From positions 39,900-103,899 of the forward strand of contig NZ_KE557320.1 of the NCBI RefSeq assembly GCF_000442315.1: DNA of 64,000 nucleotides, in the 5' to 3' direction. The DNA is from Rubellimicrobium thermophilum DSM 16684 (lineage in GTDB: Bacteria; Pseudomonadota; Alphaproteobacteria; Rhodobacterales; Rhodobacteraceae). The translations under genes and the position numbers were made by a program. This document shows, one piece after another, positions 1 to 64,000 of the stretch. Each line of letters starts with the position of its first letter. Position 1 is the stretch's first letter. The notes under the pieces are model-generated. The model did not search any database, had not been told where the DNA came from, and saw only the letters and a program-made list of their open reading frames with translations.

Positions 1-210
1 AATCCTGTCCATCACCCGATTTGCACAACAGAGCCTTCGAGCGCTGCCAGGGGCTGCGCTTCTGCCTGGCAACCGGGCATGGCGGAGGACCGCCGGTCCC
101 CGGATGGTGCCCTTGGCACGAACGGCCGCCGGACAGCCGGGATCAGCAGGCGCCCCGCAAGGCGACGGGCCTTGCCATCCTGACCCGCCGTCGCTTCCCG
201 AGGCTCTCGC

Positions 211-250
211 CCGGCGTCGAAGCGGCAGGGCCGGCGTCGAAGCGGCAGGG
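211..250. repeat. Two-copy perfect 20-bp tandem repeat
   Basis: The unit ccggcgtcgaagcggcaggg occurs twice head to tail with no mismatch. It lies in the non-coding stretch downstream of the isomerase stop codon. The rest of bases 1-278 shows no convincing gene. Confidence 0.85.
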
Positions 251-278
251 CGGGTTTCCGGACCCTGACAGAGCGGAT

Positions 279-1241
279 TCAGGCACCATAAAGCGCGGCC
301 ATCACAATCCGCGTGGCGGCGGCGGCATCCTGGCGGGCCTGCGCCTCGGCCAGCGCGGGATCAGCGGCCAGAATGCGCGCAATGGCACGCAGGCGGTCGG
401 TCGCGGCGATGTTGGCCCGCGCCTCGCCCACGGGGTCGGTGCCGCCATGGTCGGGGAAGGTGTCGAAATAGATCACCCCGTCATAGCCCGCCCGGTCGAG
501 CGCGACGAAGAGTTCGACCGTCTGCACCGGATGGACCGAACCCGCGATCAGCCCGTCGTCGCGCTTGCCGTAGCCGTCGTTCAGATGCACGCCGAGGATG
601 CGGCTTTTTCGCGCGGCCAGCATCGCGGCGCGCGCCGGCATCTCGCCGGCAAAGAGCATGTGGCAGAAATCGAGCGTGACCCCGGTGTTGGGCCGCCCGA
701 CCTCGGCTAGGGCCAGAAGGGTCGTCGCCATGTCGGGCATCACCACATGGGCGCGGGGTTCGTTCGGCTTGTATTCGATGGCGATGTCGATGGACGGGTT
801 ATGATCGGCGATCTCGGCGATGGCGGCGATGCTGTCGTCCCACATCCGCTCGTAATCGGCCTGGAAGGAATAGTCGAACCCGTCCTGCCCGAGCCAGAGC
901 GTCATCAGCCGCCCGCCCATGTCGGCCAGCGCATCGAGGCCGCGCTTCGTCAGGTCGATCGCGGCGCGACGGGTGGCGGGATCGGGGTGGGAGAAGGCCC
1001 CGAGCCGGAAGCCCGGATCGGTGTAGTAGCGCATGGCAAGCCCGTTCAGCGCCATGCCGTGATCGGTCAGGATCCGGGTCAGTTCGGCCGGGGGGTGATG
1101 CTCGAAATGGTCGGGAAAGTTCAGGTCGGCGGCATCGAGGCCCCCCACCTGCGCGGCGGCCGCGATCATCTCGGCCACCGTGTCGCCCTTGCGTCCGAAG
1201 GCGTTCAGCCGGGTGGCATAGCGGGGTCTGTTCGGGATCAT
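279..1241 (-). CDS. Sugar phosphate isomerase/epimerase, TIM-barrel (AP endonuclease 2 family)
   Basis: A 320-residue protein of the xylose-isomerase-like TIM-barrel family, which isomerises or epimerises sugars or sugar phosphates in the cytoplasm with a divalent metal. Likely metal ligands are Glu156 (in IEYKPNEPR), Asp191 (in LDFCH), His219 (in GVHLND) and an acidic residue near 257 (YFDTF; Asp where many relatives have Glu). The ATG at 1241 is chosen because the preceding 27 possible codons look non-coding. It is divergent from the ribokinase-family gene and belongs by position to the sugar island. The exact substrate cannot be read from the sequence. Relatives include L-rhamnose isomerase-like and tagatose-3-epimerase-like enzymes. 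Confidence 0.8.
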   Translation of the reverse strand: MIPNRPRYATRLNAFGRKGDTVAEMIAAAAQVGGLDAADLNFPDHFEHHPPAELTRILTDHGMALNGLAMRYYTDPGFRLGAFSHPDPATRRAAIDLTKRGLDALADMGGRLMTLWLGQDGFDYSFQADYERMWDDSIAAIAEIADHNPSIDIAIEYKPNEPRAHVVMPDMATTLLALAEVGRPNTGVTLDFCHMLFAGEMPARAAMLAARKSRILGVHLNDGYGKRDDGLIAGSVHPVQTVELFVALDRAGYDGVIYFDTFPDHGGTDPVGEARANIAATDRLRAIARILAADPALAEAQARQDAAAATRIVMAALYGA

Positions 1242-1460
1242 GGTGGCGTGATCAGTCCGGGCTGGTTGTGTCCCAATGGGGCAGGGGGGTCGGTATCGGG
1301 CAAGGATGCGGCTGCAAGGCACCCCTGCCGCCCCGGGCAGCGGGCCCCGGTCTGGTCACAGGCGCTGACAGCGGCCGCGATGTTAGATGGCGTGAGGGGG
1401 CTGTCAATCAGCCCCGTCCTCCGATCCGGAGAGCAGGAGGCGGAGCGCAGCAGGCAACAG

Positions 1461-1488
1461 TTGCACCGGGCCGCGCGGGCCGTAACCT
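1461..1488 (+). promoter_or_regulatory. Candidate promoter for the ribokinase-family gene
   Basis: TTGCAC (1461-1466), a 16-bp spacer and TAACCT (1483-1488). This predicts a transcript start near 1495, just upstream of the AGGGAG ribosome binding site at 1501-1506. Confidence 0.35.
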
Positions 1489-1515
1489 GTCGGCAGAGCG
1501 AGGGAGATCCAGCCC

Positions 1516-2385
1516 GTGACCATGCCCACCGTCCTTGTCGTCGGCAGCCTGCACCATGACATCATGGTCGAGGCCGACCACCTGCCCCGCCGCGACGAGA
1601 CGGCGGTCGGGCGGCGCTGGTATCCCAAGTTCGGCGGCAAGGGCGGCAATCAGGCGGTGGCGGTGGCCCGCGCCGGCGCCCCCTGCCGGATGTTCGGCGC
1701 GGTGGGCGATGACGGCTTCGGCGCCTTCCTGCGGCAGGGGTTGCGGGCGGGCGGGGTGGAGGACCGTTTCGTGCAGACCCTGCCCGGCGTGGGGTCGGGG
1801 ATGAGCGTGGCGATCCTCGACGCGCGGGGCGACTATGCCGCGACCATCGTCTCGGGCGCGAACCTCAAGGCCGATCCGGCGGCGCTGGCCGCGCCCGATC
1901 TATGGCGGGATGTGGGCCTGCTGATCCTGCAGAACGAGGTTTCCGAGGCGCTGAACCTGGCGGCGGCGCGCGAGGCGCGGGCGCGGGGTGTGCGCTGCCT
2001 GCTGAACGCCGCCCCGGCGCGGGAACTGCCGGCGGACCTGGCGGGGCTGGTCGATCTTCTGGTCGTTAACGCGGTCGAGGCCGAGATGATGGGCGCGGGT
2101 GCCGTCCGGTCGCTGGAAGAGGCGCGCGCCGCGGCTGAAAGTCTGGCGCGGCGGTTTCCGGCAGCGATCGTCACCGCGGGCAGTCTGGGGTTGGCGGCGG
2201 CAGAGGGGGAGACGGGGTTTGCGCTGCCGGCCGAGAAGGTGCGGGCGGTGTCCAGCCACGGGGCGGGCGACACCTTCATCGGCACGCTGGCCGCGGGGCT
2301 CGTGCGCGGGCTGGACCTGCGCGCGGCGGCGGGCGCAGCCTCGCTGGCCGCCGCGCGGCATGTCGGCGGGCAGGCGCCGGGCTGA
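1516..2385 (+). CDS. PfkB/ribokinase-family carbohydrate kinase
   Basis: A 289-residue cytoplasmic kinase that would phosphorylate a sugar or nucleoside with ATP. The N-terminal substrate signature GGKGGNQA is at residues 40-47. The C-terminal anion-hole/catalytic signature GAGDTF carries the catalytic base Asp252. Length is normal for ribokinase. A GTG start at 1516 is preferred over ATG 1522 because AGGGAG lies 9 bases upstream of the GTG. It is divergent from the TIM-barrel isomerase and convergent with the HAD gene. Its place in the island suggests it phosphorylates the imported sugar or an intermediate. The substrate is unknown. Confidence 0.85.
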   Translation: MTMPTVLVVGSLHHDIMVEADHLPRRDETAVGRRWYPKFGGKGGNQAVAVARAGAPCRMFGAVGDDGFGAFLRQGLRAGGVEDRFVQTLPGVGSGMSVAILDARGDYAATIVSGANLKADPAALAAPDLWRDVGLLILQNEVSEALNLAAAREARARGVRCLLNAAPARELPADLAGLVDLLVVNAVEAEMMGAGAVRSLEEARAAAESLARRFPAAIVTAGSLGLAAAEGETGFALPAEKVRAVSSHGAGDTFIGTLAAGLVRGLDLRAAAGAASLAAARHVGGQAPG

Positions 2386-2394
2386 GCGGGGGGC

Positions 2395-3330
2395 TCAGGG
2401 GCTTGGCACGATGAAATCCGGCACGATGCCGGAAGCGGCGATGAAGGGCGCGGTGGCGCGACCGGCAAAGAGGCCGTGATCGGTGACCAGCACGCTGCGG
2501 CAACCCGCCGCTGCGCCACCCAGCACATCGGTGTGCAGCGTATCGCCCACCATGGCCAGGCGGTCGGGTGCCAGGCCGGTGCGGGCGATGCCTTCGGCGA
2601 AGGCCTCGGGGAAGGGTTTGCCGAACCAGTGCACCTCGAGCCCCGGCAGGGCATCCAGAAGGTCATGGCCGAAGAGCCCCGGCTCCAGCGTGAGACCGCC
2701 TTCGCGCGGGGCGACGAGGTCGGGATTGGCGATGACAAGGGGGCGCGGGCGACGGTCGAGCGCCAAGGCCAGGCGGCGTTGCAGCGCAGGCGACCAGCGT
2801 GCGGTGGACAGGAACAGGATCGCATCGGCCCGGTCGAAGGCGGCGGGGTCGGCCAGCGCATCGACAAGGTGCGCAGGGATATCGGCGAAGGTGTCGCCCG
2901 CCGCCGCGATCGCGGCCCAGGTGGCGCCGGGGGCGATTGCCTCAAGCCGCGCCACGGCGACATCGCGCGAGGCCACGACCTCATCGGCGGTGAAGTCGAA
3001 GCCCAGGCGGTGATACTTGGCCAGAAGCTGATCGCGCGTGTAGCTGGCAGCATTGGTCAGCACCGCCAGCCTTTTCCCGCGCCGGCGAAGGCTCGCCATG
3101 CGCGCCACCGCGCCGGGGATCGCGGTTTCGCCCACGTTGAGGACGCCGAAGGCATCGAGGAGGAAGCCGTCCACCTGATCCGCCACCTCGTCCAGCGAGG
3201 ACAGGTGCAGCGACTGCGCCGGATAACGGGCGACGGGCAGGCGGGGGCGGATCGCCTCATACCGCGCGAAGGCAGAGGGCGCGTCGGAGAGCATGTCCCC
3301 CGGCCCGGCGTCGAGGGAGACGTCAGACAC
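2395..3330 (-). CDS. Class IIA HAD-superfamily hydrolase (TIGR01459/NagD-like)
   Basis: A 311-residue phosphatase-type HAD protein. Motif I is DAFGVL with nucleophile Asp59; the usual second Asp is Phe61, as in several NagD-like groups. Motif II is TNAA, motif III the Lys in GKPFPE, and motif IV GDTLHTD. It is the last gene of a five-gene minus-strand operon and overlaps the SDR start by 8 bases. In Bacillus subtilis a NagD-like phosphatase (AraL) is encoded next to a G1P dehydrogenase (AraM) in the arabinose operon. The same pairing here suggests, but does not prove, a sugar-phosphate phosphatase role. Confidence 0.85.
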   Translation of the reverse strand: MSDVSLDAGPGDMLSDAPSAFARYEAIRPRLPVARYPAQSLHLSSLDEVADQVDGFLLDAFGVLNVGETAIPGAVARMASLRRRGKRLAVLTNAASYTRDQLLAKYHRLGFDFTADEVVASRDVAVARLEAIAPGATWAAIAAAGDTFADIPAHLVDALADPAAFDRADAILFLSTARWSPALQRRLALALDRRPRPLVIANPDLVAPREGGLTLEPGLFGHDLLDALPGLEVHWFGKPFPEAFAEGIARTGLAPDRLAMVGDTLHTDVLGGAAAGCRSVLVTDHGLFAGRATAPFIAASGIVPDFIVPSP

Positions 3331-4090
3331 TGGTGAACCCGCCTTCCACCATCAGAAGCGCGCCGTTGACCATGCTTGAGGCGTCCGAGGCGAGGTAAAG
3401 GGCCGCGTCGGCGACCTCCACCGGCTCGGCAAAGCGCCTTGCCGGGGTGGCGTTGCGGAAGGGGTCGCCCTTTTCCGGCTTGCCCCAGACCTGTCGGCCC
3501 ATGGGCGTCATCACCACGGTCGGGCAGATCGCGTTGACCTGCACGTTGAACCGCGCCCATTCGGCGCAAAGCGACTTCGTGAGCGCGTTCAGCCCGCCTT
3601 TGGAGGCGGCATAGGCCGCATGGTCATCCAGCGCGATCACCCCGGTCTGGGAAGAGATGTTGATGACCTTTCCCCACCTCTGCGCGATCATCGCCGGCGC
3701 CAGCGTCCGGGCCGTCAGGAAGGGGGCGCGCAGGTTGACGGCCATCATCCGGTCCCAGGCCTCGGTCGTGAAATCCACCGCCGGGGCGACATGGGCGATC
3801 CCGGCGGAGTTCACCAGGATGTCGATGGTGCCCCATTCGGCCAGCGCGCGTTCGCAGGCTTCGACGGGTTCGGTCGGGCTTTCCATCTCGGCCGTCAGGG
3901 TCAGGCAGCGCCGGCCATGGGCGCGGACGGCCTCGGCCGTGGCGGCGAGGTCGGCCGCATCGCGGCCCAGCGCCACGATGTCGGCGCCGGCCTCGGCAAA
4001 GACGCGGGCGATCTCGGCCCCGATTCCCTTGGAGGCCCCGGTGATCAGCGCCTTGCGCCCCGTCAGCGAAAAGCGGTCCTGCCAGGACAT
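3323..4090 (-). CDS. SDR-family NAD(P)-dependent dehydrogenase
   Basis: A 255-residue classical short-chain dehydrogenase. The nucleotide-binding glycine motif is TGASKGIG near residue 18, followed by NSAG and the catalytic Ser (NISSQTG) and YAASK motifs. The C-terminal LMVEGGF is typical of gluconate-5-dehydrogenase/polyol dehydrogenase relatives. It sits between the SIS gene (3 bases upstream) and the HAD gene (8-base overlap), so it is co-transcribed with them. A polyol or keto-sugar oxidoreductase fits the context. The substrate is not determined. Confidence 0.85.
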   Translation of the reverse strand: MSWQDRFSLTGRKALITGASKGIGAEIARVFAEAGADIVALGRDAADLAATAEAVRAHGRRCLTLTAEMESPTEPVEACERALAEWGTIDILVNSAGIAHVAPAVDFTTEAWDRMMAVNLRAPFLTARTLAPAMIAQRWGKVINISSQTGVIALDDHAAYAASKGGLNALTKSLCAEWARFNVQVNAICPTVVMTPMGRQVWGKPEKGDPFRNATPARRFAEPVEVADAALYLASDASSMVNGALLMVEGGFTSV

Positions 4091-4093
4091 CGG

Positions 4094-4654
4094 TCACTCC
4101 AGATTGGTATGACGCGCGCGCATCGCCTCGGGCGTGACGCCGAGATGGTCGCGGAGGGAAAGGATCAGCAGCTCGAAGGCCAGATACTGCGCGCCCTCGA
4201 ACAGCGAGCCCATCGGCAGGACGGAAGTCGCCGCCGCACCCTGATCGTTCGCCATGGTCTGCGCCGGGATCAGGAATACCCGGTCGGCGGCACGGGGGGC
4301 CGGGCCCTGAGGCTGGGCGGTGACGCAGGCCACCCGCGCGCCCGCCTTGCGGGCGACGCCGATCAGCCCCTCGACGGTGGAAAAGCCACCCGGCCCCGCG
4401 CTGACCACCAATAGGTCGCCGGGGCCGACCGGCGGACAGGACATGTCGCCCACCACATGCGCATCGAGCCCCATGTGATAAAGGCGCATGGCAAGCGCCC
4501 GCATCATCAGCCCCTCGCGCCCCACCCCGTAGCAGACGATGCGGCGGGCCTGGGCCAGTTCCTCCACCATCCCCTGCAACGCGGCGGGGTCGATTGCGGC
4601 CACGGCATCGCGGATTTCCCCGGCAGCGCGGGCGGCAAGGTCGGAAAGCGTCAT
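4094..4654 (-). CDS. SIS-domain sugar isomerase (6-phospho-3-hexuloisomerase-like)
   Basis: A 186-residue single SIS-domain protein. The phosphosugar-binding loop appears as CYGVGREG near residue 40, and VVSAGPGG follows at the second strand. Length and form match the 6-phospho-3-hexuloisomerase group, which converts a 3-hexulose 6-phosphate to fructose 6-phosphate. The ATG overlaps the stop of the upstream dehydrogenase (ATGA), indicating translational coupling. No partner 3-hexulose-6-phosphate synthase is present, so another 3-ketose phosphate may be the substrate. Confidence 0.75.
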
Positions 4655-5991
4655 GTGCCCACCTTCGATTGCAGGGTCTGCGGCAGGGCCGCCAGGGCAG
4701 CGTGATCCAGAAGCCCGACCTCGTCCAGCAGGTCGAGCACGGTATAGCGGCTGCGCAGGAAGCGGGCCTTCAGGATCGTGCGGTGCAGATAGGCCGGATC
4801 GACGCCGATGTCCGCCGCCTCGACCGGGGCGCCGGCGCGGGCGAGATGATTGGCCATGCGCTCCGCGGGCCAGAGCCGGGCGCGCAGCCGGGCCGACAGG
4901 TCGGGCCAGATGTCGCGCAAGCGGGTCAGGCGGGCCTGCAACGCGGCCCCCTCGACATGCTTGGCGCGGGTCTCCTCGATGGCGCGTTCGGCGATCTCCC
5001 CGGGGCCGAAGCGGGCGCGAATCTCGGCCTCCTTCGCGGCAAGGGTCGGGGCTTCGGCCGCCCGGCGGGCGGGGTCGAGCGCGGTGAGGTCGCGCGCGAG
5101 AAGCCAGTCGAACATCCGCAAGGCCGCCATGGCGCCGACCGCGACGCAGGCGCCATGGCTGACCCGCTCGCCGTTGTGGTGCAGGTCGTCCATCTCCCAT
5201 AGATGGGCGATCTGGTGGTCGGCCCCGGAGGCGGGGCGCGAGGAGCGGTGCGCCTCCATCGCCAGACCGACCAGCGTCAGGCCGAGGAACAGGGCCCTCC
5301 ACCGCCGCGCGGTCGCCGGCGGCGATCCGGTCGGGCTGCGACAGCCAGCCTTCGAGGCCGCCCTGCACCATGGGCCAGGCGACATCGTCGATGGGTTCGA
5401 TCCCCAGCGCATCGGCAATGATCCAGTCGCCCCCCGCCGGAACCTTGCCCGCGAGGTCGCCATAGCCCCAGCCCGTCATCTCGGGCGGGGCGGCGGCGAT
5501 CACGTCGAGGTCGGCGAGCAAGACCTTCGCCGGGCGGCAGGGGATGGTCTTCTTGAACCCCTTCTCCGACAAGGGCGCGCCGGCCGAGGTATAGCCGTCC
5601 ATGCTGGCCGCCGTGGCCACGCACATATAGGGGATGCCGGCGGTGAAGGCCGCATGCTTCACCACATCGTTCATCACGCCCGAGCCGACGGCAACGGGCG
5701 TCTCGCCAGGACGCAGCACGGCGCGGAGCGAATCGGCCAAGTCCACCGTGGGCTTGGGGCGCGGGATGGCCGGAATGACATGGCGGCGCGTCGGGATGCC
5801 GGCTGCCGCGAAGGCCGCCTCTACCGCCTCCCCCGCCGCGCCCCAGCCGCGGTCGTCGGCCATCAGGACCACGGGGCCCGAGAAATGCCGGGCGTAGAGG
5901 CTGCCCGCCTCGGCCAGCACCCCGCGTCCGATCAGCACTTCGGCCACATGGGCCGAACGCGCCACGGCCTCGCGGATCGGGTCCGGCCCGC

Positions 5992-5995
<4 letters not shown>
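4651..5995 (-). CDS. Glycerol-1-phosphate dehydrogenase-like enzyme (AraM/EgsA family), frame interrupted
   Basis: An iron-containing-alcohol-dehydrogenase-fold protein of about 447 residues after repair. It has the [10 protein letters not shown] dinucleotide motif, [10 protein letters not shown], and metal ligands in GDLAGK (Asp), GADHQIAH (His) and NGERVSHG (His). These are the hallmarks of AraM-type NAD(P) sn-glycerol-1-phosphate dehydrogenase, which interconverts G1P and dihydroxyacetone phosphate. The frame breaks at 5292-5297 (gggccc), where removing one base restores it. The start overlaps the ABC ATPase stop (ATGA) and the stop overlaps the SIS start. In a sugar-import operon a catabolic role on a polyol phosphate is more likely than archaeal-type lipid synthesis. 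Confidence 0.8.
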
Positions 5996-7053
<1,058 letters not shown>

Positions 7054-7101
7054 GCGCCCCCCATGTCTGCGCCGCCCGGGCGGCGCCTTGCGATTTTCCG
7101 G

Positions 7102-7149
7102 TTGACTCGCTCCGGTTTCGATACATTTATATGCGTAGCGTTACAAATG
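7102..7149. promoter_or_regulatory. Divergent operon control region with a 26-bp operator palindrome
   Basis: The palindrome CATTTATA-N10-TACAAATG spans 7124-7149; its 8-bp arms match at all but one position. A TTGACT box lies at 7102-7107, so the palindrome covers the likely -10/start region of the plus-strand operon. It sits midway between the ABC ATPase and binding-protein start codons. The SorC-family regulator encoded three genes downstream is the obvious candidate ligand-responsive binder; this is inference. Confidence 0.55.
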
Positions 7150-7189
7150 AAAGTCAACTCTGGAACGCTGAGCCCAAGGGGAGGAAAGC

Positions 7190-8530
7190 ATGACGTTCAA
7201 GTCGCATATCAGCGCAGTGGCGCTGGCTGCGGCCTCGCTGGCCGGGCTGGCCGGCGCGGCACAGGCCTGGTCGCTGGAAGAGGCCGCCAAGCCCTATGCG
7301 GGCACGGTCGTTGACGTGGTGTTCCTGGATCGCCCCGGCTACAACGCCATCAGGGAGATGCTGCCCGAGTTCGAAGCGGCCACAGGCATCACGATCAACA
7401 TCACCACGATGCCTTACGAGAATGCGCTGGGCGAACAGGTGCGCGATTTCGTGGCCGGCGGCGATCTCGATCTCGCACTGATCGATCTCGTCTGGATCGG
7501 CAACTTTGCCGAGAACGGCTGGATCGTGCCGATCGAGGAGTTCACGTCCAACCCCGATCTGGTCGATCCCGAGCTCGATCTCGAGGATTTCTTCCCGCTG
7601 GTTCTCAATGCCTTCGGCGCCTGGAACGGGGTCGTCTACGGCCTGCCCATCGACAACTATTCGGGGCTGCTGTTCTACAACCGCTGCATGCTGGAGGAGG
7701 CCGGTTTCGACCGCCCGCCCGAGACCTGGGAGGAACTGAAGGACGTCTACGGTCCGGCGCTGACCGGGGATGGCAGATATGCCTTTGCGCTCCAGTCCAA
7801 GCGCAACGAGACGCAGTCGGCCGACAGCTTCGCTCGGATGCTCTGGCCGTTCGGCGGCAGCTTCCTGAACGCAGAGTTCCGCTCCAACCTCAACTCGCCC
7901 GAAAGCCAGGCGGGGCTCCAGTTCCGGCAGGAGCTGATGGCCTACATGCCGCCGGGTATCGTCGCCTACGACCATGCCGAGACGGTGAATGCGCTCGCCC
8001 AGGGTGATGTGGCGATGATCACCGAATGGTCGGCCTTCTACACCACCCTCGTCAGTCCGGAGACATCGAAGGTGGCCGATTGCATCGAGGTGGCCCCCGA
8101 GCCGATGGGCCCGGCGGGCCGCAAGCCCGCACTTGGTGGCTTCTCGCTGGCTGTGGCCACGCAGGCGGACGAGGCCGAGAGGGCGGCTGGCTGGCTTTTC
8201 ATCCAGTGGGCGACATCGAAGGCCAATGCCGAGACCTATCTGCGCAAGGGCGGGGTGCCGGCGCGGCAGTCGGTCTATCAGATCCCCGGCATTGCCGAGG
8301 AATTCAAGTTCGTGCCCGCCCTGGTCGAGAGCTGGCAGGAAGGCGTGCCCGAGTTCCGTCCGCGCTTTGCCGAATGGCCGACGATCAGCGAGATCGTGCA
8401 GGAATGGGGCACGAAGATGATGCTGGGCGAGGTCAGCATCGAGGATGGTGCCCGCGAGATCGGGACCCGCATGGAGGCGGTGCTCGAGGATGCCGGCTAT
8501 TACAGTGGCGAGAAGCCGCTGGTTCAATAG
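7190..8530 (+). CDS. ABC transporter extracellular solute-binding protein, CUT1 (family 1)
   Basis: A 446-residue periplasmic binding protein. A signal peptide of about 26 residues ends in AGAAQA. The mature protein has the family-1 fold ([34 protein letters not shown]). A strong ribosome binding site (GGGGAGG) lies upstream of ATG 7190. It is followed by a hairpin and two CUT1 permease genes, and the ATPase is divergent. It should deliver a mono-, oligosaccharide or polyol. The ligand cannot be named from sequence. Confidence 0.93.
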
Positions 8531-8552
8531 CGGGACATGTGACGGAAGGTTC

Positions 8553-8579
8553 CGGGCGCCGGCCTGCGGTCGGCGCCCG
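8553..8579 (+). terminator. Intra-operon stem-loop after the binding-protein gene
   Basis: Perfect 9-bp arms cgggcgccg / cggcgcccg surround a 9-base loop, with no T-tract. This position is typical for a partial terminator or 3' stabiliser that lets binding protein exceed permease expression. Confidence 0.6.
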
Positions 8580-8671
8580 ACATCTGTGGCGCCGGTGCCC
8601 CCGATAGGCGGAGCGCGGACGGCGCCCTGGCAAGACCGGTTTCCTGAGACGGATCCGGGGGAGGGAGAACG

Positions 8672-9550
8672 ATGACAGCCCGAGTCCGGCGCAGGACGAT
8701 CCTGGCGTTCCTTGGCCCTGCCGTTACAGCCCTGGCGGCTGTCGGCATCCTGCCGCTCGGCTACGCCGTGTGGAAGAGTCTGCACGACTTCAACCTGACA
8801 CGCATCGCAAGGCAGAAATTCGTGGGGCTCGACAATTATGTCGCCGTGCTGGGCGACCCGGTGTTCTGGGCCGCGGTGGGCCGCACGGCGATGCTGTTCG
8901 TCATCGCGGTCCCGATCCAGATCGCCCTCGGCCTGATGATCGCGCTGGTCCTGCACCGGCCGGGCCTCGGCTTCTGGAAGACGCTGACGCGGCTTTCGCT
9001 CGTGCTGCCGATGGCTACGACCTATGCCGTGGTGGGGCTGCTGGCGCAGGTGATGCTGAATCAGAAATACGGCGTCGTGAACCAGATGCTGGGCTGGATC
9101 GGGATAGATCCAATCAATTTTATCGGTGATCCTACAAATGCATTCATCGCCGTCGTCCTGTGGGACATCTGGCAATGGACGCCCTTTGTCGCGCTGGTCC
9201 TGCTGGCAGGCCTGTCCACCGTTCCGCCCGAGATCGAGGAAGCCGCCCGGCTGGAGACGAAATCCGGCTGGACCATCCTGCGCCATGTGCAGTTGCCCTT
9301 CCTGGTGCCGAGCCTCGTTGCGGTGCTGATCCTGCGCACCGCCGACACGCTGAAGCTGTTCGACATGCCCTTCACCATGACGCGCGGCGGTCCGGGATCC
9401 GCGACCGAGTTCATCGCCGTGCTGATCGAGCGTGTAGGCAACCGCCAGTTCGACATCGGCATGGCCGCGGCACAGTCGATCATCATGCTGGCGATCACCA
9501 TCGTGCTGGCCCGGCTTTACATCCGCCTCTTCTATCGCGAGGTCCGCTGA
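8672..9550 (+). CDS. ABC sugar transporter permease (MalF-like)
   Basis: A 292-residue inner-membrane protein with about six transmembrane helices. The EAA loop that contacts the ATPase reads EEAARLETKSGW near residue 192. It is one of two permeases of the CUT1 importer and is separated from the next permease gene by one base. GGGGGAGGG upstream of ATG 8672 serves as ribosome binding site. Confidence 0.93.
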   Translation: MTARVRRRTILAFLGPAVTALAAVGILPLGYAVWKSLHDFNLTRIARQKFVGLDNYVAVLGDPVFWAAVGRTAMLFVIAVPIQIALGLMIALVLHRPGLGFWKTLTRLSLVLPMATTYAVVGLLAQVMLNQKYGVVNQMLGWIGIDPINFIGDPTNAFIAVVLWDIWQWTPFVALVLLAGLSTVPPEIEEAARLETKSGWTILRHVQLPFLVPSLVAVLILRTADTLKLFDMPFTMTRGGPGSATEFIAVLIERVGNRQFDIGMAAAQSIIMLAITIVLARLYIRLFYREVR

Positions 9551-9551
9551 C

Positions 9552-10379
9552 ATGGCCGCCCCTGTGCGCCGCCCCCATCTCTGGGCCGAAGGCCTGCTTC
9601 TCCTCCTCATCGGTCTCTTCTGCGTCTTCCCCTTCTACTGGATGGTCACCACCAGCCTGAAGACGCAGGTGGTCGCGCTGGAATCCCCTCCGGTCTGGTG
9701 GTTCACACCGACGCTGGCGAATTACTGGGAAGTCCTGTTCGTGGACAGGGTCGGCCCGGCCCTCATCAATTCCATCATCGTTGCGGTCTGCACCACGGCA
9801 CTGGCCGTGGGCCTGGGGACGCCCGCAGCCTATGCGCTGGCGCGGTTCGAGTTCCGCGGCAAGCGCGACCTGTGGTTCTGGTTCATCACCAACCGTTTCG
9901 TCAGCCCCGTGGTGCTGGCCTTTCCTGTCTTCCTAATCGCCCGCGAGGTGGGGCTGCGCGACACCCACCTGGCCCTGATCCTGATGTATCTGACCTTCAC
10001 CCTGCCGATCGTGATCTGGATCTGCACCGACCAGTTCCGCTCGATCCCCTACGAGCTGGATGAGGCGGCCATGCTCGAGGGCGCCTCGCAGTGGCGCATC
10101 TTCCGTTCGATCTGCCTGCCGTTGGCCATGCCGGGCGTCGCGGTGAGCAGCATCCTGTCCTTCATCTTTTCGTGGAACGAGCTTCTCTTTGCCTACATCC
10201 TCGCGCCCAAGGCCGCGAAGACCGCCCCCGCCATGGCTGTGACCTTCATGGAAGGCTATGATGTTCCTTACGGAAAGATCATGGCGACGGCGACGCTGAT
10301 CGTTGTCCCTGTCTTGATCTTCGCGCTGCTGGCGTCGAAACACCTGGTTCGGGGCCTGACGATGGGGGCCGTGAAGTAG
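9552..10379 (+). CDS. ABC sugar transporter permease (MalG-like)
   Basis: A 275-residue permease with about six membrane helices and an EAA loop, DEAAMLEGASQW, near residue 172. The N-terminal helix starts immediately (LLLLLIGLFCVFPFYW), as in MalG-type partners. It pairs with the preceding permease and is followed after 8 bases by the SorC regulator gene in the same transcript. Confidence 0.93.
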   Translation: MAAPVRRPHLWAEGLLLLLIGLFCVFPFYWMVTTSLKTQVVALESPPVWWFTPTLANYWEVLFVDRVGPALINSIIVAVCTTALAVGLGTPAAYALARFEFRGKRDLWFWFITNRFVSPVVLAFPVFLIAREVGLRDTHLALILMYLTFTLPIVIWICTDQFRSIPYELDEAAMLEGASQWRIFRSICLPLAMPGVAVSSILSFIFSWNELLFAYILAPKAAKTAPAMAVTFMEGYDVPYGKIMATATLIVVPVLIFALLASKHLVRGLTMGAVK

Positions 10380-10387
10380 GGGGTGTC

Positions 10388-11356
10388 ATGGCCCGCGCGC
10401 CGAAGCTTCCGCAGATCGACACCGAGGAGCGTTTCCTGGCCCAGGTCGCCTGGGCCTATCATGTCGAAGGGCTGACGCAGGAGAAGGTGGCCGAAAAGCT
10501 GGGCGCGACGCGGCTGCGCGTCAACAAGGCCCTGGCCGAGGCGCGGGCCCGGGGCCTGGTCCGCATCACCTTCAATACCGCCTTCGCCGCCTGTGCCGAA
10601 CTTGAGGCGGCGCTGCGCGCGCGCTGGGGGCTGAAGCAGGCCTATGTCGCCCCCGCGCCGATGGATCCGCGCGATGTGCAGATGATCACGGGCGCGGCAC
10701 TGGGCAACCTTCTGTCCGAAGTGCTGGCCGACCCGAAGGTGCGTCTGTTCGGCATGTCCTGGGGCGGGACGCTGAACATCGCCACCCGCTTCGTCGCGGC
10801 GATGAACCGGCCGGATCTCGAGGTGATCTCGGTCATGGGGGGGCTTACCCGCGGATCGGATCTGAACAGTTTCGAGATCACCACGCGCCTGGCCGACCTG
10901 CTGGGCGCCCAGCACAGTTATTTCACCGCGCCGCTCTACGCCGGCAGCCGGGAAAGCCGCGACACGATCATGCAGCTCGACGTGTTCCGCGAGGTGCTGG
11001 AAAAGCTGCGGAGCGTCGATGCGCTGGCCATGGCGGCGGGCGACATCTCGAAGGCTTCGCTTCTGATGCGCGACGGGTTGCCCGGCGACGTGACGATGGA
11101 GGAGCTGCGCGCCCTGGGTGCGGTGGGCGACGTGCTGGGCGTGGTGATCGACGCCGAGGGACAGCCGATCCCGCATCCGATCAACGAGCGGGTCATCGGT
11201 ATCGGGCTCGAAGATCTCGGGCCGATCCCGAATGTCATCCTGGCCGCCGGGGGGCCTCACAAGGTGCCGGTGGTGCGCGCCATCCTGAAGCGGGGCGTCG
11301 TGAATACCCTCGTGACCGACGAGGCAACCGCCCGTACACTTCTGGAGCGCGGCTGA
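10388..11356 (+). CDS. SorC/DeoR-type sugar-responsive transcriptional regulator
   Basis: A 322-residue regulator. The N-terminal helix-turn-helix (about 24-60; GLTQEKVAEKLGATRLRV) is followed by a SorC sugar-binding domain (about 70-320). That domain carries GMSWGGT and VMGGLTRG, typical of the phosphosugar-binding fold. These proteins usually sense a phosphorylated intermediate of the pathway they control. The stop codon overlaps the start of the FGGY kinase (TGATG), so regulator and kinase are translated together. Probable target is the palindrome at 7124-7149. Confidence 0.9.
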   Translation: MARAPKLPQIDTEERFLAQVAWAYHVEGLTQEKVAEKLGATRLRVNKALAEARARGLVRITFNTAFAACAELEAALRARWGLKQAYVAPAPMDPRDVQMITGAALGNLLSEVLADPKVRLFGMSWGGTLNIATRFVAAMNRPDLEVISVMGGLTRGSDLNSFEITTRLADLLGAQHSYFTAPLYAGSRESRDTIMQLDVFREVLEKLRSVDALAMAAGDISKASLLMRDGLPGDVTMEELRALGAVGDVLGVVIDAEGQPIPHPINERVIGIGLEDLGPIPNVILAAGGPHKVPVVRAILKRGVVNTLVTDEATARTLLERG

Positions 11357-12804
11357 TGGCGCTCCATGTCGGCATCGACCTCGGAACCTCGGGCATCAAG
11401 GCGGTGCTGATCGAGGATCTCTCCCGCGTCGTCGCCGTGGCGGCAGAGCCCGTGGCGGTCAGCCGCCCGCAGCTAGGCTGGTCCGAACAGGACGCCGACC
11501 TCTGGGTCTCCACGGTGTTTTCCTGTCTCGACCGGCTGGCGGCCGTGGCCCCGCGCGAAATGGCGGCAGTCGAGGGGATCGGGCTGTCGGGCCAGATGCT
11601 GGCGGCGCTGATCCTGGATGACGCCTTGCGCCCGTTGCGCCCGGCGATGCTGTGGAACGACCAGCGCGCGATCGCGGAATGTGCCGAGCTGCTGGCGGCG
11701 GTGCCCGACATCGGCCGGCGCACCAATGGCACGCCCGACCCCGGCATCACCGCGCCGAAGCTGATGTGGCTGCGCAAGCACGAGCCACAGCTGATGGACC
11801 GCGCGCGGATGCTCTTGCTGACCAAGGATTACGTCCGCCTCGCCCTGACCGGGGAGGTCGCGACGGAGCCTTCGGATGCGGGCGGGACGCAGCTTCTGGA
11901 CGTTGTCTCGGGGAGCTGGGACCCTGCGCTCTGCGCAGCCGCAGGCTGGGATCCGGCGCATCTGCCCCCGGTGCTGGACAGCTGGGCCGAGGCCGGGCGG
12001 CTAAGGCCCGAGCTGTGCGCCCGCTGGGGCATGACGGGGCCGGTCGCGGTGGCGGCGGGCGCGGGGGACAACATGGGCTCCACGCTCGGCGCGGGCGGGG
12101 TGCGGCCGGGGGATGCGGTGCTGACCGTCGGCACCTCGGGCGTGGCCTGCGTGGTGGATGCGGCCTTCCACCCCGGACCGGAGCGCGCGATCCTGACCTC
12201 GGCCCATGTCGTACCGGGGGTCTTCCTGTCCATGGGTGTAGTGATGTCGGCAACGGCGAGCCTCGACTGGCTGGGCCAGATCACCGGGCGCGCCGTGCCC
12301 GATCTGGACGCCGAGGCCACGGCCTTCGCCGCCCGTGGCATCGAGGCCGCGCCGCTGTTCCTCCCCTGCCTGACCGGCATCCGCACGCCGCTGAACCGCC
12401 CGGACCTGACGGGGCGCATGGCGGGGCTGCATCCGGGCGTCACGCCGGCGATGCTGGCCTATGCGACGATGGAGGGCGTCGCCTTCCAGTTCGCCGACTG
12501 CATCGCCGCGCAGGAGGAGGTGGGGGTGCGGCCCGAGCGGTTCACCGTGGTCGGCGGCGGCACGCGCAGCGCGCTGTGGCTGCGGCTGATGGCCAGCGTG
12601 CTGGGCCGTCCGCTGGCCCTGATCGAGGGCGCCGACATGGCCGGCCCACGCGGGGCGGCGCGGCTGGCCGCCGTCGCGGCCGGGGCGCCGGTCGGGATCC
12701 TGTCGGAGCCCGTCCCCGCCCGCCGCGAGGTCGCGCCCGATCCTGCCCTGGCCGAGGGACTGGCCTTGCGGCGCATGGGCATGGCCGCGCTGACAGGCTT
12801 CTGA
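11356..12804 (+). CDS. FGGY-family carbohydrate kinase (xylulokinase-like)
   Basis: A 482-residue kinase. The N-terminal phosphate-binding loop GIDLGTSGIK is at residues 6-15, with LWNDQR and the catalytic-loop aspartate region AGAGDNMG near 235. The C-terminal ATP domain contains VGGGTRSALW. Overall form is closest to xylulokinase. It ends the plus-strand transporter operon. Together with the PfkB kinase it gives the island two sugar kinases, so the pathway may have two phosphorylation branches or act on two substrates. Confidence 0.85.
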   Translation: MALHVGIDLGTSGIKAVLIEDLSRVVAVAAEPVAVSRPQLGWSEQDADLWVSTVFSCLDRLAAVAPREMAAVEGIGLSGQMLAALILDDALRPLRPAMLWNDQRAIAECAELLAAVPDIGRRTNGTPDPGITAPKLMWLRKHEPQLMDRARMLLLTKDYVRLALTGEVATEPSDAGGTQLLDVVSGSWDPALCAAAGWDPAHLPPVLDSWAEAGRLRPELCARWGMTGPVAVAAGAGDNMGSTLGAGGVRPGDAVLTVGTSGVACVVDAAFHPGPERAILTSAHVVPGVFLSMGVVMSATASLDWLGQITGRAVPDLDAEATAFAARGIEAAPLFLPCLTGIRTPLNRPDLTGRMAGLHPGVTPAMLAYATMEGVAFQFADCIAAQEEVGVRPERFTVVGGGTRSALWLRLMASVLGRPLALIEGADMAGPRGAARLAAVAAGAPVGILSEPVPARREVAPDPALAEGLALRRMGMAALTGF

Positions 12805-12844
12805 TCCCTATCCGATGCGGCGCAGGCCCGCTCAGGGGCCCTTG

Positions 12845-14446
12845 TCATCCGGCCAGCCGCTCTTCGAAGCTGCGGGCGATGAAGGACGGAACGTCGTCGC
12901 CCATGCCCACGATGCAATCCTCCTCGGCCTGAGGGCGGGGGGGCTGGATGTCCTCGCGCCGCTCGTCCCGGCGGTCTTCGCGGCGGGGCCGTTCCGGCCT
13001 CTCGCGGCGCGGCTCGGGGCGGGGGGCGCTGTCCGCCGCCGCTGCCGGTTCGGGCAAGGCGGCTGCTGCGGCCGTGCGGCGTTTCGGGCCCTCGGACTGG
13101 CGGGCCTGTTCCCGGCCCCGGCGCCGGTCGGACCTCTGTTCGCCCGCGGAGGCGGCGCCAGACGAAGGCCGCGGCGGGGCACCCTTCAGCGGGTTCTCGA
13201 CCCGGGGAATCTCGCGCTGGATCAGGGTCTCGATGGCGGCAAGAAGCTTCTCGTCGCGCGGGACGGCGATGGTCAGAGCCTTGCCGGAGCGGCCGGCACG
13301 CCCCGTGCGCCCGATGCGATGGACATAATCCTCCGAATGGGTGGGGACATCGAAGTTGAAGACATGGCTCACGGCCGGAATGTCGAGCCCGCGCGCCGCC
13401 ACATCCGAGGCCACCAGCAGACGCAGGCGCCCTTCACGGAAGGACTCGAGCGTGCGCATCCGCTCGGACTGGTCGAGGTCGCCATGGATCGCGGCGGCAT
13501 TGTAGCCGTATTTCCGCAGGCTCCTGGCGACAATGTCCACATCGACCTTGCGGTTGCAGAAGACGATGGCGTTGGTGCAGGCTTCTCCCTCGGCATCGAT
13601 GAGGGCGCGCAGGACGGCGCGCTTCTCGGCGGCCTCGCTCTCGCGTCGGGAGGGCTCGAGCAGGACAAGCCCCTGGGTGATGGTTTCGGCGGCCGTGGCG
13701 CGGCGGGCGACCTCCACCTTGACAGGGTCGCGCAGGAAGGCGCGGGTCAGCCGCTCGATCTCCTTCGCCATGGTGGCCGAGAAGAACAGCGTCTGGAAGC
13801 TGCCGGGACGCAGCAGGCCGAAGATGCGCTCGATGTCGGGGATGAAGCCCATGTCGAGCATCCGGTCGGCCTCGTCCACGACCATGATCTCGATCCCGGT
13901 GAGCAGCAGCTTGCCGCGCTCGAAATGATCGAGCAGGCGGCCGGGCGTGGCGATGAGCACGTCCACACCGCGATCGATCAGGGCGTCCTGGTCCTTGAAG
14001 GACACCCCCCCGATCAGCAGCGCCTTGGAGAGCTTCACATGGGCGGCGTATCGGTCGAAATTCTCGGCCACCTGGGCGGCCAGTTCGCGTGTGGGACAGA
14101 GCACCAGCGAACGCGGCATCCGGGCGCGCGCCCGGCCCTGCTGAAGCCGCGTGATCATGGGCAGCACGAAGGACGCCGTCTTGCCCGTTCCGGTCTGGGC
14201 GATGCCGAGGACATCGCGCCCCTCGATCGCGGGGGGAATCGCCTGGGCCTGGATCGGGGTGGGCGTCGTGTAGCCGGCTTCGGTGACGGCCTGGAGGACG
14301 CGAGGATCGAGATTGAGGTCGGAGAACTGTGTCAAGCGGGGTCCGTTCGCAGTGGATGATGCGGCATGGGTGGCCGCTTCCCTGTCGCGCGGCCGGCCCG
14401 GCCGGATTGCCGGGACTGTCGTGTCAACGCCTTGGGCGTCATGCAA
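12845..14446 (-). CDS. DEAD-box ATP-dependent RNA helicase (RhlE-like)
   Basis: A 533-residue helicase if started at ATG 14446. It has the Q-motif (FSDLNLDP...TPIQ), Walker A AQTGTGKT, PTREL, DEAD box VVDEADRMLD, SAT, and C-terminal motifs VASDVAARGLD and HRIGRTGRAGR. A basic, low-complexity tail of about 120 residues rich in R, P and A follows the core and would bind RNA. The family usually begins just before FSDLNL, which would make TTG 14335 the start. No good ribosome binding site is seen at either. The candidate promoter at 14458-14486 would place the transcript start about 5 bases before ATG 14446. Confidence 0.93.
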   Translation of the reverse strand: MHDAQGVDTTVPAIRPGRPRDREAATHAASSTANGPRLTQFSDLNLDPRVLQAVTEAGYTTPTPIQAQAIPPAIEGRDVLGIAQTGTGKTASFVLPMITRLQQGRARARMPRSLVLCPTRELAAQVAENFDRYAAHVKLSKALLIGGVSFKDQDALIDRGVDVLIATPGRLLDHFERGKLLLTGIEIMVVDEADRMLDMGFIPDIERIFGLLRPGSFQTLFFSATMAKEIERLTRAFLRDPVKVEVARRATAAETITQGLVLLEPSRRESEAAEKRAVLRALIDAEGEACTNAIVFCNRKVDVDIVARSLRKYGYNAAAIHGDLDQSERMRTLESFREGRLRLLVASDVAARGLDIPAVSHVFNFDVPTHSEDYVHRIGRTGRAGRSGKALTIAVPRDEKLLAAIETLIQREIPRVENPLKGAPPRPSSGAASAGEQRSDRRRGREQARQSEGPKRRTAAAAALPEPAAAADSAPRPEPRRERPERPRREDRRDERREDIQPPRPQAEEDCIVGMGDDVPSFIARSFEERLAG

Positions 14447-14457
14447 TTGCGCCTTGT

Positions 14458-14486
14458 GCGTTAGGGGAAAGGCGACGGAAGGTCAA
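14458..14486 (-). promoter_or_regulatory. Candidate promoter for the DEAD-box helicase
   Basis: Read on the minus strand: TTGACC (14486-14481), a 17-bp spacer and TAACGC (14463-14458). The predicted start is near 14451. Confidence 0.5.
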
Positions 14487-14512
14487 CCCTCTTGTCCGTT
14501 GTTCCTGTCGCC

Positions 14513-14565
14513 GCTCCGCCCCCTCCTTGGCATGTCCGCGCTCCGCCCCCCCCTTGGCATGTCCG
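14513..14565. repeat. Two-copy 26-bp direct repeat in the osmC promoter region
   Basis: Two copies (14513-14538 and 14540-14565), each running from gctccgcc to catgtccg, with a 27-bp period and one mismatch. Each copy contains TTGGCA, and the second supplies the -35 box of the candidate osmC promoter. Confidence 0.8.
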
Positions 14566-14581
14566 TGGGGTGCACTAGCTT
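14554..14581 (+). promoter_or_regulatory. Candidate promoter for the OsmC-family gene
   Basis: TTGGCA (14554-14559), a 16-bp spacer and TAGCTT (14576-14581), then a CGGAGG ribosome binding site and ATG 14604. The predicted leader is about 16 bases. Confidence 0.45.
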
Positions 14582-14603
14582 GGCGCGCATCACGGAGGGC
14601 AAC

Positions 14604-15032
14604 ATGATCCGCAAATTCGGCAGCGCGCGCTGGCAGGGCAAGCTCAAGGAAGGGCAGGGCACGGTCTCGACGGAGACGGGGTCCCTCATGGACCAGAAAT
14701 ACAGCTTCGCCAGGCGATTCGGTGAAGAGCGCGGCACCAATCCCGAAGAGCTCATTGGTGCGGCCCATGCGGCCTGCTTTGCCATGGCGATGAGTGTGGG
14801 CCTCGAGAAGGCCGGTCTGGTGGCGGACTCCATCGAGGCCAAGAGCACGGTGACCCTGGAAACGAAGTCCGAAGGGGCCGAGATCACGCAGATCCATCTC
14901 GATGTGGTAGCCAGGATCCCCGGCGCCGACGAAGCCCAGTTCCAGAAGATCGCGGAGGAGACCAAGACGGGCTGTCCGGTCTCCAGACTGCTCAAGGGCG
15001 CGCAGATCACGATGACGGCGCGCCTTGCCTGA
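14604..15032 (+). CDS. OsmC-family peroxiredoxin
   Basis: A 142-residue cytoplasmic protein that reduces organic hydroperoxides by a thiol mechanism. The two family cysteines are Cys58 (HAACFA) and Cys124 (KTGCPVSR), and Arg39 lies in the conserved FARRFG region. ATG 14604 is chosen because CGGAGG lies six bases upstream and the family N-terminus begins there. It is divergent from the helicase and convergent with the SPOR protein gene. Confidence 0.92.
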   Translation: MIRKFGSARWQGKLKEGQGTVSTETGSLMDQKYSFARRFGEERGTNPEELIGAAHAACFAMAMSVGLEKAGLVADSIEAKSTVTLETKSEGAEITQIHLDVVARIPGADEAQFQKIAEETKTGCPVSRLLKGAQITMTARLA

Positions 15033-15041
15033 AGGGGCGTC

Positions 15042-16795
15042 CTACCAGCAGGACACCAGAACGGCCAGACCCTCTGCCTCGCGGGTCAGCCGTTCGGGGG
15101 TGAGCGGCGGAAGGGCATCGGTGGTGGCGGGGCGGATCCCCATCTGGGCTAGCGCGTCGAGGATGGCATCGGTCTCGAGCGCATAGCGCATGTCAGGGGG
15201 GAGCTGTTGCGCCCCTTCCGGTGGGGCAGCAGCATTCCCAGCACGGCGCCCCCCGCATCCAGCACGGGGCCGCCCATGTCGCCCGGCTGGGCCGCCAGGG
15301 CGAGGCGCTTGACCTGCTCCTCGCCGTTCAGGCCACGGATATCGGCCAGGGTGCCGAAGGTCAGGGCGGGTTGGGCCAGTGCCGGACCATAGGGGAATCC
15401 GGCCACGGCCACCTCTGCGGCGATGCGCGGCACCGCAGTCTGAAATGCCGCAACGCTGCGGGGGGCCAGCGGCTCCTCGGGATCGAGGACGGCAAGGCCC
15501 AGATCCGCCCTCAGGGCGGTCACGCGGGCGGTCACGCCGCCGTCGATCGTCACCTCCCCGCAGCCTTCGACGGCTGCGGCCGCCGTGACCACGGTGCCGT
15601 CCCCGTCCACGAAGAAGCCCGAGGCGGTCTGCTGCGCCTGCCGGATGCGGAGCCCCGAGACGAGGTCCACGGCCTGATCCTCGCCGGCCGGGCTCGCCCC
15701 GGGATCGAGCGTGCCGGGCAATCGCCGGAAACTCGTGCGCATGAGCTCGATCACGCGGGAGCGGCGCTCTTCGTCGCCGGCGGGCCAGACAAGGGTGAAG
15801 CCCTTGATCTCGCCGTCCACGAGCCAGGCATAGGTCGTCGAGTGGATGCGTTCGTCGATCCCCTCGATCGCAAAGGCATCGGCGCTCCGCTGGCGCGGGC
15901 CTTCGGGCGGGACGATTTCGAGCGTCTGCATGATCTCGTAGAGGCCTGCCAGACGTTCCGCATCGCCGGGCTGGGAAATGAGGATGACCCGCACGGCAGG
16001 ATCCCCGGCCGGATCGAAGCGGACGAAGGGCGGGTTGTGGACGGGCGGCTTCAGCAGGGCGAGCGGAAGCGCGATCTCGATCCCCGCGGCCGTGTCGCGC
16101 AGCGTCTCCATGCCCAGACCGTCAAGAGGGGCGTGATAGGCGGCCAGAAGCTCTGCCCGCTCGCGCGTGGTGAGGATGCCGGTGACATCGCGGCCATTGG
16201 CCCGCTGCCATGCGGCCATGGCGGCCCGCGTGCCGCGCCCGAAGACGCCGTCGATGCCGCCCGAATAGAACCCGGCCCATTGCAGGGCGATCTGGATCAG
16301 CTCCTTCTCCTGCTGGCTGAGCGCCGCTTCGGATCCGAGGGCCTCCTCGGGGCTTTCCTCGGGCAGGGCATGCCCGGTCGTCGCGGTGGGCTCCCTCAGG
16401 CTTTCCGGCGATGCCGGGGCCGTCGCCGGGGCAGAGGTCGGCTCCTGCGCGGCGAGGGGATGGAACTGCTGGCGGAAGCTGCGACCATCCGCGATGAAGG
16501 CGTCGCGGGGGATGAGGCCCTCGGCCAGAAGCTGGCGGCGCACCGCCTCCGCCTCTTCGCGCGAGGCATAAGGCCCGAGCACGACACCATACCAGCCCGA
16601 ACCGAGATAGTAGCCCTGCACATCGGCAAGGGTGTCCGCATAGGCCGCAACGCGATCCTGGGCGCGCCCGAGCGTGGGCAGGGCCTCGATCTGCACCCAG
16701 ACCGGTCCTGTCTGCCTGCCCCCCTCCTGTGCTGTCACGGTCTGAACCGTCATGACAGACATGACGAGCCCCGCGATCCACCCTGTTCTCATCAC
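15042..16795 (-). CDS. SPOR / peptidoglycan-binding / trypsin-like envelope protein, catalytic triad degenerate, frame interrupted
   Basis: A secreted or periplasmic protein of about 584 residues after repair. Signal peptide 1-22, SPOR domain about 30-110 (cell-wall binding), PG_binding_1 about 160-215 (GIDGVFGRGTR), then a linker and a trypsin-like domain about 370-540. The protease triad is lost: TAAHC has become TAAAAV (no His), the serine motif reads GDMGGP with Met507, and only Asp431 remains. The frame breaks at 15223-15226 (gggg), where one more G restores a normal C-terminus ending at 15042. It is probably a cell-wall-binding pseudoprotease. Physiological role unknown. Confidence 0.7.
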
Positions 16796-16904
16796 CCGTC
16801 CGTATCATCGGCTGTCTCATGCGGGGTTAGCAGTGCCTCAGCCACGGGACGGCTGCAGCACAAATCTGCGTGGGAGCTGATGACATCCGTGAACCGTGGC
16901 CCCC

Positions 16905-16933
16905 TTGCCCCTCTGAAGGGTGCCGACTAGGAC
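16905..16933 (+). promoter_or_regulatory. Candidate glyQ promoter
   Basis: TTGCCC (16905-16910), a 17-bp spacer and TAGGAC (16928-16933). The predicted start near 16940 leaves a short leader carrying GGAGGG before the GTG start of glyQ. Confidence 0.5.
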
Positions 16934-16960
16934 GGGCCCGACACGACCGGAGGGCAGATC

Positions 16961-17890
16961 GTGGCCACGCTTCCCCGTTCCTTCCAGGAGATCATCCTGC
17001 GGTTGCAGACCTACTGGGCGCAGGCCGGCTGCGCGATTCTCCAGCCCTATGACATGGAGGTGGGGGCGGGCACCTTCCATCCCGCCACGACGCTTCGCGC
17101 GCTGGGCACACGCCCCTGGGCGGCGGCCTATGTCCAGCCTTCGCGCCGGCCCACGGACGGGCGCTATGGCGAGAATCCCAACCGGCTGCAGCACTACTAC
17201 CAGTATCAGGTCCTCATCAAACCCTCTCCGCCGGATCTGCAGGATCTCTATCTCGGCTCGCTCGAGGCGATCGGCATCGACCTGCATCTTCATGACATCC
17301 GCTTTGTCGAGGACGACTGGGAAAGCCCCACGCTCGGCGCCTGGGGGCTGGGATGGGAGGTGTGGTGCGACGGGATGGAAGTGTCGCAGTTCACCTATTT
17401 TCAGCAGGTCGGCGGGCATGACTGCCATCCCGTCTCGGGCGAGCTGACCTATGGGCTCGAGCGGCTGGCGATGTATGTGCTGGGCGTGGAGCATGTGATG
17501 GAGATGCCCTTCAACGACCCCGGCGCGCCCATCCCCCTGACCTATGGAGACGTCTTCCGCCAGACCGAGGAGGAATATTCGCGCCACAATTTCGACGCGG
17601 CCGATACCGAACGCCTGCTGCGCCATTTCGAGGACGCAGAGGCGGAATGCCGGGCGCTTCTGGCGGCCGAAGAGACGGACCCGCGGACGGGTCGGCGCAT
17701 CGTGATGGCCCATCCTGCCTATGATCAATGCATCAAGGCCAGCCATCTGTTCAATCTGCTCGATGCCCGGGGCGTCATCTCCGTCACCGAAAGGCAGGCC
17801 TATATCGGCCGTGTCCGGGCGCTGGCCAAGCTCTGCGCGGATGCCTTCGTGCGGACCGAAGCCGGAGGATGGACAGGAGAGGCCGCGTGA
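16961..17890 (+). CDS. glyQ: Glycine--tRNA ligase alpha subunit
   Basis: A 309-residue catalytic subunit of bacterial-type (alpha2beta2) glycyl-tRNA synthetase, which activates glycine with ATP. Family landmarks run through the protein: [36 protein letters not shown] and GLERLAMY. Length matches the E. coli enzyme. The GTG start at 16961 follows GGAGGG. The stop codon overlaps the start of a small membrane-anchored gene that separates it from glyS. Confidence 0.97.
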
Positions 17891-18402
17891 CGACCGCCCG
17901 CGTCCTGCTGTCCGCAATGCTGCTGACCGCTGCCCTGGCGGGGGCGGCGATGTGGTATCTGCAGGTCTATGCCTTCTATGAACCGGTCGAGCCGCCCGAA
18001 ACGGTGCATCTGGCCACCGCATCCGGGCGTCTGCTGGAAGTCGCGCCGGTGGATTTCGAGGGGATCGACGCTCCATCCTCGCCCATCCGCTACCGGGCCT
18101 GCCTTCGCCTGCCGCCCGAGGCGAGCGCGCGCGACCTTGTGCCCTTCGCCGATCCCCGGCCTCCCGTCGCCCCCCCCTGGTTCGACTGCTTCGACGCCGC
18201 GGCCATCGGCGAAGCGCTGGAGCGGCGCGAGGCGCGCGCCGTTCTGGGGCAGAAGGACATCGTCTGGGGAATCGACCGCGTCCTGGTGCTGTTCCCCGAC
18301 GGACGCGCCTATGCCTGGAACCAGATCAACGCCTGCGGGGCGGTCGTCTTCGACGGCGAGCCGGTGCCCGACGGCTGCCCGCCCCTGCCGGAACGAGACT
18401 GA
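17887..18402 (+). CDS. Membrane-anchored hypothetical protein between glyQ and glyS
   Basis: A 171-residue protein with one N-terminal hydrophobic segment (about 5-28), then a soluble, probably periplasmic region with four cysteines (ACLRLP, FDCFD, NACGAV, DGCPP) that could form disulfides. The GTG start overlaps the glyQ stop (GTGA), and the gene ends 3 bases before glyS. I recall this gene (a DUF6446-type protein) at the same place in other Rhodobacteraceae; no function is known to me. Co-translation with a tRNA synthetase is unexplained. Confidence 0.75.
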
Positions 18403-18405
18403 CCC

Positions 18406-20463
18406 ATGCCCGACCTTTTGATCGAGCTCCTCTCCGAAGAGATTCCTGCACGGATGCAGGAAAGAGCCGCCGAGGATCTGCGGCGTCTGATGACCGACGG
18501 CCTTGTCGAGGCGGGTCTGACCTATTCTCACGCCCAGGCCCATGCGACGCCGCGCCGGCTGACGCTGGCCATCGAGGGGCTGACCGAGCGGTCGCGCCCC
18601 ATGCGCGAGGAACGCAAGGGGCCGCGCACGGATGCCCCGCCGCAGGCCATCGAGGGCTTCCTGCGGGCGACGGGACTGACGCTCGACCGGCTGGAGCGGC
18701 GGGCCGAGAAGAAGGGCGAGGTCTATTTCGCCGTGATCGAGAGGCCGGGACGGGAGGCCGCCGAGATCGTCGCCGAGGTGCTGGGCCGGACGATCCGCGA
18801 CTTTCCCTGGCCCAAGTCGATGCGCTGGGGGACGGGATCCCTGCGCTGGGTGCGGCCGTTGCAGTCGATCCTGTGTCTTTTGGTGCGCGACAGCGGGCCG
18901 GAGGTCGTGCCCTTCGAGATCGGGGGGCTTGTGGCCGCCAACACCACCCGCGGCCACCGCTTTCATGCCCCGCAGGGGTTTTCGGTCACCTCCTTCGAGG
19001 ATTACGAGGCCAGGCTCAGGCGGGCCCATGTCCTTCTGCGCGCCGGAGAGCGGATGGAGCGGATCCGCCATGATGCCACCACGCTCGCCTTCGCCAGGGG
19101 TCTGGAGATCGTCGATGACGACGGCCTCCTGCGCGAGATCGCAGGGCTGGTCGAATGGCCCGTGGTCCTGATGGGGGCCATCGAGGACGAGTTTCTCTCA
19201 CTTCCGCCGGAGGTGCTGCGCACCTCCATGAAGGAACATCAGAAGTTCCTCTCGGCGCGCAATCCGGCCACGGGACGCATCGAGGGATTCGTGACGGTGG
19301 CCAATATCGAGGCGCCCGACGGCGGTGCGACGATCCTGGAGGGCAACCGGCGCGTGCTGCGCGCCCGGCTGTCGGATGCCCGGTTCTTCTGGGAGAACGA
19401 CCTGCGCGTGGCGCGGGCGGGCATGCAGGAGTGGAAGGAAGGTCTGCGTCATGTCACCTTCCACAACCGCCTCGGCTCCCAGTGGGACCGCGTGGAACGC
19501 CTCTGCGTGCTGTCCCGCGAGATTGCCCCCCATGTCGGCGCCGACCCGGATCTCGCCGCGCAGGCGGCCGAGGTGGCGAAACTCGACCTGCGCTCCGCCA
19601 TGGTGGGAGAGTTCCCCGAACTGCAGGGCCTGATGGGCCGCTACTACGCCGAGGCTGCCGGCCTGCCCCCGGAGGTTGCGGCCGCAGCGGCAGACCATTA
19701 TTCGCCGCTTGGGCCGTCGGACGACGTGCCGGCTGCGCCGGTCTCGGTGGCCGTCGCCCTCGCGGACCGGATCGACATGCTGACGGGCTTCTGGGCGATC
19801 GACGAGAAGCCGACGGGCAGCAAGGATCCCTTCGCGCTGCGGCGGGCAGCGCTGGGGGTGGTGCGTCTGCTGACAGCGAACGGGTTGCGCATGGCCTTGC
19901 AGCCCCTGTTCGGGGCCCGCCTGCCGCAGCCCGTCGCAGCCGATCTCCTCGCCTTCCTGCATGACCGCCTCAAGGTCCATCTGCGCGAGCGCGGCATCCG
20001 GCATGATGTCATCGACGCCTGTCTTGCCATGCCCGGTGCGGACGACCTGACCCTGCTCGTCCGGCGGGCCGAGGCCCTGGCGGCGTTCCTGAAGACCGAC
20101 GACGGCACCAATCTGGTGCAGCTCTACAAGCGGACTGCGAACATCCTGACCCAGGCCGAGGAGCGGGATGGGGTCGAATATTCCTTCGGGGCGGATGCCC
20201 GATTCGCAGAAGCCGCCGAGGAACACGCCCTCTTCGCCGCACTCGATGCGGAGGAACCCGCGATCCGGGCCGCCATGGCGCGCGAGGATTTCGCCACGGC
20301 GATGGCGGCGCTTACGCGGCTGCGCGGGCCGATCGATGCCTTCTTCGAGGCGGTGCAGGTCAATGCCGACAACGCCATGATCCGCCGCAACCGGCTCAAC
20401 CTGCTCTCGCGCATCCGCATGCTGTGCCTGTCGGTCGCCGATCTGTCCCGGATCGAGGGATAG
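18406..20463 (+). CDS. glyS: Glycine--tRNA ligase beta subunit
   Basis: A 685-residue beta subunit that binds tRNA-Gly. N-terminal LLIELLSEEIPARMQ and ATPRRL, and a central MKEHQKFLSARNP/FYTVANIE-type region (here FVTVANIE), are family signatures. The HD-like part contains DRIDMLTGFW, and a DALR-type anticodon domain ends the protein (AMIRRNRLNLLSRI). Length matches the E. coli subunit (689). It completes the glyQ operon and is convergent with the methyltransferase gene 3 bases away. Confidence 0.97.
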   Translation: MPDLLIELLSEEIPARMQERAAEDLRRLMTDGLVEAGLTYSHAQAHATPRRLTLAIEGLTERSRPMREERKGPRTDAPPQAIEGFLRATGLTLDRLERRAEKKGEVYFAVIERPGREAAEIVAEVLGRTIRDFPWPKSMRWGTGSLRWVRPLQSILCLLVRDSGPEVVPFEIGGLVAANTTRGHRFHAPQGFSVTSFEDYEARLRRAHVLLRAGERMERIRHDATTLAFARGLEIVDDDGLLREIAGLVEWPVVLMGAIEDEFLSLPPEVLRTSMKEHQKFLSARNPATGRIEGFVTVANIEAPDGGATILEGNRRVLRARLSDARFFWENDLRVARAGMQEWKEGLRHVTFHNRLGSQWDRVERLCVLSREIAPHVGADPDLAAQAAEVAKLDLRSAMVGEFPELQGLMGRYYAEAAGLPPEVAAAAADHYSPLGPSDDVPAAPVSVAVALADRIDMLTGFWAIDEKPTGSKDPFALRRAALGVVRLLTANGLRMALQPLFGARLPQPVAADLLAFLHDRLKVHLRERGIRHDVIDACLAMPGADDLTLLVRRAEALAAFLKTDDGTNLVQLYKRTANILTQAEERDGVEYSFGADARFAEAAEEHALFAALDAEEPAIRAAMAREDFATAMAALTRLRGPIDAFFEAVQVNADNAMIRRNRLNLLSRIRMLCLSVADLSRIEG

Positions 20464-20466
20464 CCC

Positions 20467-21171
20467 TCATTTCGGGCGCAGCACACAGCTCCGGCGGATC
20501 ATCTTCTCCTTGCGGAAGTAGTCCGCCACACCCTTGCGCCGCTCGGGGGGGAGATCCTCCCAGCGGATCCATTCGAGGCGATAACCCAGCGTGTCGGCGA
20601 TGGCCTCCATCGCGGCGGAGGAGGGGATGCCCTTGAGAACCTTTTCCTGCCCTTCGTAATAGGGGGCCGCGTTGAGGATGTTCGAGGGATCCTCGCGGAT
20701 CAGCTGCACCATCGGCCAGGCATGGGTCATGAACTCGCTGTCCACGATCACCAGCCGGGGGCGCAGGCGGCGGATGAGGACGAACAGCCGGTGATGGTCC
20801 ATGAGGTGGTAGAGGATGCCGAACACGGCCACCACGTCATAGACCCGCCCCTCGCGCACGAAATCCTCGAGCGCCTCGAACAGATCGCTCCGGATCAGAC
20901 GCACCCGCGCCTTGAAGGGCGTATCGGGATAGGCCGCGAACTGGGCGATCAGATCAGGCCGCACCTCCACCCCATCGACCGAGGCCGCTCCCACCCCGGC
21001 AAGCGCATAGCTCCAGCGCCCGTCATGGGCAGCCAGGTCCAGCACGCGGGCGCCCTCGATCTCGGCTCGGAAGGGTTCGACGAGATGTTCGAAGCGGCGG
21101 TTCATGCGCGCCACCTCGCTGTCCGAAGTGGCATAACGCGCAAGTCCGCCGAGAAAGTCGAAGAAAGCCAT
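20467..21171 (-). CDS. Class I SAM-dependent methyltransferase
   Basis: A 234-residue cytoplasmic methyltransferase. The SAM-binding motif I is VLDLAAHDGRWSYA, in which His-Asp replaces the more usual GCGxG. An acidic residue (VEVRPD) follows at strand 2, and DVVAVFGILYHL resembles motif IV of small-molecule methyltransferases. ATG 21171 is chosen because further upstream codons look non-coding. A weak promoter (TTGCGG-N17-CAGGAT, 21205 down to 21177) precedes it. Acceptor substrate unknown. Confidence 0.75.
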   Translation of the reverse strand: MAFFDFLGGLARYATSDSEVARMNRRFEHLVEPFRAEIEGARVLDLAAHDGRWSYALAGVGAASVDGVEVRPDLIAQFAAYPDTPFKARVRLIRSDLFEALEDFVREGRVYDVVAVFGILYHLMDHHRLFVLIRRLRPRLVIVDSEFMTHAWPMVQLIREDPSNILNAAPYYEGQEKVLKGIPSSAAMEAIADTLGYRLEWIRWEDLPPERRKGVADYFRKEKMIRRSCVLRPK

Positions 21172-21364
21172 GCCCGATCCTGTCCGCGCCGCCGGGCGCC
21201 CGCAAGCCCCGGCATGCTGCACCCGGATCAGGCCGATCCGGCGGCCGTGCGATGGCAGGACCGGGGCAGGGCGGCCGCACACCGCATCCGGCACCAGGGC
21301 TGTCGCGCAACGCCCTTTCCTTGAGACGATTCGCCGCTATGCTCGCGGGGGAAAGGATGCCGCA

Positions 21365-23919
21365 GTGCAGAAACTCGTCGTCTTGCCGCCTGTCCAGCTC
21401 ATCACGGCCGATGCGCCGATGTCGGCCGCCGTCTATGGCGGCCGGGCCAAATGCCTCCAGCGGCTGATCCGCCTCGATCTGCCGATTCCCCAGACCGTCG
21501 CCCTGTCCTTTGATGCGGTCCGCGGAATCGCGGCCGGACGGATGCCAGACATTCCTTCCCTCATGGCCCCCTTCGGTCATGCCCCGCTGCTGTCGGTGCG
21601 GCCCTCCTCGCTCGATCCGGATTGGGGCGGGCCTTCGGCGATCCTCAATATCGGCATGAACGAGGAACGCCACGAAGCCCTGTCGATGACGGCCGGGCCG
21701 GTGGCGGCGACATCGCTCTATCTGCGCTTCATCCAGTGCTATGCGATCCATGTCGCCCGTCTGGACCCCGATGCCTTCGTTTTGCCGGAAGAGCCGTCGC
21801 GGGCTGCTCTGCGGGCGATGCTCGCCGCCTATGAGAGCGAGACCGACGAGCCGTTCCCCCAGGACCCCGCCGTCCAGCTGGCCGAGGTGCTGCGCTCCAT
21901 GGCGCGGACATGGGAGGGGACGACGGCTCGCCTCCTGCGGCAGGCCAAGGGGGCGCCCCCGATGCCGGGTTGGGCCTGGTGGTGCAGGCGATGGCCTTGG
22001 GCGTGGGGCGCGGCGAGAGCGGCTCGGGCGTGATCCAGTTCATCGACGCCACTACCGGCGAGCGACGGATCATCGGACGCTATCTGGGCCAGAGCCAGGG
22101 ACGCGAGGCCCTCTCCAGCACAAGGGGGGCGTCCTACCTGACCCGGGATCCGCGGGGCCCCTCGCTCGAGGAGGCCTGCCCGGAGGCCTTTGCCCGGCTT
22201 CTCGAGGCAGGCGACCGCATCCGCACCCGCCTGCGCGAGGAGATGCAGATCGAGTTCACGCTCGAGAACGGGCAGCTCCGCATCCTCGATGCGATCCGTG
22301 TGCCCCGCAGCGCCCGCGCCGCCGTGCGCGTCGCGGTGGCCCTGGCCGAGGACGGCATCATCGGCCGCGACGAGGCGGTGATGCGGGTGGACCCCGCCGC
22401 CCTGCCGCAGCTTCTCCACCGGCAGGTGGACCCGGATGCCCCGCGAGACCGCCTGGTGACCGGGATCGGGGCGAGCCCCGGTGCCGCCTCGGGCCGGATC
22501 GTCCTGACGGCCGAGGATGCCGAAGCGGCCGCGGCACGGGGCGAAGCCTGCATCCTCGTGCGGCGCGAGACCACGCCCGAGGACATCCGCGGCATGCATG
22601 CCGCCGCCGCCGTCCTGACCATTCGGGGCGGCATGACCAGCCATGCCGCCGTGATCGGCCGGGGCCTCGGCATCCCCTGCGTGGTCGGAGCCGCCGAGCT
22701 CGAGATCGACCGCCGCCGCCGCGCGGTGATCGCCCCCGGCGGGCGGATCCTGCACGAAGGCGACCTGGTGACGGTGGACGGCACCACGGGCGATGTCCTG
22801 ATGGGCGCGGCGCCGACACTGCCCGCCACACCCGACGACAGCTTCCGCCGCCTCCTCGAATGGGCCGACACCTTCCGGGACATCGGCGTGCGCGCCAATG
22901 CCGACACGCCGCAGGATGCCCGCCTCGCCCGCGACTTTGCCGCCGAAGGCATCGGCCTGTGCCGGACCGAGCACATGTTCTTCGAAGGCGGCCGCATCAA
23001 CCTGATGCGCGAGATGATCTTCGCCGAGGATGCCGGCGAGAGGCGCGCCGTTCTCGACCGCCTGCTGCCGCTGCAACGGGCCGATTTCGCCGCGATCTTC
23101 CGCATCATGGCGGGGCGTCCCGTCTGCATCCGGCTGTTCGACCCGCCGCTGCACGAGTTCCTGCCCTCCGACCGCGCCGCGCTGCGCGACCTGGCCGAGG
23201 TCGTCTCGCGCCCCCTGTCGGAGGTCGAGGCCCGCGTGGACCAGCTTCGCGAATACAATCCCATGCTGGGGCTGCGGGGGGTGCGGCTCGGCATCACGGT
23301 GCCCGAGATCTACGAGATGCAGGCCCAGGCCATCTTCGAGGCCACCGTCGAAGCCGCCCAGGACGGCGAAGCCGTGGTGCCGGAGGTGATGCTCCCCCTC
23401 GTCTCGGCCCGGCGCGAGGTCGAGATGCTCAAGACGCGCATCGATGCCGTGGCCAGCGCGGTGCGCAGCCGCACGGGGGTGCCCTTCGCCTACCGGCTGG
23501 GCGTCATGGTCGAGACGCCCCGCGCCGCCCTGCGCGCCGCCGAGATCGCCCAGAATGCGGCCTTTCTGAGCTTTGGCACCAATGACCTGACGCAGCTCAC
23601 CTACGGATTGTCGCGCGACGATGCCGGCCGCTTCCTGCCCGCCTATGTCGCGCAGGGCATCTTCCCGGAGGATCCCTTCCATGCCATCGACCTTGAAGGG
23701 GTGGGAGAGCTGATCCGCATCGGGGCCGAACGGGGACGACGCGGACGGGCCGATGTGGTCCTGTCGCTCTGCGGAGAGCATGCCGGCACGCCGCGCGCCA
23801 TCGAGTTCTGCCGTCGCGAGGGGTTCGACTACGTCTCCTGTTCGCCCTACCGCGTGCCCGTCGCCCGGCTGTCCGCCGCCCAGGCGGCACTGCGCAGCCG
23901 CTCTGCCCGGGGGGGCTGA
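21365..23919 (+). CDS. Pyruvate phosphate dikinase-like PEP-utilising enzyme, frame interrupted
   Basis: About 851 residues after repair. The central phosphohistidine motif GGMTSHAAVIGRGLG and the C-terminal PEP/pyruvate barrel (FGTNDLTQLTYG, LCGEHAG, DYVSCSPYRVP) are intact. The N-terminal ATP-grasp region is divergent: it keeps GGRAK and SVRP, but the canonical VSMPGMMDT segment is replaced by PDWGGPSA. It may be a PPDK relative with altered nucleotide use. The frame breaks at 21956-21960 (ccccc), where one extra C restores it. The GTG 21365 start follows a purine-rich stretch. It lies downstream of glyS, facing away from the methyltransferase. Confidence 0.8.
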
Positions 23920-23970
23920 GCGCCCCGCAACGGCAGCAGGACCGCCCGCCTGGCGTTGCCCCCGTGCCTC

Positions 23971-24006
23971 CGCCTGTGTCCCCGCCTGTGTCCCCGCCTG
24001 TGTCGC
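23971..24006. repeat. Three-copy 12-bp tandem repeat upstream of folB
   Basis: The unit cgcctgtgtccc occurs at 23971, 23983 and 23995; the third copy has one change (cgcctgtgtcgc). It lies in the 225-base gap between the dikinase-like gene and folB. Confidence 0.85.
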
Positions 24007-24144
24007 GATCCCGGCAAGGCGGAGGGGATACATCCTGTGTCGTCCCGGCCTGCCGAAGCGCCGCTGCCGCCGTTGCCGCCGCAGACCCGCCGCGCTAGGC
24101 AGGCCGGCAGGATCGCAGGCCGCAAGGGCGGGCAGGAGACCGGC

Positions 24145-25062
24145 ATGACCACTGACGAAATCCGGGCAGCCTTTGCCCATCCCGCCCTGCGCGCGGAGAT
24201 GACCCTGCCCGGCACGGCGCCGCTCGACCGTATCTCCCTGCGCGATCATGTCCGCGAGGTCGAGATCGGCGCCTTCCAGCAGGAACGGGGGCGGACCCAG
24301 CGCCTGCGCTTCGACATCGTCGTGGAAGTCCTGCGCGAGGGACCCGTCGATGACGATGTGGACCGCATCCTGTCCTACGACCGGCTGACCGAGGCGATCG
24401 ATGCCGAACTGGCCTCCGAACGGGTCAACCTCCTCGAGACGCTGGCCGAGCGCATCGCCGACCGCATCCTGCTCGAGCCGCAGGCGGCGCGGGCCTTCCT
24501 GCGCATCGAGAAACTGGACCGCGGCCCCGGCGCCCTGGGCGTGGAGATCGTGCGGCTGAAGGGCGGAACCGGCAGGGGGGCCGAGCTGGTCGCCCCGGCG
24601 CCGCAGCCGCGGGTGGTCTTCCTGGGGGCGGGCATGCTCGATCATGCGGCCCTCCCGGCAATGCTCGACCGGCTGATTGCGGGGGATGCCCCGGCGGTGA
24701 TCTGCCTCGCCGCGCCGGATCTGCCGCGCCCGCGCAGCCCCGCCGCCCTGGCCCAGCGGCGGATCGATCTTCTGGCCATCGAGCAGGCCGCCTGGGTGCT
24801 GGCCGGGCGGGATCGGCGCTGCCTGGTCGTCAATTCCCGCACCGAGCTCGACTGGGCCATGCGGCGCAGGCAGCTTTGCGTCTGGGCCCCGTCGAAGATG
24901 GTGCTCGATGCCGTGGACGGCCCCAAGGCGAGCGACGGGCTGTCGCTGGCCGTCTGGTTCGCCGAGACGATGGGGGCCCTGGAGCTGTGCCTGATCGGCA
25001 CGGATGACCGGGTGCAGGCCGTCGTGCCCGTCCGCCGCGCCAGCATGGAGACCCCGCTGTGA
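24145..25062 (+). CDS. folB: Dihydroneopterin aldolase fused to an amino-acid-kinase-like domain
   Basis: A 305-residue protein. Residues about 27-140 form a FolB domain (IGAFQQERGRTQRLRFD, SYDRLTEAI, LLETLAERIA, VEIVRLKG), which cleaves dihydroneopterin in folate synthesis. Residues about 150-305 form a second domain resembling the amino-acid-kinase fold (VVFLGAGMLD, a WAPSKMVLD segment, SDGLSLAVWFAETMGA). FolB alone is about 120 residues, so this is a fusion. Function of the second part is unknown. ATG 24145 follows GGCAGGAG. The stop overlaps the folP start (GTGA). Confidence 0.85.
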   Translation: MTTDEIRAAFAHPALRAEMTLPGTAPLDRISLRDHVREVEIGAFQQERGRTQRLRFDIVVEVLREGPVDDDVDRILSYDRLTEAIDAELASERVNLLETLAERIADRILLEPQAARAFLRIEKLDRGPGALGVEIVRLKGGTGRGAELVAPAPQPRVVFLGAGMLDHAALPAMLDRLIAGDAPAVICLAAPDLPRPRSPAALAQRRIDLLAIEQAAWVLAGRDRRCLVVNSRTELDWAMRRRQLCVWAPSKMVLDAVDGPKASDGLSLAVWFAETMGALELCLIGTDDRVQAVVPVRRASMETPL

Positions 25063-26059
25063 CCGTCTACTGGCGTCCCGTGCCCATGACCGATCCAGCC
25101 CGACCCGCCGGCGCGCTGACGCTGGCGGAGGGATGGTGCTGGTTCGACCGGGTGGAGCGGATCGAACGCGGCCGCCCCCCGGCCCTCGTCCCCCTGACGG
25201 AGGTGCCGCAGGATGTCCTGGAGCGGCTGACCGCGCCACGCCTTCCCATGGCCGGGCTGGACTTCCGGCGGCCGCGGCTTCTCGGCATCCTCAATGTGAC
25301 GCCCGACAGCTTCTCCGACGGGGGGCTGTTCGTCGCAGCGGATGCGGCCATCGCCCAGGCGCGGCGGCTGGCGGCAGAGGGGCGGATGCCCTCGACATCG
25401 GCGGGGAAAGCACAAGGCCCGGTGCCCGCGAAGTCCCCCCGGGGGAGGAGATCGCGCGCGTCCTGCCCGTGCTCGAGGCCCTGGCAGGGGAGGTAACGAT
25501 CCCCCTCTCCATCGATACGCGCAAGGCGGCCGTCGCGCAGGCCGCCCTCCGGGCCGGAGCGCGGATCGTCAATGATGTCTCCGCCCTGACCTTCGATCCC
25601 GGCATGGCCGCCGTCGCCGCCCGGGCCGAGGGCGTCTGCCTCATGCATGCGCAGGGCAGACCGGAGACGATGCAGGACGATCCGCGCTACGAGGATGTCC
25701 TGCTCGATGTCTTTGACGCGCTGGAGGAACGGATCCGCGCCGCCGAAGCCGCCGGCATCCCGCGCGGGCGGATCCTGGTCGATCCCGGGATCGGCTTCGG
25801 CAAGACTCTGCAACACAATGTGAGTCTGCTTCGCCGGGTCAGCCTCTACCATGCGCTGGGCTGCGCGATCCTGATCGGGGTTTCGCGCAAGCGCTTTGTG
25901 GGAATGATCGGAGGCGCCGAAGAGGCGCGGGACAGGATGCCCGGATCGGTGGCCGTCGCGCTGCATGCGGTGCGGCAGGGGGTGCAGCTGATCCGGGTGC
26001 ATGATGTGAAGGAGACGCGGCAGGCCCTGCGCCTGCTGGCGGCCATGGACGGGGACTGA
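25059..26059 (+). CDS. folP: Dihydropteroate synthase, frame interrupted
   Basis: About 333 residues after repair. Dihydropteroate synthase condenses 6-hydroxymethyldihydropterin pyrophosphate with p-aminobenzoate. Signatures: GILNVTPDSFSDGG, then after the break ALDIGGESTRPG, PLSIDTRK, NDVSAL, DPGIGFGKT, GVSRKRF and IRVHDVKE. The frame breaks at 25379-25382 (gggg), where one extra G joins AAEG to ADALDIGG. About 80 residues precede the first family motif, a longer leader than usual. It overlaps folB and abuts glmM, giving a folB-folP-glmM operon. Confidence 0.9.
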
Positions 26060-27412
26060 ATGAGCGAGACGAAACGGCGGCTCTTCGGCACGGATGGCGT
26101 GCGCGGCACCGCCAACCAGTGGCCCATGACGGCAGAGATGGCGCTGCGGCTGGGTGCCGCCGCCGGTCGCCATTTCCGCAATGACGGATCCAACGGGCAT
26201 CGCGTGGTCATCGGCAAGGATACCCGCCTGTCCGGCTACATGTTCGAGAACGCCCTGACCGCGGGGCTGACCTCCACGGGGATGAATGTGCTGCTGCTCG
26301 GCCCCGTGCCGACGCCCGCGGTGGGGCTGCTGACCACCTCGATGCGGGCGGATGTGGGCATCATGATCTCGGCCAGCCACAACCCCCATCACGACAACGG
26401 CATCAAGTTCTTCGGCCCCGATGGCTACAAGCTTTCGGACGAGGCGGAGGCGGCGATCGAACGCCTGATGGAAGAGGGGGTGGAGCCCGCACAGGCCAAC
26501 AATATCGGCCGCGCAAGGCGCATCGATGACGGGCGCTTCCGCTACATGGAGCGCGTCAAGTCCACCTTCCCGCAGGGGCGGCGCCTCGACGGGCTCAAGG
26601 TCGTGATCGACTGCGCCAACGGGGCGGCCTACAAGGTGGCCCCCGAAGTCCTGTGGGAGCTGGGCGCATCCGTCGTGCCCGTGGGCACCGCGCCCAACGG
26701 ATTCAACATCAACGACCATGTCGGCTCCACCGCGCCGCGCGTCGCGGCCGAAACCGTCGTCGCCCATGGCGCCGATCTGGGCATCTGTCTGGATGGCGAT
26801 GCCGACCGCGTCATCCTGATCGACGAGACCGGCACCGTCGCCGATGGCGATCAGGTCATGGCGCTGCTGGCCGCACGCTGGGCCGAGGCCGGACGCCTCC
26901 GGGGCGGCACGCTGGTGGCCACGGTGATGTCCAATCTCGGGCTCGAGCGGTTCCTGGCCGGGCGCGGGCTCCGGCTGGAACGGACGGCCGTCGGCGACCG
27001 CTACGTCGTCGAGGCGATGCGGCAGGGCGGCTGGAACCTGGGCGGAGAGCAGTCCGGCCATATCGTGATGACCGATTACGCCACCACCGGCGACGGGCTT
27101 CTGGCCGCGTTGCAGGTTCTGGCCGCGATGATCGAGACAGGGCTGCCGGCCTCGCGCCTGCTGCGGCAGTTCGAGACCGTGCCCCAGAGGCTGCGCAATG
27201 TGCGCCTGGCCGCAGGAAGCCAGCCCCTGGCCCATCCGCAGGTGGCGCAGGTCATCGAAGGGGCGAAGGCGCGGCTGAACGGGCAGGGACGCCTGCTGAT
27301 CCGCAGGAGCGGGACCGAACCCCTGATCCGCGTGATGGCCGAATGCGAGGACGAGGCGCTGCTGGACGCCGTGGTGGCCGAAGTCGTGGCCGCCGTCGAA
27401 CACGCCGCCTGA
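26060..27412 (+). CDS. glmM: Phosphoglucosamine mutase
   Basis: A 450-residue enzyme converting glucosamine 6-phosphate to glucosamine 1-phosphate for cell-wall and LPS precursors. The phosphoserine loop [12 protein letters not shown] carries active-site Ser106. The metal loop is DGDADR, the sugar loop GGEQSGH, and the phosphate loop [12 protein letters not shown]-terminal [10 protein letters not shown] is typical. Length is normal. The ATG directly follows the folP stop with no gap. Confidence 0.97.
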
Positions 27413-27823
27413 CCCCGGGCGCCCGGATCCCGGAGCCCCCAAGCCCGCAGGCCCGTCGCCGCCCCGGCCGCGATGCCGACCGGGCCCTGCCGCAGCCCGC
27501 GCCACAACCGGCAGAAGGGCCGGCAGCGCGGTCAGCAAAAGGGCCTGGGGCGGGCAGGGCATCGGGGTCTCCTTCTCTGGGGGCGCGGGGATTCGCGCCG
27601 GTGAGAGGGAGATTCGCCGCAAGAGGTTAACAGGCGGTTAGCGGGCCGCGCGCTGCGGCCCCGATTCGCGCAACACCCCCCCCGGCGGGGGGGTGTCCCG
27701 AGCGATGGCCCGGAGGGACCCGGAAGAAATGGCCCCGGAGAGCCGCCCGACGGCGGATCGGGAGGGGTGTCCCGGAGCCGCCCCGGAGCCGCCCCGGATC
27801 CGACCCGGAGCCGCGGGCGCCCG
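27413..27823. other. Intergenic region between glmM and ilvC
   Basis: 411 bases without a convincing gene. A good ribosome binding site (AAGGAG) precedes a minus-strand ATG near 27562 whose reading frame starts MPCPPQALLLTALPALLP, suggesting a short hydrophobic peptide. That frame then runs antisense into glmM, so it is either broken or false. A strong hairpin lies at 27673-27696 and short ccccggagccg direct repeats at about 27770-27800. Confidence 0.4.
27673..27696. terminator. Strong G/C hairpin between glmM and ilvC
   Basis: The arms acaccccccc and gggggggtgt form a perfect 10-bp stem around a 4-base loop. There is no T-tract. It is a candidate bidirectional terminator for the convergent glmM and ilvC transcripts. 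Confidence 0.5.
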
Positions 27824-30122
<2,299 letters not shown>

Positions 30123-30163
30123 GCGCGGGGAGATAGGCCGGCCGGGGCGCGGCGGGAAGGGCC

Positions 30164-30841
30164 TCAGATCAGACGGGCGAGAAAGGCCGACAGGTCTGCG
30201 GCGTGGTGATGGACATGCGCATGGGGGGGCCTCTCGGGTGCCACGAGGACCGTGCGCATCCCCAGGCGATGCGGCACCAGCAGATTGCGCGGATCGTCGT
30301 CGAAGAAGGCGCCCTCTTCGGGCGACAGGCCGTCGAGCGCGAAGACGGCCTCGAAGGCGGCCTGATCGGGCTTGGGCAGCCAGCCGGCATGTTCCACGCC
30401 ATAGACCGCATCGAAGACCCCCGAAAGCCCTCGCGCGGCCAGAACCCGGGCCGCATAGGCGCCATCGCCATTGGTGAAGACGATCCGCCGCCCCGGCAGC
30501 GCCGCGATCCGCCTGGCCAGCACCGGATCGGGCGAGAGGGCGGACAGGTCCAGATCATGCACGAAGCGGAGATATTCGGCCGGGTCCAGCCCGTGTTCGG
30601 CCATCAGTCCCCGCAATGTCGTGCCATAGCGGTGCCAGTAGGCATCGCGTAGCGCATCGGCCTCGGCCTCGGTCAGGCCGAGCACCCGGCAGACGAAGGC
30701 CGTGATGCGGGGCTGCATCTGCGCAAAGAGCGCGGCCTGCGGCGGATAGAGCGTGTTGTCCAGATCGAACACCCAGACGCGGACATGCGCAAAGTCGCGC
30801 GGATCGAGGTGGTCGGGGGCAAGGCCGGGGGACAGGGACAT
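30164..30841 (-). CDS. Pyrimidine 5'-nucleotidase-type HAD hydrolase
   Basis: A 225-residue HAD protein. Motif I FDLDNTLY (nucleophile Asp and general acid Asp), motif II TNGDG, motif III Lys in PKPD and motif IV FDDDPRN match the TIGR01993 pyrimidine 5'-nucleotidase group, which dephosphorylates pyrimidine nucleotides. Length is normal. It lies 41 bases upstream of the UbiH-like gene on the same strand and is divergent from the GntR gene. Confidence 0.85.
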   Translation of the reverse strand: MSLSPGLAPDHLDPRDFAHVRVWVFDLDNTLYPPQAALFAQMQPRITAFVCRVLGLTEAEADALRDAYWHRYGTTLRGLMAEHGLDPAEYLRFVHDLDLSALSPDPVLARRIAALPGRRIVFTNGDGAYAARVLAARGLSGVFDAVYGVEHAGWLPKPDQAAFEAVFALDGLSPEEGAFFDDDPRNLLVPHRLGMRTVLVAPERPPHAHVHHHAADLSAFLARLI

Positions 30842-30993
30842 GGGCGCAGGCTAGGCACCCGCTGGCGGATCCGCAACGGGGCGGGGCAGGATGGCATCCC
30901 CGGCCCGGGAAGGCGGGACCGGGACAGGATCGGGATGCGGCCGGGCGCGCAGGATGCTTGCGCGCAGCCCCGCGCAGAGGCAGGGTCCGTCCC

Positions 30994-31653
30994 ATGACCG
31001 ATGGCCGCACCCCTTCGCAGACGCGCGACGCCTATGACCTGATCCTCGAGGCGATCGACCAGGGCATCTATCGTCCGGGCGATCGGCTTGTGGAATCGGA
31101 ACTGGCCGAACGCTTCGGCGTCTCGCGCACCCCGATCCGCGAGGCGCTCCAGCGAATGGAGACGCAGTCTCTCCTGACCCGGGACGGGCGCAGCCTGATC
31201 GTGGCCTCGCTCGATCACAACCAGCTGGCCGAACTCTATGTGGTGCGGGGCGAGCTCGAGGGCCTGGCGGCGCGCCTTGCGGCCAAGCATGCCGCACCCG
31301 AGGAGGTGCGCGTGCTGCGCGACATGCTCGAGGCGGACCGCGCCCTTGTGGACGATCCCCCGGCACTGGCCCGCGCCAACCGCCGCTTCCACCGGCAGAT
31401 CCATCTGGCCTCGCACAACCGCTTCCTGATCCAGCAGCTCGATCTGGTGCATCGGAGCATGGCACTGCTGGCTTCCACCTCGCTGGCTGCGGAGGGGCGG
31501 GGACGGGGCACCATCGAGGAACACGAGGCGATCGTGCGGGCCATCGAGGCCGGCGACGGGGAAGCGGCCGACCGCGCCCTGCGCGAGCATATCAGCCGGG
31601 CCTTCACGACGCGGCTGCGGCTCGATGCCGGGCGGATGACATCGGGGGGCTGA
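30994..31653 (+). CDS. GntR-family regulator, FadR/FCD type
   Basis: A 219-residue regulator. The N-terminal winged helix (about 10-75) contains ESELAERFGVSRTPIREALQRME, and the FCD ligand domain (about 85-210) contains the helical metal/ligand-site residues (RRFHRQIH, EEHEAIVRAI). ATG 30994 is chosen from the family N-terminus. Its 3' end overlaps the convergent glycosyltransferase gene by 50 bases. No adjacent target operon is evident. Confidence 0.88.
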   Translation: MTDGRTPSQTRDAYDLILEAIDQGIYRPGDRLVESELAERFGVSRTPIREALQRMETQSLLTRDGRSLIVASLDHNQLAELYVVRGELEGLAARLAAKHAAPEEVRVLRDMLEADRALVDDPPALARANRRFHRQIHLASHNRFLIQQLDLVHRSMALLASTSLAAEGRGRGTIEEHEAIVRAIEAGDGEAADRALREHISRAFTTRLRLDAGRMTSGG

Positions 31654-33355
31654 GGAACACCGGCGGGTCGATCCCATGGGCCGTCTTGTCCCAGCGGAAG
31701 GGACAGACGGCCACCTCCCACCAGGCCCGCCAGATGGCGATCGTGGCCAGCGGGAAATAGAACGGCAGCAGGGGTGCCCACAGGCCCAGCCGCCCCTTGC
31801 CTGCCCGCGCCACCCCCAGGGCCGCGCATCCCAGGTCGAGCGCCTGTCCGGCCAGGAACAGCACCGAGAGCACCGCCAGGGCCGGCCTCGGCAGGACCGG
31901 CGCCAGCGGATGGGGCAGACCGAACGGCACCAGCCAGCCCAGCCACAGCAGCGGGGCCAGGGTGAAGGTGACGAGCGTGCCGAGGAACAGGATCTGGAAC
32001 CCCCAGAAGCGCCGCGGCCCCAGATCCCGCCAGAGCCGGAGCGGCGCGCGCATATGCACCGCCCATGTCACCGCATAGCCCTTGAGCCAGCGGCTCCGCT
32101 GGCGGATCCAGGGCCAGGGACGGCAATTCGCCTCTTCCTGTGTGGTGATGGGAATCACCTCGGTCACATAGCCGTGCCGGGCAAGGCGGATGCCCAGATC
32201 CGCATCCTCGGTCACATTGTGGGCGTCCCAGCCGCCGACGGCCTCGATCGCCTCGCGCCGCAGGAAGAGCGTCGTGCCGCCCAGCGGGATGGCCAGACCG
32301 AGCCGCATGAGTCCGGGCAGAAGGACCCGAAACCAGGCAGCATATTCCAGGGTGAACATCCGCGCCATCAGATTGCCCCGCCAGTTGTAGTAGTCGAGCG
32401 CGCCCTGCAGGCAGGCGGTGCGGGGGCCGCGCCGGGCAAAGATTTCGGCCACACGGCGCAGGTGATCCGGGGCGGGGACATCCTCGGCATCGTAGATGCC
32501 GATGATGCTGCCCCTGGCGAAGGGCAGGGCATAGTTCAGCGCGCGGGGCTTGGTCCGCAGCGTCCCCTCGGGGACGGTCACGATCCGGGCCCAGGCGGGC
32601 AGATCGGTGGCTGCGAGCGCCTCCTGCGTCAGATGGTCGTCATCCTCGACCACGAGGCAGAGATCGAGCCGGTCGCGCGGGTAATCGAGGGCGGCCATGC
32701 GGGCCAGCAGATGGCTGGCCACCTCTTTTTCGCGATAGAGGGGGACAAGGAGGGAGATCAGGGGCAGGCGCGCCGGGATGACGACGGCGCCGCGGTCGCG
32801 GTCGTCAGGCCGCAGCGTGGCCAGAAGGGCCGCGGCCTTCAGCCCGGCCGCCGCGAGCCCCGCCAGCGCGGCCGCCAGCGTGAGACCGGCCAGCAGCAGC
32901 CCGGGCGCGAGGATCAGCCCGGTGAGGAGGATCAGCCCCCCCGCCGTCGCGGCGGCCAGAAGCGGGCGCCGGGGCAGGCTGCGGCAGCTGTCCTGCCGGG
33001 GCGTGCGCGTCTCGGCCAGATGGACGAGCGGGCGTCCGACATGGAGGGCGAGGGCCTGCTCCAGCCTTCCGGGCCGGGCCCGGGCCAGGCGGACCGGGCC
33101 GAGCGCGGCCTCGAGCCGGGGGAGATGACGCGCCGCCGCGACGGGATCGGCCGCGATGACCAGGGCGAGCGGTCCGATCCGCCGCCAGGGCAGGAGCCCC
33201 TCCTCCAGCATGAGCTGGGGCGGGAGCGCGGCAAGCAGACCGGGGTCTGGCGGCTGGATCAGGGGATCGGCCCCCGAAAGCCCGGACAGGAGTTGCCATG
33301 AGGGCGCCGCCCGTGCCGCCCGATTCGCCGCTGTCGATCGCCCTGATTCGGACAT
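31604..33355 (-). CDS. Membrane glycosyltransferase family 2 with N-terminal GspE-N-like domain
   Basis: A 583-residue inner-membrane protein. Residues about 40-110 resemble the type II secretion GspE N-terminal domain. Two helices (about 137-180) precede a cellulose-synthase-like GT2 domain with the D, DxD and TED motifs (VVEDDD, YDAEDVP, VTEDADLG) and QRSRW. Four or more C-terminal helices follow (about 445-560). It should polymerise or transfer a sugar across the membrane, probably for an exopolysaccharide. No other polysaccharide genes adjoin. The start codon lies in a hairpin. Confidence 0.88.
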   Translation of the reverse strand: MSESGRSTAANRAARAAPSWQLLSGLSGADPLIQPPDPGLLAALPPQLMLEEGLLPWRRIGPLALVIAADPVAAARHLPRLEAALGPVRLARARPGRLEQALALHVGRPLVHLAETRTPRQDSCRSLPRRPLLAAATAGGLILLTGLILAPGLLLAGLTLAAALAGLAAAGLKAAALLATLRPDDRDRGAVVIPARLPLISLLVPLYREKEVASHLLARMAALDYPRDRLDLCLVVEDDDHLTQEALAATDLPAWARIVTVPEGTLRTKPRALNYALPFARGSIIGIYDAEDVPAPDHLRRVAEIFARRGPRTACLQGALDYYNWRGNLMARMFTLEYAAWFRVLLPGLMRLGLAIPLGGTTLFLRREAIEAVGGWDAHNVTEDADLGIRLARHGYVTEVIPITTQEEANCRPWPWIRQRSRWLKGYAVTWAVHMRAPLRLWRDLGPRRFWGFQILFLGTLVTFTLAPLLWLGWLVPFGLPHPLAPVLPRPALAVLSVLFLAGQALDLGCAALGVARAGKGRLGLWAPLLPFYFPLATIAIWRAWWEVAVCPFRWDKTAHGIDPPVFLSPPMSSARHRAAAAS

Positions 33356-33392
33356 TCTGCCCTCTCCCTGCCGGAGAGGATGAGGGCAGAAT
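33353..33392 (-). promoter_or_regulatory. 5' leader hairpin covering the glycosyltransferase ribosome binding site
   Basis: On the minus strand, TTCTGCCCTC pairs perfectly with GAGGGCAGAA; the second arm ends on the A of the ATG. The AGGGAG ribosome binding site lies in the loop side and arm, so the fold would hide it. This could limit translation or respond to a factor. Confidence 0.45.
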
Positions 33393-33454
33393 GGTTAAGG
33401 ACGCGTTAACGACACGGAAAAGTCCTGGAAAAGCCGCGAAGGGCCTTTCTGTCT

Positions 33455-34618
33455 TCAGGCGCCCCTTGCGGCCTGCCGGGCCGCCATCGCGGCGGCAAAC
33501 CGGTCGAAGAGATAGGCGCTGTCCTGGGGGCCGGGGCTCGCTTCGGGGTGATACTGGACGGAAAAGACCGGGCGGTCCTTCATGCGCAGGCCGCAGTTGG
33601 ACCCGTCGAAGAGCGAGACATGGGTTTCGATCACGCCTTCGGGCAGGGTCTGGGCGTCCACGGTGAAGCCGTGATTCATCGAGGTGATCTCGACCTTGCC
33701 GGTCTCCAGATCCTTGACGGGGTGGTTGGCGCCATGATGGCCGTGATTCATCTTCACGGTCCGACCCCCGAGCGCCAGGGCCAGCATCTGATGTCCGAGG
33801 CAGATGCCGAAGAGGGGCAGATCGGTCCGGTCGAGCACCTCGCGGATCATGGGCACGGCATAGGCGCCCGTCGCGGCCGGATCGCCCGGGCCGTTCGAGA
33901 GGAATACCCCATCCGGGTTCTGGGCCAGCACATCCGCCGCGGTGGAGGTGGCGGGCATCACGACGACCTCGGCCCCCACCGCCGCGAGCGAGCGCAGGAT
34001 GTTCCTCTTGGCCCCGTAATCCAGCGCCACCACGCGGAAGCGGGGGGCTTGCTGCCGGCCGAACCCCCCGGGCCAGGCCCATTTCGTCTCGTCCCAGCGA
34101 TAGGACTGGGTGCAGCTCACCTCGCGCGCGAGATCGAGCCCCACAAGCCCGCGAAAGGCGCGGGCCTCGCTGACCAGCCGTTCGATGTCGAAGCGTCCCT
34201 CCGGGTCGTGGGCCAGGGCCACATGGGGCGCCCCCTGCTGGCGGATGGCCCGGGTGAGCCGGCGCGTGTCCACCCCGCCGATGCCGATCCGCCCCCGCCT
34301 GGCCAGCCAGTCCGACAGGCCCTCGGCCGCGCGCCAGTTGGAGGGGGCGGTCGGATCCCATTTCACCACCATGCCGGCGGCAACGGGCTGGGCCGCCTCG
34401 TCATCCTCGGGGTTGGTGCCGGTGTTGCCGATATGGGGAAAGGTGAAGGTCACGACCTGACCCGCGTAGGAGGGGTCCGTCATGATCTCCTGATAGCCGG
34501 TCATCGCCGTGTTGAACACGAGTTCGGCCGTCACCTGTCCCGTGGCGCCGAAGCCGCGCCCGTAGAACAGGGTGCCGTCGGCCAGGGCAAGACAGGCGGT
34601 GGGTCGGGTCTGGGGCAT
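33455..34618 (-). CDS. carA: Carbamoyl-phosphate synthase small subunit
   Basis: A 387-residue glutaminase subunit that hydrolyses glutamine and passes ammonia to CarB. The N-terminal CPSase domain has TAMTGYQEIMTDPSYAGQ and the C-terminal class I amidotransferase domain has LSNGPGDP, the nucleophile Cys in FGICLGHQ, and the His/Glu pair in QYHPEASPGP. The full set is intact. Length is normal. It has a back-to-back promoter arrangement with the divergent yqeY gene. carB is not in the window. Confidence 0.97.
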   Translation of the reverse strand: MPQTRPTACLALADGTLFYGRGFGATGQVTAELVFNTAMTGYQEIMTDPSYAGQVVTFTFPHIGNTGTNPEDDEAAQPVAAGMVVKWDPTAPSNWRAAEGLSDWLARRGRIGIGGVDTRRLTRAIRQQGAPHVALAHDPEGRFDIERLVSEARAFRGLVGLDLAREVSCTQSYRWDETKWAWPGGFGRQQAPRFRVVALDYGAKRNILRSLAAVGAEVVVMPATSTAADVLAQNPDGVFLSNGPGDPAATGAYAVPMIREVLDRTDLPLFGICLGHQMLALALGGRTVKMNHGHHGANHPVKDLETGKVEITSMNHGFTVDAQTLPEGVIETHVSLFDGSNCGLRMKDRPVFSVQYHPEASPGPQDSAYLFDRFAAAMAARQAARGA

Positions 34619-34645
34619 GGGACGGCTCCGCGCAGGATCGGTCGG

Positions 34646-34674
34646 GGGTTACGCGCGAGGGCGGCAGAGGTCAA
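34646..34674 (-). promoter_or_regulatory. Candidate carA promoter
   Basis: On the minus strand: TTGACC (34674-34669), a 17-bp spacer and TAACCC (34651-34646), about 20 bases of leader before ATG 34618. Confidence 0.6.
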
Positions 34675-34703
34675 TTGCGGCATCGCGCTGCGGTCCCTAT
34701 CTC
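34675..34703 (+). promoter_or_regulatory. Candidate yqeY promoter
   Basis: TTGCGG (34675-34680), a 17-bp spacer and TATCTC (34698-34703). Its -35 box touches that of the carA promoter with no gap. Confidence 0.5.
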
Positions 34704-34731
34704 GGGTCCGGAACCGGCAAGGAGAGACGGG

Positions 34732-35193
34732 ATGGACCTGCGGACGCGGATCGGCGAGGCTCTCAAGGAGGCCATGCGCAGCAAGGATGCGCTGCGCGTG
34801 GGGGTGCTGCGCATGGCGGGGGCGGCGATCAAGGACCGCGACATCGCTGCGCGCGGCGAGGGGCAGCCCTCTCCCGTGCCGGAGGATGGCGTCATCGCCG
34901 TCCTGGCGAAGATGGTCCGCCAGCGGCAGGAGAGCGCCCGCGCCTATGACGAGGCGGGGCGCGCGGATCTGGCCGAAAGGGAGCGTGCCGAGGCCGCCGT
35001 GCTCGAGGCCTTCCTGCCCCGTGCCCTGTCGGAGGCGGAGACCGAGGCCGCCGTGGAGGCGGCCATCGCCGAGACCGGCGCCACGGCGGTGAAGGACATG
35101 GGGCGCGTCATGGCCGCGCTGAAGGCTCGGCATGCCGGCGCGATCGACATGGGGCGGGCAGGGGCGCTGGTGAAGGCCCGCCTCTCGGCCTGA
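34732..35193 (+). CDS. GatB/YqeY domain-containing protein
   Basis: A 153-residue protein of the YqeY family, related to the tRNA-binding tail of GatB. It is mostly helical, with MRSKDALRVGVLRM near the start and KDMGRVMAALKARHAG near the end, both family features. GGAGAG precedes ATG 34732. It may act on aminoacyl-tRNA or amidotransferase assembly, but the role is not settled. It is divergent from carA. Confidence 0.88.
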   Translation: MDLRTRIGEALKEAMRSKDALRVGVLRMAGAAIKDRDIAARGEGQPSPVPEDGVIAVLAKMVRQRQESARAYDEAGRADLAERERAEAAVLEAFLPRALSEAETEAAVEAAIAETGATAVKDMGRVMAALKARHAGAIDMGRAGALVKARLSA

Positions 35194-35264
35194 GCGATCG
35201 CCACGGGGAACGGGGCAGGGGCGGCGCGGGTTGATCCGCTGTCCCGCCTGTCACGGAGGATCCG

Positions 35265-35453
35265 ATGCCCGCCCGTTCCAAGGCCCAGCAGCGCGCCGCC
35301 GGCGCCGCCCTGTCCGCCAAGCGCGGAGAAACCCCCGTAGAGGATCTGCATCCCACCGCGCGCGAGATGCATGACAGCATGACCGAAGCCGAGCTGGAGG
35401 ACCTGGCCTCCACGAAGCACGACGGCCTGCCCGACCACGTCGAGGGGGACTGA
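35265..35453 (+). CDS. Small DUF3008-like protein
   Basis: A 62-residue hydrophilic protein (MPARSKAQQRAAGAALSAKR at the start), like the small DUF3008 proteins of alphaproteobacteria. CACGGAGGA precedes ATG 35265. It follows yqeY after 71 bases and is convergent with the DUF2244 gene. Function unknown. Confidence 0.75.
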   Translation: MPARSKAQQRAAGAALSAKRGETPVEDLHPTAREMHDSMTEAELEDLASTKHDGLPDHVEGD

Positions 35454-35471
35454 AGTTCCCCTTCGTTCCCC

Positions 35472-35999
35472 TCAGCGCAGGCGGGCAAGCGCGGCCTCGA
35501 TCTCGGGCCGCAGGGCCAGCCGTTCCTCCTCGGAGAGGAAGGCGCCGATCTCCACGGTGCGGCCGGCGCCGCTGAGGGTGAGGTATTGGGGCACCGGCCC
35601 GCCTTCCGCATGCAGGGCGGTCCGCACCCAGTGCGGATTGGCCTCCCAGCGGCGGGGTGGCCGGCCGGGATCGTGCCGCACCAGCTCCACGCGATCCGGC
35701 CAGAGGGAGAGCACCTCCATCACCTCGCCCGTGCGATAGCTGTGGCGGATAGCGATCCATGTCCCCGCGAGGGTCGCCGTCACGAAGGGCAGGAGGCCCC
35801 AGAGGACGGCGGTGCCCAGCACCGACAGCAGGGGCAGAGCCGCCAGCGCCGCCGTGGCGGCGAAGAAGACGGCAAAGCCCCGCAGCGGCAGGGACCGATG
35901 CGGCCAGAGCCGGAGCTGCACGCGCGGGGCGGGAGCGGATGCGCGAACGGCCCCGGATTGCTCCGGGGCCGTCTGCGGGGTCGTCCATGCATAGGGCAT
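35472..35999 (-). CDS. DUF2244 integral membrane protein downstream of ctaD
   Basis: A 175-residue protein. Two adjacent hydrophobic helices (about 40-80) are followed by a soluble C-terminal part with [23 protein letters not shown]-type residues characteristic of DUF2244. It starts 14 bases after the ctaD stop, so it is co-transcribed. DUF2244 genes are common next to cytochrome oxidase genes in alphaproteobacteria, which suggests a role in oxidase assembly or function; this is inference. Confidence 0.8.
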
Positions 36000-36013
36000 G
36001 GGCTGTCCGGGTC

Positions 36014-37688
36014 TCAGTGGGCCGGGCTGCGGTCCCAGTCCTCGCGCCGCGGAAGCGTCTCGAAGGTGTGCTCGGGCGGCGGAGAGGGGAGGGTCCATTC
36101 CAGCGTGTCGGCCCAGGGCGTCCAGGGATTCGCCGGCGCGGTGCGCGGGGCGCGGGCGAGCACCCAGAACAGCGCGGCGATGAAGAACAGGAAGGACGCG
36201 AAGGCGAGGAAGGCCCCGATCGAGGAGACGTAGTTCCAGGTGGCGAAGGCCTCCGGATAGTCGATGTAGCGGCGGGGCATCCCCTGACGGCCCAGGAAGT
36301 GCTGCGGGAAGAAGGTGAGGTTCGCGCCGATGAACATCAGCGTGAAATGCACCCGGCCGATCCATTCGGGGATCATCTTCCCGGTCATCTTCGGCAGGTA
36401 GAAGTAGATTCCGGCGAAGATCCCGAACACCGCGCCCAGCGACATCACGTAGTGGAAATGGGCCACCACATAGTAGGTGTCGTGATAGTAGCGGTCGATC
36501 GGCGCCTGCGAGAGCACGATCCCCGTGACCCCGCCCACCGTGAACAGAAAGATGAAGCCCAGCGCCCAGAGCATGGGCGTGCGGAACTCGATGGAGCCGC
36601 CCCACATGGTGGCGATCCAGGAGAAGATCTTCACCCCGGTGGGCACCGCAATGACCATCGTTGCCAGCATGAAGTAGGTCTGCTGGGTGAGGGGACATGC
36701 CGGCCGTGTACATGTGGTGCGCCCAGACGACGAAGCCCAGCACGCCGATGGCGATCATCGCCCAGACCATCGGCAGATAGCCGAAGATCGGCTTCTTCGA
36801 GAAGGTCGAGACCACATGCGAGATGATCCCGAAGGCGGGGATGATGATGATGTAGACCTCGGGATGGCCGAAGAACCACAGGATGTGCTGATAGAGCACC
36901 GGATCGCCGCCGCCATCGGGGAAGAAGAAGGTGGTCCCGAAGTTGCGGTCGGTCAGCAGCATGGTGATCGCGCCGGCGAGCACGGGCAGGGCGAGCAGGA
37001 TCAGCCAGGCGGTGACGAAGATCGCCCAGGCGAAGAGCGGCACCTTGAACAGCGTCATCCCCGGCGCGCGCATGTTCAGGAAGGTCGTGATCATGTTGAT
37101 CGCGCCGAGGATCGACGAGGCCCCCGACAGGTGCACGGCGAAGATCGCCAGATCCATCGAATAGCCCGATTCCGTCGTGGACAGGGGCGGATAGAGCACC
37201 CAGCCCACGCCAGCGCCGAGCTGGCCGTTGCCGCCGGGGGCCAGCATCGACGCCACCCCCAGCGAGGCCCCGGCCACGAACATCCAGAAGGACAGGTTGT
37301 TGAGCCGCGGAAAGGCCATGTCTGGCGCACCGATCTGCAGCGGCATCAGATAGTTGCCAAAGCCGCCGAAGAGCGCCGGGATGACCACGAAGAACATCAT
37401 CAGCACCCCGTGATAGGTGATGAAGACGTTCCACAGATGGCCGTTCGGCGTGCAGCTTGCCTCGGGCTGGGGCAGGAAATGCATCCCCTCGAGGCACATG
37501 TACTGCACCCCCGGATGCATCAGCTCCATGCGCATGTAGACGGTGAACAGAACGGCGATGAAGCCGAGGACGCCCGACACCCACAGATAGAGGATGCCGA
37601 TGTCCTTGTGGTTCGTGGACATGAACCAGCGGGTGAAGAACCCGCGGTGATCGTGATGGTCGTGGTCGTGGATGGCGGCGTCGGCCAT
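36014..37688 (-). CDS. ctaD: Cytochrome c oxidase subunit I (aa3-type), frame interrupted
   Basis: About 557 residues after repair, with twelve membrane helices. Heme and copper ligands are visible: His in [11 protein letters not shown], His and Tyr in FFGHPEVYI, the CuB histidines in WAHHMYTAG, and the heme pair in VAHFHYVM. The D-channel and K-channel regions are present. It is the terminal oxidase subunit that reduces oxygen and pumps protons. The frame breaks at 36691-36694 (gggg), where one G fewer joins TAGMS to LTQQTYFM. Other oxidase subunit genes are not in the window. Confidence 0.95.
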
Positions 37689-37780
37689 GCGGCGGCTCTC
37701 CCGGACGGACGTGGCGCTGGGACGGCGCGGCCGCCGGATGGAGAATCCGGACGGACGGACACCGGGCCCGCTTCAGGCCG

Positions 37781-37809
37781 GGTTTAGCGTGGCCGCGCCC
37801 GACCGGCAA
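37781..37809 (-). promoter_or_regulatory. Candidate ctaD promoter
   Basis: On the minus strand: TTGCCG (37809-37804), a 17-bp spacer and TAAACC (37786-37781). The predicted leader is about 85 bases. Confidence 0.5.
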
Positions 37810-37915
37810 GGCGGCGCCAGGGGGCGCGGCGACCTGTCCCAGCCTCTCGTCGTCCACCGGATCTTAACGCCCGTGCGCGAAGAAAACCCTCAGAGGCGAA
37901 TCATCGGGGTTCTGG

Positions 37916-39531
37916 ATGCGGTTCTATGCATGGCTGTCGCGGGCGCGCTGGCTCAACTATCGGGCCAAGATCATGGTCATGGCCTTTGCCGGCACGCATG
38001 TGCCGCTGATCGCCCTGGCCGGCAGTTATGCCGCGCGCGGCGCGACAAGCCGGGGCGAGGTGATCTGGGCGCTGGGCGTGGCGCTGGCGGCGACGCTGGC
38101 CGGGACGGCGGCGACGCTGTGGGTGCTCGACCGGCTGCTGCAGCCGGTGATCGCCACCTCGCGCGCCTTGCGCCGCTATCGCGAAGCACGAGTTCTTCCC
38201 GATCTGCCCACGGACTTCGCGGACGAGGCGGGAACCCTGATGGCGGATGCCCAGCGCACGGTGACCCAGCTCGATGCGGCGCTCCTGCGGCTGGAACGGC
38301 TGGACGAGGCGACAGGCCTTCTCAACCGCACGGCCTTCCTGGCCGAGGCGGAAGGGCCGCTCTGTGTGTTGCGGCTCGGGAACTTCTCTGCGCTGGCTGA
38401 GAGTTTCGATCGCGCCACCGCCACGCAGGCCCTCGGCGAACTGGCCGCGCGCGTGGCGCGGCATCTGGGACCGGATGCCCTGCTGGCCCGGGTCGGGGAC
38501 GGGGACCTGGCTTTCTGCCTGCCCGAAGGGGGGGCGAGGCGGTGCGCCACCTGGTGACGGATCTGTCGGCCCCGATCGCCCTGGGCCCGGCGCGCGTGAC
38601 GCCGGTGCTGGCGGCTGGGTTCGCCGAGGCGGCCGCGGAGGGATCGGCCGCGACGCTCGACAATGCGGTGGCGGCGGCGGCGCTGGCCGCCGAAGGGCGC
38701 GGCGAAGGCGGGCCCGTCGCGGCCCACAGCCCCGCCGAGCGCGAAAGACTGCGCGACCGCTTCCTGATGGAACAGGATCTGCGCGCGGCCCTGCAGAGCG
38801 GCGGGTTCCAGCTTCACTTCCAGCCCGTGCAGGACATCCGTCGCGGCGGCTGGGCCGGGGCTGAGGCCCTCATCCGCTGGCACAGCCCCAGCCGCGGCAT
38901 GGTGCCGCCGGGGGTCTTCATCCCGGTGGCCGAAGCGGCCGGCCTGATCGAACCCATCGGCCTGTGGGTTCTGCGCGAGGCCTGCCGCGAGGTTGCTCAT
39001 TGGGCTCCGGGCATGCGGGTTGCCGTCAACCTTTCGGCGCGGCAGTTCCTGGACGAGAGCCTGCCCCGGCATGTGGCCGAAGCCGTGCAGGCCGCCGGTA
39101 TCTCGCCCGAGCGGCTCGAGATCGAGCTGACCGAGTCGGTCGCCACCACCGATCACGATCATGCCCGCCGCACCTTCGGACGGCTGCGGGACATGGGCGT
39201 GTCCATCGCCATCGACGATTTCGGGACGGGCTATGCCTCGATGAGCGTGCTGCGCAAGCTTCCCTTCGACAAGCTCAAGATCGACCGGGAATTCGTCACC
39301 GATGTGCATCGCAAGCCCCACAGCCAGGCGATCTGTGCCGCGATGCTGGCGCTGGGACGGGGTCTGGATCTGTCGATCCTGGCCGAGGGAACGGAAACGC
39401 CCGAGGAGGTGGACTGGCTGGTCCAGCAAGGCTGCACGCTGTTCCAGGGCTACTACTTTTCGCGCCCGCTGCCGGCCCCGGTGCTGCGCGAGCGGATGCG
39501 GATGGAGGCGCCGCTGCGGGCGGCGTCCTGA
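37916..39531 (+). CDS. Membrane EAL-domain c-di-GMP phosphodiesterase with degenerate GGDEF, frame interrupted
   Basis: About 538 residues. Two N-terminal helices (about 18-40 and 48-72), a HAMP-like stretch, a GGDEF-fold domain whose signature is degraded to GDGDL, then an EAL domain (about 290-520). Catalytic EAL features are intact: AEALIRW, the ESV glutamate, DDFGTG, KIDREFV, EGTET and QGYYFSRP. It should hydrolyse c-di-GMP and not make it. The frame breaks in the G7 run 38528-38534, repaired by one more G or two fewer. It is divergent from ctaD. Confidence 0.88.
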
Positions 39532-39538
39532 TCCGGAT

Positions 39539-40195
39539 CTAGGGCGGATCGGGGAAATGGCGCGCAAAGCTCTGCCGCAGGGCGAGATCGAGATCGCCCA
39601 TCGTCACCGGCAGCCCGAGATCCACGAGGCTCGTGACCCCGTGATCGCGGATGCCGCAGGGCACGATGCCGTCGAAATGGGACAGGTCCGGCTCCACATT
39701 CACCGCCAGGCCATGCAGGCTGACCCAGCGTTTCAGGCGCACGCCGATGGCGGCGATCTTGTCCTCGCGCGGGGTTCCATCGGGATTCGGCGCCCTGTCC
39801 GGCCGCAGGACCCAGATTCCGACGCGCCCCTCGCGCCGTTCTCCGCGGATGCCGAATTCGGCCAGCGCGTCGATCACCCAGGCTTCGAGCGCGCGGACGA
39901 AGGCCCGCACGTCGCGGCCGCGCCGGTTCAGATCGAGAAGGACATAGACGACACGCTGGCCGGGGCCGTGATAGGTGAACTGTCCGCCCCGGCGGGTGGG
40001 AAAGACCGGAAAACGGCCGGGATCGCGCAGATCCGCCGGCCGGGCCGAGGTGCCGGCGGTATAGAGGGGGGGGTGCTCGAGCAGCCAGACCGCCTCGGCC
40101 GCCGCCCCCCGCGCGATGGCCTCGGCACGCGCCTCCATCCAGGCGACTGCCTCGGGATAGGGCACCGGTTCGCGGCTCTCGATCCATTCGACCAT
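39539..40195 (-). CDS. lipB: Octanoyltransferase (lipoate biosynthesis)
   Basis: A 218-residue enzyme that moves octanoyl from acyl carrier protein to lipoyl domains. Signatures: [12 protein letters not shown], the lysine in DKIAAIGVR and the catalytic Cys in GIVPCGI. ATG 40195 (MVEWIES) is preferred over an upstream ATG at 40270 because family members begin with VEW. It is convergent with the EAL gene. Confidence 0.95.
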
Positions 40196-40258
40196 GGGCC
40201 TGTCATGGGCCTTCGGGGCGTCCCTGTCAAAGCGGAGGGAAAATCCCCTGCTGGCCCC

Positions 40259-40287
40259 TTGCGCCGCCATGCGCCCCCCTCTATACG
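40259..40287 (+). promoter_or_regulatory. Candidate tRNA-Leu promoter
   Basis: TTGCGC (40259-40264), a 17-bp spacer and TATACG (40282-40287), about 18 bases before the mature tRNA 5' end. Confidence 0.6.
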
Positions 40288-40304
40288 CCCCTTCGCCAGT
40301 CAGT

Positions 40305-40391
40305 GCGGTTGTGGCGGAACTGGTAGACGCGCAGCGTTGAGGTCGCTGTGGGGTAACACCCGTGGAGGTTCGAGTCCTCTCAACCGCACCA
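40305..40391 (+). tRNA. tRNA-Leu (GAG)
   Basis: 87 bases including an encoded CCA. The acceptor stem gcggttg/caaccgc pairs perfectly. The anticodon loop ttgaggt gives anticodon GAG inside the stem cagcg/cgctg. A long variable arm (type II) and the ggttcgagtcc T-arm confirm leucine class. Confidence 0.97.
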
Positions 40392-40400
40392 TCGGTCCCC

Positions 40401-40428
40401 GTCGGGGGCTGATCGTCGGGGGCTGATC
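40401..40428. repeat. Perfect 14-bp tandem duplication downstream of tRNA-Leu
   Basis: gtcgggggctgatc occurs twice without a gap. With the preceding tcccc it can also form a small hairpin, possibly a tRNA 3' processing or termination signal. No integrase is nearby. Confidence 0.8.
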
Positions 40429-40559
40429 CCTGTCCCGATCGCCTCCCTGTCCTGATCGCCGTGCGGATATCGGCCGCCTGAGGGTTCGGGCATCTCGGCA
40501 GTCGTTTGCGGTCTTCCCGGAATCCGACTCTCAGGAGTCCAGCCGTTTCAGGGCAGGAT

Positions 40560-41567
40560 TCAGGTCAGACGCGCGCGCTGCTCCCGGGGGGACAGGCCGA
40601 ACTGCGCCCGGAAGGCGCGCGCGAAATGCGAGGTGGAGGTGAAGCCGCTCGCCATCGCGATTTCGGACAGGGGCTGTTCGCTCTGGAGGATCAGGTTGCG
40701 CGCCCGCTGAAGCCGCAATTCCATCGCATAGCGCCGCGGCGATGTGCCCAGATGGCGCCTGAAGAGCCTCTCCAGATGGCGTGTCGAGACCCCGAGCGCC
40801 GCGGCCACCTCGCGCGGGCGGGGGGGGTCCTCGATCTTTGTCTCGAACAGGCGGACAGCCTGCAGCAGCAGCGGATTGCGGATGCCATGCCGCGCCCGGA
40901 GCGAGACGCGCTGCTGCGCGCTGCCCTCGCGCACCGCATTGTGGAGCATCTGGTCGGCCACCTCGGTGGCCAGATCCTCGCCATGATCCCGGCCGATCAG
41001 ATGCAGCATCAGATCGGCCGCGGCCGTGCCGCCGGCGGCGGTGAGGATGCGCGGCCCTGCGACGAAGACCGAAGGGACCACCCGCACCGCCGGAAAGCGT
41101 TCGCGCATCAGATCGTGCCAGGCCCAGTGAAGGGCCACCTCCTCGCCGTCGAGCAGCCCGGCCTCGGCCAGAAGGAGGGGGCCGGAACAGATCGCCCCGG
41201 CCAGACGGCCATGGGCCCTTTCCCGGCGCAGGAAGGCGAGGATGTCCGCGGTGATTCGCTGCTCGGCCCGCAGGCCGGCGATGACGAAGAGCCTCTCATC
41301 CCGTTCGAGCGGGCCAAGACCGCGATCCACCCGCGTCAGAAGGCCGTTCGAGCTGCGGGCCTCGGTTCCGCCGCGCGAGAGCAGCGACCAGCGGTAGAGA
41401 TCGCGCCCCGCCACGAGATTGGCGATGCGCAGCGGCTCGATCGCGCAGGAGAAGGCCAGATGGGTGAAATCCTCGATCAGCAGGAAGGCGAAGCGGGCCG
41501 GAGAGACGGCCGGAGAGGGCTGCGCCTGCGGGACCGGGCCGGAGCGGGAGGGAGCCAAGGCAGGCAT
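40560..41567 (-). CDS. GlxA-family AraC regulator with DJ-1/PfpI-like domain
   Basis: A 335-residue regulator. Residues about 25-200 form a class I glutamine-amidotransferase-like sensor ([14 protein letters not shown]). The C-terminal AraC DNA-binding domain (about 235-332) has [23 protein letters not shown] and a second helix-turn-helix. Close family members such as GbdR and CdhR control betaine and carnitine breakdown, and MttB genes lie nearby, so a betaine-responsive activator is plausible. It is divergent from the PotD-like gene. Confidence 0.88.
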
Positions 41568-41601
41568 GGCTGGTCACCAGTGAAGACAGAGATCCATCTT
41601 C

Positions 41602-41623
41602 ATTGTAGACTTATTGTAGGATT
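41602..41623. promoter_or_regulatory. 11-bp direct repeats in the divergent GlxA/PotD intergenic region
   Basis: attgtagactt followed at once by attgtaggatt (two mismatches). Direct half-sites one helical turn apart are the usual form of AraC-family operators. Confidence 0.4.
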
Positions 41624-41693
41624 TGTGCCAAGTCATGAATGGCGCCGGAAGGCGCCGGCCGGTCACGGCCGAGATCGGACAGGGAGAGATGCG

Positions 41694-42827
41694 ATGACCA
41701 TGACGCGCCTGGCGGCCGGTGCCGCCCTGGCCCTTGCAGCGGGCCCCCTCTTTGCCCAGGAGGCGGAACTGCCGCCCTGCGAAAACTGTGCCGGCAGCAT
41801 GGTGATCATGTCCTGGGGCGGGGCCTATCAGGCCGCCCAGCTTGCTGCCTATGTGCAGCCCTATATCGACGCCACCGGCGTCACCGTCACCTGGGACGAA
41901 TCCTCGGGTCAGGCTGTCGCCAAGCTGCGCGCCATGAGCGAGACGGGCAATGTCACCGCCGATGTGGTGGATGTGCTGGCCACCGATGCCATCCGCCTGT
42001 GCGATGACGGGCTGGTGATGGAGATCGATTACGACGAGATGCTCGATCCCGGCATCGACGGCACGCCGCCGGCCGAGGATTTCGGCGACAATGCCGTCTC
42101 CGAATGCTTTGTGCCCACCAATGCCTATTCCACCACCTTCGCCTATCGCACCGATGTGGCCGAATGGAACGGCGCCGTTCCCGACGACATCTGCGATATC
42201 TTCGACCTCGAGGCCTTCCCCGGCCGGCGTGCGCTCGAGCGCAATCCCATCAACAATTTCGAATGGGCGCTGATCTGCGACGGCGTGCCTGCCGAGGAGG
42301 TCTATGATGTGCTCTCCACGCCGGAGGGCGTCGATCGCGCGCTGGCCAAGCTCGACACGATCCGCGACAGCGTGATCTGGTGGACCGCCGGGGCCGAGAC
42401 GCCCCAGCTCCTCGCCGATGGCGAGGTCGTGATCGGTTCGGGCTACAACGGGCGCCTGTTCTCGCTCATCGAGGAGCAGGGCGCGCCGGTTGCCATGCTC
42501 TGGGACTATGAGGTGCTCGATCTCGACGGCTTCGTGATCCCCAACGGCCTGCCCGAGGACCGGTTGAACCGGGCGCTGCATTTCCTGCGCTTTGCCACCG
42601 GCTCGCAGAGCCTGGCCAATCTGACGCGCTACATCTCCTACGGGCCGACGCGGGCGTCTTCGCTTCCGCTGGTGGGCACGCATGAGACGCTGGGCATCGA
42701 GATGGCCCCCCACACGCCGGGCAACCCCGCCAACAATGGCGGCCGGTCCTTCCTGTTCAACTACAGCTGGTGGGCCGATCATCGCGACGAGCTCGACGCG
42801 CGGTTCCAGTCCTGGCTGGCCCGGTAA
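41694..42827 (+). CDS. PotD-type ABC transporter substrate-binding protein (spermidine/putrescine family)
   Basis: A 377-residue periplasmic protein. Signal peptide of about 22 residues (ends LFAQ), then the PotD-fold motifs VIMSWGGAYQAAQ and ADVVDVLATDAIRLC, with NAYSTTFAYRTD at the hinge. Family members bind polyamines, betaines or related cations. No permease or ATPase genes adjoin, so its transporter partners are elsewhere. It is the first plus-strand gene of the imino-acid/betaine island. Confidence 0.88.
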   Translation: MTMTRLAAGAALALAAGPLFAQEAELPPCENCAGSMVIMSWGGAYQAAQLAAYVQPYIDATGVTVTWDESSGQAVAKLRAMSETGNVTADVVDVLATDAIRLCDDGLVMEIDYDEMLDPGIDGTPPAEDFGDNAVSECFVPTNAYSTTFAYRTDVAEWNGAVPDDICDIFDLEAFPGRRALERNPINNFEWALICDGVPAEEVYDVLSTPEGVDRALAKLDTIRDSVIWWTAGAETPQLLADGEVVIGSGYNGRLFSLIEEQGAPVAMLWDYEVLDLDGFVIPNGLPEDRLNRALHFLRFATGSQSLANLTRYISYGPTRASSLPLVGTHETLGIEMAPHTPGNPANNGGRSFLFNYSWWADHRDELDARFQSWLAR

Positions 42828-42892
42828 GGCCCCGGATGACCGTCTCGGGCGGGGCCCCCGGCGGCCCCGCCTCCATCCCGAGGGACACCGAC

Positions 42893-43607
42893 ATGGCCGA
42901 TGCCAGCCCCAGCCGAAAGGCCCATTGCGCCGCCGATCTGCGCCGGCGCATCCTGATCCTCGACATCGAGCCGGGCAGCCTTCTCGACGAGACGGAGCTG
43001 GCCGCGGCCTATGGCCTTTCCCGTCCGCCGCTGCGCGAGGTGCTGCGCCAGCTTGCGGGAGAGGGTTATGTCGTTCTGCGCGACAACCGCCCCGCACAGG
43101 TGGCGCCCATGTCGCACAAGACGCTGCGCAACTTCTTTGTCGCCGCGCCGATGATCTATGCCGCCGTCAGCCGGCTGGCCGCCCCATCATGCGACGCCGG
43201 CACAGCTGATGCGCCTGAAGGATACCCAGACCCTGTTCCGCGCTGCCATCCGGAACGGCGACAGGGTGGAGCGGGCGCTGCTCAACGAACGCTTCCACGC
43301 GATCATCGGAGAGATGGCCGACAACGAATATCTGATGCCGTCGCTGCGGCGGCTGCTGATCGATCATACCCGGATCGGGATGACCTTCTACGATCCGCAC
43401 AATCGCATGCTGGCGGCCCAGCGCGAGGAGGCCGCCGACCAGCACGACCGGTTCATCGCCCTGATCGAGGCCGGCGATGCCGACGGGGCCGCCGCCCTGG
43501 CCCTGGCCCATTGGGAGCTGTCGCGCAGCGCCCTCGAAAGCTTCGTCATGCCCGCGAGCCTCGAGATTCCGCTGGGCGCCACCCCCGCGCCGAGGGCCAT
43601 GGCATGA
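42893..43607 (+). CDS. GntR-family regulator, frame interrupted
   Basis: About 237 residues after repair. The winged helix (about 8-70; DETELAAAYGLSRPPLREVLRQL) and an FCD-type helical ligand domain (NERFHAIIGEMADNEYL, REEAADQHDRFI) are both recognisable. The frame breaks at 43182-43185 (cccc), where one C fewer restores it. AGGGA precedes ATG 42893. The stop overlaps the start of the DHDPS-family gene (ATGA), so it is the regulator gene of this operon. Confidence 0.82.
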
Positions 43608-44515
43608 GATTCGACGGCATCTGGACCCCCGTCATCACGCCCCATCGCGAGGACGGCGCGATCGACCGCGACGCCCTTGTCGCGCAGATGGAATACCTGA
43701 TCGCGCAGGGTGTCCACGGGATCATCAGCGGCGGGTCCACGGGCGAATACTATGCCCAGTCGATGGAGGAGCGCCGCGCGATGGCGAGCCTCGCCCGCGA
43801 GGTCACGCAGGGGCGCGTGCCGCTGATGGTCGGCACCGTGGCGATCAGGCTCGAGGACTCGATCGCCATGGCCGAACATGCCGCCCGCATCGGGGCCGAT
43901 GCGATCCTCGTGGGCAGCCCGCCCTATGCAGTGCCGACCGAACGCGAGAACGCCCTGAACGCGCTGGCCATCGACCGCGCCTGCGGCCTGCCGATCATGC
44001 TGTATAACTACCCCGGCCGCATGGGCGTGACCATGGGCGAGGAATTCCTGGATCGCGTGGGCCGGTCCCGCAACTTCTGCGCCATCAAGGAAAGCTCGGG
44101 CGACATCAACCGCCTCCATCTTCTGGCCCGCGACTACCCGCATATCCAGATGTCCTGCGGCATGGACGACCAGGCGCTGGAATTCTTCGCCTGGGGCGCG
44201 CGGTCGTGGGTCTGTGGCGGGTCGAACATCCTGCCGGCCGAGCACATCGCGCTGTGGAAGGCCTGCGCCGTCGAGGGCGATTTCGCCAAGGGCCGCCGGA
44301 TCATGTCGGCCCTGATGCCGCTGATGCGGGTGCTGGAACAGGGCGGCAAGTTCATCCAGTGCATCAAGCACGGCTGCGAGATGATGGGCCGATATGCCGG
44401 CCCGCCGCGCCCGCCGCTCAAACCCCTGAACAAGGACGAGAAGCGCGAGCTGGAACAGGTCGTGCGCGTCCTGAGGACCACCATCGCACGGATCGAGGCG
44501 GAGCACGGCCGATGA
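43604..44515 (+). CDS. DHDPS-family lyase/deaminase (candidate hydroxy-pyrroline-carboxylate deaminase)
   Basis: A 303-residue aldolase-class enzyme. Schiff-base Lys162 (in AIKESSGD), Tyr134 (in YNYPGRMG) and the GSTGEYY carboxylate loop identify the DHDPS/NAL superfamily. In hydroxyproline catabolism a member of this family turns pyrroline-4-hydroxy-2-carboxylate into 2-oxoglutarate semialdehyde. The co-operonic oxidase, aldehyde dehydrogenase and racemase-family genes make that role likely here. Starts and stops overlap both neighbours (ATGA on each side). Confidence 0.88.
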   Translation: MRFDGIWTPVITPHREDGAIDRDALVAQMEYLIAQGVHGIISGGSTGEYYAQSMEERRAMASLAREVTQGRVPLMVGTVAIRLEDSIAMAEHAARIGADAILVGSPPYAVPTERENALNALAIDRACGLPIMLYNYPGRMGVTMGEEFLDRVGRSRNFCAIKESSGDINRLHLLARDYPHIQMSCGMDDQALEFFAWGARSWVCGGSNILPAEHIALWKACAVEGDFAKGRRIMSALMPLMRVLEQGGKFIQCIKHGCEMMGRYAGPPRPPLKPLNKDEKRELEQVVRVLRTTIARIEAEHGR

Positions 44516-46005
44516 CCCTGCTGACCCATGACGAATACAAGGCCATCGCCGCCTCGCTCACCTTCCCGACCACCGCCTTCATCGACGGCCGTTTCCGCCC
44601 GGCGATCTCGGGCCGCACCTTCGACACCGTGAACCCCGCCACCGGCGAGGTGCTGGCCCAGGTCGCCGCCTGCGGGACCGAGGACGTGGACCTGGCCGTC
44701 GCCAAGGCCCGCGACGCCTTCGAGGACGGCCGCTGGTCGCGCCTGCCCCCGCGGGAGCGGAAGGAAACGCTCATCCGATTGGCGAAGCTGGTGAAGCGCA
44801 ATGCCCGCGAACTCGCGGTGCTGGAAAGCCTCGATTCCGGCAAGACGATCCACGACTGCGAGACCGTGGACCTGCCCGAGACGATCCACTGCCTGATCTG
44901 GCATGCGGAACTCATCGACAAGCTCTACGACCACGTCGCCCCGGCCTCGGACGACCATATCGCCCTGATCGTCCGCGAGCCGGTGGGTGTGGTGGGCCTG
45001 GTCCTGCCCTGGAACTTCCCGCTGCTGATGCTGGCCTGGAAGATCGGCCCGGCGCTGGCCGCGGGCTGTTCGGTCATCGTCAAGCCCGCCGAGGAAACCC
45101 CGCTGACCGCGCTGCGCCTGGCCGAACTCGCGCATGAGGCGGGCCTTCCGCCGGGTGTCCTCAACGTCCTTCCGGGCACCGGGCCCGAAGTGGGCGAGCC
45201 GATCGGGCGGCACATGGACATCGACGCGGTCTCCTTCACCGGCTCGACCGAGACCGGCCGCCGCTTCCTGCGCTATGCCGCCGAGTCGAACCTCAAGGAG
45301 GTCACGCTCGAGATGGGCGGCAAGAACCCCGCCGTGGTGCTGGACGATGCCGAGAATCTCGACCGCGTTGCGGCGCACATCGTCAATGGCGCCTTCTGGA
45401 ACGCAGGCCAGAACTGCTCGGCCTCCTCGCGCCTGATCGTGCAGAAGGGGGTGAAGGACGCCCTTCTGCAACGCATCCTGGCCCATGCCCGCGAATGGCC
45501 GGTGGGCGACCCGCTCGACCCGGTGAACCGGGTCGGCGCGCTGGTGTCGAAGGCGCATTTCGACAAGGTGTGCAGCTATCTGGAGACGGGCGCGAAGGTC
45601 ATCCTCGGCGGCAGGGCCGAGAAGGGGTTTGTCGAACCCACGATCCTCGAGGTTGCGCGCGACAGCCGGCAGGCGCGGGACGAGATCTTCGGCCCGGTCC
45701 TGTCGGTCCTGGCGGTGGAGAGCTTCGACGAGGCCATCGCGCTGGCCAACGCCACCGAATACGGCCTTGCCGCCAGTCTCTTCACCGGCAACGTCAAGCG
45801 CGCCCTGCGCGGGGCGCGGGCGATCCGGGCGGGCACGGTGACGGTGAACAGCTATGGCGAGGGCGATGCGACCACGCCCTTCGGCGGCTTCAGGGCCAGC
45901 GGATTCGGCGGGCGCGACAAGGGACGCGAGGCCCATGACCAGTATACCCGGATCAAAACGATCTGGGTGGACCTCGCCGATGACGCGCCCGAGGCGGTGG
46001 ACTGA
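44512..46005 (+). CDS. Aldehyde dehydrogenase (candidate 2-oxoglutarate semialdehyde dehydrogenase)
   Basis: A 497-residue NAD(P) aldehyde dehydrogenase. Catalytic Cys302 (GQNCSA) and general-base Glu267 (EMGGK) are present, with PWNFP and the FTGSTETGR nucleotide motif. It is a full-length PuuC-like family member. Placed directly after the DHDPS-family gene, it would oxidise 2-oxoglutarate semialdehyde to 2-oxoglutarate. Assignment of substrate rests on context. Confidence 0.92.
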   Translation: MTLLTHDEYKAIAASLTFPTTAFIDGRFRPAISGRTFDTVNPATGEVLAQVAACGTEDVDLAVAKARDAFEDGRWSRLPPRERKETLIRLAKLVKRNARELAVLESLDSGKTIHDCETVDLPETIHCLIWHAELIDKLYDHVAPASDDHIALIVREPVGVVGLVLPWNFPLLMLAWKIGPALAAGCSVIVKPAEETPLTALRLAELAHEAGLPPGVLNVLPGTGPEVGEPIGRHMDIDAVSFTGSTETGRRFLRYAAESNLKEVTLEMGGKNPAVVLDDAENLDRVAAHIVNGAFWNAGQNCSASSRLIVQKGVKDALLQRILAHAREWPVGDPLDPVNRVGALVSKAHFDKVCSYLETGAKVILGGRAEKGFVEPTILEVARDSRQARDEIFGPVLSVLAVESFDEAIALANATEYGLAASLFTGNVKRALRGARAIRAGTVTVNSYGEGDATTPFGGFRASGFGGRDKGREAHDQYTRIKTIWVDLADDAPEAVD

Positions 46006-46763
46006 TGCGCCTCGGGTTCCTCGGCACCGGAGAGATCGCCGCCGCGATGCTGCGCGGGCTCAAGGGGCAGGGGCATGACATCCGGGTCTCGCCCCGCAAC
46101 GCCGAGATGGCCCGCATCCTGGCCGCCGAGATGCCGGGCGTCCGCATCGCCCCGAACGAAGAGGTGGTGGCCGGGTCGGAGGTGGTGTTCCTCTGCCTCC
46201 TCGCCCGCGTGGCGTGGGAGGTGCTGCCGGGCCTGCCCTTCCGTGCGGATCACAAGGTGATCTCGGTCATGGTGGACGCGCCCCTGGCAAGGCTGCGCGC
46301 CGTCTGCGCCCCGGCGGCCGACATCGCCATCGCCATCCCGCTGCCCCCCATCGCGCAGGGCGGATGCCCGCTGCCGGTCTATCCCGCCTCTCCGGTGCTC
46401 GAGACCCTCTACGGGGCGCGCAATCCCGTCCTGCCGCAACCCTCCGAGGCGGCGCTGGCCGCGCATCTGGGCGTTTCGGCGATCTGCGCGCCGATCCTCG
46501 ATCAGCTTCTTGCGGCGGCCGACTGGCTGGCCGGCTTCACCGGCGATCCGCGCGCCGCCGAGGCCCATGTCGCCGCCATGATCCGCGCCTATCTGCCCCA
46601 GCGGGCGCAAGGCGGGGACATGGCCGCCGCCCTGGCCGGGTTGTCCACCGAAGGCGGCCTCAACGCCACGCTGCGTGCGGCCATGCGCGGGGCGCGGGAC
46701 GATCTGCGCCGGGGCCTCGACGGGTTCCGCGATCGGCTCGGCCTCCCGGAGGGCGGCGCATGA
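46005..46763 (+). CDS. ProC-like NAD(P)-binding oxidoreductase
   Basis: A 252-residue Rossmann protein. N-terminal LGFLGTGEIAAAM is the dinucleotide motif of pyrroline-5-carboxylate reductase and F420-dependent oxidoreductase relatives, and the C-terminal helical half (GDMAAALAGLSTEGGLN) resembles the ProC dimerisation region. Start and stop overlap both neighbours. A reductase acting on a pyrroline or other imine fits the island. It is shorter and more divergent than true ProC. Confidence 0.78.
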   Translation: MRLGFLGTGEIAAAMLRGLKGQGHDIRVSPRNAEMARILAAEMPGVRIAPNEEVVAGSEVVFLCLLARVAWEVLPGLPFRADHKVISVMVDAPLARLRAVCAPAADIAIAIPLPPIAQGGCPLPVYPASPVLETLYGARNPVLPQPSEAALAAHLGVSAICAPILDQLLAAADWLAGFTGDPRAAEAHVAAMIRAYLPQRAQGGDMAAALAGLSTEGGLNATLRAAMRGARDDLRRGLDGFRDRLGLPEGGA

Positions 46764-48100
46764 CCCCTCGCCGCGTGCGCCGCATGCCCGTCTTCCGCGG
46801 CCCCGCCGCCTGGTCGGCGATCCTGCCCGGCCAGCCCGCCCCCGTGGCCTTGCCCGGAGACCAGACCGTCGATGTCGCCATCGTCGGCGGCGGCTTTGCG
46901 GGGCTCTCCGCCGCGCGCCGCCTGCGCCAGATCGACCCGACGGCAAGGGTCGCCGTGCTGGAGGCCGGGCGCCTGGCCGAGGGCGCCTCGGGCCGCAACT
47001 CGGGCTTCATGATCGACCTGCCGCACGAGCTGACCTCGGACGACTATGCCGGCCACGGCGACGACCGCGCAATGATCGCGCTGAACCGCCATGCCATCGC
47101 TTTCGCCCGCGAGGCGGTGCAGGACTACGGCATCAGGGCCGATTACTTCGACCCCGCCGGCAAGGTGAACGGCGCGGCCTCCGAGGCGGCGGATGCGCTG
47201 AACCGCAGCTATGCCGAGCACCTGACCGCGCTCGGCGAGCCCTGGGAGCGGCTGGATGCGCAGGCGATGTTCGAGCTGACCGGCAGCCGCCATTACCTGT
47301 CGGGCCTCTACACGCCGGGCACGGTGATGCTGCAACCGGCAGGCTACATCCGGGGCCTCGGCGAGGGGCTGCGCAAGGCGGGCGTCGGCATCTGGGAACA
47401 GACCCCCGTCACCGCCTTCGCCCGCCAGGGCGGCGGCTGGACCCTGACCACGCCGCGCGGTTCCGTCAGTGCGGGTCAGGTGATCCTGGCCAACAACGGC
47501 CATCTCGAAAGCTTCGGCTTCGCCCGCGGGCGGCTGATGCATGTGTTCCTCTACGCCTCGATGACGGTAGAGCTTCCCCCCGAGGCGCTGAAGGTGCTGG
47601 GCGGGCGGCCGCGCTGGGGCATCACGCCCTCGGATCCGATGGGCACCACCATGCGCCGGATCGACACGCCCCTTGGCGGCCACCGCATCGTCACCCGCAG
47701 CTGCGCCAGCTTCCTGCCGGGGATGGAGCCGTCCCAGGCCGCCCTGGCCCGCGTCGCCGCCGTCCATCGCGCCAAGTTCGCCGACCGCTTCCCCCAGCTT
47801 GCCGGCGTGCGGCAGGAATACAGCTGGGCCGGGCATCTCTGCCTGACGCGCAACGCTGTCTCCATCGCGCGGGAACTGGAGCCGGGCCTCTTCGCCGCCG
47901 CCGTCTGCAACGGGCTCGGCACCACGCGCTCGACCCTCACCGGCATCGCCGCGGCGGAGCTGGCGATGGGGCAGGAATCCGACGTGACGCGGCACTTCGC
48001 CGCCGAGGCGGAGCCCGCCCGCCTGCCGCCCGAACCCTTCGCCAGTCTGGGCGCCAATGCCTTCCTGCGGTTCAGGGAATGGCGCGCGCGCCGGGACTAG
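46760..48100 (+). CDS. FAD-dependent amino-acid oxidase/dehydrogenase (DAO family)
   Basis: A 446-residue flavoprotein. The FAD motif VAIVGGGFAGLSAARRL is near residue 40, followed by LEAGRLAEGASGRNSGF, typical of glycine/sarcosine/D-amino-acid oxidases. The C-terminal YSWAGHLCLT and ICNGLGTTRS-like (VCNGLGTTRS) segments are family features. In this operon it could oxidise cis-4-hydroxy-D-proline or an N-methyl amino acid to the imine. Substrate inferred from context. Confidence 0.88.
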   Translation: MTPRRVRRMPVFRGPAAWSAILPGQPAPVALPGDQTVDVAIVGGGFAGLSAARRLRQIDPTARVAVLEAGRLAEGASGRNSGFMIDLPHELTSDDYAGHGDDRAMIALNRHAIAFAREAVQDYGIRADYFDPAGKVNGAASEAADALNRSYAEHLTALGEPWERLDAQAMFELTGSRHYLSGLYTPGTVMLQPAGYIRGLGEGLRKAGVGIWEQTPVTAFARQGGGWTLTTPRGSVSAGQVILANNGHLESFGFARGRLMHVFLYASMTVELPPEALKVLGGRPRWGITPSDPMGTTMRRIDTPLGGHRIVTRSCASFLPGMEPSQAALARVAAVHRAKFADRFPQLAGVRQEYSWAGHLCLTRNAVSIARELEPGLFAAAVCNGLGTTRSTLTGIAAAELAMGQESDVTRHFAAEAEPARLPPEPFASLGANAFLRFREWRARRD

Positions 48101-48125
48101 CAAGCGACATGGCCGCCGGGCGCCG

Positions 48126-48148
48126 CCCTCCCCCCCCGTCGGGGAGGG
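48126..48148 (+). terminator. Stem-loop between the oxidase and racemase-family genes
   Basis: ccctcccc pairs with ggggaggg across a 7-base loop; no T-tract. It may stabilise or attenuate the operon transcript. Confidence 0.4.
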
Positions 48149-48185
48149 GGATGGGCGGCCGGGGGAACCGAGAAAGGAGCGCAGG

Positions 48186-49239
48186 ATGACCTTCAGACGC
48201 ATGATCACCGCCGTCGAGACCCATTCCGGCATCCCGATGCGGGTCATCACCGGCGGCGTGGGCCACATCCCCGGCGCGTCGGTGCAGGACAAGATGCGCT
48301 GGCTCGAGGCCCATGACGACGGCCTGCGCAAGCTCGTCCCTGCGCGAGCCGCGCGGCTATCCGGCGCATTGCTGCAACCTCCTGGTGCCACCCTCCCACC
48401 CCGAGGCGCAGGCGGGCTACATCATCATGGAGCAGGTCGAATATCCGATGATGTCGGGCGGCAACACCATCGCCGTCGTCACCGTGCTGCTGGAGACCGG
48501 GATCATCCCGATGCAGGAACCCGTGACCGAGCTCACGCTCGAGGCCCCCGCAGGTCTCATCCGTGTCCGCGCCGACTGCGCGGGCGGCAAGGTCAGGGCC
48601 GTCACCTTCCGCAATGTGCCCGCCTTCGCCGCCCATCTCGATGCCGTGATCGACGTGCCTCATCTGGGCAAGGTCACCGTCGATGTCGGCTGGGGCGGGA
48701 TGTTCTACGTCATCGCCGATGTGCGCCAGTTCAGGGGTCTGCAACTGATCCCCGAACACGGGCGAGAGATCGCGCGCATCTCGGCGATGATCCGGCAGGC
48801 CGCCATCGAGCAGCTTCCCGTCGCGCATCCCGATTATCCGGGCGTCGGGATCACCATCTCGCAGCTCTCCGGCCCCTCTGACGATCCCGGCGCCGACTGG
48901 AAGAACGCCGTCACCATGGCGACCGGTCCCCTGGACTGGGACGACCCCGCCACCTGGACCGGCGCCATCGACCGCTGCCCCTGCGGGACGGGGACCTGCG
49001 CGAAGATGGCGGTCCTGCACGCGAAGGGCGAGCTGCCCCTTGGCCGCGACTTCCGCCATCAGGGCATCCTCGGCACCGTCTATACCGGGCGGCTGGTCGA
49101 GGAGACCCGGATCGGCGACCGGGTCGCCGTGGTGCCCACGATCTCGGGCCGGGCCTGGATTTCCGGCTTCAGCACGCTGGTGCTCGACCCCGAAGACCCC
49201 CTGCCCGAGGGCTACCGGCTGGGCGACATCTGGGCCTGA
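48186..49239 (+). CDS. Proline racemase-family enzyme (candidate hydroxyproline 2-epimerase), frame interrupted
   Basis: About 350 residues after repair. The fold signatures GYPAHCCNLL and CPCGTGTCAKMA identify the proline racemase superfamily. The first catalytic position is Ser90 (MSGGNT instead of MCGHGT). The second, Cys near 266, is kept. This Ser/Cys pattern differs from racemases (Cys/Cys) and trans-3-hydroxyproline dehydratases (Cys/Thr). The frame breaks at 48338-48340 (ccc), where one C fewer restores it. AAAGGAGC precedes ATG 48186. It would supply the D-imino acid to the upstream oxidase. Confidence 0.87.
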
Positions 49240-49275
49240 CCGGGGCGCGCCGCTGCGCCCCCGCGGCAGGGGCTG

Positions 49276-49447
49276 TCATGGCGGCAGGCTCAGCTTCACC
49301 ATGCGCCCGCCGTCCACGGCGAAGGTCTGGCCGGAGACGAAGCCCGCCTCCCCGGAGGCGAGCCAGGCCACCAGCGCGGCGACATCCGGGGGATCTCCCG
49401 TGCGCCGCGCCGGTGACCAGCGCGGTTCTCCCTTCGAACCGTCCCAT
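49276..49447 (-). pseudogene. Remnant of an SDR dehydrogenase gene with the centre deleted
   Basis: The first 15 codons (MGRFEGRTALVTGAA) match the start of an SDR, including the beginning of the TGxxxGxG motif. After them the sequence jumps, in a different frame, to a typical SDR C-terminus (GDPPDVAALVAWLAS, then GQTFAVDGGRMVKLSL). Roughly 190 codons are missing, including the catalytic Ser and YxxxK. It begins one base after the mttB stop, so it was the second gene of that operon. It may be a genuine deletion or an assembly collapse. Confidence 0.7.
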
Positions 49448-49448
49448 C

Positions 49449-51013
49449 TCAATGCTCCGTGTTCAGCGCATCCACCGCCGGGATCTCGCGCGTCCGTCGG
49501 GCGATGAAATCCTGCAGCGCCTCGGCGATGCCGGGATCGAGCGGCGGTTCCTCGTAATCGGCCAGAAGCTGGCGGGCATGGGCCAGCGCGCGGGCGGTGA
49601 TCTCCTGCGCGCCTTCGGCCTGCCACTGCTCGATCGAGTTGTTGTCGAAGAGGCGCGGCATGAAGAAGGCGCGCTCGAAATTCTCCAGCGTGTGCGGGTG
49701 GCCGAGGTAGTGGCCGCCGGGGCCGACATCGCGCACCGCCTGCATGCCGGCCTCGAAGTCGTCCCAGCGGATGCCCTCGGCCATGCGGTAACCCATGGCG
49801 CAGACCTCGGCATCGACGACGAACTTGGCCACCGAGCAGTGCATCCCCGCCTCGTTCCAGCCTGCCGAATGCCAGATGTAGTTGCAGCCCGCATGCAGCA
49901 CGGCGTTCATCGTCATGGCGGACTCGTAGCCCGCCTGGGCGTCGAAGGTCTTGGCCCCGCCGAGCAGGTTCGAGCTGCGCCAGGGCACGCCGTAGAACCG
50001 CGCCATCTGGCCGATCATGAAGTTCATCAGGCTGATCTCGGGCGTCCCCGCCATCGGCGCGCCCGACTTCATGTTCACCGTCGAGAGGTAATGGCCGTAG
50101 ATCGCGGGGCAGCCCCTGCGCACGACCTGGGTATAGGCCAGCGCCGACAGCGCCTCGGCATTGAGCTGCGCCACCGACGGCGCCACGGAAGCAGGCGTGT
50201 TCGCGCCGCCAAGGACGAAGGGCGAGCAGAGGACGGGCTGGCGGCGCCGGCAGAAGGCGCGCATGGCCGAGAGCATGGTTTCGTCCCAGACCAGCGGCGA
50301 GTTGCCGTTGCAGTTGCCGGTGACGACGGGCGTTTCCTCCATCACTTCGGCGCCGAACAGGATCTCGCACATGGCCATCACGTCCTCGGCGTTCCTGCCT
50401 GAGGTCGTCATGCCCATGAAGGTCTTGTCGGAATGCTTGATCGACGACCATGTGATGTGGAGGTGCCGGTGGCTGACCTTGATGTCCATCGGCTCCACGA
50501 TGTGATGCGCGGTGGAATGCAGCGCCGGCGACATGTGGGCGAGCTTGTGGAACATGTGCAGGTCGGCGAGCGTCGGCCAGCGGCGCACGTCGTCGAGATC
50601 GCGCAGGAAGGGCGCGCCGGTCATCGGCACGAAGATCGAATGCCTGCCGCCGAAGGGCAGGTTCTTCGCCGGGTTCCGCGCCCGGTAGGTCCAGCCCGAG
50701 GGGATCGAGGCGATGAGCTCGCGCACGAGGCCACGGTCGAGGTGCACGCGCTCGCCCCGCACATCGGCCCCGGCGCGCGCCAGTCCTCCAGCGCGACGGG
50801 GTCGCGGAAGACGACGCCCACATCCTCGAGGATCGCCATCGAGGCCGCGTCGATCCGTTCGACCTGTTCGGGTGTCATCGGTTCGCAATGGGGCAGGGCA
50901 CGGCGCAGCGCGGGCAACATGCCGAGGTCGGGCGCGCTGCGGGCGGCACGACGACCGGTCCGGCCGCCGCTGCGGACATTGCGGATGCCGACCGGGGCGG
51001 ACTCTGCTGACAT
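49449..51013 (-). CDS. MttB-family methylamine/betaine methyltransferase 1, frame interrupted
   Basis: About 521 residues after repair. The long TIM-barrel protein of the trimethylamine:corrinoid methyltransferase superfamily (COG5598) is recognisable by GNCNGNSPLVWDE, FVLGGANTPAS and SGAPMAGTPE. No in-frame amber codon is seen, so it is the non-pyrrolysine type, whose characterised members demethylate glycine betaine, proline betaine or carnitine. The frame breaks at about 50771-50780 (GC repeat), where one base is missing. A strong AGGAGG precedes ATG 51013. It is divergent from the LysR gene. Confidence 0.88.
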
Positions 51014-51154
51014 CGGATCCTCCTGGCATCGAAGGGGGAAGAACGGGCCTCGTCATCCAGCCGCAGCGGCCCGCCGGGGGCAGGCCCCGGGACGAACCGC
51101 CTGCGACAGGAAGCGACTCTGCCGTGGCGGGGACGGTCTTGTCCCGAACAGGGG

Positions 51155-51170
51155 GCGATGATCGGATCGC
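51155..51170. promoter_or_regulatory. Small inverted repeat in the mttB1/LysR intergenic region
   Basis: gcgat-gatcgg-atcgc lies 26 bases before the LysR start. It is a possible autoregulatory site, but short and without further support. Confidence 0.25.
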
Positions 51171-51196
51171 GATGACCCGACCGAAGGACCGCCATC

Positions 51197-52090
51197 ATGA
51201 CCGGGATCCGTCGCAACCTGCCCCCGCTTGCGCTGTTCGTGACTTTCGAGGCGGCGGCACGGCTCGGCAGTTTCACGCGCGCCGCCGCCGAGATGGGGAT
51301 CACGCAGGCCGCGGTCAGCCGGCAGGTGCGGCGGCTCGAGGAAGAGTTGGGCCTGCGCCTCTTCCTTCGGGCCCATCGGCGGGTGGAGCCGACCCCCGCC
51401 GGCCGGCATCTGGCCGCAACGCTGACCGAGATCTTTGGCCGCCTGACCGAAACCGTCGAGGCGATCCGCCCCGTCCCGGCCAGGGACATGGTCGTCGTCG
51501 CCACGACGCTGGCCTTTGCCCATTTCTGGCTGGTGCCGCGCCTGCCCCTGTTCCGGGCGCGACATCCGGGGGTGCGCCTGCGCCTGATCTCGGAGGATGC
51601 CGCCTTCGACCTGCGGCAGGATCGCATCGATGCCGTCGTGCGCTATGGCTGCCCTCCCTTTGCGGACGGCACGATCCTGGCCAGCATGGCGGACGAGGTG
51701 TTCCCGGTGGCCAGCCCCGCCCTGCTGGAGAGGGATCCGGCAGCGGCGCTTCCGGCGATCGGGCTCGAATGGCCGGACCCGTCCTGGCTGTCCTGGGAAA
51801 GATGGGCCCGGCTGGCCGGGGCGGACGGGCAGGCGATCCCGGCGCCCTTCCTGCGCTTCAACCATTACATCGATGCCGTGCAAGCCGCGATCAACGGAGA
51901 GGGCGTTGTCCTCGGCTGGCGCAGGCTGATCGCACAGGCCCTGCGGGAGGGGCGCCTTGTGCGTGTCGGCCATGCTTCGGCGGTTCCGGTGGAGCGCTAT
52001 CATGTCCTCGTCCCCGCGCTCCGCCGTCCCGGTCCGGGGGCACAAGCCTTCTGCGACTGGCTGCAGGAGGAGTTCGCGCGCGATCCCTGA
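51197..52090 (+). CDS. LysR-family transcriptional regulator (GcvA-like)
   Basis: A 297-residue regulator. The N-terminal helix-turn-helix (about 9-67) contains FEAAARLGSFTRAAAEMGITQAAVSRQV, and the periplasmic-binding-like effector domain spans about 95-295. It lies between two mttB genes, one divergent and one downstream. A perfect T-N11-A dyad lies just after its own stop codon, ahead of mttB2. A betaine or methylated amino acid is the likely effector; inference. Confidence 0.92.
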   Translation: MTGIRRNLPPLALFVTFEAAARLGSFTRAAAEMGITQAAVSRQVRRLEEELGLRLFLRAHRRVEPTPAGRHLAATLTEIFGRLTETVEAIRPVPARDMVVVATTLAFAHFWLVPRLPLFRARHPGVRLRLISEDAAFDLRQDRIDAVVRYGCPPFADGTILASMADEVFPVASPALLERDPAAALPAIGLEWPDPSWLSWERWARLAGADGQAIPAPFLRFNHYIDAVQAAINGEGVVLGWRRLIAQALREGRLVRVGHASAVPVERYHVLVPALRRPGPGAQAFCDWLQEEFARDP

Positions 52091-52111
52091 CCGCGGTCCC
52101 TTCCATCCGCT

Positions 52112-52140
52112 CCGATCCATGACTCAGGCGTATGGATCGG
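52112..52140. promoter_or_regulatory. Perfect LysR-type dyad (T-N11-A) upstream of mttB2
   Basis: CCGATCCAT-N11-ATGGATCGG: 9-bp perfect arms with an 11-base centre, matching the LysR box T-N11-A. It is 86 bases before the mttB2 ATG and directly downstream of the LysR gene. Confidence 0.65.
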
Positions 52141-52226
52141 TGACTGCTTTGGGGCCGTCACGCCGCCGGGGATGACGGTTATCCTGAGCGGAGGACAGGC
52201 CGGGAACCGGGGAGGAGAGACAGACC

Positions 52227-53789
52227 ATGGCACAGCATGCAGGGACGATCGCCGCCGCGATGCCGGCGGGGCGCAGCGGCGGGCGCGAGGGACGCCGGGC
52301 CGAACGCAGCGGCCCGCGCCCCGTGGCCCGCGCCCCCTGGATCCGCCGGGGCATCCCACCCTATGACATCCTGTCCGAGGACAATCTCTGCCGGATCGAG
52401 GCCGCCGCCGACCGGATCCTGTGGGAAACCGGGATCGAGTTCCGCGACGATCCGCCCGCGCTGGAGCACTGGCGGCGCGCCGGGGCCGTGGTGGACGGGG
52501 TACGGGTGCGCTTTCCCCCCGGCCTGCTGCGCGAGATCCTGTCGAGCGCGCCGGCCGAATTCGTCCAGCATGCCCGGAACCCGGCCAATTCCGTGCGCAT
52601 CGGGGGGGACAATGTCGTCTTCGCTCCGGCCTACGGCTCGCCCTTCGTGATGGATCTCGACCGGGGGCGCCGCTTCGGCACGCTGGAGGATTTCCGCAAC
52701 TTCGTCCGCCTGGCGCAATCCTATCCCTGGTTCCACCATTCCGGCGGCACGATCTGCGAACCGACCGACATCCCCGTGAACAAGCGCCATCTCGACATGG
52801 TGCTGGCGCATCTGACGCTGTCGGACCGGCCCTTCCTCGGTTCCGTGACGGCCGAAAGCCGGGCCGAGGACAGCATCGAGATGGCGCGGATCGTCTTCGG
52901 CCACGACTTCGTGGAAGCGAACTGCGTCATCATGGGCAATGTCAATGTCAACTCGCCCCTCGTCTGGGACGGCACGCTGACGCGATCCCTGCGCGCCTAT
53001 GCCCGCGCCAATCAGGGGGTGATCGTCGTGCCCTTCATCCTGGGCGGCGCCATGGGGCCGGTGACCACCGCCGGCGCCATCGCCCAGTCCCTGGCCGAGA
53101 CGATGGCAGGCTGCGCCCTGGCCCAGCTCGAACGGCCCGGCGCCCCCGTGGTCTTCGGCAATTTCCTGTCCTCGATGGCGCTGCGTTCGGGCGCGCCGAC
53201 CTTCGGCACGCCGGAACCGGCCGTGGGGTCGCTCGTGGTCGGGCAGCTCTGCCGCCGTCTGCGCCTGCCGCTGCGCTGTTCGGGCAACTTCACGACATCC
53301 AAGCTTCCCGATGCGCAGGCGATGACGGAAGGGACCATGTCCATGCTGGCCGCCATCCATTGCGGCGCCAACTACATCCTGCATGCCGCGGGCTTCCTCG
53401 ACGGGCTGCTGTCGATGTCCTACGAGAAGTTCGTGCTCGATGCCGATCTGTGCGGAGCGCTTCATGCCTATCTGGCCGGCGTGACGGTGGACGACAGCCA
53501 TCTGGCGGTGGAGGCCTTTGCCGAGGTCGGACCGGGCAACCATTTCTTCGGCTGCAGCCACACCCTGGCCCATTATCAGTCGGCCTTCTGGGACAGCGAG
53601 ACCGCCGACAACGACCCGTTCGAGAAATGGGAGGCGGGCGGCGCCCTCGACGCCGCGAGGCGGGCCCATGCGATCTGGAAGCGCCGCCTGCGCGACTTCG
53701 AGCCGCCCCCCATCGATGCGGGCCTGTCCGAGGCGCTGGCCGATTTCGTGGCCCGACGGAAGGCCTCGATGGAGGACATGTGGTACTGA
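52227..53789 (+). CDS. MttB-family methylamine/betaine methyltransferase 2
   Basis: A 520-residue intact member of the same superfamily as the gene at 49449, but clearly a distinct paralogue. It shows GNVNVNSPLVWDG, FILGGAMGPVTTAG, SGAPTFGTPEPA and GNHFFGCSHTLAHY. It lacks an in-frame amber codon. An N-terminal extension of about 35 basic residues (rich in R, G and A) precedes the conserved part. GGGGAGGAG precedes ATG 52227. No corrinoid protein or reactivase gene is adjacent, so partners must be encoded elsewhere. Confidence 0.92.
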   Translation: MAQHAGTIAAAMPAGRSGGREGRRAERSGPRPVARAPWIRRGIPPYDILSEDNLCRIEAAADRILWETGIEFRDDPPALEHWRRAGAVVDGVRVRFPPGLLREILSSAPAEFVQHARNPANSVRIGGDNVVFAPAYGSPFVMDLDRGRRFGTLEDFRNFVRLAQSYPWFHHSGGTICEPTDIPVNKRHLDMVLAHLTLSDRPFLGSVTAESRAEDSIEMARIVFGHDFVEANCVIMGNVNVNSPLVWDGTLTRSLRAYARANQGVIVVPFILGGAMGPVTTAGAIAQSLAETMAGCALAQLERPGAPVVFGNFLSSMALRSGAPTFGTPEPAVGSLVVGQLCRRLRLPLRCSGNFTTSKLPDAQAMTEGTMSMLAAIHCGANYILHAAGFLDGLLSMSYEKFVLDADLCGALHAYLAGVTVDDSHLAVEAFAEVGPGNHFFGCSHTLAHYQSAFWDSETADNDPFEKWEAGGALDAARRAHAIWKRRLRDFEPPPIDAGLSEALADFVARRKASMEDMWY

Positions 53790-53796
53790 CATCGCC

Positions 53797-53811
53797 CCGG
53801 GCGGCGCCCGG
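53797..53811. terminator. Hairpin between convergent mttB2 and prfC
   Basis: ccgggc-ggc-gcccgg, a perfect 6-bp stem with a 3-base loop in the 33-base convergent gap. No T-tract. Confidence 0.4.
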
Positions 53812-53822
53812 CCCCCGTGCGG

Positions 53823-55421
53823 TCAGGCGGTCATCATCTCCTTGGTCGCGCTCAGACGCAGGGCCGGAAAGTCGCGCTGGACGCGGTCGATGTCCCATTG
53901 CAGGCGAGTCAGGAACACCACATCGCCGTCATTGTCATGGGCGATATGCGCCTTGTTCTTCGCGATCAGTTCGTCCACCGCCTCGCGCGGGCCCTGGACC
54001 CAGCGGGCAGAGGTGAACTGCGTCCCCTCGAAGCGGACGGGCAGGCCGTATTCCAGCTCGATCCGGCTGGCCAGCACGTCGAACTGGAGGGCGCCCACCA
54101 CCCCGACGATATGCCCCGAGCCGATCAGCGGCTTGAACACCTTGGCCGCGCCTTCCTCGGCGAACTGCATCAGGGCCTTTTCCAGATGCTTGGCCTTCAT
54201 GGGGTCGCCGGGGCGGACGGCCTGGAGCAGCTCGGGCGCGAAGGAGGGGATGCCGGTGACGCGCAGGGCCTCGCCCTCGGTCAGGGTGTCGCCGATGCGC
54301 AACTGCCCGTGATTCGGGATGCCGATGATGTCGCCGGCCCAGGCCTCCTCGGCCAGCTCGCGATCGGCGGCGAGGAACAGCACGGGGGCGGAGACCGTGA
54401 TGGGCTTGCCTGCGCGGACATGATACAGCTTCATTCCCCGCTCGAAATGGCCCGAGGCGAGGCGGACAAAGGCCACGCGGTCGCGGTGCTTGGGGTCCAT
54501 GTTCGCCTGCACCTTGAAGACGAAGCCGGTGACGGTTTCCTCCTCCGGGGCGATCTGGCGCGGCTCGGCCCGCTGGGGCTGGGGCTCGGGACCATAGGCG
54601 CCGATACCGTCCATCAGCTCGCGCACGCCGAAGCTGTTGATCGCGGAGCCGAACCAGATGGGGGTGAGATGCCCTTCGAGCACCGCCTGCCGGTCGAAGG
54701 GGGGCAGCAGGCCGCGCGCCATCTCCACCTCCTCGCGCAGGCGGGCGAGCAGCTCGGGCGGCACATGTTCCGCGATGCGGGGGTCGTCCAGGCCGTCGAT
54801 CTTGACGCTTTCGGCCAGGCGGTTGCGGTCGGCGCGGTCCATCAGCTCCAGCCGGTCATGCAGGAGATCATAGGCGCCGATGAAATCGCGCCCCATCCCG
54901 ATCGGCCATGAGGCCGGCGTGACATCGATGGCCAGTGTCTCCTGGATCTCCGAGATGATCTCGAAGGTATCCCGGCTTTCGCGGTCCATCTTGTTGCAGA
55001 AGGTCAGGATCGGCAGGTCGCGCAGGCGGCAGACCTCGAAGAGCTTGCGCGTCTGGCTTTCCACCCCCTTGGCGCCGTCGATCACCATGACGGCGGCATC
55101 CACGGCCGTCAGCGTGCGATAGGTGTCCTCGGAGAAGTCGGAGTGGCCCGGCGTATCGACGAGGTTGAAGCGCCAGTCGCGATAGTCGAAGGACATCGCC
55201 GAGGCGGAGACGGAGATGCCGCGCTCCTTCTCCATCTGGAGAAAGTCCGATCGCGTGCGCCGGGCCTCGCCCTTGGCGCGCACCTGCCCGGCCATCTGGA
55301 TCGCTCCGCCGAACAGCAGGAACTTCTCGGTCAGCGTGGTCTTGCCCGCATCCGGATGCGAGATGATCGCAAAGGTCCGGCGGCGGGCGATCTCGGGCGG
55401 CAGGGGGGCACGGTTCGACAT
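53823..55421 (-). CDS. prfC: Peptide chain release factor 3
   Basis: A 532-residue translational GTPase that recycles RF1/RF2. G1 is SHPDAGKTT (21-29), then GISVSASAMSF (switch I), DTPGHSDF (G3), FCNKMDRE (G4) and an RF3-specific C-terminus (GVVGALQFDVL, RLEYGLPV-like). ATG 55421 matches the family start (a few residues before RRRTFAIISHPD). The promoter candidate places transcription start at or within a base or two of this ATG, so the message may be leaderless. Confidence 0.95.
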   Translation of the reverse strand: MSNRAPLPPEIARRRTFAIISHPDAGKTTLTEKFLLFGGAIQMAGQVRAKGEARRTRSDFLQMEKERGISVSASAMSFDYRDWRFNLVDTPGHSDFSEDTYRTLTAVDAAVMVIDGAKGVESQTRKLFEVCRLRDLPILTFCNKMDRESRDTFEIISEIQETLAIDVTPASWPIGMGRDFIGAYDLLHDRLELMDRADRNRLAESVKIDGLDDPRIAEHVPPELLARLREEVEMARGLLPPFDRQAVLEGHLTPIWFGSAINSFGVRELMDGIGAYGPEPQPQRAEPRQIAPEEETVTGFVFKVQANMDPKHRDRVAFVRLASGHFERGMKLYHVRAGKPITVSAPVLFLAADRELAEEAWAGDIIGIPNHGQLRIGDTLTEGEALRVTGIPSFAPELLQAVRPGDPMKAKHLEKALMQFAEEGAAKVFKPLIGSGHIVGVVGALQFDVLASRIELEYGLPVRFEGTQFTSARWVQGPREAVDELIAKNKAHIAHDNDGDVVFLTRLQWDIDRVQRDFPALRLSATKEMMTA

Positions 55422-55428
55422 GGCGGCC

Positions 55429-55457
55429 CACATAAGGGGCGGCCGGGTCCGGGGCAA
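55429..55457 (-). promoter_or_regulatory. Candidate prfC promoter, apparently leaderless
   Basis: On the minus strand: TTGCCC (55457-55452), a 17-bp spacer and TATGTG (55434-55429). Seven bases separate the -10 box from the A of the start codon. Confidence 0.55.
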
Positions 55458-55519
55458 CCGCATGGCAGGGAAACGCAGCAGAGGGCCGGCCCGGCACGGG
55501 GCCGCAGCCCCAAGATGGC

Positions 55520-56539
55520 CTATCGCGCCGCGGAAGCCCGGCGCAGCAGCTCGACAGCCTCGGCTCTGGGCAGAAGGCTTTCGGTGACTTCGTAGCGCAG
55601 ATGGCGGCGGGGTGCGTGGGGAGGAGTGTTTTCCGGCAGGGCGGCGCGCGTGAGCGAATCCACGATCACCGATTCGGCGGCGATGCCTTCGGCGAAGATG
55701 ATCTGATGGTCGTCGAACACGATCTGGAAATAGTCGACATGGCCGCCTTCGCGCACATAGACGGTGTCGCCGTTCACCAGATGGCGCACCTTGACCAGCA
55801 CCTCGGCCCGGCCGGTGCCGAGCCAGTCCTGCCGCTGCCAGACGAAGATGCGGTGATCCGGGGCCAGCACGAGGTCATGGGCATTGTGCAGAACGCCCTT
55901 GCGGATCACCACCGGGGCAAAGGCACCGATGGCGCGCAGCGTGCAGCAGCCGATCCAGCGGATCGGCTGGGGCCCGTCGTCACGCGTCAGGACACGGTCG
56001 CCCACGCGCAGCGCCTCGACCGGCACCTGTTCGCCCGATGCCATGGTGATGCGCGTGCCCCGGACAAAGGAGGCGCTGGCCGCCTGGGCCAGCCGCCGGG
56101 TCGCGGCGTGGCGGTCGATCCCCACGAGGCGATAGTCCCGCTTGGGCATGAGCGGAGCCAGCGGCAGCCCGTAGATCTCGGCCACGGCATCGTCCTCGAC
56201 TTCGACAAGGACCAGCATCTCGATCAGATGGCCATCCGGTTCGGCCAGGGTCAGGCAGCAGTCCAGGTGCAGCCTGTGGCCCGGTTGCCCGGTGGGCGAG
56301 CCATCGGCGATGGCGATCCGGCCGTCCGGCGCGATCGCCGCGACAAGATCGAGATGCGGCGCCTCGGGGGAGAGCTGATAGATGTCGTCGAGAACGAGAT
56401 CATCGGCGATCCCCAGCCCGTCGCCGCGGGCCGCGCCCAGCGTGACGACAAAGGCCGCTGCCGGCACGACACGAAGGCTCTGGATCGCCGCAGGGCCCCC
56501 GGGGGCCGACGCAGGGCGGAGCGGGTGGAAATCGGTCAT
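55520..56539 (-). CDS. Hint-domain protein with the nucleophile changed to Ser
   Basis: A 339-residue protein. Residues about 20-135 form an N-terminal region of unknown fold. A Hint (hedgehog/intein) domain starts at about 155 (SFVRGTRITMASGEQVPVEALRVGD is split across its first strands), with the APDHRIFV His motif near 227. The usual first residue of this domain is Cys; here it is Ser157. Rhodobacterales carry many such proteins, usually of unknown function and sometimes secreted. No signal peptide is apparent. Self-processing is uncertain. Confidence 0.8.
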   Translation of the reverse strand: MTDFHPLRPASAPGGPAAIQSLRVVPAAAFVVTLGAARGDGLGIADDLVLDDIYQLSPEAPHLDLVAAIAPDGRIAIADGSPTGQPGHRLHLDCCLTLAEPDGHLIEMLVLVEVEDDAVAEIYGLPLAPLMPKRDYRLVGIDRHAATRRLAQAASASFVRGTRITMASGEQVPVEALRVGDRVLTRDDGPQPIRWIGCCTLRAIGAFAPVVIRKGVLHNAHDLVLAPDHRIFVWQRQDWLGTGRAEVLVKVRHLVNGDTVYVREGGHVDYFQIVFDDHQIIFAEGIAAESVIVDSLTRAALPENTPPHAPRRHLRYEVTESLLPRAEAVELLRRASAAR

Positions 56540-56625
56540 CGGATCGGACGGAACAGACAGCCGGGGGTTGCAGTGCCGGCAAGGCTAGGTTCATGCAGCG
56601 CAGGGGTCAACGCAGGGGAGACAGC

Positions 56626-57405
56626 ATGGATCTGGGGATCAGGGGACGTCGGGCCATGGTGACGGGGGCCTCGCGCGGTCTGGGTCGGGGCTGTGCCGAG
56701 GCGTTGGCCGCCGAAGGGGTGGATCTCGTGATCGCAGCCCGGGGGCGCGAACCCCTGGAGGAGACGGCCGCCGCGATCCGTGCCCGCCATGGCGTGGCCG
56801 TGACGGCCGTCATCGCCGATGTGACCACCGACGCGGGCCGCGCCGCCTTGCGCGAGGCCGCGGGCGAGCTCGATATCCTGGTGACCAATGCGGGCGGCCC
56901 GCCGCCCGGTCGCTGGGAGGATTTCGGCCCCGAAGCGCTGCAGCGCGCCCTGGAGGCCAGCATGCTGGCCCCCATCGCGCTGATGCGCGACCATCTGCCG
57001 GGCATGATCGCGCGCGGCTGGGGGCGGGTGGTCAACATCACCTCCTCGGCGGTGGTCGCCCCCACGCGGGCGCTCGGCCTCTCGACGGCAGCGCGCATGG
57101 GGCTGACCGGCTGGGTCGCCAACACCGCGCGCGAGGTGGCAGGGCAGGGCGTGACGATCAACAACCTGCTGCCGGGCAGTCACGAGACCGACCGCATCCG
57201 CCGGCTCGATCAGGATGCCGCCGAACGCGAAGGGCTGACACCCGAGGCCGTCCGCGCCCGCGCTCTGGCACGCATTCCCGCAGGCCGCTATGGCGATCCG
57301 GCCGCCTTCGGGGCGGTCTGCGCCTTCCTGTGTTCCGAACAGGCCGGCTATATCGTCGGACAGAACATCCTGGTCGATGGCGGCGCAGTGGCGCGCACGC
57401 TGTGA
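56626..57405 (+). CDS. Divergent SDR-family protein lacking the YxxxK pair
   Basis: A 259-residue short-chain dehydrogenase homologue. The cofactor motif TGASRGLG is near residue 13 and TNAGGPPPG near 87. The catalytic Ser140 is present, but the Tyr and Lys positions are Ser153 and Arg157 (LSTAARMG). It thus belongs to the divergent FabG-like group with altered active site. ATG 56626 follows GGGGAG. Reaction unknown; it may be a reductase with a different acid/base or a non-enzymatic protein. The next gene encodes an ABC ATPase 37 bases downstream. Confidence 0.83.
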   Translation: MDLGIRGRRAMVTGASRGLGRGCAEALAAEGVDLVIAARGREPLEETAAAIRARHGVAVTAVIADVTTDAGRAALREAAGELDILVTNAGGPPPGRWEDFGPEALQRALEASMLAPIALMRDHLPGMIARGWGRVVNITSSAVVAPTRALGLSTAARMGLTGWVANTAREVAGQGVTINNLLPGSHETDRIRRLDQDAAEREGLTPEAVRARALARIPAGRYGDPAAFGAVCAFLCSEQAGYIVGQNILVDGGAVARTL

Positions 57406-57442
57406 CGCTTGTCCCCGTCCGTCCGATCCCCTAGATGTCCGA

Positions 57443-58588
57443 ATGTTTCCGTCGGGAATGGGGGATGGCGTGGCGCCACGTCTGGCGATCGAGGGGCTGA
57501 CGCGGCGGTTCGACGGGCGGGCGGTCGTGGACGGCGTGTCGATGGCCATCGAGGCCGGGCAGGTGAGCTGTCTTCTCGGTCCCTCGGGCTGCGGCAAGTC
57601 CACGACGCTGCGCCTGATCGCCGGGGTGGACTGGCCGGATGCCGGCAGGATCCATGTGGATGGCCAGCCCGTCGTGGACGGCGCTGCGCGCGTGCCGCCC
57701 GAAAGGCGGGGCATCGGCCTGATGTTTCAGGACTTTGCCCTGTTTCCCCATCTCACGGTGGCGGACAATGTGGCCTTCGGCCTGCCCCGGCGCGATCCCG
57801 GCACGGCGGCGCGCGTGCGCGATCTTCTGGACCGGGTCGGCATGACCCATCATGCCGCCGCCTATCCCCATCAGCTCTCCGGGGGCGAACAGCAGCGGGT
57901 GGCGCTGGCGCGGGCCCTTGCGCCCCGTCCGCGCATCCTGCTGATGGACGAGCCCTTCTCGGGTCTCGATGACCGCCTGCGCGACGATATCCGGGACGAG
58001 ACGCTCGCGGTTCTCAAGGCCGAAGGCACGGCGGTGCTTCTGGTCACGCATGACCCCGCCGAGGCGATGCGCATGGCCGACGAGATCCTGCTGATGCGCG
58101 AGGGCCGCATCGTCCAGCGCGGCGCCCCCTACACGATCTACAACAATCCCGTCGATCTGCAGGCCGCCGCCTTCTTCAGCGATCTCAATGTCATCCGCGG
58201 TCGGGTGCAGGGGGCCCTGACGCAGACGCCCTTCGGCCCCTTCCTGGCACCGGGTGTGCCCGACGGCACCGAGGTGGACATCGCCATCCGGCCCCAGCAT
58301 CTGGCCATCGATTTCGACCGGGCCGGGCGCGGCCCCCTTCCGACGGCCAGCCATGGCGATGCGGCACGCGGCATCGTGGAGCGGGCGCGCTTCATCGGGG
58401 CCGTCAGTCTGGTGGAACTGCGCATGGAGCATGACGGCTCGCTGCTCAAGGCGGCGGTGCCGTCCGTCTTCCTGCCCCGGCCCGGCACGCCGCTGTGGGT
58501 GATGTTCCGACGCGACCGCTGCTTTGTCTTCCCGCGCGGGCAGGCGGCCCGCCCGCAAGACCCGCAGAATCAGTCGCGCGCGGCGTGA
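57443..58588 (+). CDS. ABC transporter ATP-binding protein, FbpC/PotA-like, without adjacent permeases
   Basis: About 381 residues from ATG 57443 (other in-frame starts are ATG 57458 and GTG 57470; the last has a GGGGGA stretch close upstream). Walker A GPSGCGKST, Q-loop MFQDFALFPH, signature LSGGEQQRV, Walker B ILLMDEPFSGLD and the H-loop in VTHDPAEA are complete, followed by a TOBE-type domain (about 290-370). The family drives Fe3+, polyamine or thiamine import. No permease or binding protein adjoins, so it is an orphan here. Its 3' end overlaps the WYL regulator by 19 bases. Confidence 0.88.
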   Translation: MFPSGMGDGVAPRLAIEGLTRRFDGRAVVDGVSMAIEAGQVSCLLGPSGCGKSTTLRLIAGVDWPDAGRIHVDGQPVVDGAARVPPERRGIGLMFQDFALFPHLTVADNVAFGLPRRDPGTAARVRDLLDRVGMTHHAAAYPHQLSGGEQQRVALARALAPRPRILLMDEPFSGLDDRLRDDIRDETLAVLKAEGTAVLLVTHDPAEAMRMADEILLMREGRIVQRGAPYTIYNNPVDLQAAAFFSDLNVIRGRVQGALTQTPFGPFLAPGVPDGTEVDIAIRPQHLAIDFDRAGRGPLPTASHGDAARGIVERARFIGAVSLVELRMEHDGSLLKAAVPSVFLPRPGTPLWVMFRRDRCFVFPRGQAARPQDPQNQSRAA

Positions 58589-59250
58589 CGGTCGGACAGA
58601 CGGCGCCCCGGCTCGTCGGCAAAGAGATGGGGCAGGGGGACGACGTCCTCGATCAGATCCATGCGCAGATCGGCAAAACCTCCGGTCGTCTCGCACCAGA
58701 CCGTCACGGTCCAGACCCGCCCCCAGTAGTCGAGCCGCAGCGGACGCACCACGCGCTGCGGCGCTTCGGGGTCGGGGGGGATCACGAGGCGGAGCTTCTG
58801 GCGCGCGCGGATCGCCGCCCGGATCGTCGGCATGTGGCGGAAACCGCGGGCCGCATCGGCAAAGGCCCCGATGGCAAGGCCCATCGGGGCAGCGGCGGGC
58901 GGGGGTCGGCCCTCGGGCAGCACCGCGTCGAGCTTGTCGCCAAGCGAGCGGGCCGCGGCCCTGAGCCCGTCATCGCCCGCCTCGGCGACGACCGCCAGCC
59001 CGAGCTGGAGCGCCTCCAGCTCCTCCAGCGTCAGGTTCAGCGGCGGCAACGTGACCTCGGCTGTCGCCATGTAGCCCAGGCCCCTCTCTCCCGCGATCGG
59101 CACCCCGGAGGCGATCAGCGTATCGAGGTCGCGATAGATCTGCCGCCGCGACACGCCCAGACGCCGGGCCAGATCCTCGGCCCGGTGCAGGCGGCCATCG
59201 CGCAGGATCCGCGACAGGGCAAAGAGACGGTCGGTGCGGGAGATCGCCAT
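58570..59250 (-). CDS. WYL-domain transcriptional regulator (YafY-like)
   Basis: A 226-residue regulator. The N-terminal HTH_11 domain (about 4-58) contains [24 protein letters not shown] split over helices, with [11 protein letters not shown] as the recognition part. A WYL-type effector domain (about 125-222) contains [20 protein letters not shown] 59250 is the family start. A perfect TGACAGG dyad 12 bases upstream is a likely autoregulatory operator. It is divergent from tatA. Confidence 0.88.
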
Positions 59251-59262
59251 CGGAGGGTCAAC

Positions 59263-59278
59263 TGACAGGTTCCTGTCA
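59263..59278. promoter_or_regulatory. TGACAGG-TT-CCTGTCA operator palindrome
   Basis: Perfect 7-bp arms separated by 2 bases, 12 bases upstream of the WYL regulator start and about 90 bases upstream of tatA. It is likely bound by the regulator itself; effect on tatABC unknown. Confidence 0.6.
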
Positions 59279-59366
59279 CAAAATGCGACCCGAATCGCCC
59301 TTTGCAAGGTTCCGCCCGAGGCGTCCCTGCGCTAGAGAGGGCGAGCCACGCGATGGGAGATCCGTC

Positions 59367-59660
59367 ATGCTCAACAACATCGGCCTTCCCGGCCTTCTGC
59401 TGATCGCGGTCGTCGTGCTCGTCCTGTTCGGGCGCGGGAAGATCGCATCCATGATGGGCGAGGTCGGCAAGGGCATCACCGCCTTCCGCAAAGGGATGGA
59501 AGATGGCCGCCGCGAGATCGAGGAGGGCCACGCCGCCCCGGCCCAGGACGTGACCCCGGTGCCGCAGGTCACGGCACAGTCCGGCACCACGCTGCACGGC
59601 GCCCAGGGGAACCAGGCCGCCCCGACGGTTCCCGCGGACACGACCCGCAGCCAGGGCTGA
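59367..59660 (+). CDS. tatA: Sec-independent translocase protein TatA
   Basis: A 97-residue protein with an N-terminal membrane helix ([17 protein letters not shown]), the FGRGKI hinge and an amphipathic helix ([16 protein letters not shown]). It forms the pore-like element of the twin-arginine export system for folded proteins. ATG 59367 is chosen because it places the helix at residue 5. The tail after residue 50 is low-complexity. First gene of tatABC. Confidence 0.95.
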
Positions 59661-59685
59661 CGCCCGCAGGGTCGGGAGGCAGGCC

Positions 59686-60237
59686 ATGTTCGACCTCGGC
59701 TGGTCCGAGATGATCCTGATCGGCGTCGTGGCGCTGATCGTCGTCGGACCGAAGGATCTGCCCAACCTGTTCCGCTCGCTGGGGCAGGCGGTGGGCAAGG
59801 CGCGCGGCATGGCGCGCGAATTCACCCGCGCGATGGAGGCGGCCGCGGACGAATCGGGCATGCGCGAGATCGACCGGACCATCCGCGCCGCGACCCGGCC
59901 CCTGAGCTATGCCACGGACCGGCTGCGCGAAACGGCGCTGGGTCCGTCCCGCTCCCCGTCCGCCTCGACCATCCCGCCGGCCGGCACACCCCTGACATCG
60001 CCTTCCCCGACCCCTGCTCCGGGAGCCGCCGGTCCGGCGACTCAGGCCCTTTCGGCCGAACGCGAAAGGCAGCGCGCCGAGGCGCTGGCCGCTGCCGCCG
60101 AGCGCCGCGCCGCCGAGGCCGAACGTCGCGCCGCCGAGGCCGAGCGCCGCGCCGCCGAGTTCGAACGCCGCGCCGCCGCCGCGCGCGAGGCTGCCGCGCG
60201 CGAGGCCCCTCCCACCCGCACGGATGAGACGGCATGA
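59686..60237 (+). CDS. tatB: Sec-independent translocase protein TatB
   Basis: A 183-residue protein. The N-terminal helix and hinge (MFDLGWSEMILIGVVALIVVGPKDLP at the start, cut by the Gly-Pro hinge) and the amphipathic helix (LFRSLGQAVGKARGMAREF) are canonical. TatB binds twin-arginine signal peptides with TatC. The C-terminal tail contains four copies of a charged heptad (ERRAAEA type) predicted to form a long helix or coiled coil. GGGAGGC precedes ATG 59686. Confidence 0.95.
   Translation: MFDLGWSEMILIGVVALIVVGPKDLPNLFRSLGQAVGKARGMAREFTRAMEAAADESGMREIDRTIRAATRPLSYATDRLRETALGPSRSPSASTIPPAGTPLTSPSPTPAPGAAGPATQALSAERERQRAEALAAAAERRAAEAERRAAEAERRAAEFERRAAAAREAAAREAPPTRTDETA
60100..60183 (+). 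repeat. Four 21-bp coding repeats in tatB
   Basis: Units start at 60100, 60121, 60142 and 60163, each near gagcgccgcgccgccgagg, and encode ERRAAEA-like heptads. The third and fourth units diverge at their ends. Confidence 0.85.
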
Positions 60238-61142
60238 CAGCCAGACCCAAGACGCCCGATCCGGTGGACGAGGTCGAAGCCTCCTCGGCCCCTCTCATCG
60301 AACATCTGGCCGAGCTGAGGACCCGCATCATCTGGTCCATGCTGGCCTTCGTTGTCGCGATCTTCCTGTGCTTCTTCGTCTGGGAGCCGATCTACGGCTT
60401 CCTGACGCGCCCGCTCTGCGATGCGCTGAACGCGCGGGGACAGAACTGCCAGCTCATCTTCATCAGCCTCCAGGAAGGCTTCTTCCTCGCCTTCTCGATT
60501 TCGGTCATGGCGGGGTTCGCCCTGTCCTTTCCCGTCATCTCCTACCAGATGTGGCGCTTCGTCGCCCCCGGCCTCTACCGCAACGAGAAGCAGGCCTTCC
60601 TCCCCTTCCTGCTGGCTTCGCCCCTGATGTTCTTCCTCGGCGCGGCCTTCGCGTATTACATCGTCACCCCGATGGCCTTCAGCTTCTTCCTGACCTTCCA
60701 GGATCCGGGCACGCTGGCCGGCGAGGGGGGGGAGGCGGCCGCAGGCGCCGCCTCGGCGGCGATGGTCTTCCAGGGCTCGGCCCGGTCCTATCTGAACCTG
60801 ACGATGAGCTTCATCGTCGCCTTCGGTCTGTGCTTCCAGCTTCCCGTGCTGCTGACCCTCATGGGGCGGGCGGGCCTCATCACCTCGCGCGGGCTGGGGC
60901 GGATGCGCAAATACGCCATCGTCGGCATCCTGGTTCTGGCCGCCCTCGCGACCCCGCCCGACATGATGAGCCAGATCATCCTCTTTGCCGCGGTCTATCC
61001 GCTTTATGAGGTCTCGATCCTGCTGATCCGCCGCAGCGAGAAGGCGCGCGAGGCGCGGCTGCGGGCCGAGGGCCTTCTGGGCGAGAACGAATCCCTTTTC
61101 GACGAGGCAGAGGACAATCTCGCCTCGGGAGGCAAGGCATGA
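60234..61142 (+). CDS. tatC: Sec-independent translocase protein TatC
   Basis: A 302-residue six-helix membrane protein that first recognises twin-arginine signal peptides. N-terminal LIEHLAELRTRIIWS and FVAPGLYRNEK are signatures. The periplasmic loop between helices 3 and 4 holds an extra Gly/Ala-rich segment of about 20 residues (DPGTLAGEGGEAAAG region). The start overlaps the tatB stop (ATGA), and the stop overlaps the start of the next gene. Confidence 0.96.
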   Translation: MTARPKTPDPVDEVEASSAPLIEHLAELRTRIIWSMLAFVVAIFLCFFVWEPIYGFLTRPLCDALNARGQNCQLIFISLQEGFFLAFSISVMAGFALSFPVISYQMWRFVAPGLYRNEKQAFLPFLLASPLMFFLGAAFAYYIVTPMAFSFFLTFQDPGTLAGEGGEAAAGAASAAMVFQGSARSYLNLTMSFIVAFGLCFQLPVLLTLMGRAGLITSRGLGRMRKYAIVGILVLAALATPPDMMSQIILFAAVYPLYEVSILLIRRSEKAREARLRAEGLLGENESLFDEAEDNLASGGKA

Positions 61143-62017
61143 GCTTCGAAGCAGCCGGCACCGGGATGACAGACGCTCTGCGGCGCATTGCCGAGGCGCT
61201 CGAACGGATTGCCCCGCCTCCGCCCCCGCCGCCCGACTTCACGGCCCCCGCCCATGTCTGGCACACCGACCCGGATCGCCTGGTGCCCGTCAGACAGGTG
61301 TCCCGGGTGGATCTGTCGCTCCTGCGCGGGGTGGACAGGGCGCGGGATGTCCTGCTGGCCAATACCCGTGCCTTTGCCCGCGGCTTTCCGGCCAACAATG
61401 CCCTGCTCTGGGGCGCGCGCGGCATGGGGAAATCCTCGCTCGTCAAGGCTGTCCATGCCGCCGTGGCGGCCGAGGTGCCGGGGCTCGGCCTTGTGGAGGT
61501 GAGCCGGGAGGATCTTCCCTCGATCGGCCGCTGCCTGGCCCTGCTGCGCGAGGCGCCGGGCCGCTTCATCCTCTTCTGCGACGATCTGTCCTTTTCGCAG
61601 GATGATGCGCATTACAAGTCGCTCAAGGCGGTGCTGGACGGCGGGATCGAGGGGCGGCCCGACAATGTGGTTCTCTATGCCACCTCCAACCGGCGCCATC
61701 TGATGCCCCGCGACATGATCGAGAACGAGCGCTCTACGGCCATCAGCCCCTCCGAGGCGGTCGAGGAGAAGGTCTCGCTCTCGGACCGGTTCGGCCTGTG
61801 GCTGGGCTTCCATCCCTGCTCCCAGGAGGATTTCCTGGGCATGATCCGCGGCTACTGCGATGCCTACGGCCTGGCCATCGACGACGAGACGCTGCGCGCC
61901 GAGGCCATCGAATGGCAGGCGACGCGGGGTGCCCGATCGGGGCGCGTGGCCTGGCAATATGTGACCGATCTGGCGGGGCGGCGGGGGGTGCCCCTGTCCC
62001 GGCCGGGGTCGGGGTGA
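61139..62017 (+). CDS. DUF815-family AAA+ ATPase
   Basis: A 292-residue ATPase. Walker A GARGMGKSS (about 92-100), Walker B LFCDDLSF (about 141) and the sensor-like YATSNRRHL define DUF815. A proline run (APPPPPPPD) separates a short N-terminal helix from the core. The ATG overlaps the tatC stop, so it is part of the tat operon, an arrangement common in Rhodobacterales. Cellular role unknown. Confidence 0.9.
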   Translation: MSFEAAGTGMTDALRRIAEALERIAPPPPPPPDFTAPAHVWHTDPDRLVPVRQVSRVDLSLLRGVDRARDVLLANTRAFARGFPANNALLWGARGMGKSSLVKAVHAAVAAEVPGLGLVEVSREDLPSIGRCLALLREAPGRFILFCDDLSFSQDDAHYKSLKAVLDGGIEGRPDNVVLYATSNRRHLMPRDMIENERSTAISPSEAVEEKVSLSDRFGLWLGFHPCSQEDFLGMIRGYCDAYGLAIDDETLRAEAIEWQATRGARSGRVAWQYVTDLAGRRGVPLSRPGSG

Positions 62018-62253
62018 CCGGGCTGTCCGTCCCGGGATTGCGGCCCTGACAGCGGCGCAAACCCTCCCTCCTCCGGGCGGTCCCCGTTCCCGCAGGAAAT
62101 AGTATGATCGGTTCGAGCGTGCGCGCCGGCGTGCGATGTCCTCCGACGTCCTGCGGCGGGACCAGTTGGCGTGGCGATCCGGCGCGGCGGGATGGGGCGG
62201 GGGGAAGGCGGCGCAGGCCGAACGGGATCATGCGCAGCTTCCCCCCCCTGCCG

Positions 62254-62496
62254 TCAGGCCCGGTCCGTGTCCTCGGCGGGGGTCTCCTCATCCTCGCTGC
62301 TGACGCTGAGATCGAAGAATTCGCCCTCGGCTTCGCTGTGGTCGATGATCAGCCCTGCCGCGTTGTCGAGGAAGCGGTTCTCCGGCATCTGGCCGACCGG
62401 TTCGATCGTCAGACGCGTCGCGGCCTTCTTCTCCTTGGGCGGGACAGTTTCCACGGCAAGCCTCCTCTTCCTGGCATTCCATTCTACCATCTTCAT
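62254..62496 (-). CDS. Small hypothetical acidic-tailed protein
   Basis: An 80-residue frame. The N-terminal third is basic (MKMVEWNARKRRLAV), the middle contains PENRFLDNAAGLII, and the tail is strongly acidic (SSEDEETPAEDTD). The charge layout looks protein-like, but no family is recognised and no ribosome binding site is clear. It is the best coding candidate in the otherwise empty region 62018-62917. Confidence 0.4.
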   Translation of the reverse strand: MKMVEWNARKRRLAVETVPPKEKKAATRLTIEPVGQMPENRFLDNAAGLIIDHSEAEGEFFDLSVSSEDEETPAEDTDRA

Positions 62497-62917
62497 GGTC
62501 TGATGACGAGCGAAAACACCGCCCCCTGGCCCGGAACCATCTCTGATAAATACGACATATCAATGTCTTGAGAGCAGACCGCGCCCATCGTGGCAAGCCC
62601 GCGCCGGACGGTCGGAGGCTGCGGCAGAGCCGCGTTCCGAAGCGGGCCGTCGGGCTCCTCCACCAGCGGGTTCGTGCCGGCGCGGAGCTGGTGAAGGCTC
62701 TGCGGCCCCCCGTTGATCGCGCTGTAGGGCCCCCGGTGCAGGCCGCCATGGCTGCCTCCTGCCCCCGGTCCATCACGGAGCGTCCGGGTTCGTGCCCGCC
62801 TTCGGCGCGAACGGCCCGCCCGTCCCGCCGGGGGGCCGGGGGCGCTGGCGGGGTGGCGCTTCTGCTCGGTGCATGTATGACATGTTTGCGGCCCCGGAAG
62901 CGCACATGGAGGCGGAG
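62497..62917. other. Intergenic region before the SGNH hydrolase
   Basis: 421 bases with no convincing gene on either strand. It contains an AT-rich island (62540-62570) with the small dyad GACAT-atca-ATGTC at 62554-62567. The rest is GC-rich with only low-complexity frames. Confidence 0.4.
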
Positions 62918-63590
62918 ATGAAGGAAATCCTGATCGTCGGCGACAGTCTGACCTGGGGCCATGATCCGGCGTCGGGGCTGCGCCACCCGCCCGGACAGCG
63001 CTGGCCGGTGGTGCTGGCAGAGGGCCTGGCCGGTCGGGCGCTGGTGACGGCCGACGGCCTGGGCGGCCGCACGACCTGTTTCGACGATCATGCCGGCCCT
63101 GCCGACCGCAATGCGGCGCGCTGCCTGCCGGGACTTCTGGCCAGCCATCAGCCCCTCGATCTGGTTGTGCTGATGCTGGGGACCAATGACCTGAAGCCCC
63201 ATGTCTGCGGTCTGGCCAGCGGGGCGGCGGCGGGGATGCGCCGCCTGGTGGAGATTGTCCGGTGCTTTCCCTTCAAGGGTCCGCGGCGTCCGGCGGTGCT
63301 GGTGATCGCGCCGCCCCCTGTTGTGCGGGCCGGATGGCGTCCCGGCCGGTCAGCGCCGGATCGAGGAAAGCCGGCAGCTTGCGCCCCTGTATCGGCATCT
63401 GGCGGAGGAGTGCGGCGCCTTCTTCCTGGATGCAGGCGCGCATTGCCGGGCGTCGCCGCTGGACGGCGTCCATCTGGACGGGGAACAGACCACGGCCCTG
63501 GGTCGGGCGGTGCTGCCGGTCGCCGCGCGGATCCTGGGGCTTGGGGAGGAGCGGCCGGATCGCCTCCCGGCAGCTGGGGATCCCTGGTGA
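62918..63590 (+). CDS. SGNH/GDSL hydrolase, frame interrupted
   Basis: About 223 residues after repair. Block I is GDSLTWG with catalytic Ser near residue 9. LGGRTT supplies the Gly of block II, GTNDLK the Asn of block III, and DGVHLDGEQ the Asp/His of block V. This is a complete arylesterase/lipase-like active site. The frame breaks at about 63325-63340, where one base fewer joins the halves. ATG 62918 follows GGAGG. Upstream in-frame ATGs exist at 62873, 62882 and 62906. Substrate unknown. Confidence 0.82.
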
Positions 63591-63621
63591 TACGGCAATC
63601 TTCGCCCAGCATATATTATAA

Positions 63622-63650
63622 TTGACAGACAACATATGATCTGTAATCCG
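63622..63650 (+). promoter_or_regulatory. AT-rich control region before the peptide-type binding protein gene
   Basis: The 63611-63650 stretch is unusually AT-rich. It carries a perfect TTGACA (63622-63627) and the dyad ACAGA-N10-TCTGT (63625-63644). A good -10 at standard spacing is not evident. Confidence 0.3.
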
Positions 63651-63696
63651 TTCCCTGTGCCGGGGCGCGCCCGGCCCGTGCGTTCAGGGAGGACAG

Positions 63697-64000
63697 ATGA
63701 ACAGATTTCTCGCAGGCATCGCGGCGGCGATGCTGGGGCTTGGCGTCGTCTCGACCGACGCGCTGGCCGAAACCCCGCCGGATCAGCTTGTCGTGGCGAC
63801 ATCGCTGGCCAATGTGCTGACCCTGGACCCCGCTGACATCGTCAGCCGCGAGGGGGCGCAGGTGATGAACGCGGTCTACGAGACGCTGGTCCAGATCGAT
63901 CCTCATGACCGGAGCCGGATCATTCCCGGCCTCGCCGAAAGCTGGGAGATCAGCGAGGACGGGCGTTCCATCACCTTCCATCTGCGCGAGGCGAATTTCG
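63697..64000 (+). CDS. ABC transporter substrate-binding protein, family 5 (peptide/opine/glutathione type), partial
   Basis: The first 101 residues are in the window; the gene runs off the end. A signal peptide of about 24 residues (ends ALA) is followed by LDPADIVSREGAQVMNAVYETL and the WEISEDGRSITFHLR segments, which are typical of DppA/OppA-type proteins. GGGAGGA precedes ATG 63697. Permease and ATPase genes probably follow beyond the window. Confidence 0.88.
   Translation, partial: MNRFLAGIAAAMLGLGVVSTDALAETPPDQLVVATSLANVLTLDPADIVSREGAQVMNAVYETLVQIDPHDRSRIIPGLAESWEISEDGRSITFHLREANF

What the first reader, a model, noticed from the sequence alone, without database searches (positions are those of the whole stretch)
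279..12804. AraL/AraM-like gene pair inside an alphaproteobacterial sugar-import island
A G1P-dehydrogenase-family enzyme and a NagD-type HAD phosphatase share one tightly overlapped operon with an SDR, a SIS isomerase and a CUT1 ATPase, and face a binding protein, permeases, SorC regulator and FGGY kinase. Bacillus subtilis has the same odd pairing (AraL, AraM) in its arabinose operon, where the purpose is unclear. Archaeal-type lipid synthesis is not expected here. The set could define an undescribed catabolic route to DHAP or fructose 6-phosphate from a polyol or 3-ketose.
Basis: partly seen in the sequence, partly recalled or inferred. Interest (0 to 1): 0.6.

Follow-up and report, generated by a model that had tools for sequence, protein, structure and literature searches.

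The report
Conserved pentitol-type uptake island with AraM
This is a real, conserved bacterial gene set for importing and probably breaking down a small sugar alcohol, in which an enzyme family best known for making archaeal-type lipid building blocks seems to stand in for an ordinary sugar-alcohol dehydrogenase; the copy in this genome carries a one-base break.

Summary
The gene set is real: HAD-SDR-SIS-AraM-ATPase diverges from SBP-permease-permease-SorC-FGGY, and 33 of 46 AraM loci with ample flanks hold every function. Corrections: the window's AraM gene is split by one extra base near 5292, an error or very recent, since both halves look selected; the HAD has DAF instead of DxD, so it is no plain AraL; the SIS is HxlB-like but lacks the SxSxxT phosphate loop; no HxlA or PcrB was found in the 89%-complete genome; the TIM barrel and PfkB kinase at 279-2385 are not part of the conserved set. 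Main new result: loci with the same binding protein carry either AraM (70 loci, none with the zinc MDR dehydrogenase) or an MDR dehydrogenase (11 of 11 loci without AraM). So AraM most likely does a polyol dehydrogenase's job in uptake and oxidation of a pentitol-like polyol, feeding pentulose phosphates through FGGY kinases. The DHAP, F6P and lipid readings lack support. Substrate and phosphorylation state are untested.

The parts
2395..3330 (-). HAD-IIA-like protein (nearest TIGR01459 and PDB 2hx1), motif I D59-A-F61; HADs of subclass IIB or IA occur in this role in some relatives
   Evidence: other subclasses
3323..4090 (-). SDR dehydrogenase, nearest NCBIfam GolD/DthD (262.4 bits, cut-off 286)
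4094..4654 (-). SIS-domain protein of an HxlB-like clade with GREG and SAGPGxF in place of GRSG and SGSGET
4651..5995 (-). AraM / G1P-dehydrogenase-family dehydrogenase, split by one extra base near 5292-5294 (N half 5280-5995, C half 4651-5313)
5992..7053 (-). CUT1 ABC transporter ATPase (UgpC model, 485.6 bits, cut-off 432)
7190..8530 (+). solute-binding protein, best PDB relative by sequence and fold 5iai
8672..9550 (+). CUT1 permease 1
9552..10379 (+). CUT1 permease 2
   Evidence: ortholog hits (no profile scan made of this one)
10388..11356 (+). SorC-family sugar-binding regulator (nearest NCBIfam LsrR, 145 bits, cut-off 486)
11356..12804 (+). FGGY kinase, passes the xylulokinase cut-off (TIGR01312, 389.6 bits, cut-off 380.25)

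Best explanation
A SorC-regulated uptake and catabolic island for a small sugar alcohol, most likely a pentitol. The CUT1 ABC system imports the polyol; NAD(P)-dependent dehydrogenases (the SDR plus the AraM-family enzyme) oxidise it to a 2-ketopentose; the FGGY kinase phosphorylates the pentulose into the pentose phosphate pathway. The AraM-family enzyme does here the job that a zinc-dependent medium-chain (MDR) dehydrogenase does in sister islands with the same binding protein, so it is a catabolic polyol dehydrogenase, not a lipid enzyme. Whether it acts on the free polyol (my first choice, about 0.4) or on its phosphate (about 0.3) is open. The SIS protein probably shifts the carbonyl of the sugar before phosphorylation, and the HAD protein probably removes mis-phosphorylated polyols. 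Shown: gene content, conservation, replacement pattern, family and motif assignments. Inferred: substrate class, reaction order, direction, and the SIS and HAD roles. The copy in this assembly is frame-broken.
For: Conserved layout. AraM/MDR swap: SBP with at least 75% identity in 11 of 292 order genomes; 6 of these carry AraM and no MDR hit in the stretch held, 5 carry the MDR and have no AraM at E<=1e-15; by my arithmetic a perfect split by chance is 1 in 462. Over all loci held, 0 of 70 SBP+AraM loci (67 distinct SBP DNAs; 51 of the 70 with 6 kb or more on both sides of the SBP) have the MDR, and 11 of 11 SBP loci without AraM have one, 0.1-5.6 kb from the SBP. Kinase families: TIGR01312 over cut-off in the window, TIGR01315 pentulose kinase 651.4 against 408.7 in L140. 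SBP best match 5iai by sequence and fold (Z 39.9, rmsd 3.2, 388 aligned). No PcrB and no HxlA match in the genome. Precedent that a protein annotated as G1P dehydrogenase can act on a free substrate: VNG_6270G of Halobacterium is a glycolaldehyde reductase without notable G1P/DHAP activity (PMC9700705, passages).
Against: No ligand or activity was measured. That 5iai binds ribitol is my recall; titles are cut off, 24-26% identity does not fix a ligand, and the next-best fold match is a maltose-binding protein (6dtq, Z 38.9). The cassette AraM keeps the SRPASG motif of PDB G1PDH chains, and divergent AraM lineages recur beside FGGY and HAD genes, both of which favour a phosphorylated substrate. 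AraM-MDR exclusivity may partly reflect sampling: most AraM loci were collected by AraM, the MDR query came from one of the MDR loci, 19 of the 70 AraM loci have short flanks, and two of the 11 MDRs are only 31% alike. MDR and AraM variants also differ in kinase and HAD, so the swap is not of one gene alone. Five to six of the 46 well-flanked AraM loci lack FGGY, SIS or SDR each (37, 40, 39 of 46 have them). The SIS and HAD roles are guesses.
Confidence: 0.55

Rival explanations
1. Kinase-first route: the FGGY kinase phosphorylates the polyol and the AraM-family enzyme oxidises the polyol phosphate next to the phosphate, as G1P dehydrogenase does on G1P; SIS then moves the carbonyl and HAD releases phosphate.
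For: Family precedent and the SRPASG motif shared with PDB G1PDH chains; within 5 kb of AraM, FGGY in 15 and HAD in 13 of 37 loci from order/class/phylum searches, 0 of 40 control windows for either; reduced loci L043 (which also has a PfkB kinase) and L045 keep FGGY, AraM, SIS, HAD without this ABC system or SDR; Rhizobium-type plasmid clusters add GlpD and an aldolase/SDR fusion.
Against: The FGGY here scores as a xylulokinase; AraM is swapped for an MDR dehydrogenase; SIS lacks the canonical phosphate loop; none of the ten cassette genes is an aldolase for a ketose 1-phosphate.
Confidence: 0.3
2. Metabolite repair: promiscuous kinases make dead-end polyol phosphates; HAD (and perhaps AraM) clears them, as was suggested for AraL.
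For: HADs of three subclasses (IIA, IIB, IA) occur in this role; the IA type is nearest to 6-phosphogluconate phosphatase, with hexitol phosphatase among its matches, all under cut-off; AraL has low specificity, its deletion did not affect arabinose use, and its authors suggest disposal of accumulated phosphates (PMC3207120, passages).
Against: The window-type HAD lacks the second Asp in 52 of 52 rows outside the four Rubrobacter-type loci (3 of the rows are duplicates); repair does not explain the AraM-MDR swap.
Confidence: 0.15
3. True G1P synthesis for archaeal-type lipids.
For: AraM-family profile match.
Against: No PcrB match in the genome, although the same search rings in B. subtilis and the archaeal controls (genome 88.9% complete); catabolic context.
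Confidence: 0.03
4. A decaying locus: the frameshift marks a pseudogene in this strain.
For: One uncompensated indel in AraM.
Against: Both halves show dN/dS 0.09-0.24 against two relatives and hold no stops; every other cassette gene is open; another gene of this assembly (TIGR01459 match at C3:453.8-454.5 kb) is matched in two frames, which hints at assembly indels.
Confidence: 0.2

Closest known systems
Bacillus subtilis araABDLMNPQ-abfA operon (AraL, AraM)
   Same: AraM-family dehydrogenase and HAD-IIA protein in one sugar operon with transport genes (operon as given in PMC3207120 passages)
   Different: None of the ten cassette genes is an araA, araD or arabinosidase; the HAD has DAF instead of DxD; SIS, SDR, SorC and a XylB-type kinase are added; AraL was reported not to be involved in arabinose use
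Sister islands with Zn-MDR dehydrogenase (e.g. Ruegeria sp. THAF33 plasmid pTHAF33_b, L152)
   Same: Same SBP (77% identical), permeases, SorC, SIS, SDR and ATPase
   Different: MDR instead of AraM, HAD-IA instead of HAD-IIA, a second SDR and a second FGGY kinase (96% identical to the TIGR01315-type one of L140) besides xylB
Rhizobial polyol loci (smoEFGK; eryABCD/mptABCDE/rbtABC)
   Same: ABC import and catabolic genes for polyols (PMC3599248 passages; PMC10433430 start of abstract in the listing)
   Different: None of the passages seen mentions an AraM relative
6-phospho-3-hexuloisomerase HxlB (YckF, 1m3s)
   Same: Fold (Z 25.2, rmsd 2.7, 181 aligned); PMGSLFE and HxNLE kept
   Different: GREG and SAGPGxF replace GRSG and SGSGET; no HxlA match in the genome
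Halophilic archaeal glycolaldehyde reductase VNG_6270G
   Same: G1PDH-annotated protein that works in carbon catabolism and not on G1P (PMC9700705 passages)
   Different: Other substrate, pathway and gene context

Membership tests
AraM/EgsA bacterial G1P dehydrogenase | Fe-ADH_2 / G1PDH profile | tested here: met
   PF13685 94.3 bits over cut-off 28; A2 profile best PDB chain 9h4x 202.7 bits against 76-84 for 5fb3, 4rgq, 4rfl and 90 for 3ce9. But the NF002022 equivalog scores 71.4 (window N half) and 132.4 (intact ortholog L015), far under its cut-off 413
AraM/EgsA bacterial G1P dehydrogenase | metal-ligand Asp and two His (GxGD, DHxxxH, HG; positions by recall) | tested here: met
   [16 protein letters not shown] in the window frames; D181, H261, H281 invariant in the 5 rows of A2
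AraM/EgsA bacterial G1P dehydrogenase | oxidises G1P / reduces DHAP | not testable with these tools
   -
AraM/EgsA bacterial G1P dehydrogenase | one intact reading frame | tested here: not met
   split in the window; intact in L015 (446 aa)
AraL / NagD-type HAD-IIA sugar phosphatase | HAD-IIA profile | tested here: inconclusive
   PF13344 66.6 over 27; TIGR01460 89.9 under 100.15, TIGR01459 92.2 under 103.75
AraL / NagD-type HAD-IIA sugar phosphatase | motif I DxD (nucleophile plus acid/base) | tested here: not met
   D59-A-F61; F in 51, Y in 1, D in 4 of 56 rows, 53 distinct; motifs II-IV kept
HxlB 6-phospho-3-hexuloisomerase | TIGR03127 over its cut-off | tested here: not met
   150.7 against 160
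HxlB 6-phospho-3-hexuloisomerase | phosphate loop SxSxxT (role by recall) | tested here: not met
   A86-G-P88-G-x-F91 invariant in 33 rows against SGSGET in 1m3s; [ST][AC]GPG in 83 of 86 SIS rows, 83 distinct proteins
HxlB 6-phospho-3-hexuloisomerase | partner HxlA in the genome | tested here: not met
   TIGR03128: no match in own genome (genome 88.9% complete)
Xylulokinase XylB (FGGY) | TIGR01312 over its cut-off | tested here: met
   389.6 against 380.25
GolD/DthD polyol dehydrogenase (SDR) | NF005309 over its cut-off | tested here: not met
   262.4 against 286
CUT1 polyol ABC transporter | SBP binds a pentitol/hexitol | not testable with these tools
   fold nearest to 5iai (Z 39.9), 6dtq (38.9, maltose), 4rya (37.5); ligands of 5iai and 4rya recalled, titles cut

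The most novel reading that the evidence does not exclude
AraM-family 'G1P dehydrogenases' of bacteria outside the lipid-making lineages are in the main catabolic polyol (or polyol-phosphate) dehydrogenases, interchangeable with Zn-MDR polyol dehydrogenases, and the SIS partner is a new HxlB-derived ketose isomerase that has given up the phosphate loop and works on an unphosphorylated sugar.
Probability: 0.3. Interest if true: 0.65.

Novelty: new variant of a known kind. Interest (0 to 1): 0.48.

Why it matters
What araM and araL do in sugar operons is still unclear. A cassette found in many genomes, whose importer is tied either to AraM or to a zinc MDR dehydrogenase, turns that into a direct test: one binding assay and one enzyme assay on orthologs would tell what these AraM relatives do outside lipid synthesis, and would warn against annotating them as lipid enzymes.

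Tried and rejected
Route through 3-hexulose 6-phosphate to F6P: rejected for lack of an HxlA match and loss of the SIS phosphate loop. Route to DHAP: none of the ten cassette genes is an aldolase; aldolases appear in other AraM modules (FBA in L020, L021 and L023; aldolase/SDR fusion in L106 and L107) and an FBA hit of 35% lies 4 kb from AraM in L062. Erythritol-type C4 route (FGGY, dehydrogenase, isomerase, RpiB): considered because RpiB sits beside AraM in Rubrobacter-type loci; within 7 kb RpiB is near 6 of 111 AraM rows and near none of the 61 rows with SIS, so not favoured. Archaeal-type lipid: no PcrB match. TIM barrel and PfkB kinase as cassette members: TIM in 1 and PfkB in 2 of 80 loci; both recur with a BtpA-M42-FGGY-SIS cluster. 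My early reading of the GGDW Asp of AraM as the metal ligand was dropped for the GxGD Asp, by recall of GldA. PAG[GA]DW as a mark of the cassette AraM: 68 of 111 rows, but by the lists L100 and L101 have it too, so not used as evidence; a looser regex for metal ligands missed 18 of 111 rows and was not used. Ten paper searches listed no paper that I could recognise as describing this cassette; listings were capped, some were mostly unrelated, and the library is open-licence only. A search for Dshi locus tags (recalled xylitol genes of Dinoroseobacter shibae) found nothing. PMC9007349 has no mention of these terms beyond one of Dinoroseobacter.

Limits of the counts: 80 of 325 relatives were kept; plasmid neighbourhoods were opened for 5 of 23 AraM records (H1, H2, H3, H5, H21), 6 of 14 SBP records (H24, H25, H26, H28, H31, H37; H26 is unannotated) and 1 of 159 SIS records (H46). 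In one search three pairs of loci are the same DNA (67 distinct of 70); the same three pairs are in the HAD (53 distinct of 56) and SIS (83 distinct of 86) counts. In one search three duplicate loci were left out and rows with internal stops or under 330 aa were dropped (111 kept); it is a FastTree tree with long-branch warnings. In one search the models were trained on loci outside the 37 tested (apart from duplicates of L015, L017 and L019), and the 40 control windows come from 20 stretches that I picked away from AraM in 16 of the genomes.
Full report
What is there. The ORF list and profile scans confirm a divergent gene set: on the minus strand HAD, SDR, SIS, AraM-family dehydrogenase and a UgpC-type ATPase with overlapping or nearly touching ends; on the plus strand a solute-binding protein, two permeases, a SorC-type regulator and an FGGY kinase. 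The AraM frame is not whole: residues up to about codon 235 are read in one frame and the rest in another. Against Tabrizicola flagellatus (L036, 93.6% identical over this gene) and two other relatives, the window has one extra base near 5292-5294; against L036 the other indels inside cassette genes come in compensating sets. Both halves are free of stops and show dN/dS of 0.09-0.24 against L036 and L034, so the break is recent or an error; a TIGR01459 match elsewhere in the assembly is spread over two frames as well.

Conservation. A pattern-based scan of 84,980 species genomes gave 325 relatives of the AraM alignment, of which the best 80 were kept. Of 46 of these with at least 8 kb upstream and 5 kb downstream, 41 hold the whole ABC system and SorC, 37 FGGY, 40 SIS, 39 SDR, 39 a HAD of class IIA or IIB; 33 hold everything. 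An epimerase-like gene is an occasional addition (11 of the 46). Hosts are mainly Rhodobacteraceae, with Hyphomicrobiales and Kiloniellaceae, and MAGs called Desulfosarcina (L084) and Opitutae (L095) hold parts of it. The binding protein is well kept (73-95% identity to the window over 31 rows), while AraM rows are about 50% identical to L015 across genera. The set is patchy: AraM with over 50% identity in 6 of 292 order genomes (10 of 292 at E<=1e-15 with distant ones).

The swap. The same binding protein (75% identity or more) occurs in 11 of 292 order genomes. Six carry AraM, and no MDR hit in the stretches held. The other five, one of them in the window's own genus, have no AraM at E<=1e-15 and carry in the same island a zinc-dependent MDR dehydrogenase. 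Four of those five also have a HAD-IA protein next to the ATPase and a further FGGY kinase; the one tested (L140) passes TIGR01315 (651.4 bits against 408.7) and the others are 62-71% identical to it. The fifth, L137, shows neither kinase nor HAD in the 20 kb held. Plasmids show the same layout, e.g. Ruegeria sp. THAF33: xylB, HAD-IA, UgpC // SBP, permeases, regulator, alcohol dehydrogenase, SIS, SDR, SDR, FGGY; Caballeronia Lep1P3 shows only ABC genes, regulator, SDR and MDR in the 19 kb read. Over all loci held, none of 70 SBP+AraM loci (51 with 6 kb or more on both sides of the SBP) has the MDR, and all 11 SBP loci without AraM have one, 0.1-5.6 kb from the SBP, two of them only 31% alike. 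I read this as AraM taking the place of a polyol dehydrogenase. That the MDR is of the sorbitol/xylitol type rests on a recalled motif; its NCBIfam matches are all far below cut-off (best L-idonate 5-dehydrogenase).

The other enzymes. The SIS protein has the HxlB fold (AlphaFold pLDDT 94.1; Z 25.2, rmsd 2.7 over 181 residues to YckF) and keeps PMGSLFE and HTNLE, but scores under the HxlB cut-off and has GREG for GRSG and SAGPGxF for the SGSGET loop; 83 of 86 SIS rows carry GREG and 83 of 86 [ST][AC]GPG (three rows are duplicates). It also occurs next to another FGGY kinase in a second kind of cluster with BtpA- and M42-family genes. The HAD has an intact nucleophile, Thr/Ser, Lys and GDxxxxD/E, but Phe where the second Asp of motif I stands: F in 51, Y in 1 and D in 4 of 56 rows, the four being Rubrobacter-type loci. 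The HAD-IIB and HAD-IA representatives printed there have DxD. So 'phosphatase' is likely for the role but not secure for this protein.

AraM beyond this cassette. In 37 loci from order, class and phylum searches, FGGY lies within 5 kb in 15 and a HAD in 13 (either in 21 by my count of the list, neither in 16), against 0 of 40 control windows for both; in L015-L019, which are of the window type, FGGY lies beyond 5 kb. The tree puts these in several divergent lineages: a type with GlpD, FBA and mostly CUT2 genes (L020, L021, L023), a Rhizobium type with FGGY, CUT1 genes and an SDR, with GlpD and an aldolase/SDR fusion in L106 and L107, and a Rubrobacter type with RpiB (L101, L103-L105). In Propionibacterium freudenreichii an araB-araM-araL island apart from the araABD locus has been noted (PMC4437456, passages), which fits.

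Mechanism. Most likely the ABC system imports a pentitol; the SDR and the AraM-family enzyme oxidise it; FGGY kinases send the pentulose into the pentose phosphate pathway. For AraM I lean to the free polyol because an MDR takes its place, the kinase scores as xylulokinase, and a G1PDH-annotated archaeal protein is known to act on a free substrate (PMC9700705, passages). The case for a phosphorylated substrate is nearly as good: SRPASG is shared with PDB G1PDH chains, and kinase and HAD partners recur. Lipid synthesis is unlikely without PcrB. DHAP or F6P as end products have no support in the cassette.

Limits. I saw no ligand, activity or expression data for these proteins. The 5iai ligand (ribitol), the identity of 9h4x as B. 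subtilis AraM, the role of the SIS loop in phosphate binding and the Dinoroseobacter xylitol genes are recalled. The genome is 88.9% complete, so absences are not final.

Noticed in passing
window 279-1241 (-) and 1516-2385 (+): Xylose-isomerase-like TIM barrel and PfkB kinase, related to a pair (63-73% and 45-50% identical) that in other Rhodobacterales sits with BtpA-, M42-, FGGY- and SIS-family genes; here no hit to those queries lies in the 18 kb upstream.
   Followed up: partly
L142-L147, L150: A second conserved cluster: M42-like protein, FGGY kinase and the same SIS clade, in most with a BtpA/SgcQ-family gene and CUT1 genes; resembles E. coli sgc genes by recall. Substrate unknown.
   Followed up: partly
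L068, L074, L075 versus L071, L077: Related loci of which three lack both FGGY and SIS hits while keeping ABC, AraM, SDR and HAD-IIB, and two have both.
   Followed up: no
L094: AraM relative beside a 43%-identical HAD, CUT1 genes and what reads by eye like a GH51 arabinofuranosidase in Tropicimonas, reminiscent of the Bacillus ara operon.
   Followed up: no
G000:C3:453788-454523 (L181, L182): A TIGR01459-family match near a ribF-like frame (by eye) is spread over two frames, hinting at indel errors in this assembly.
   Followed up: partly
L063: Cassette-clade AraM among genes that by eye look like a polyol PTS, a Zn dehydrogenase, RpiB and a class II aldolase.
   Followed up: no
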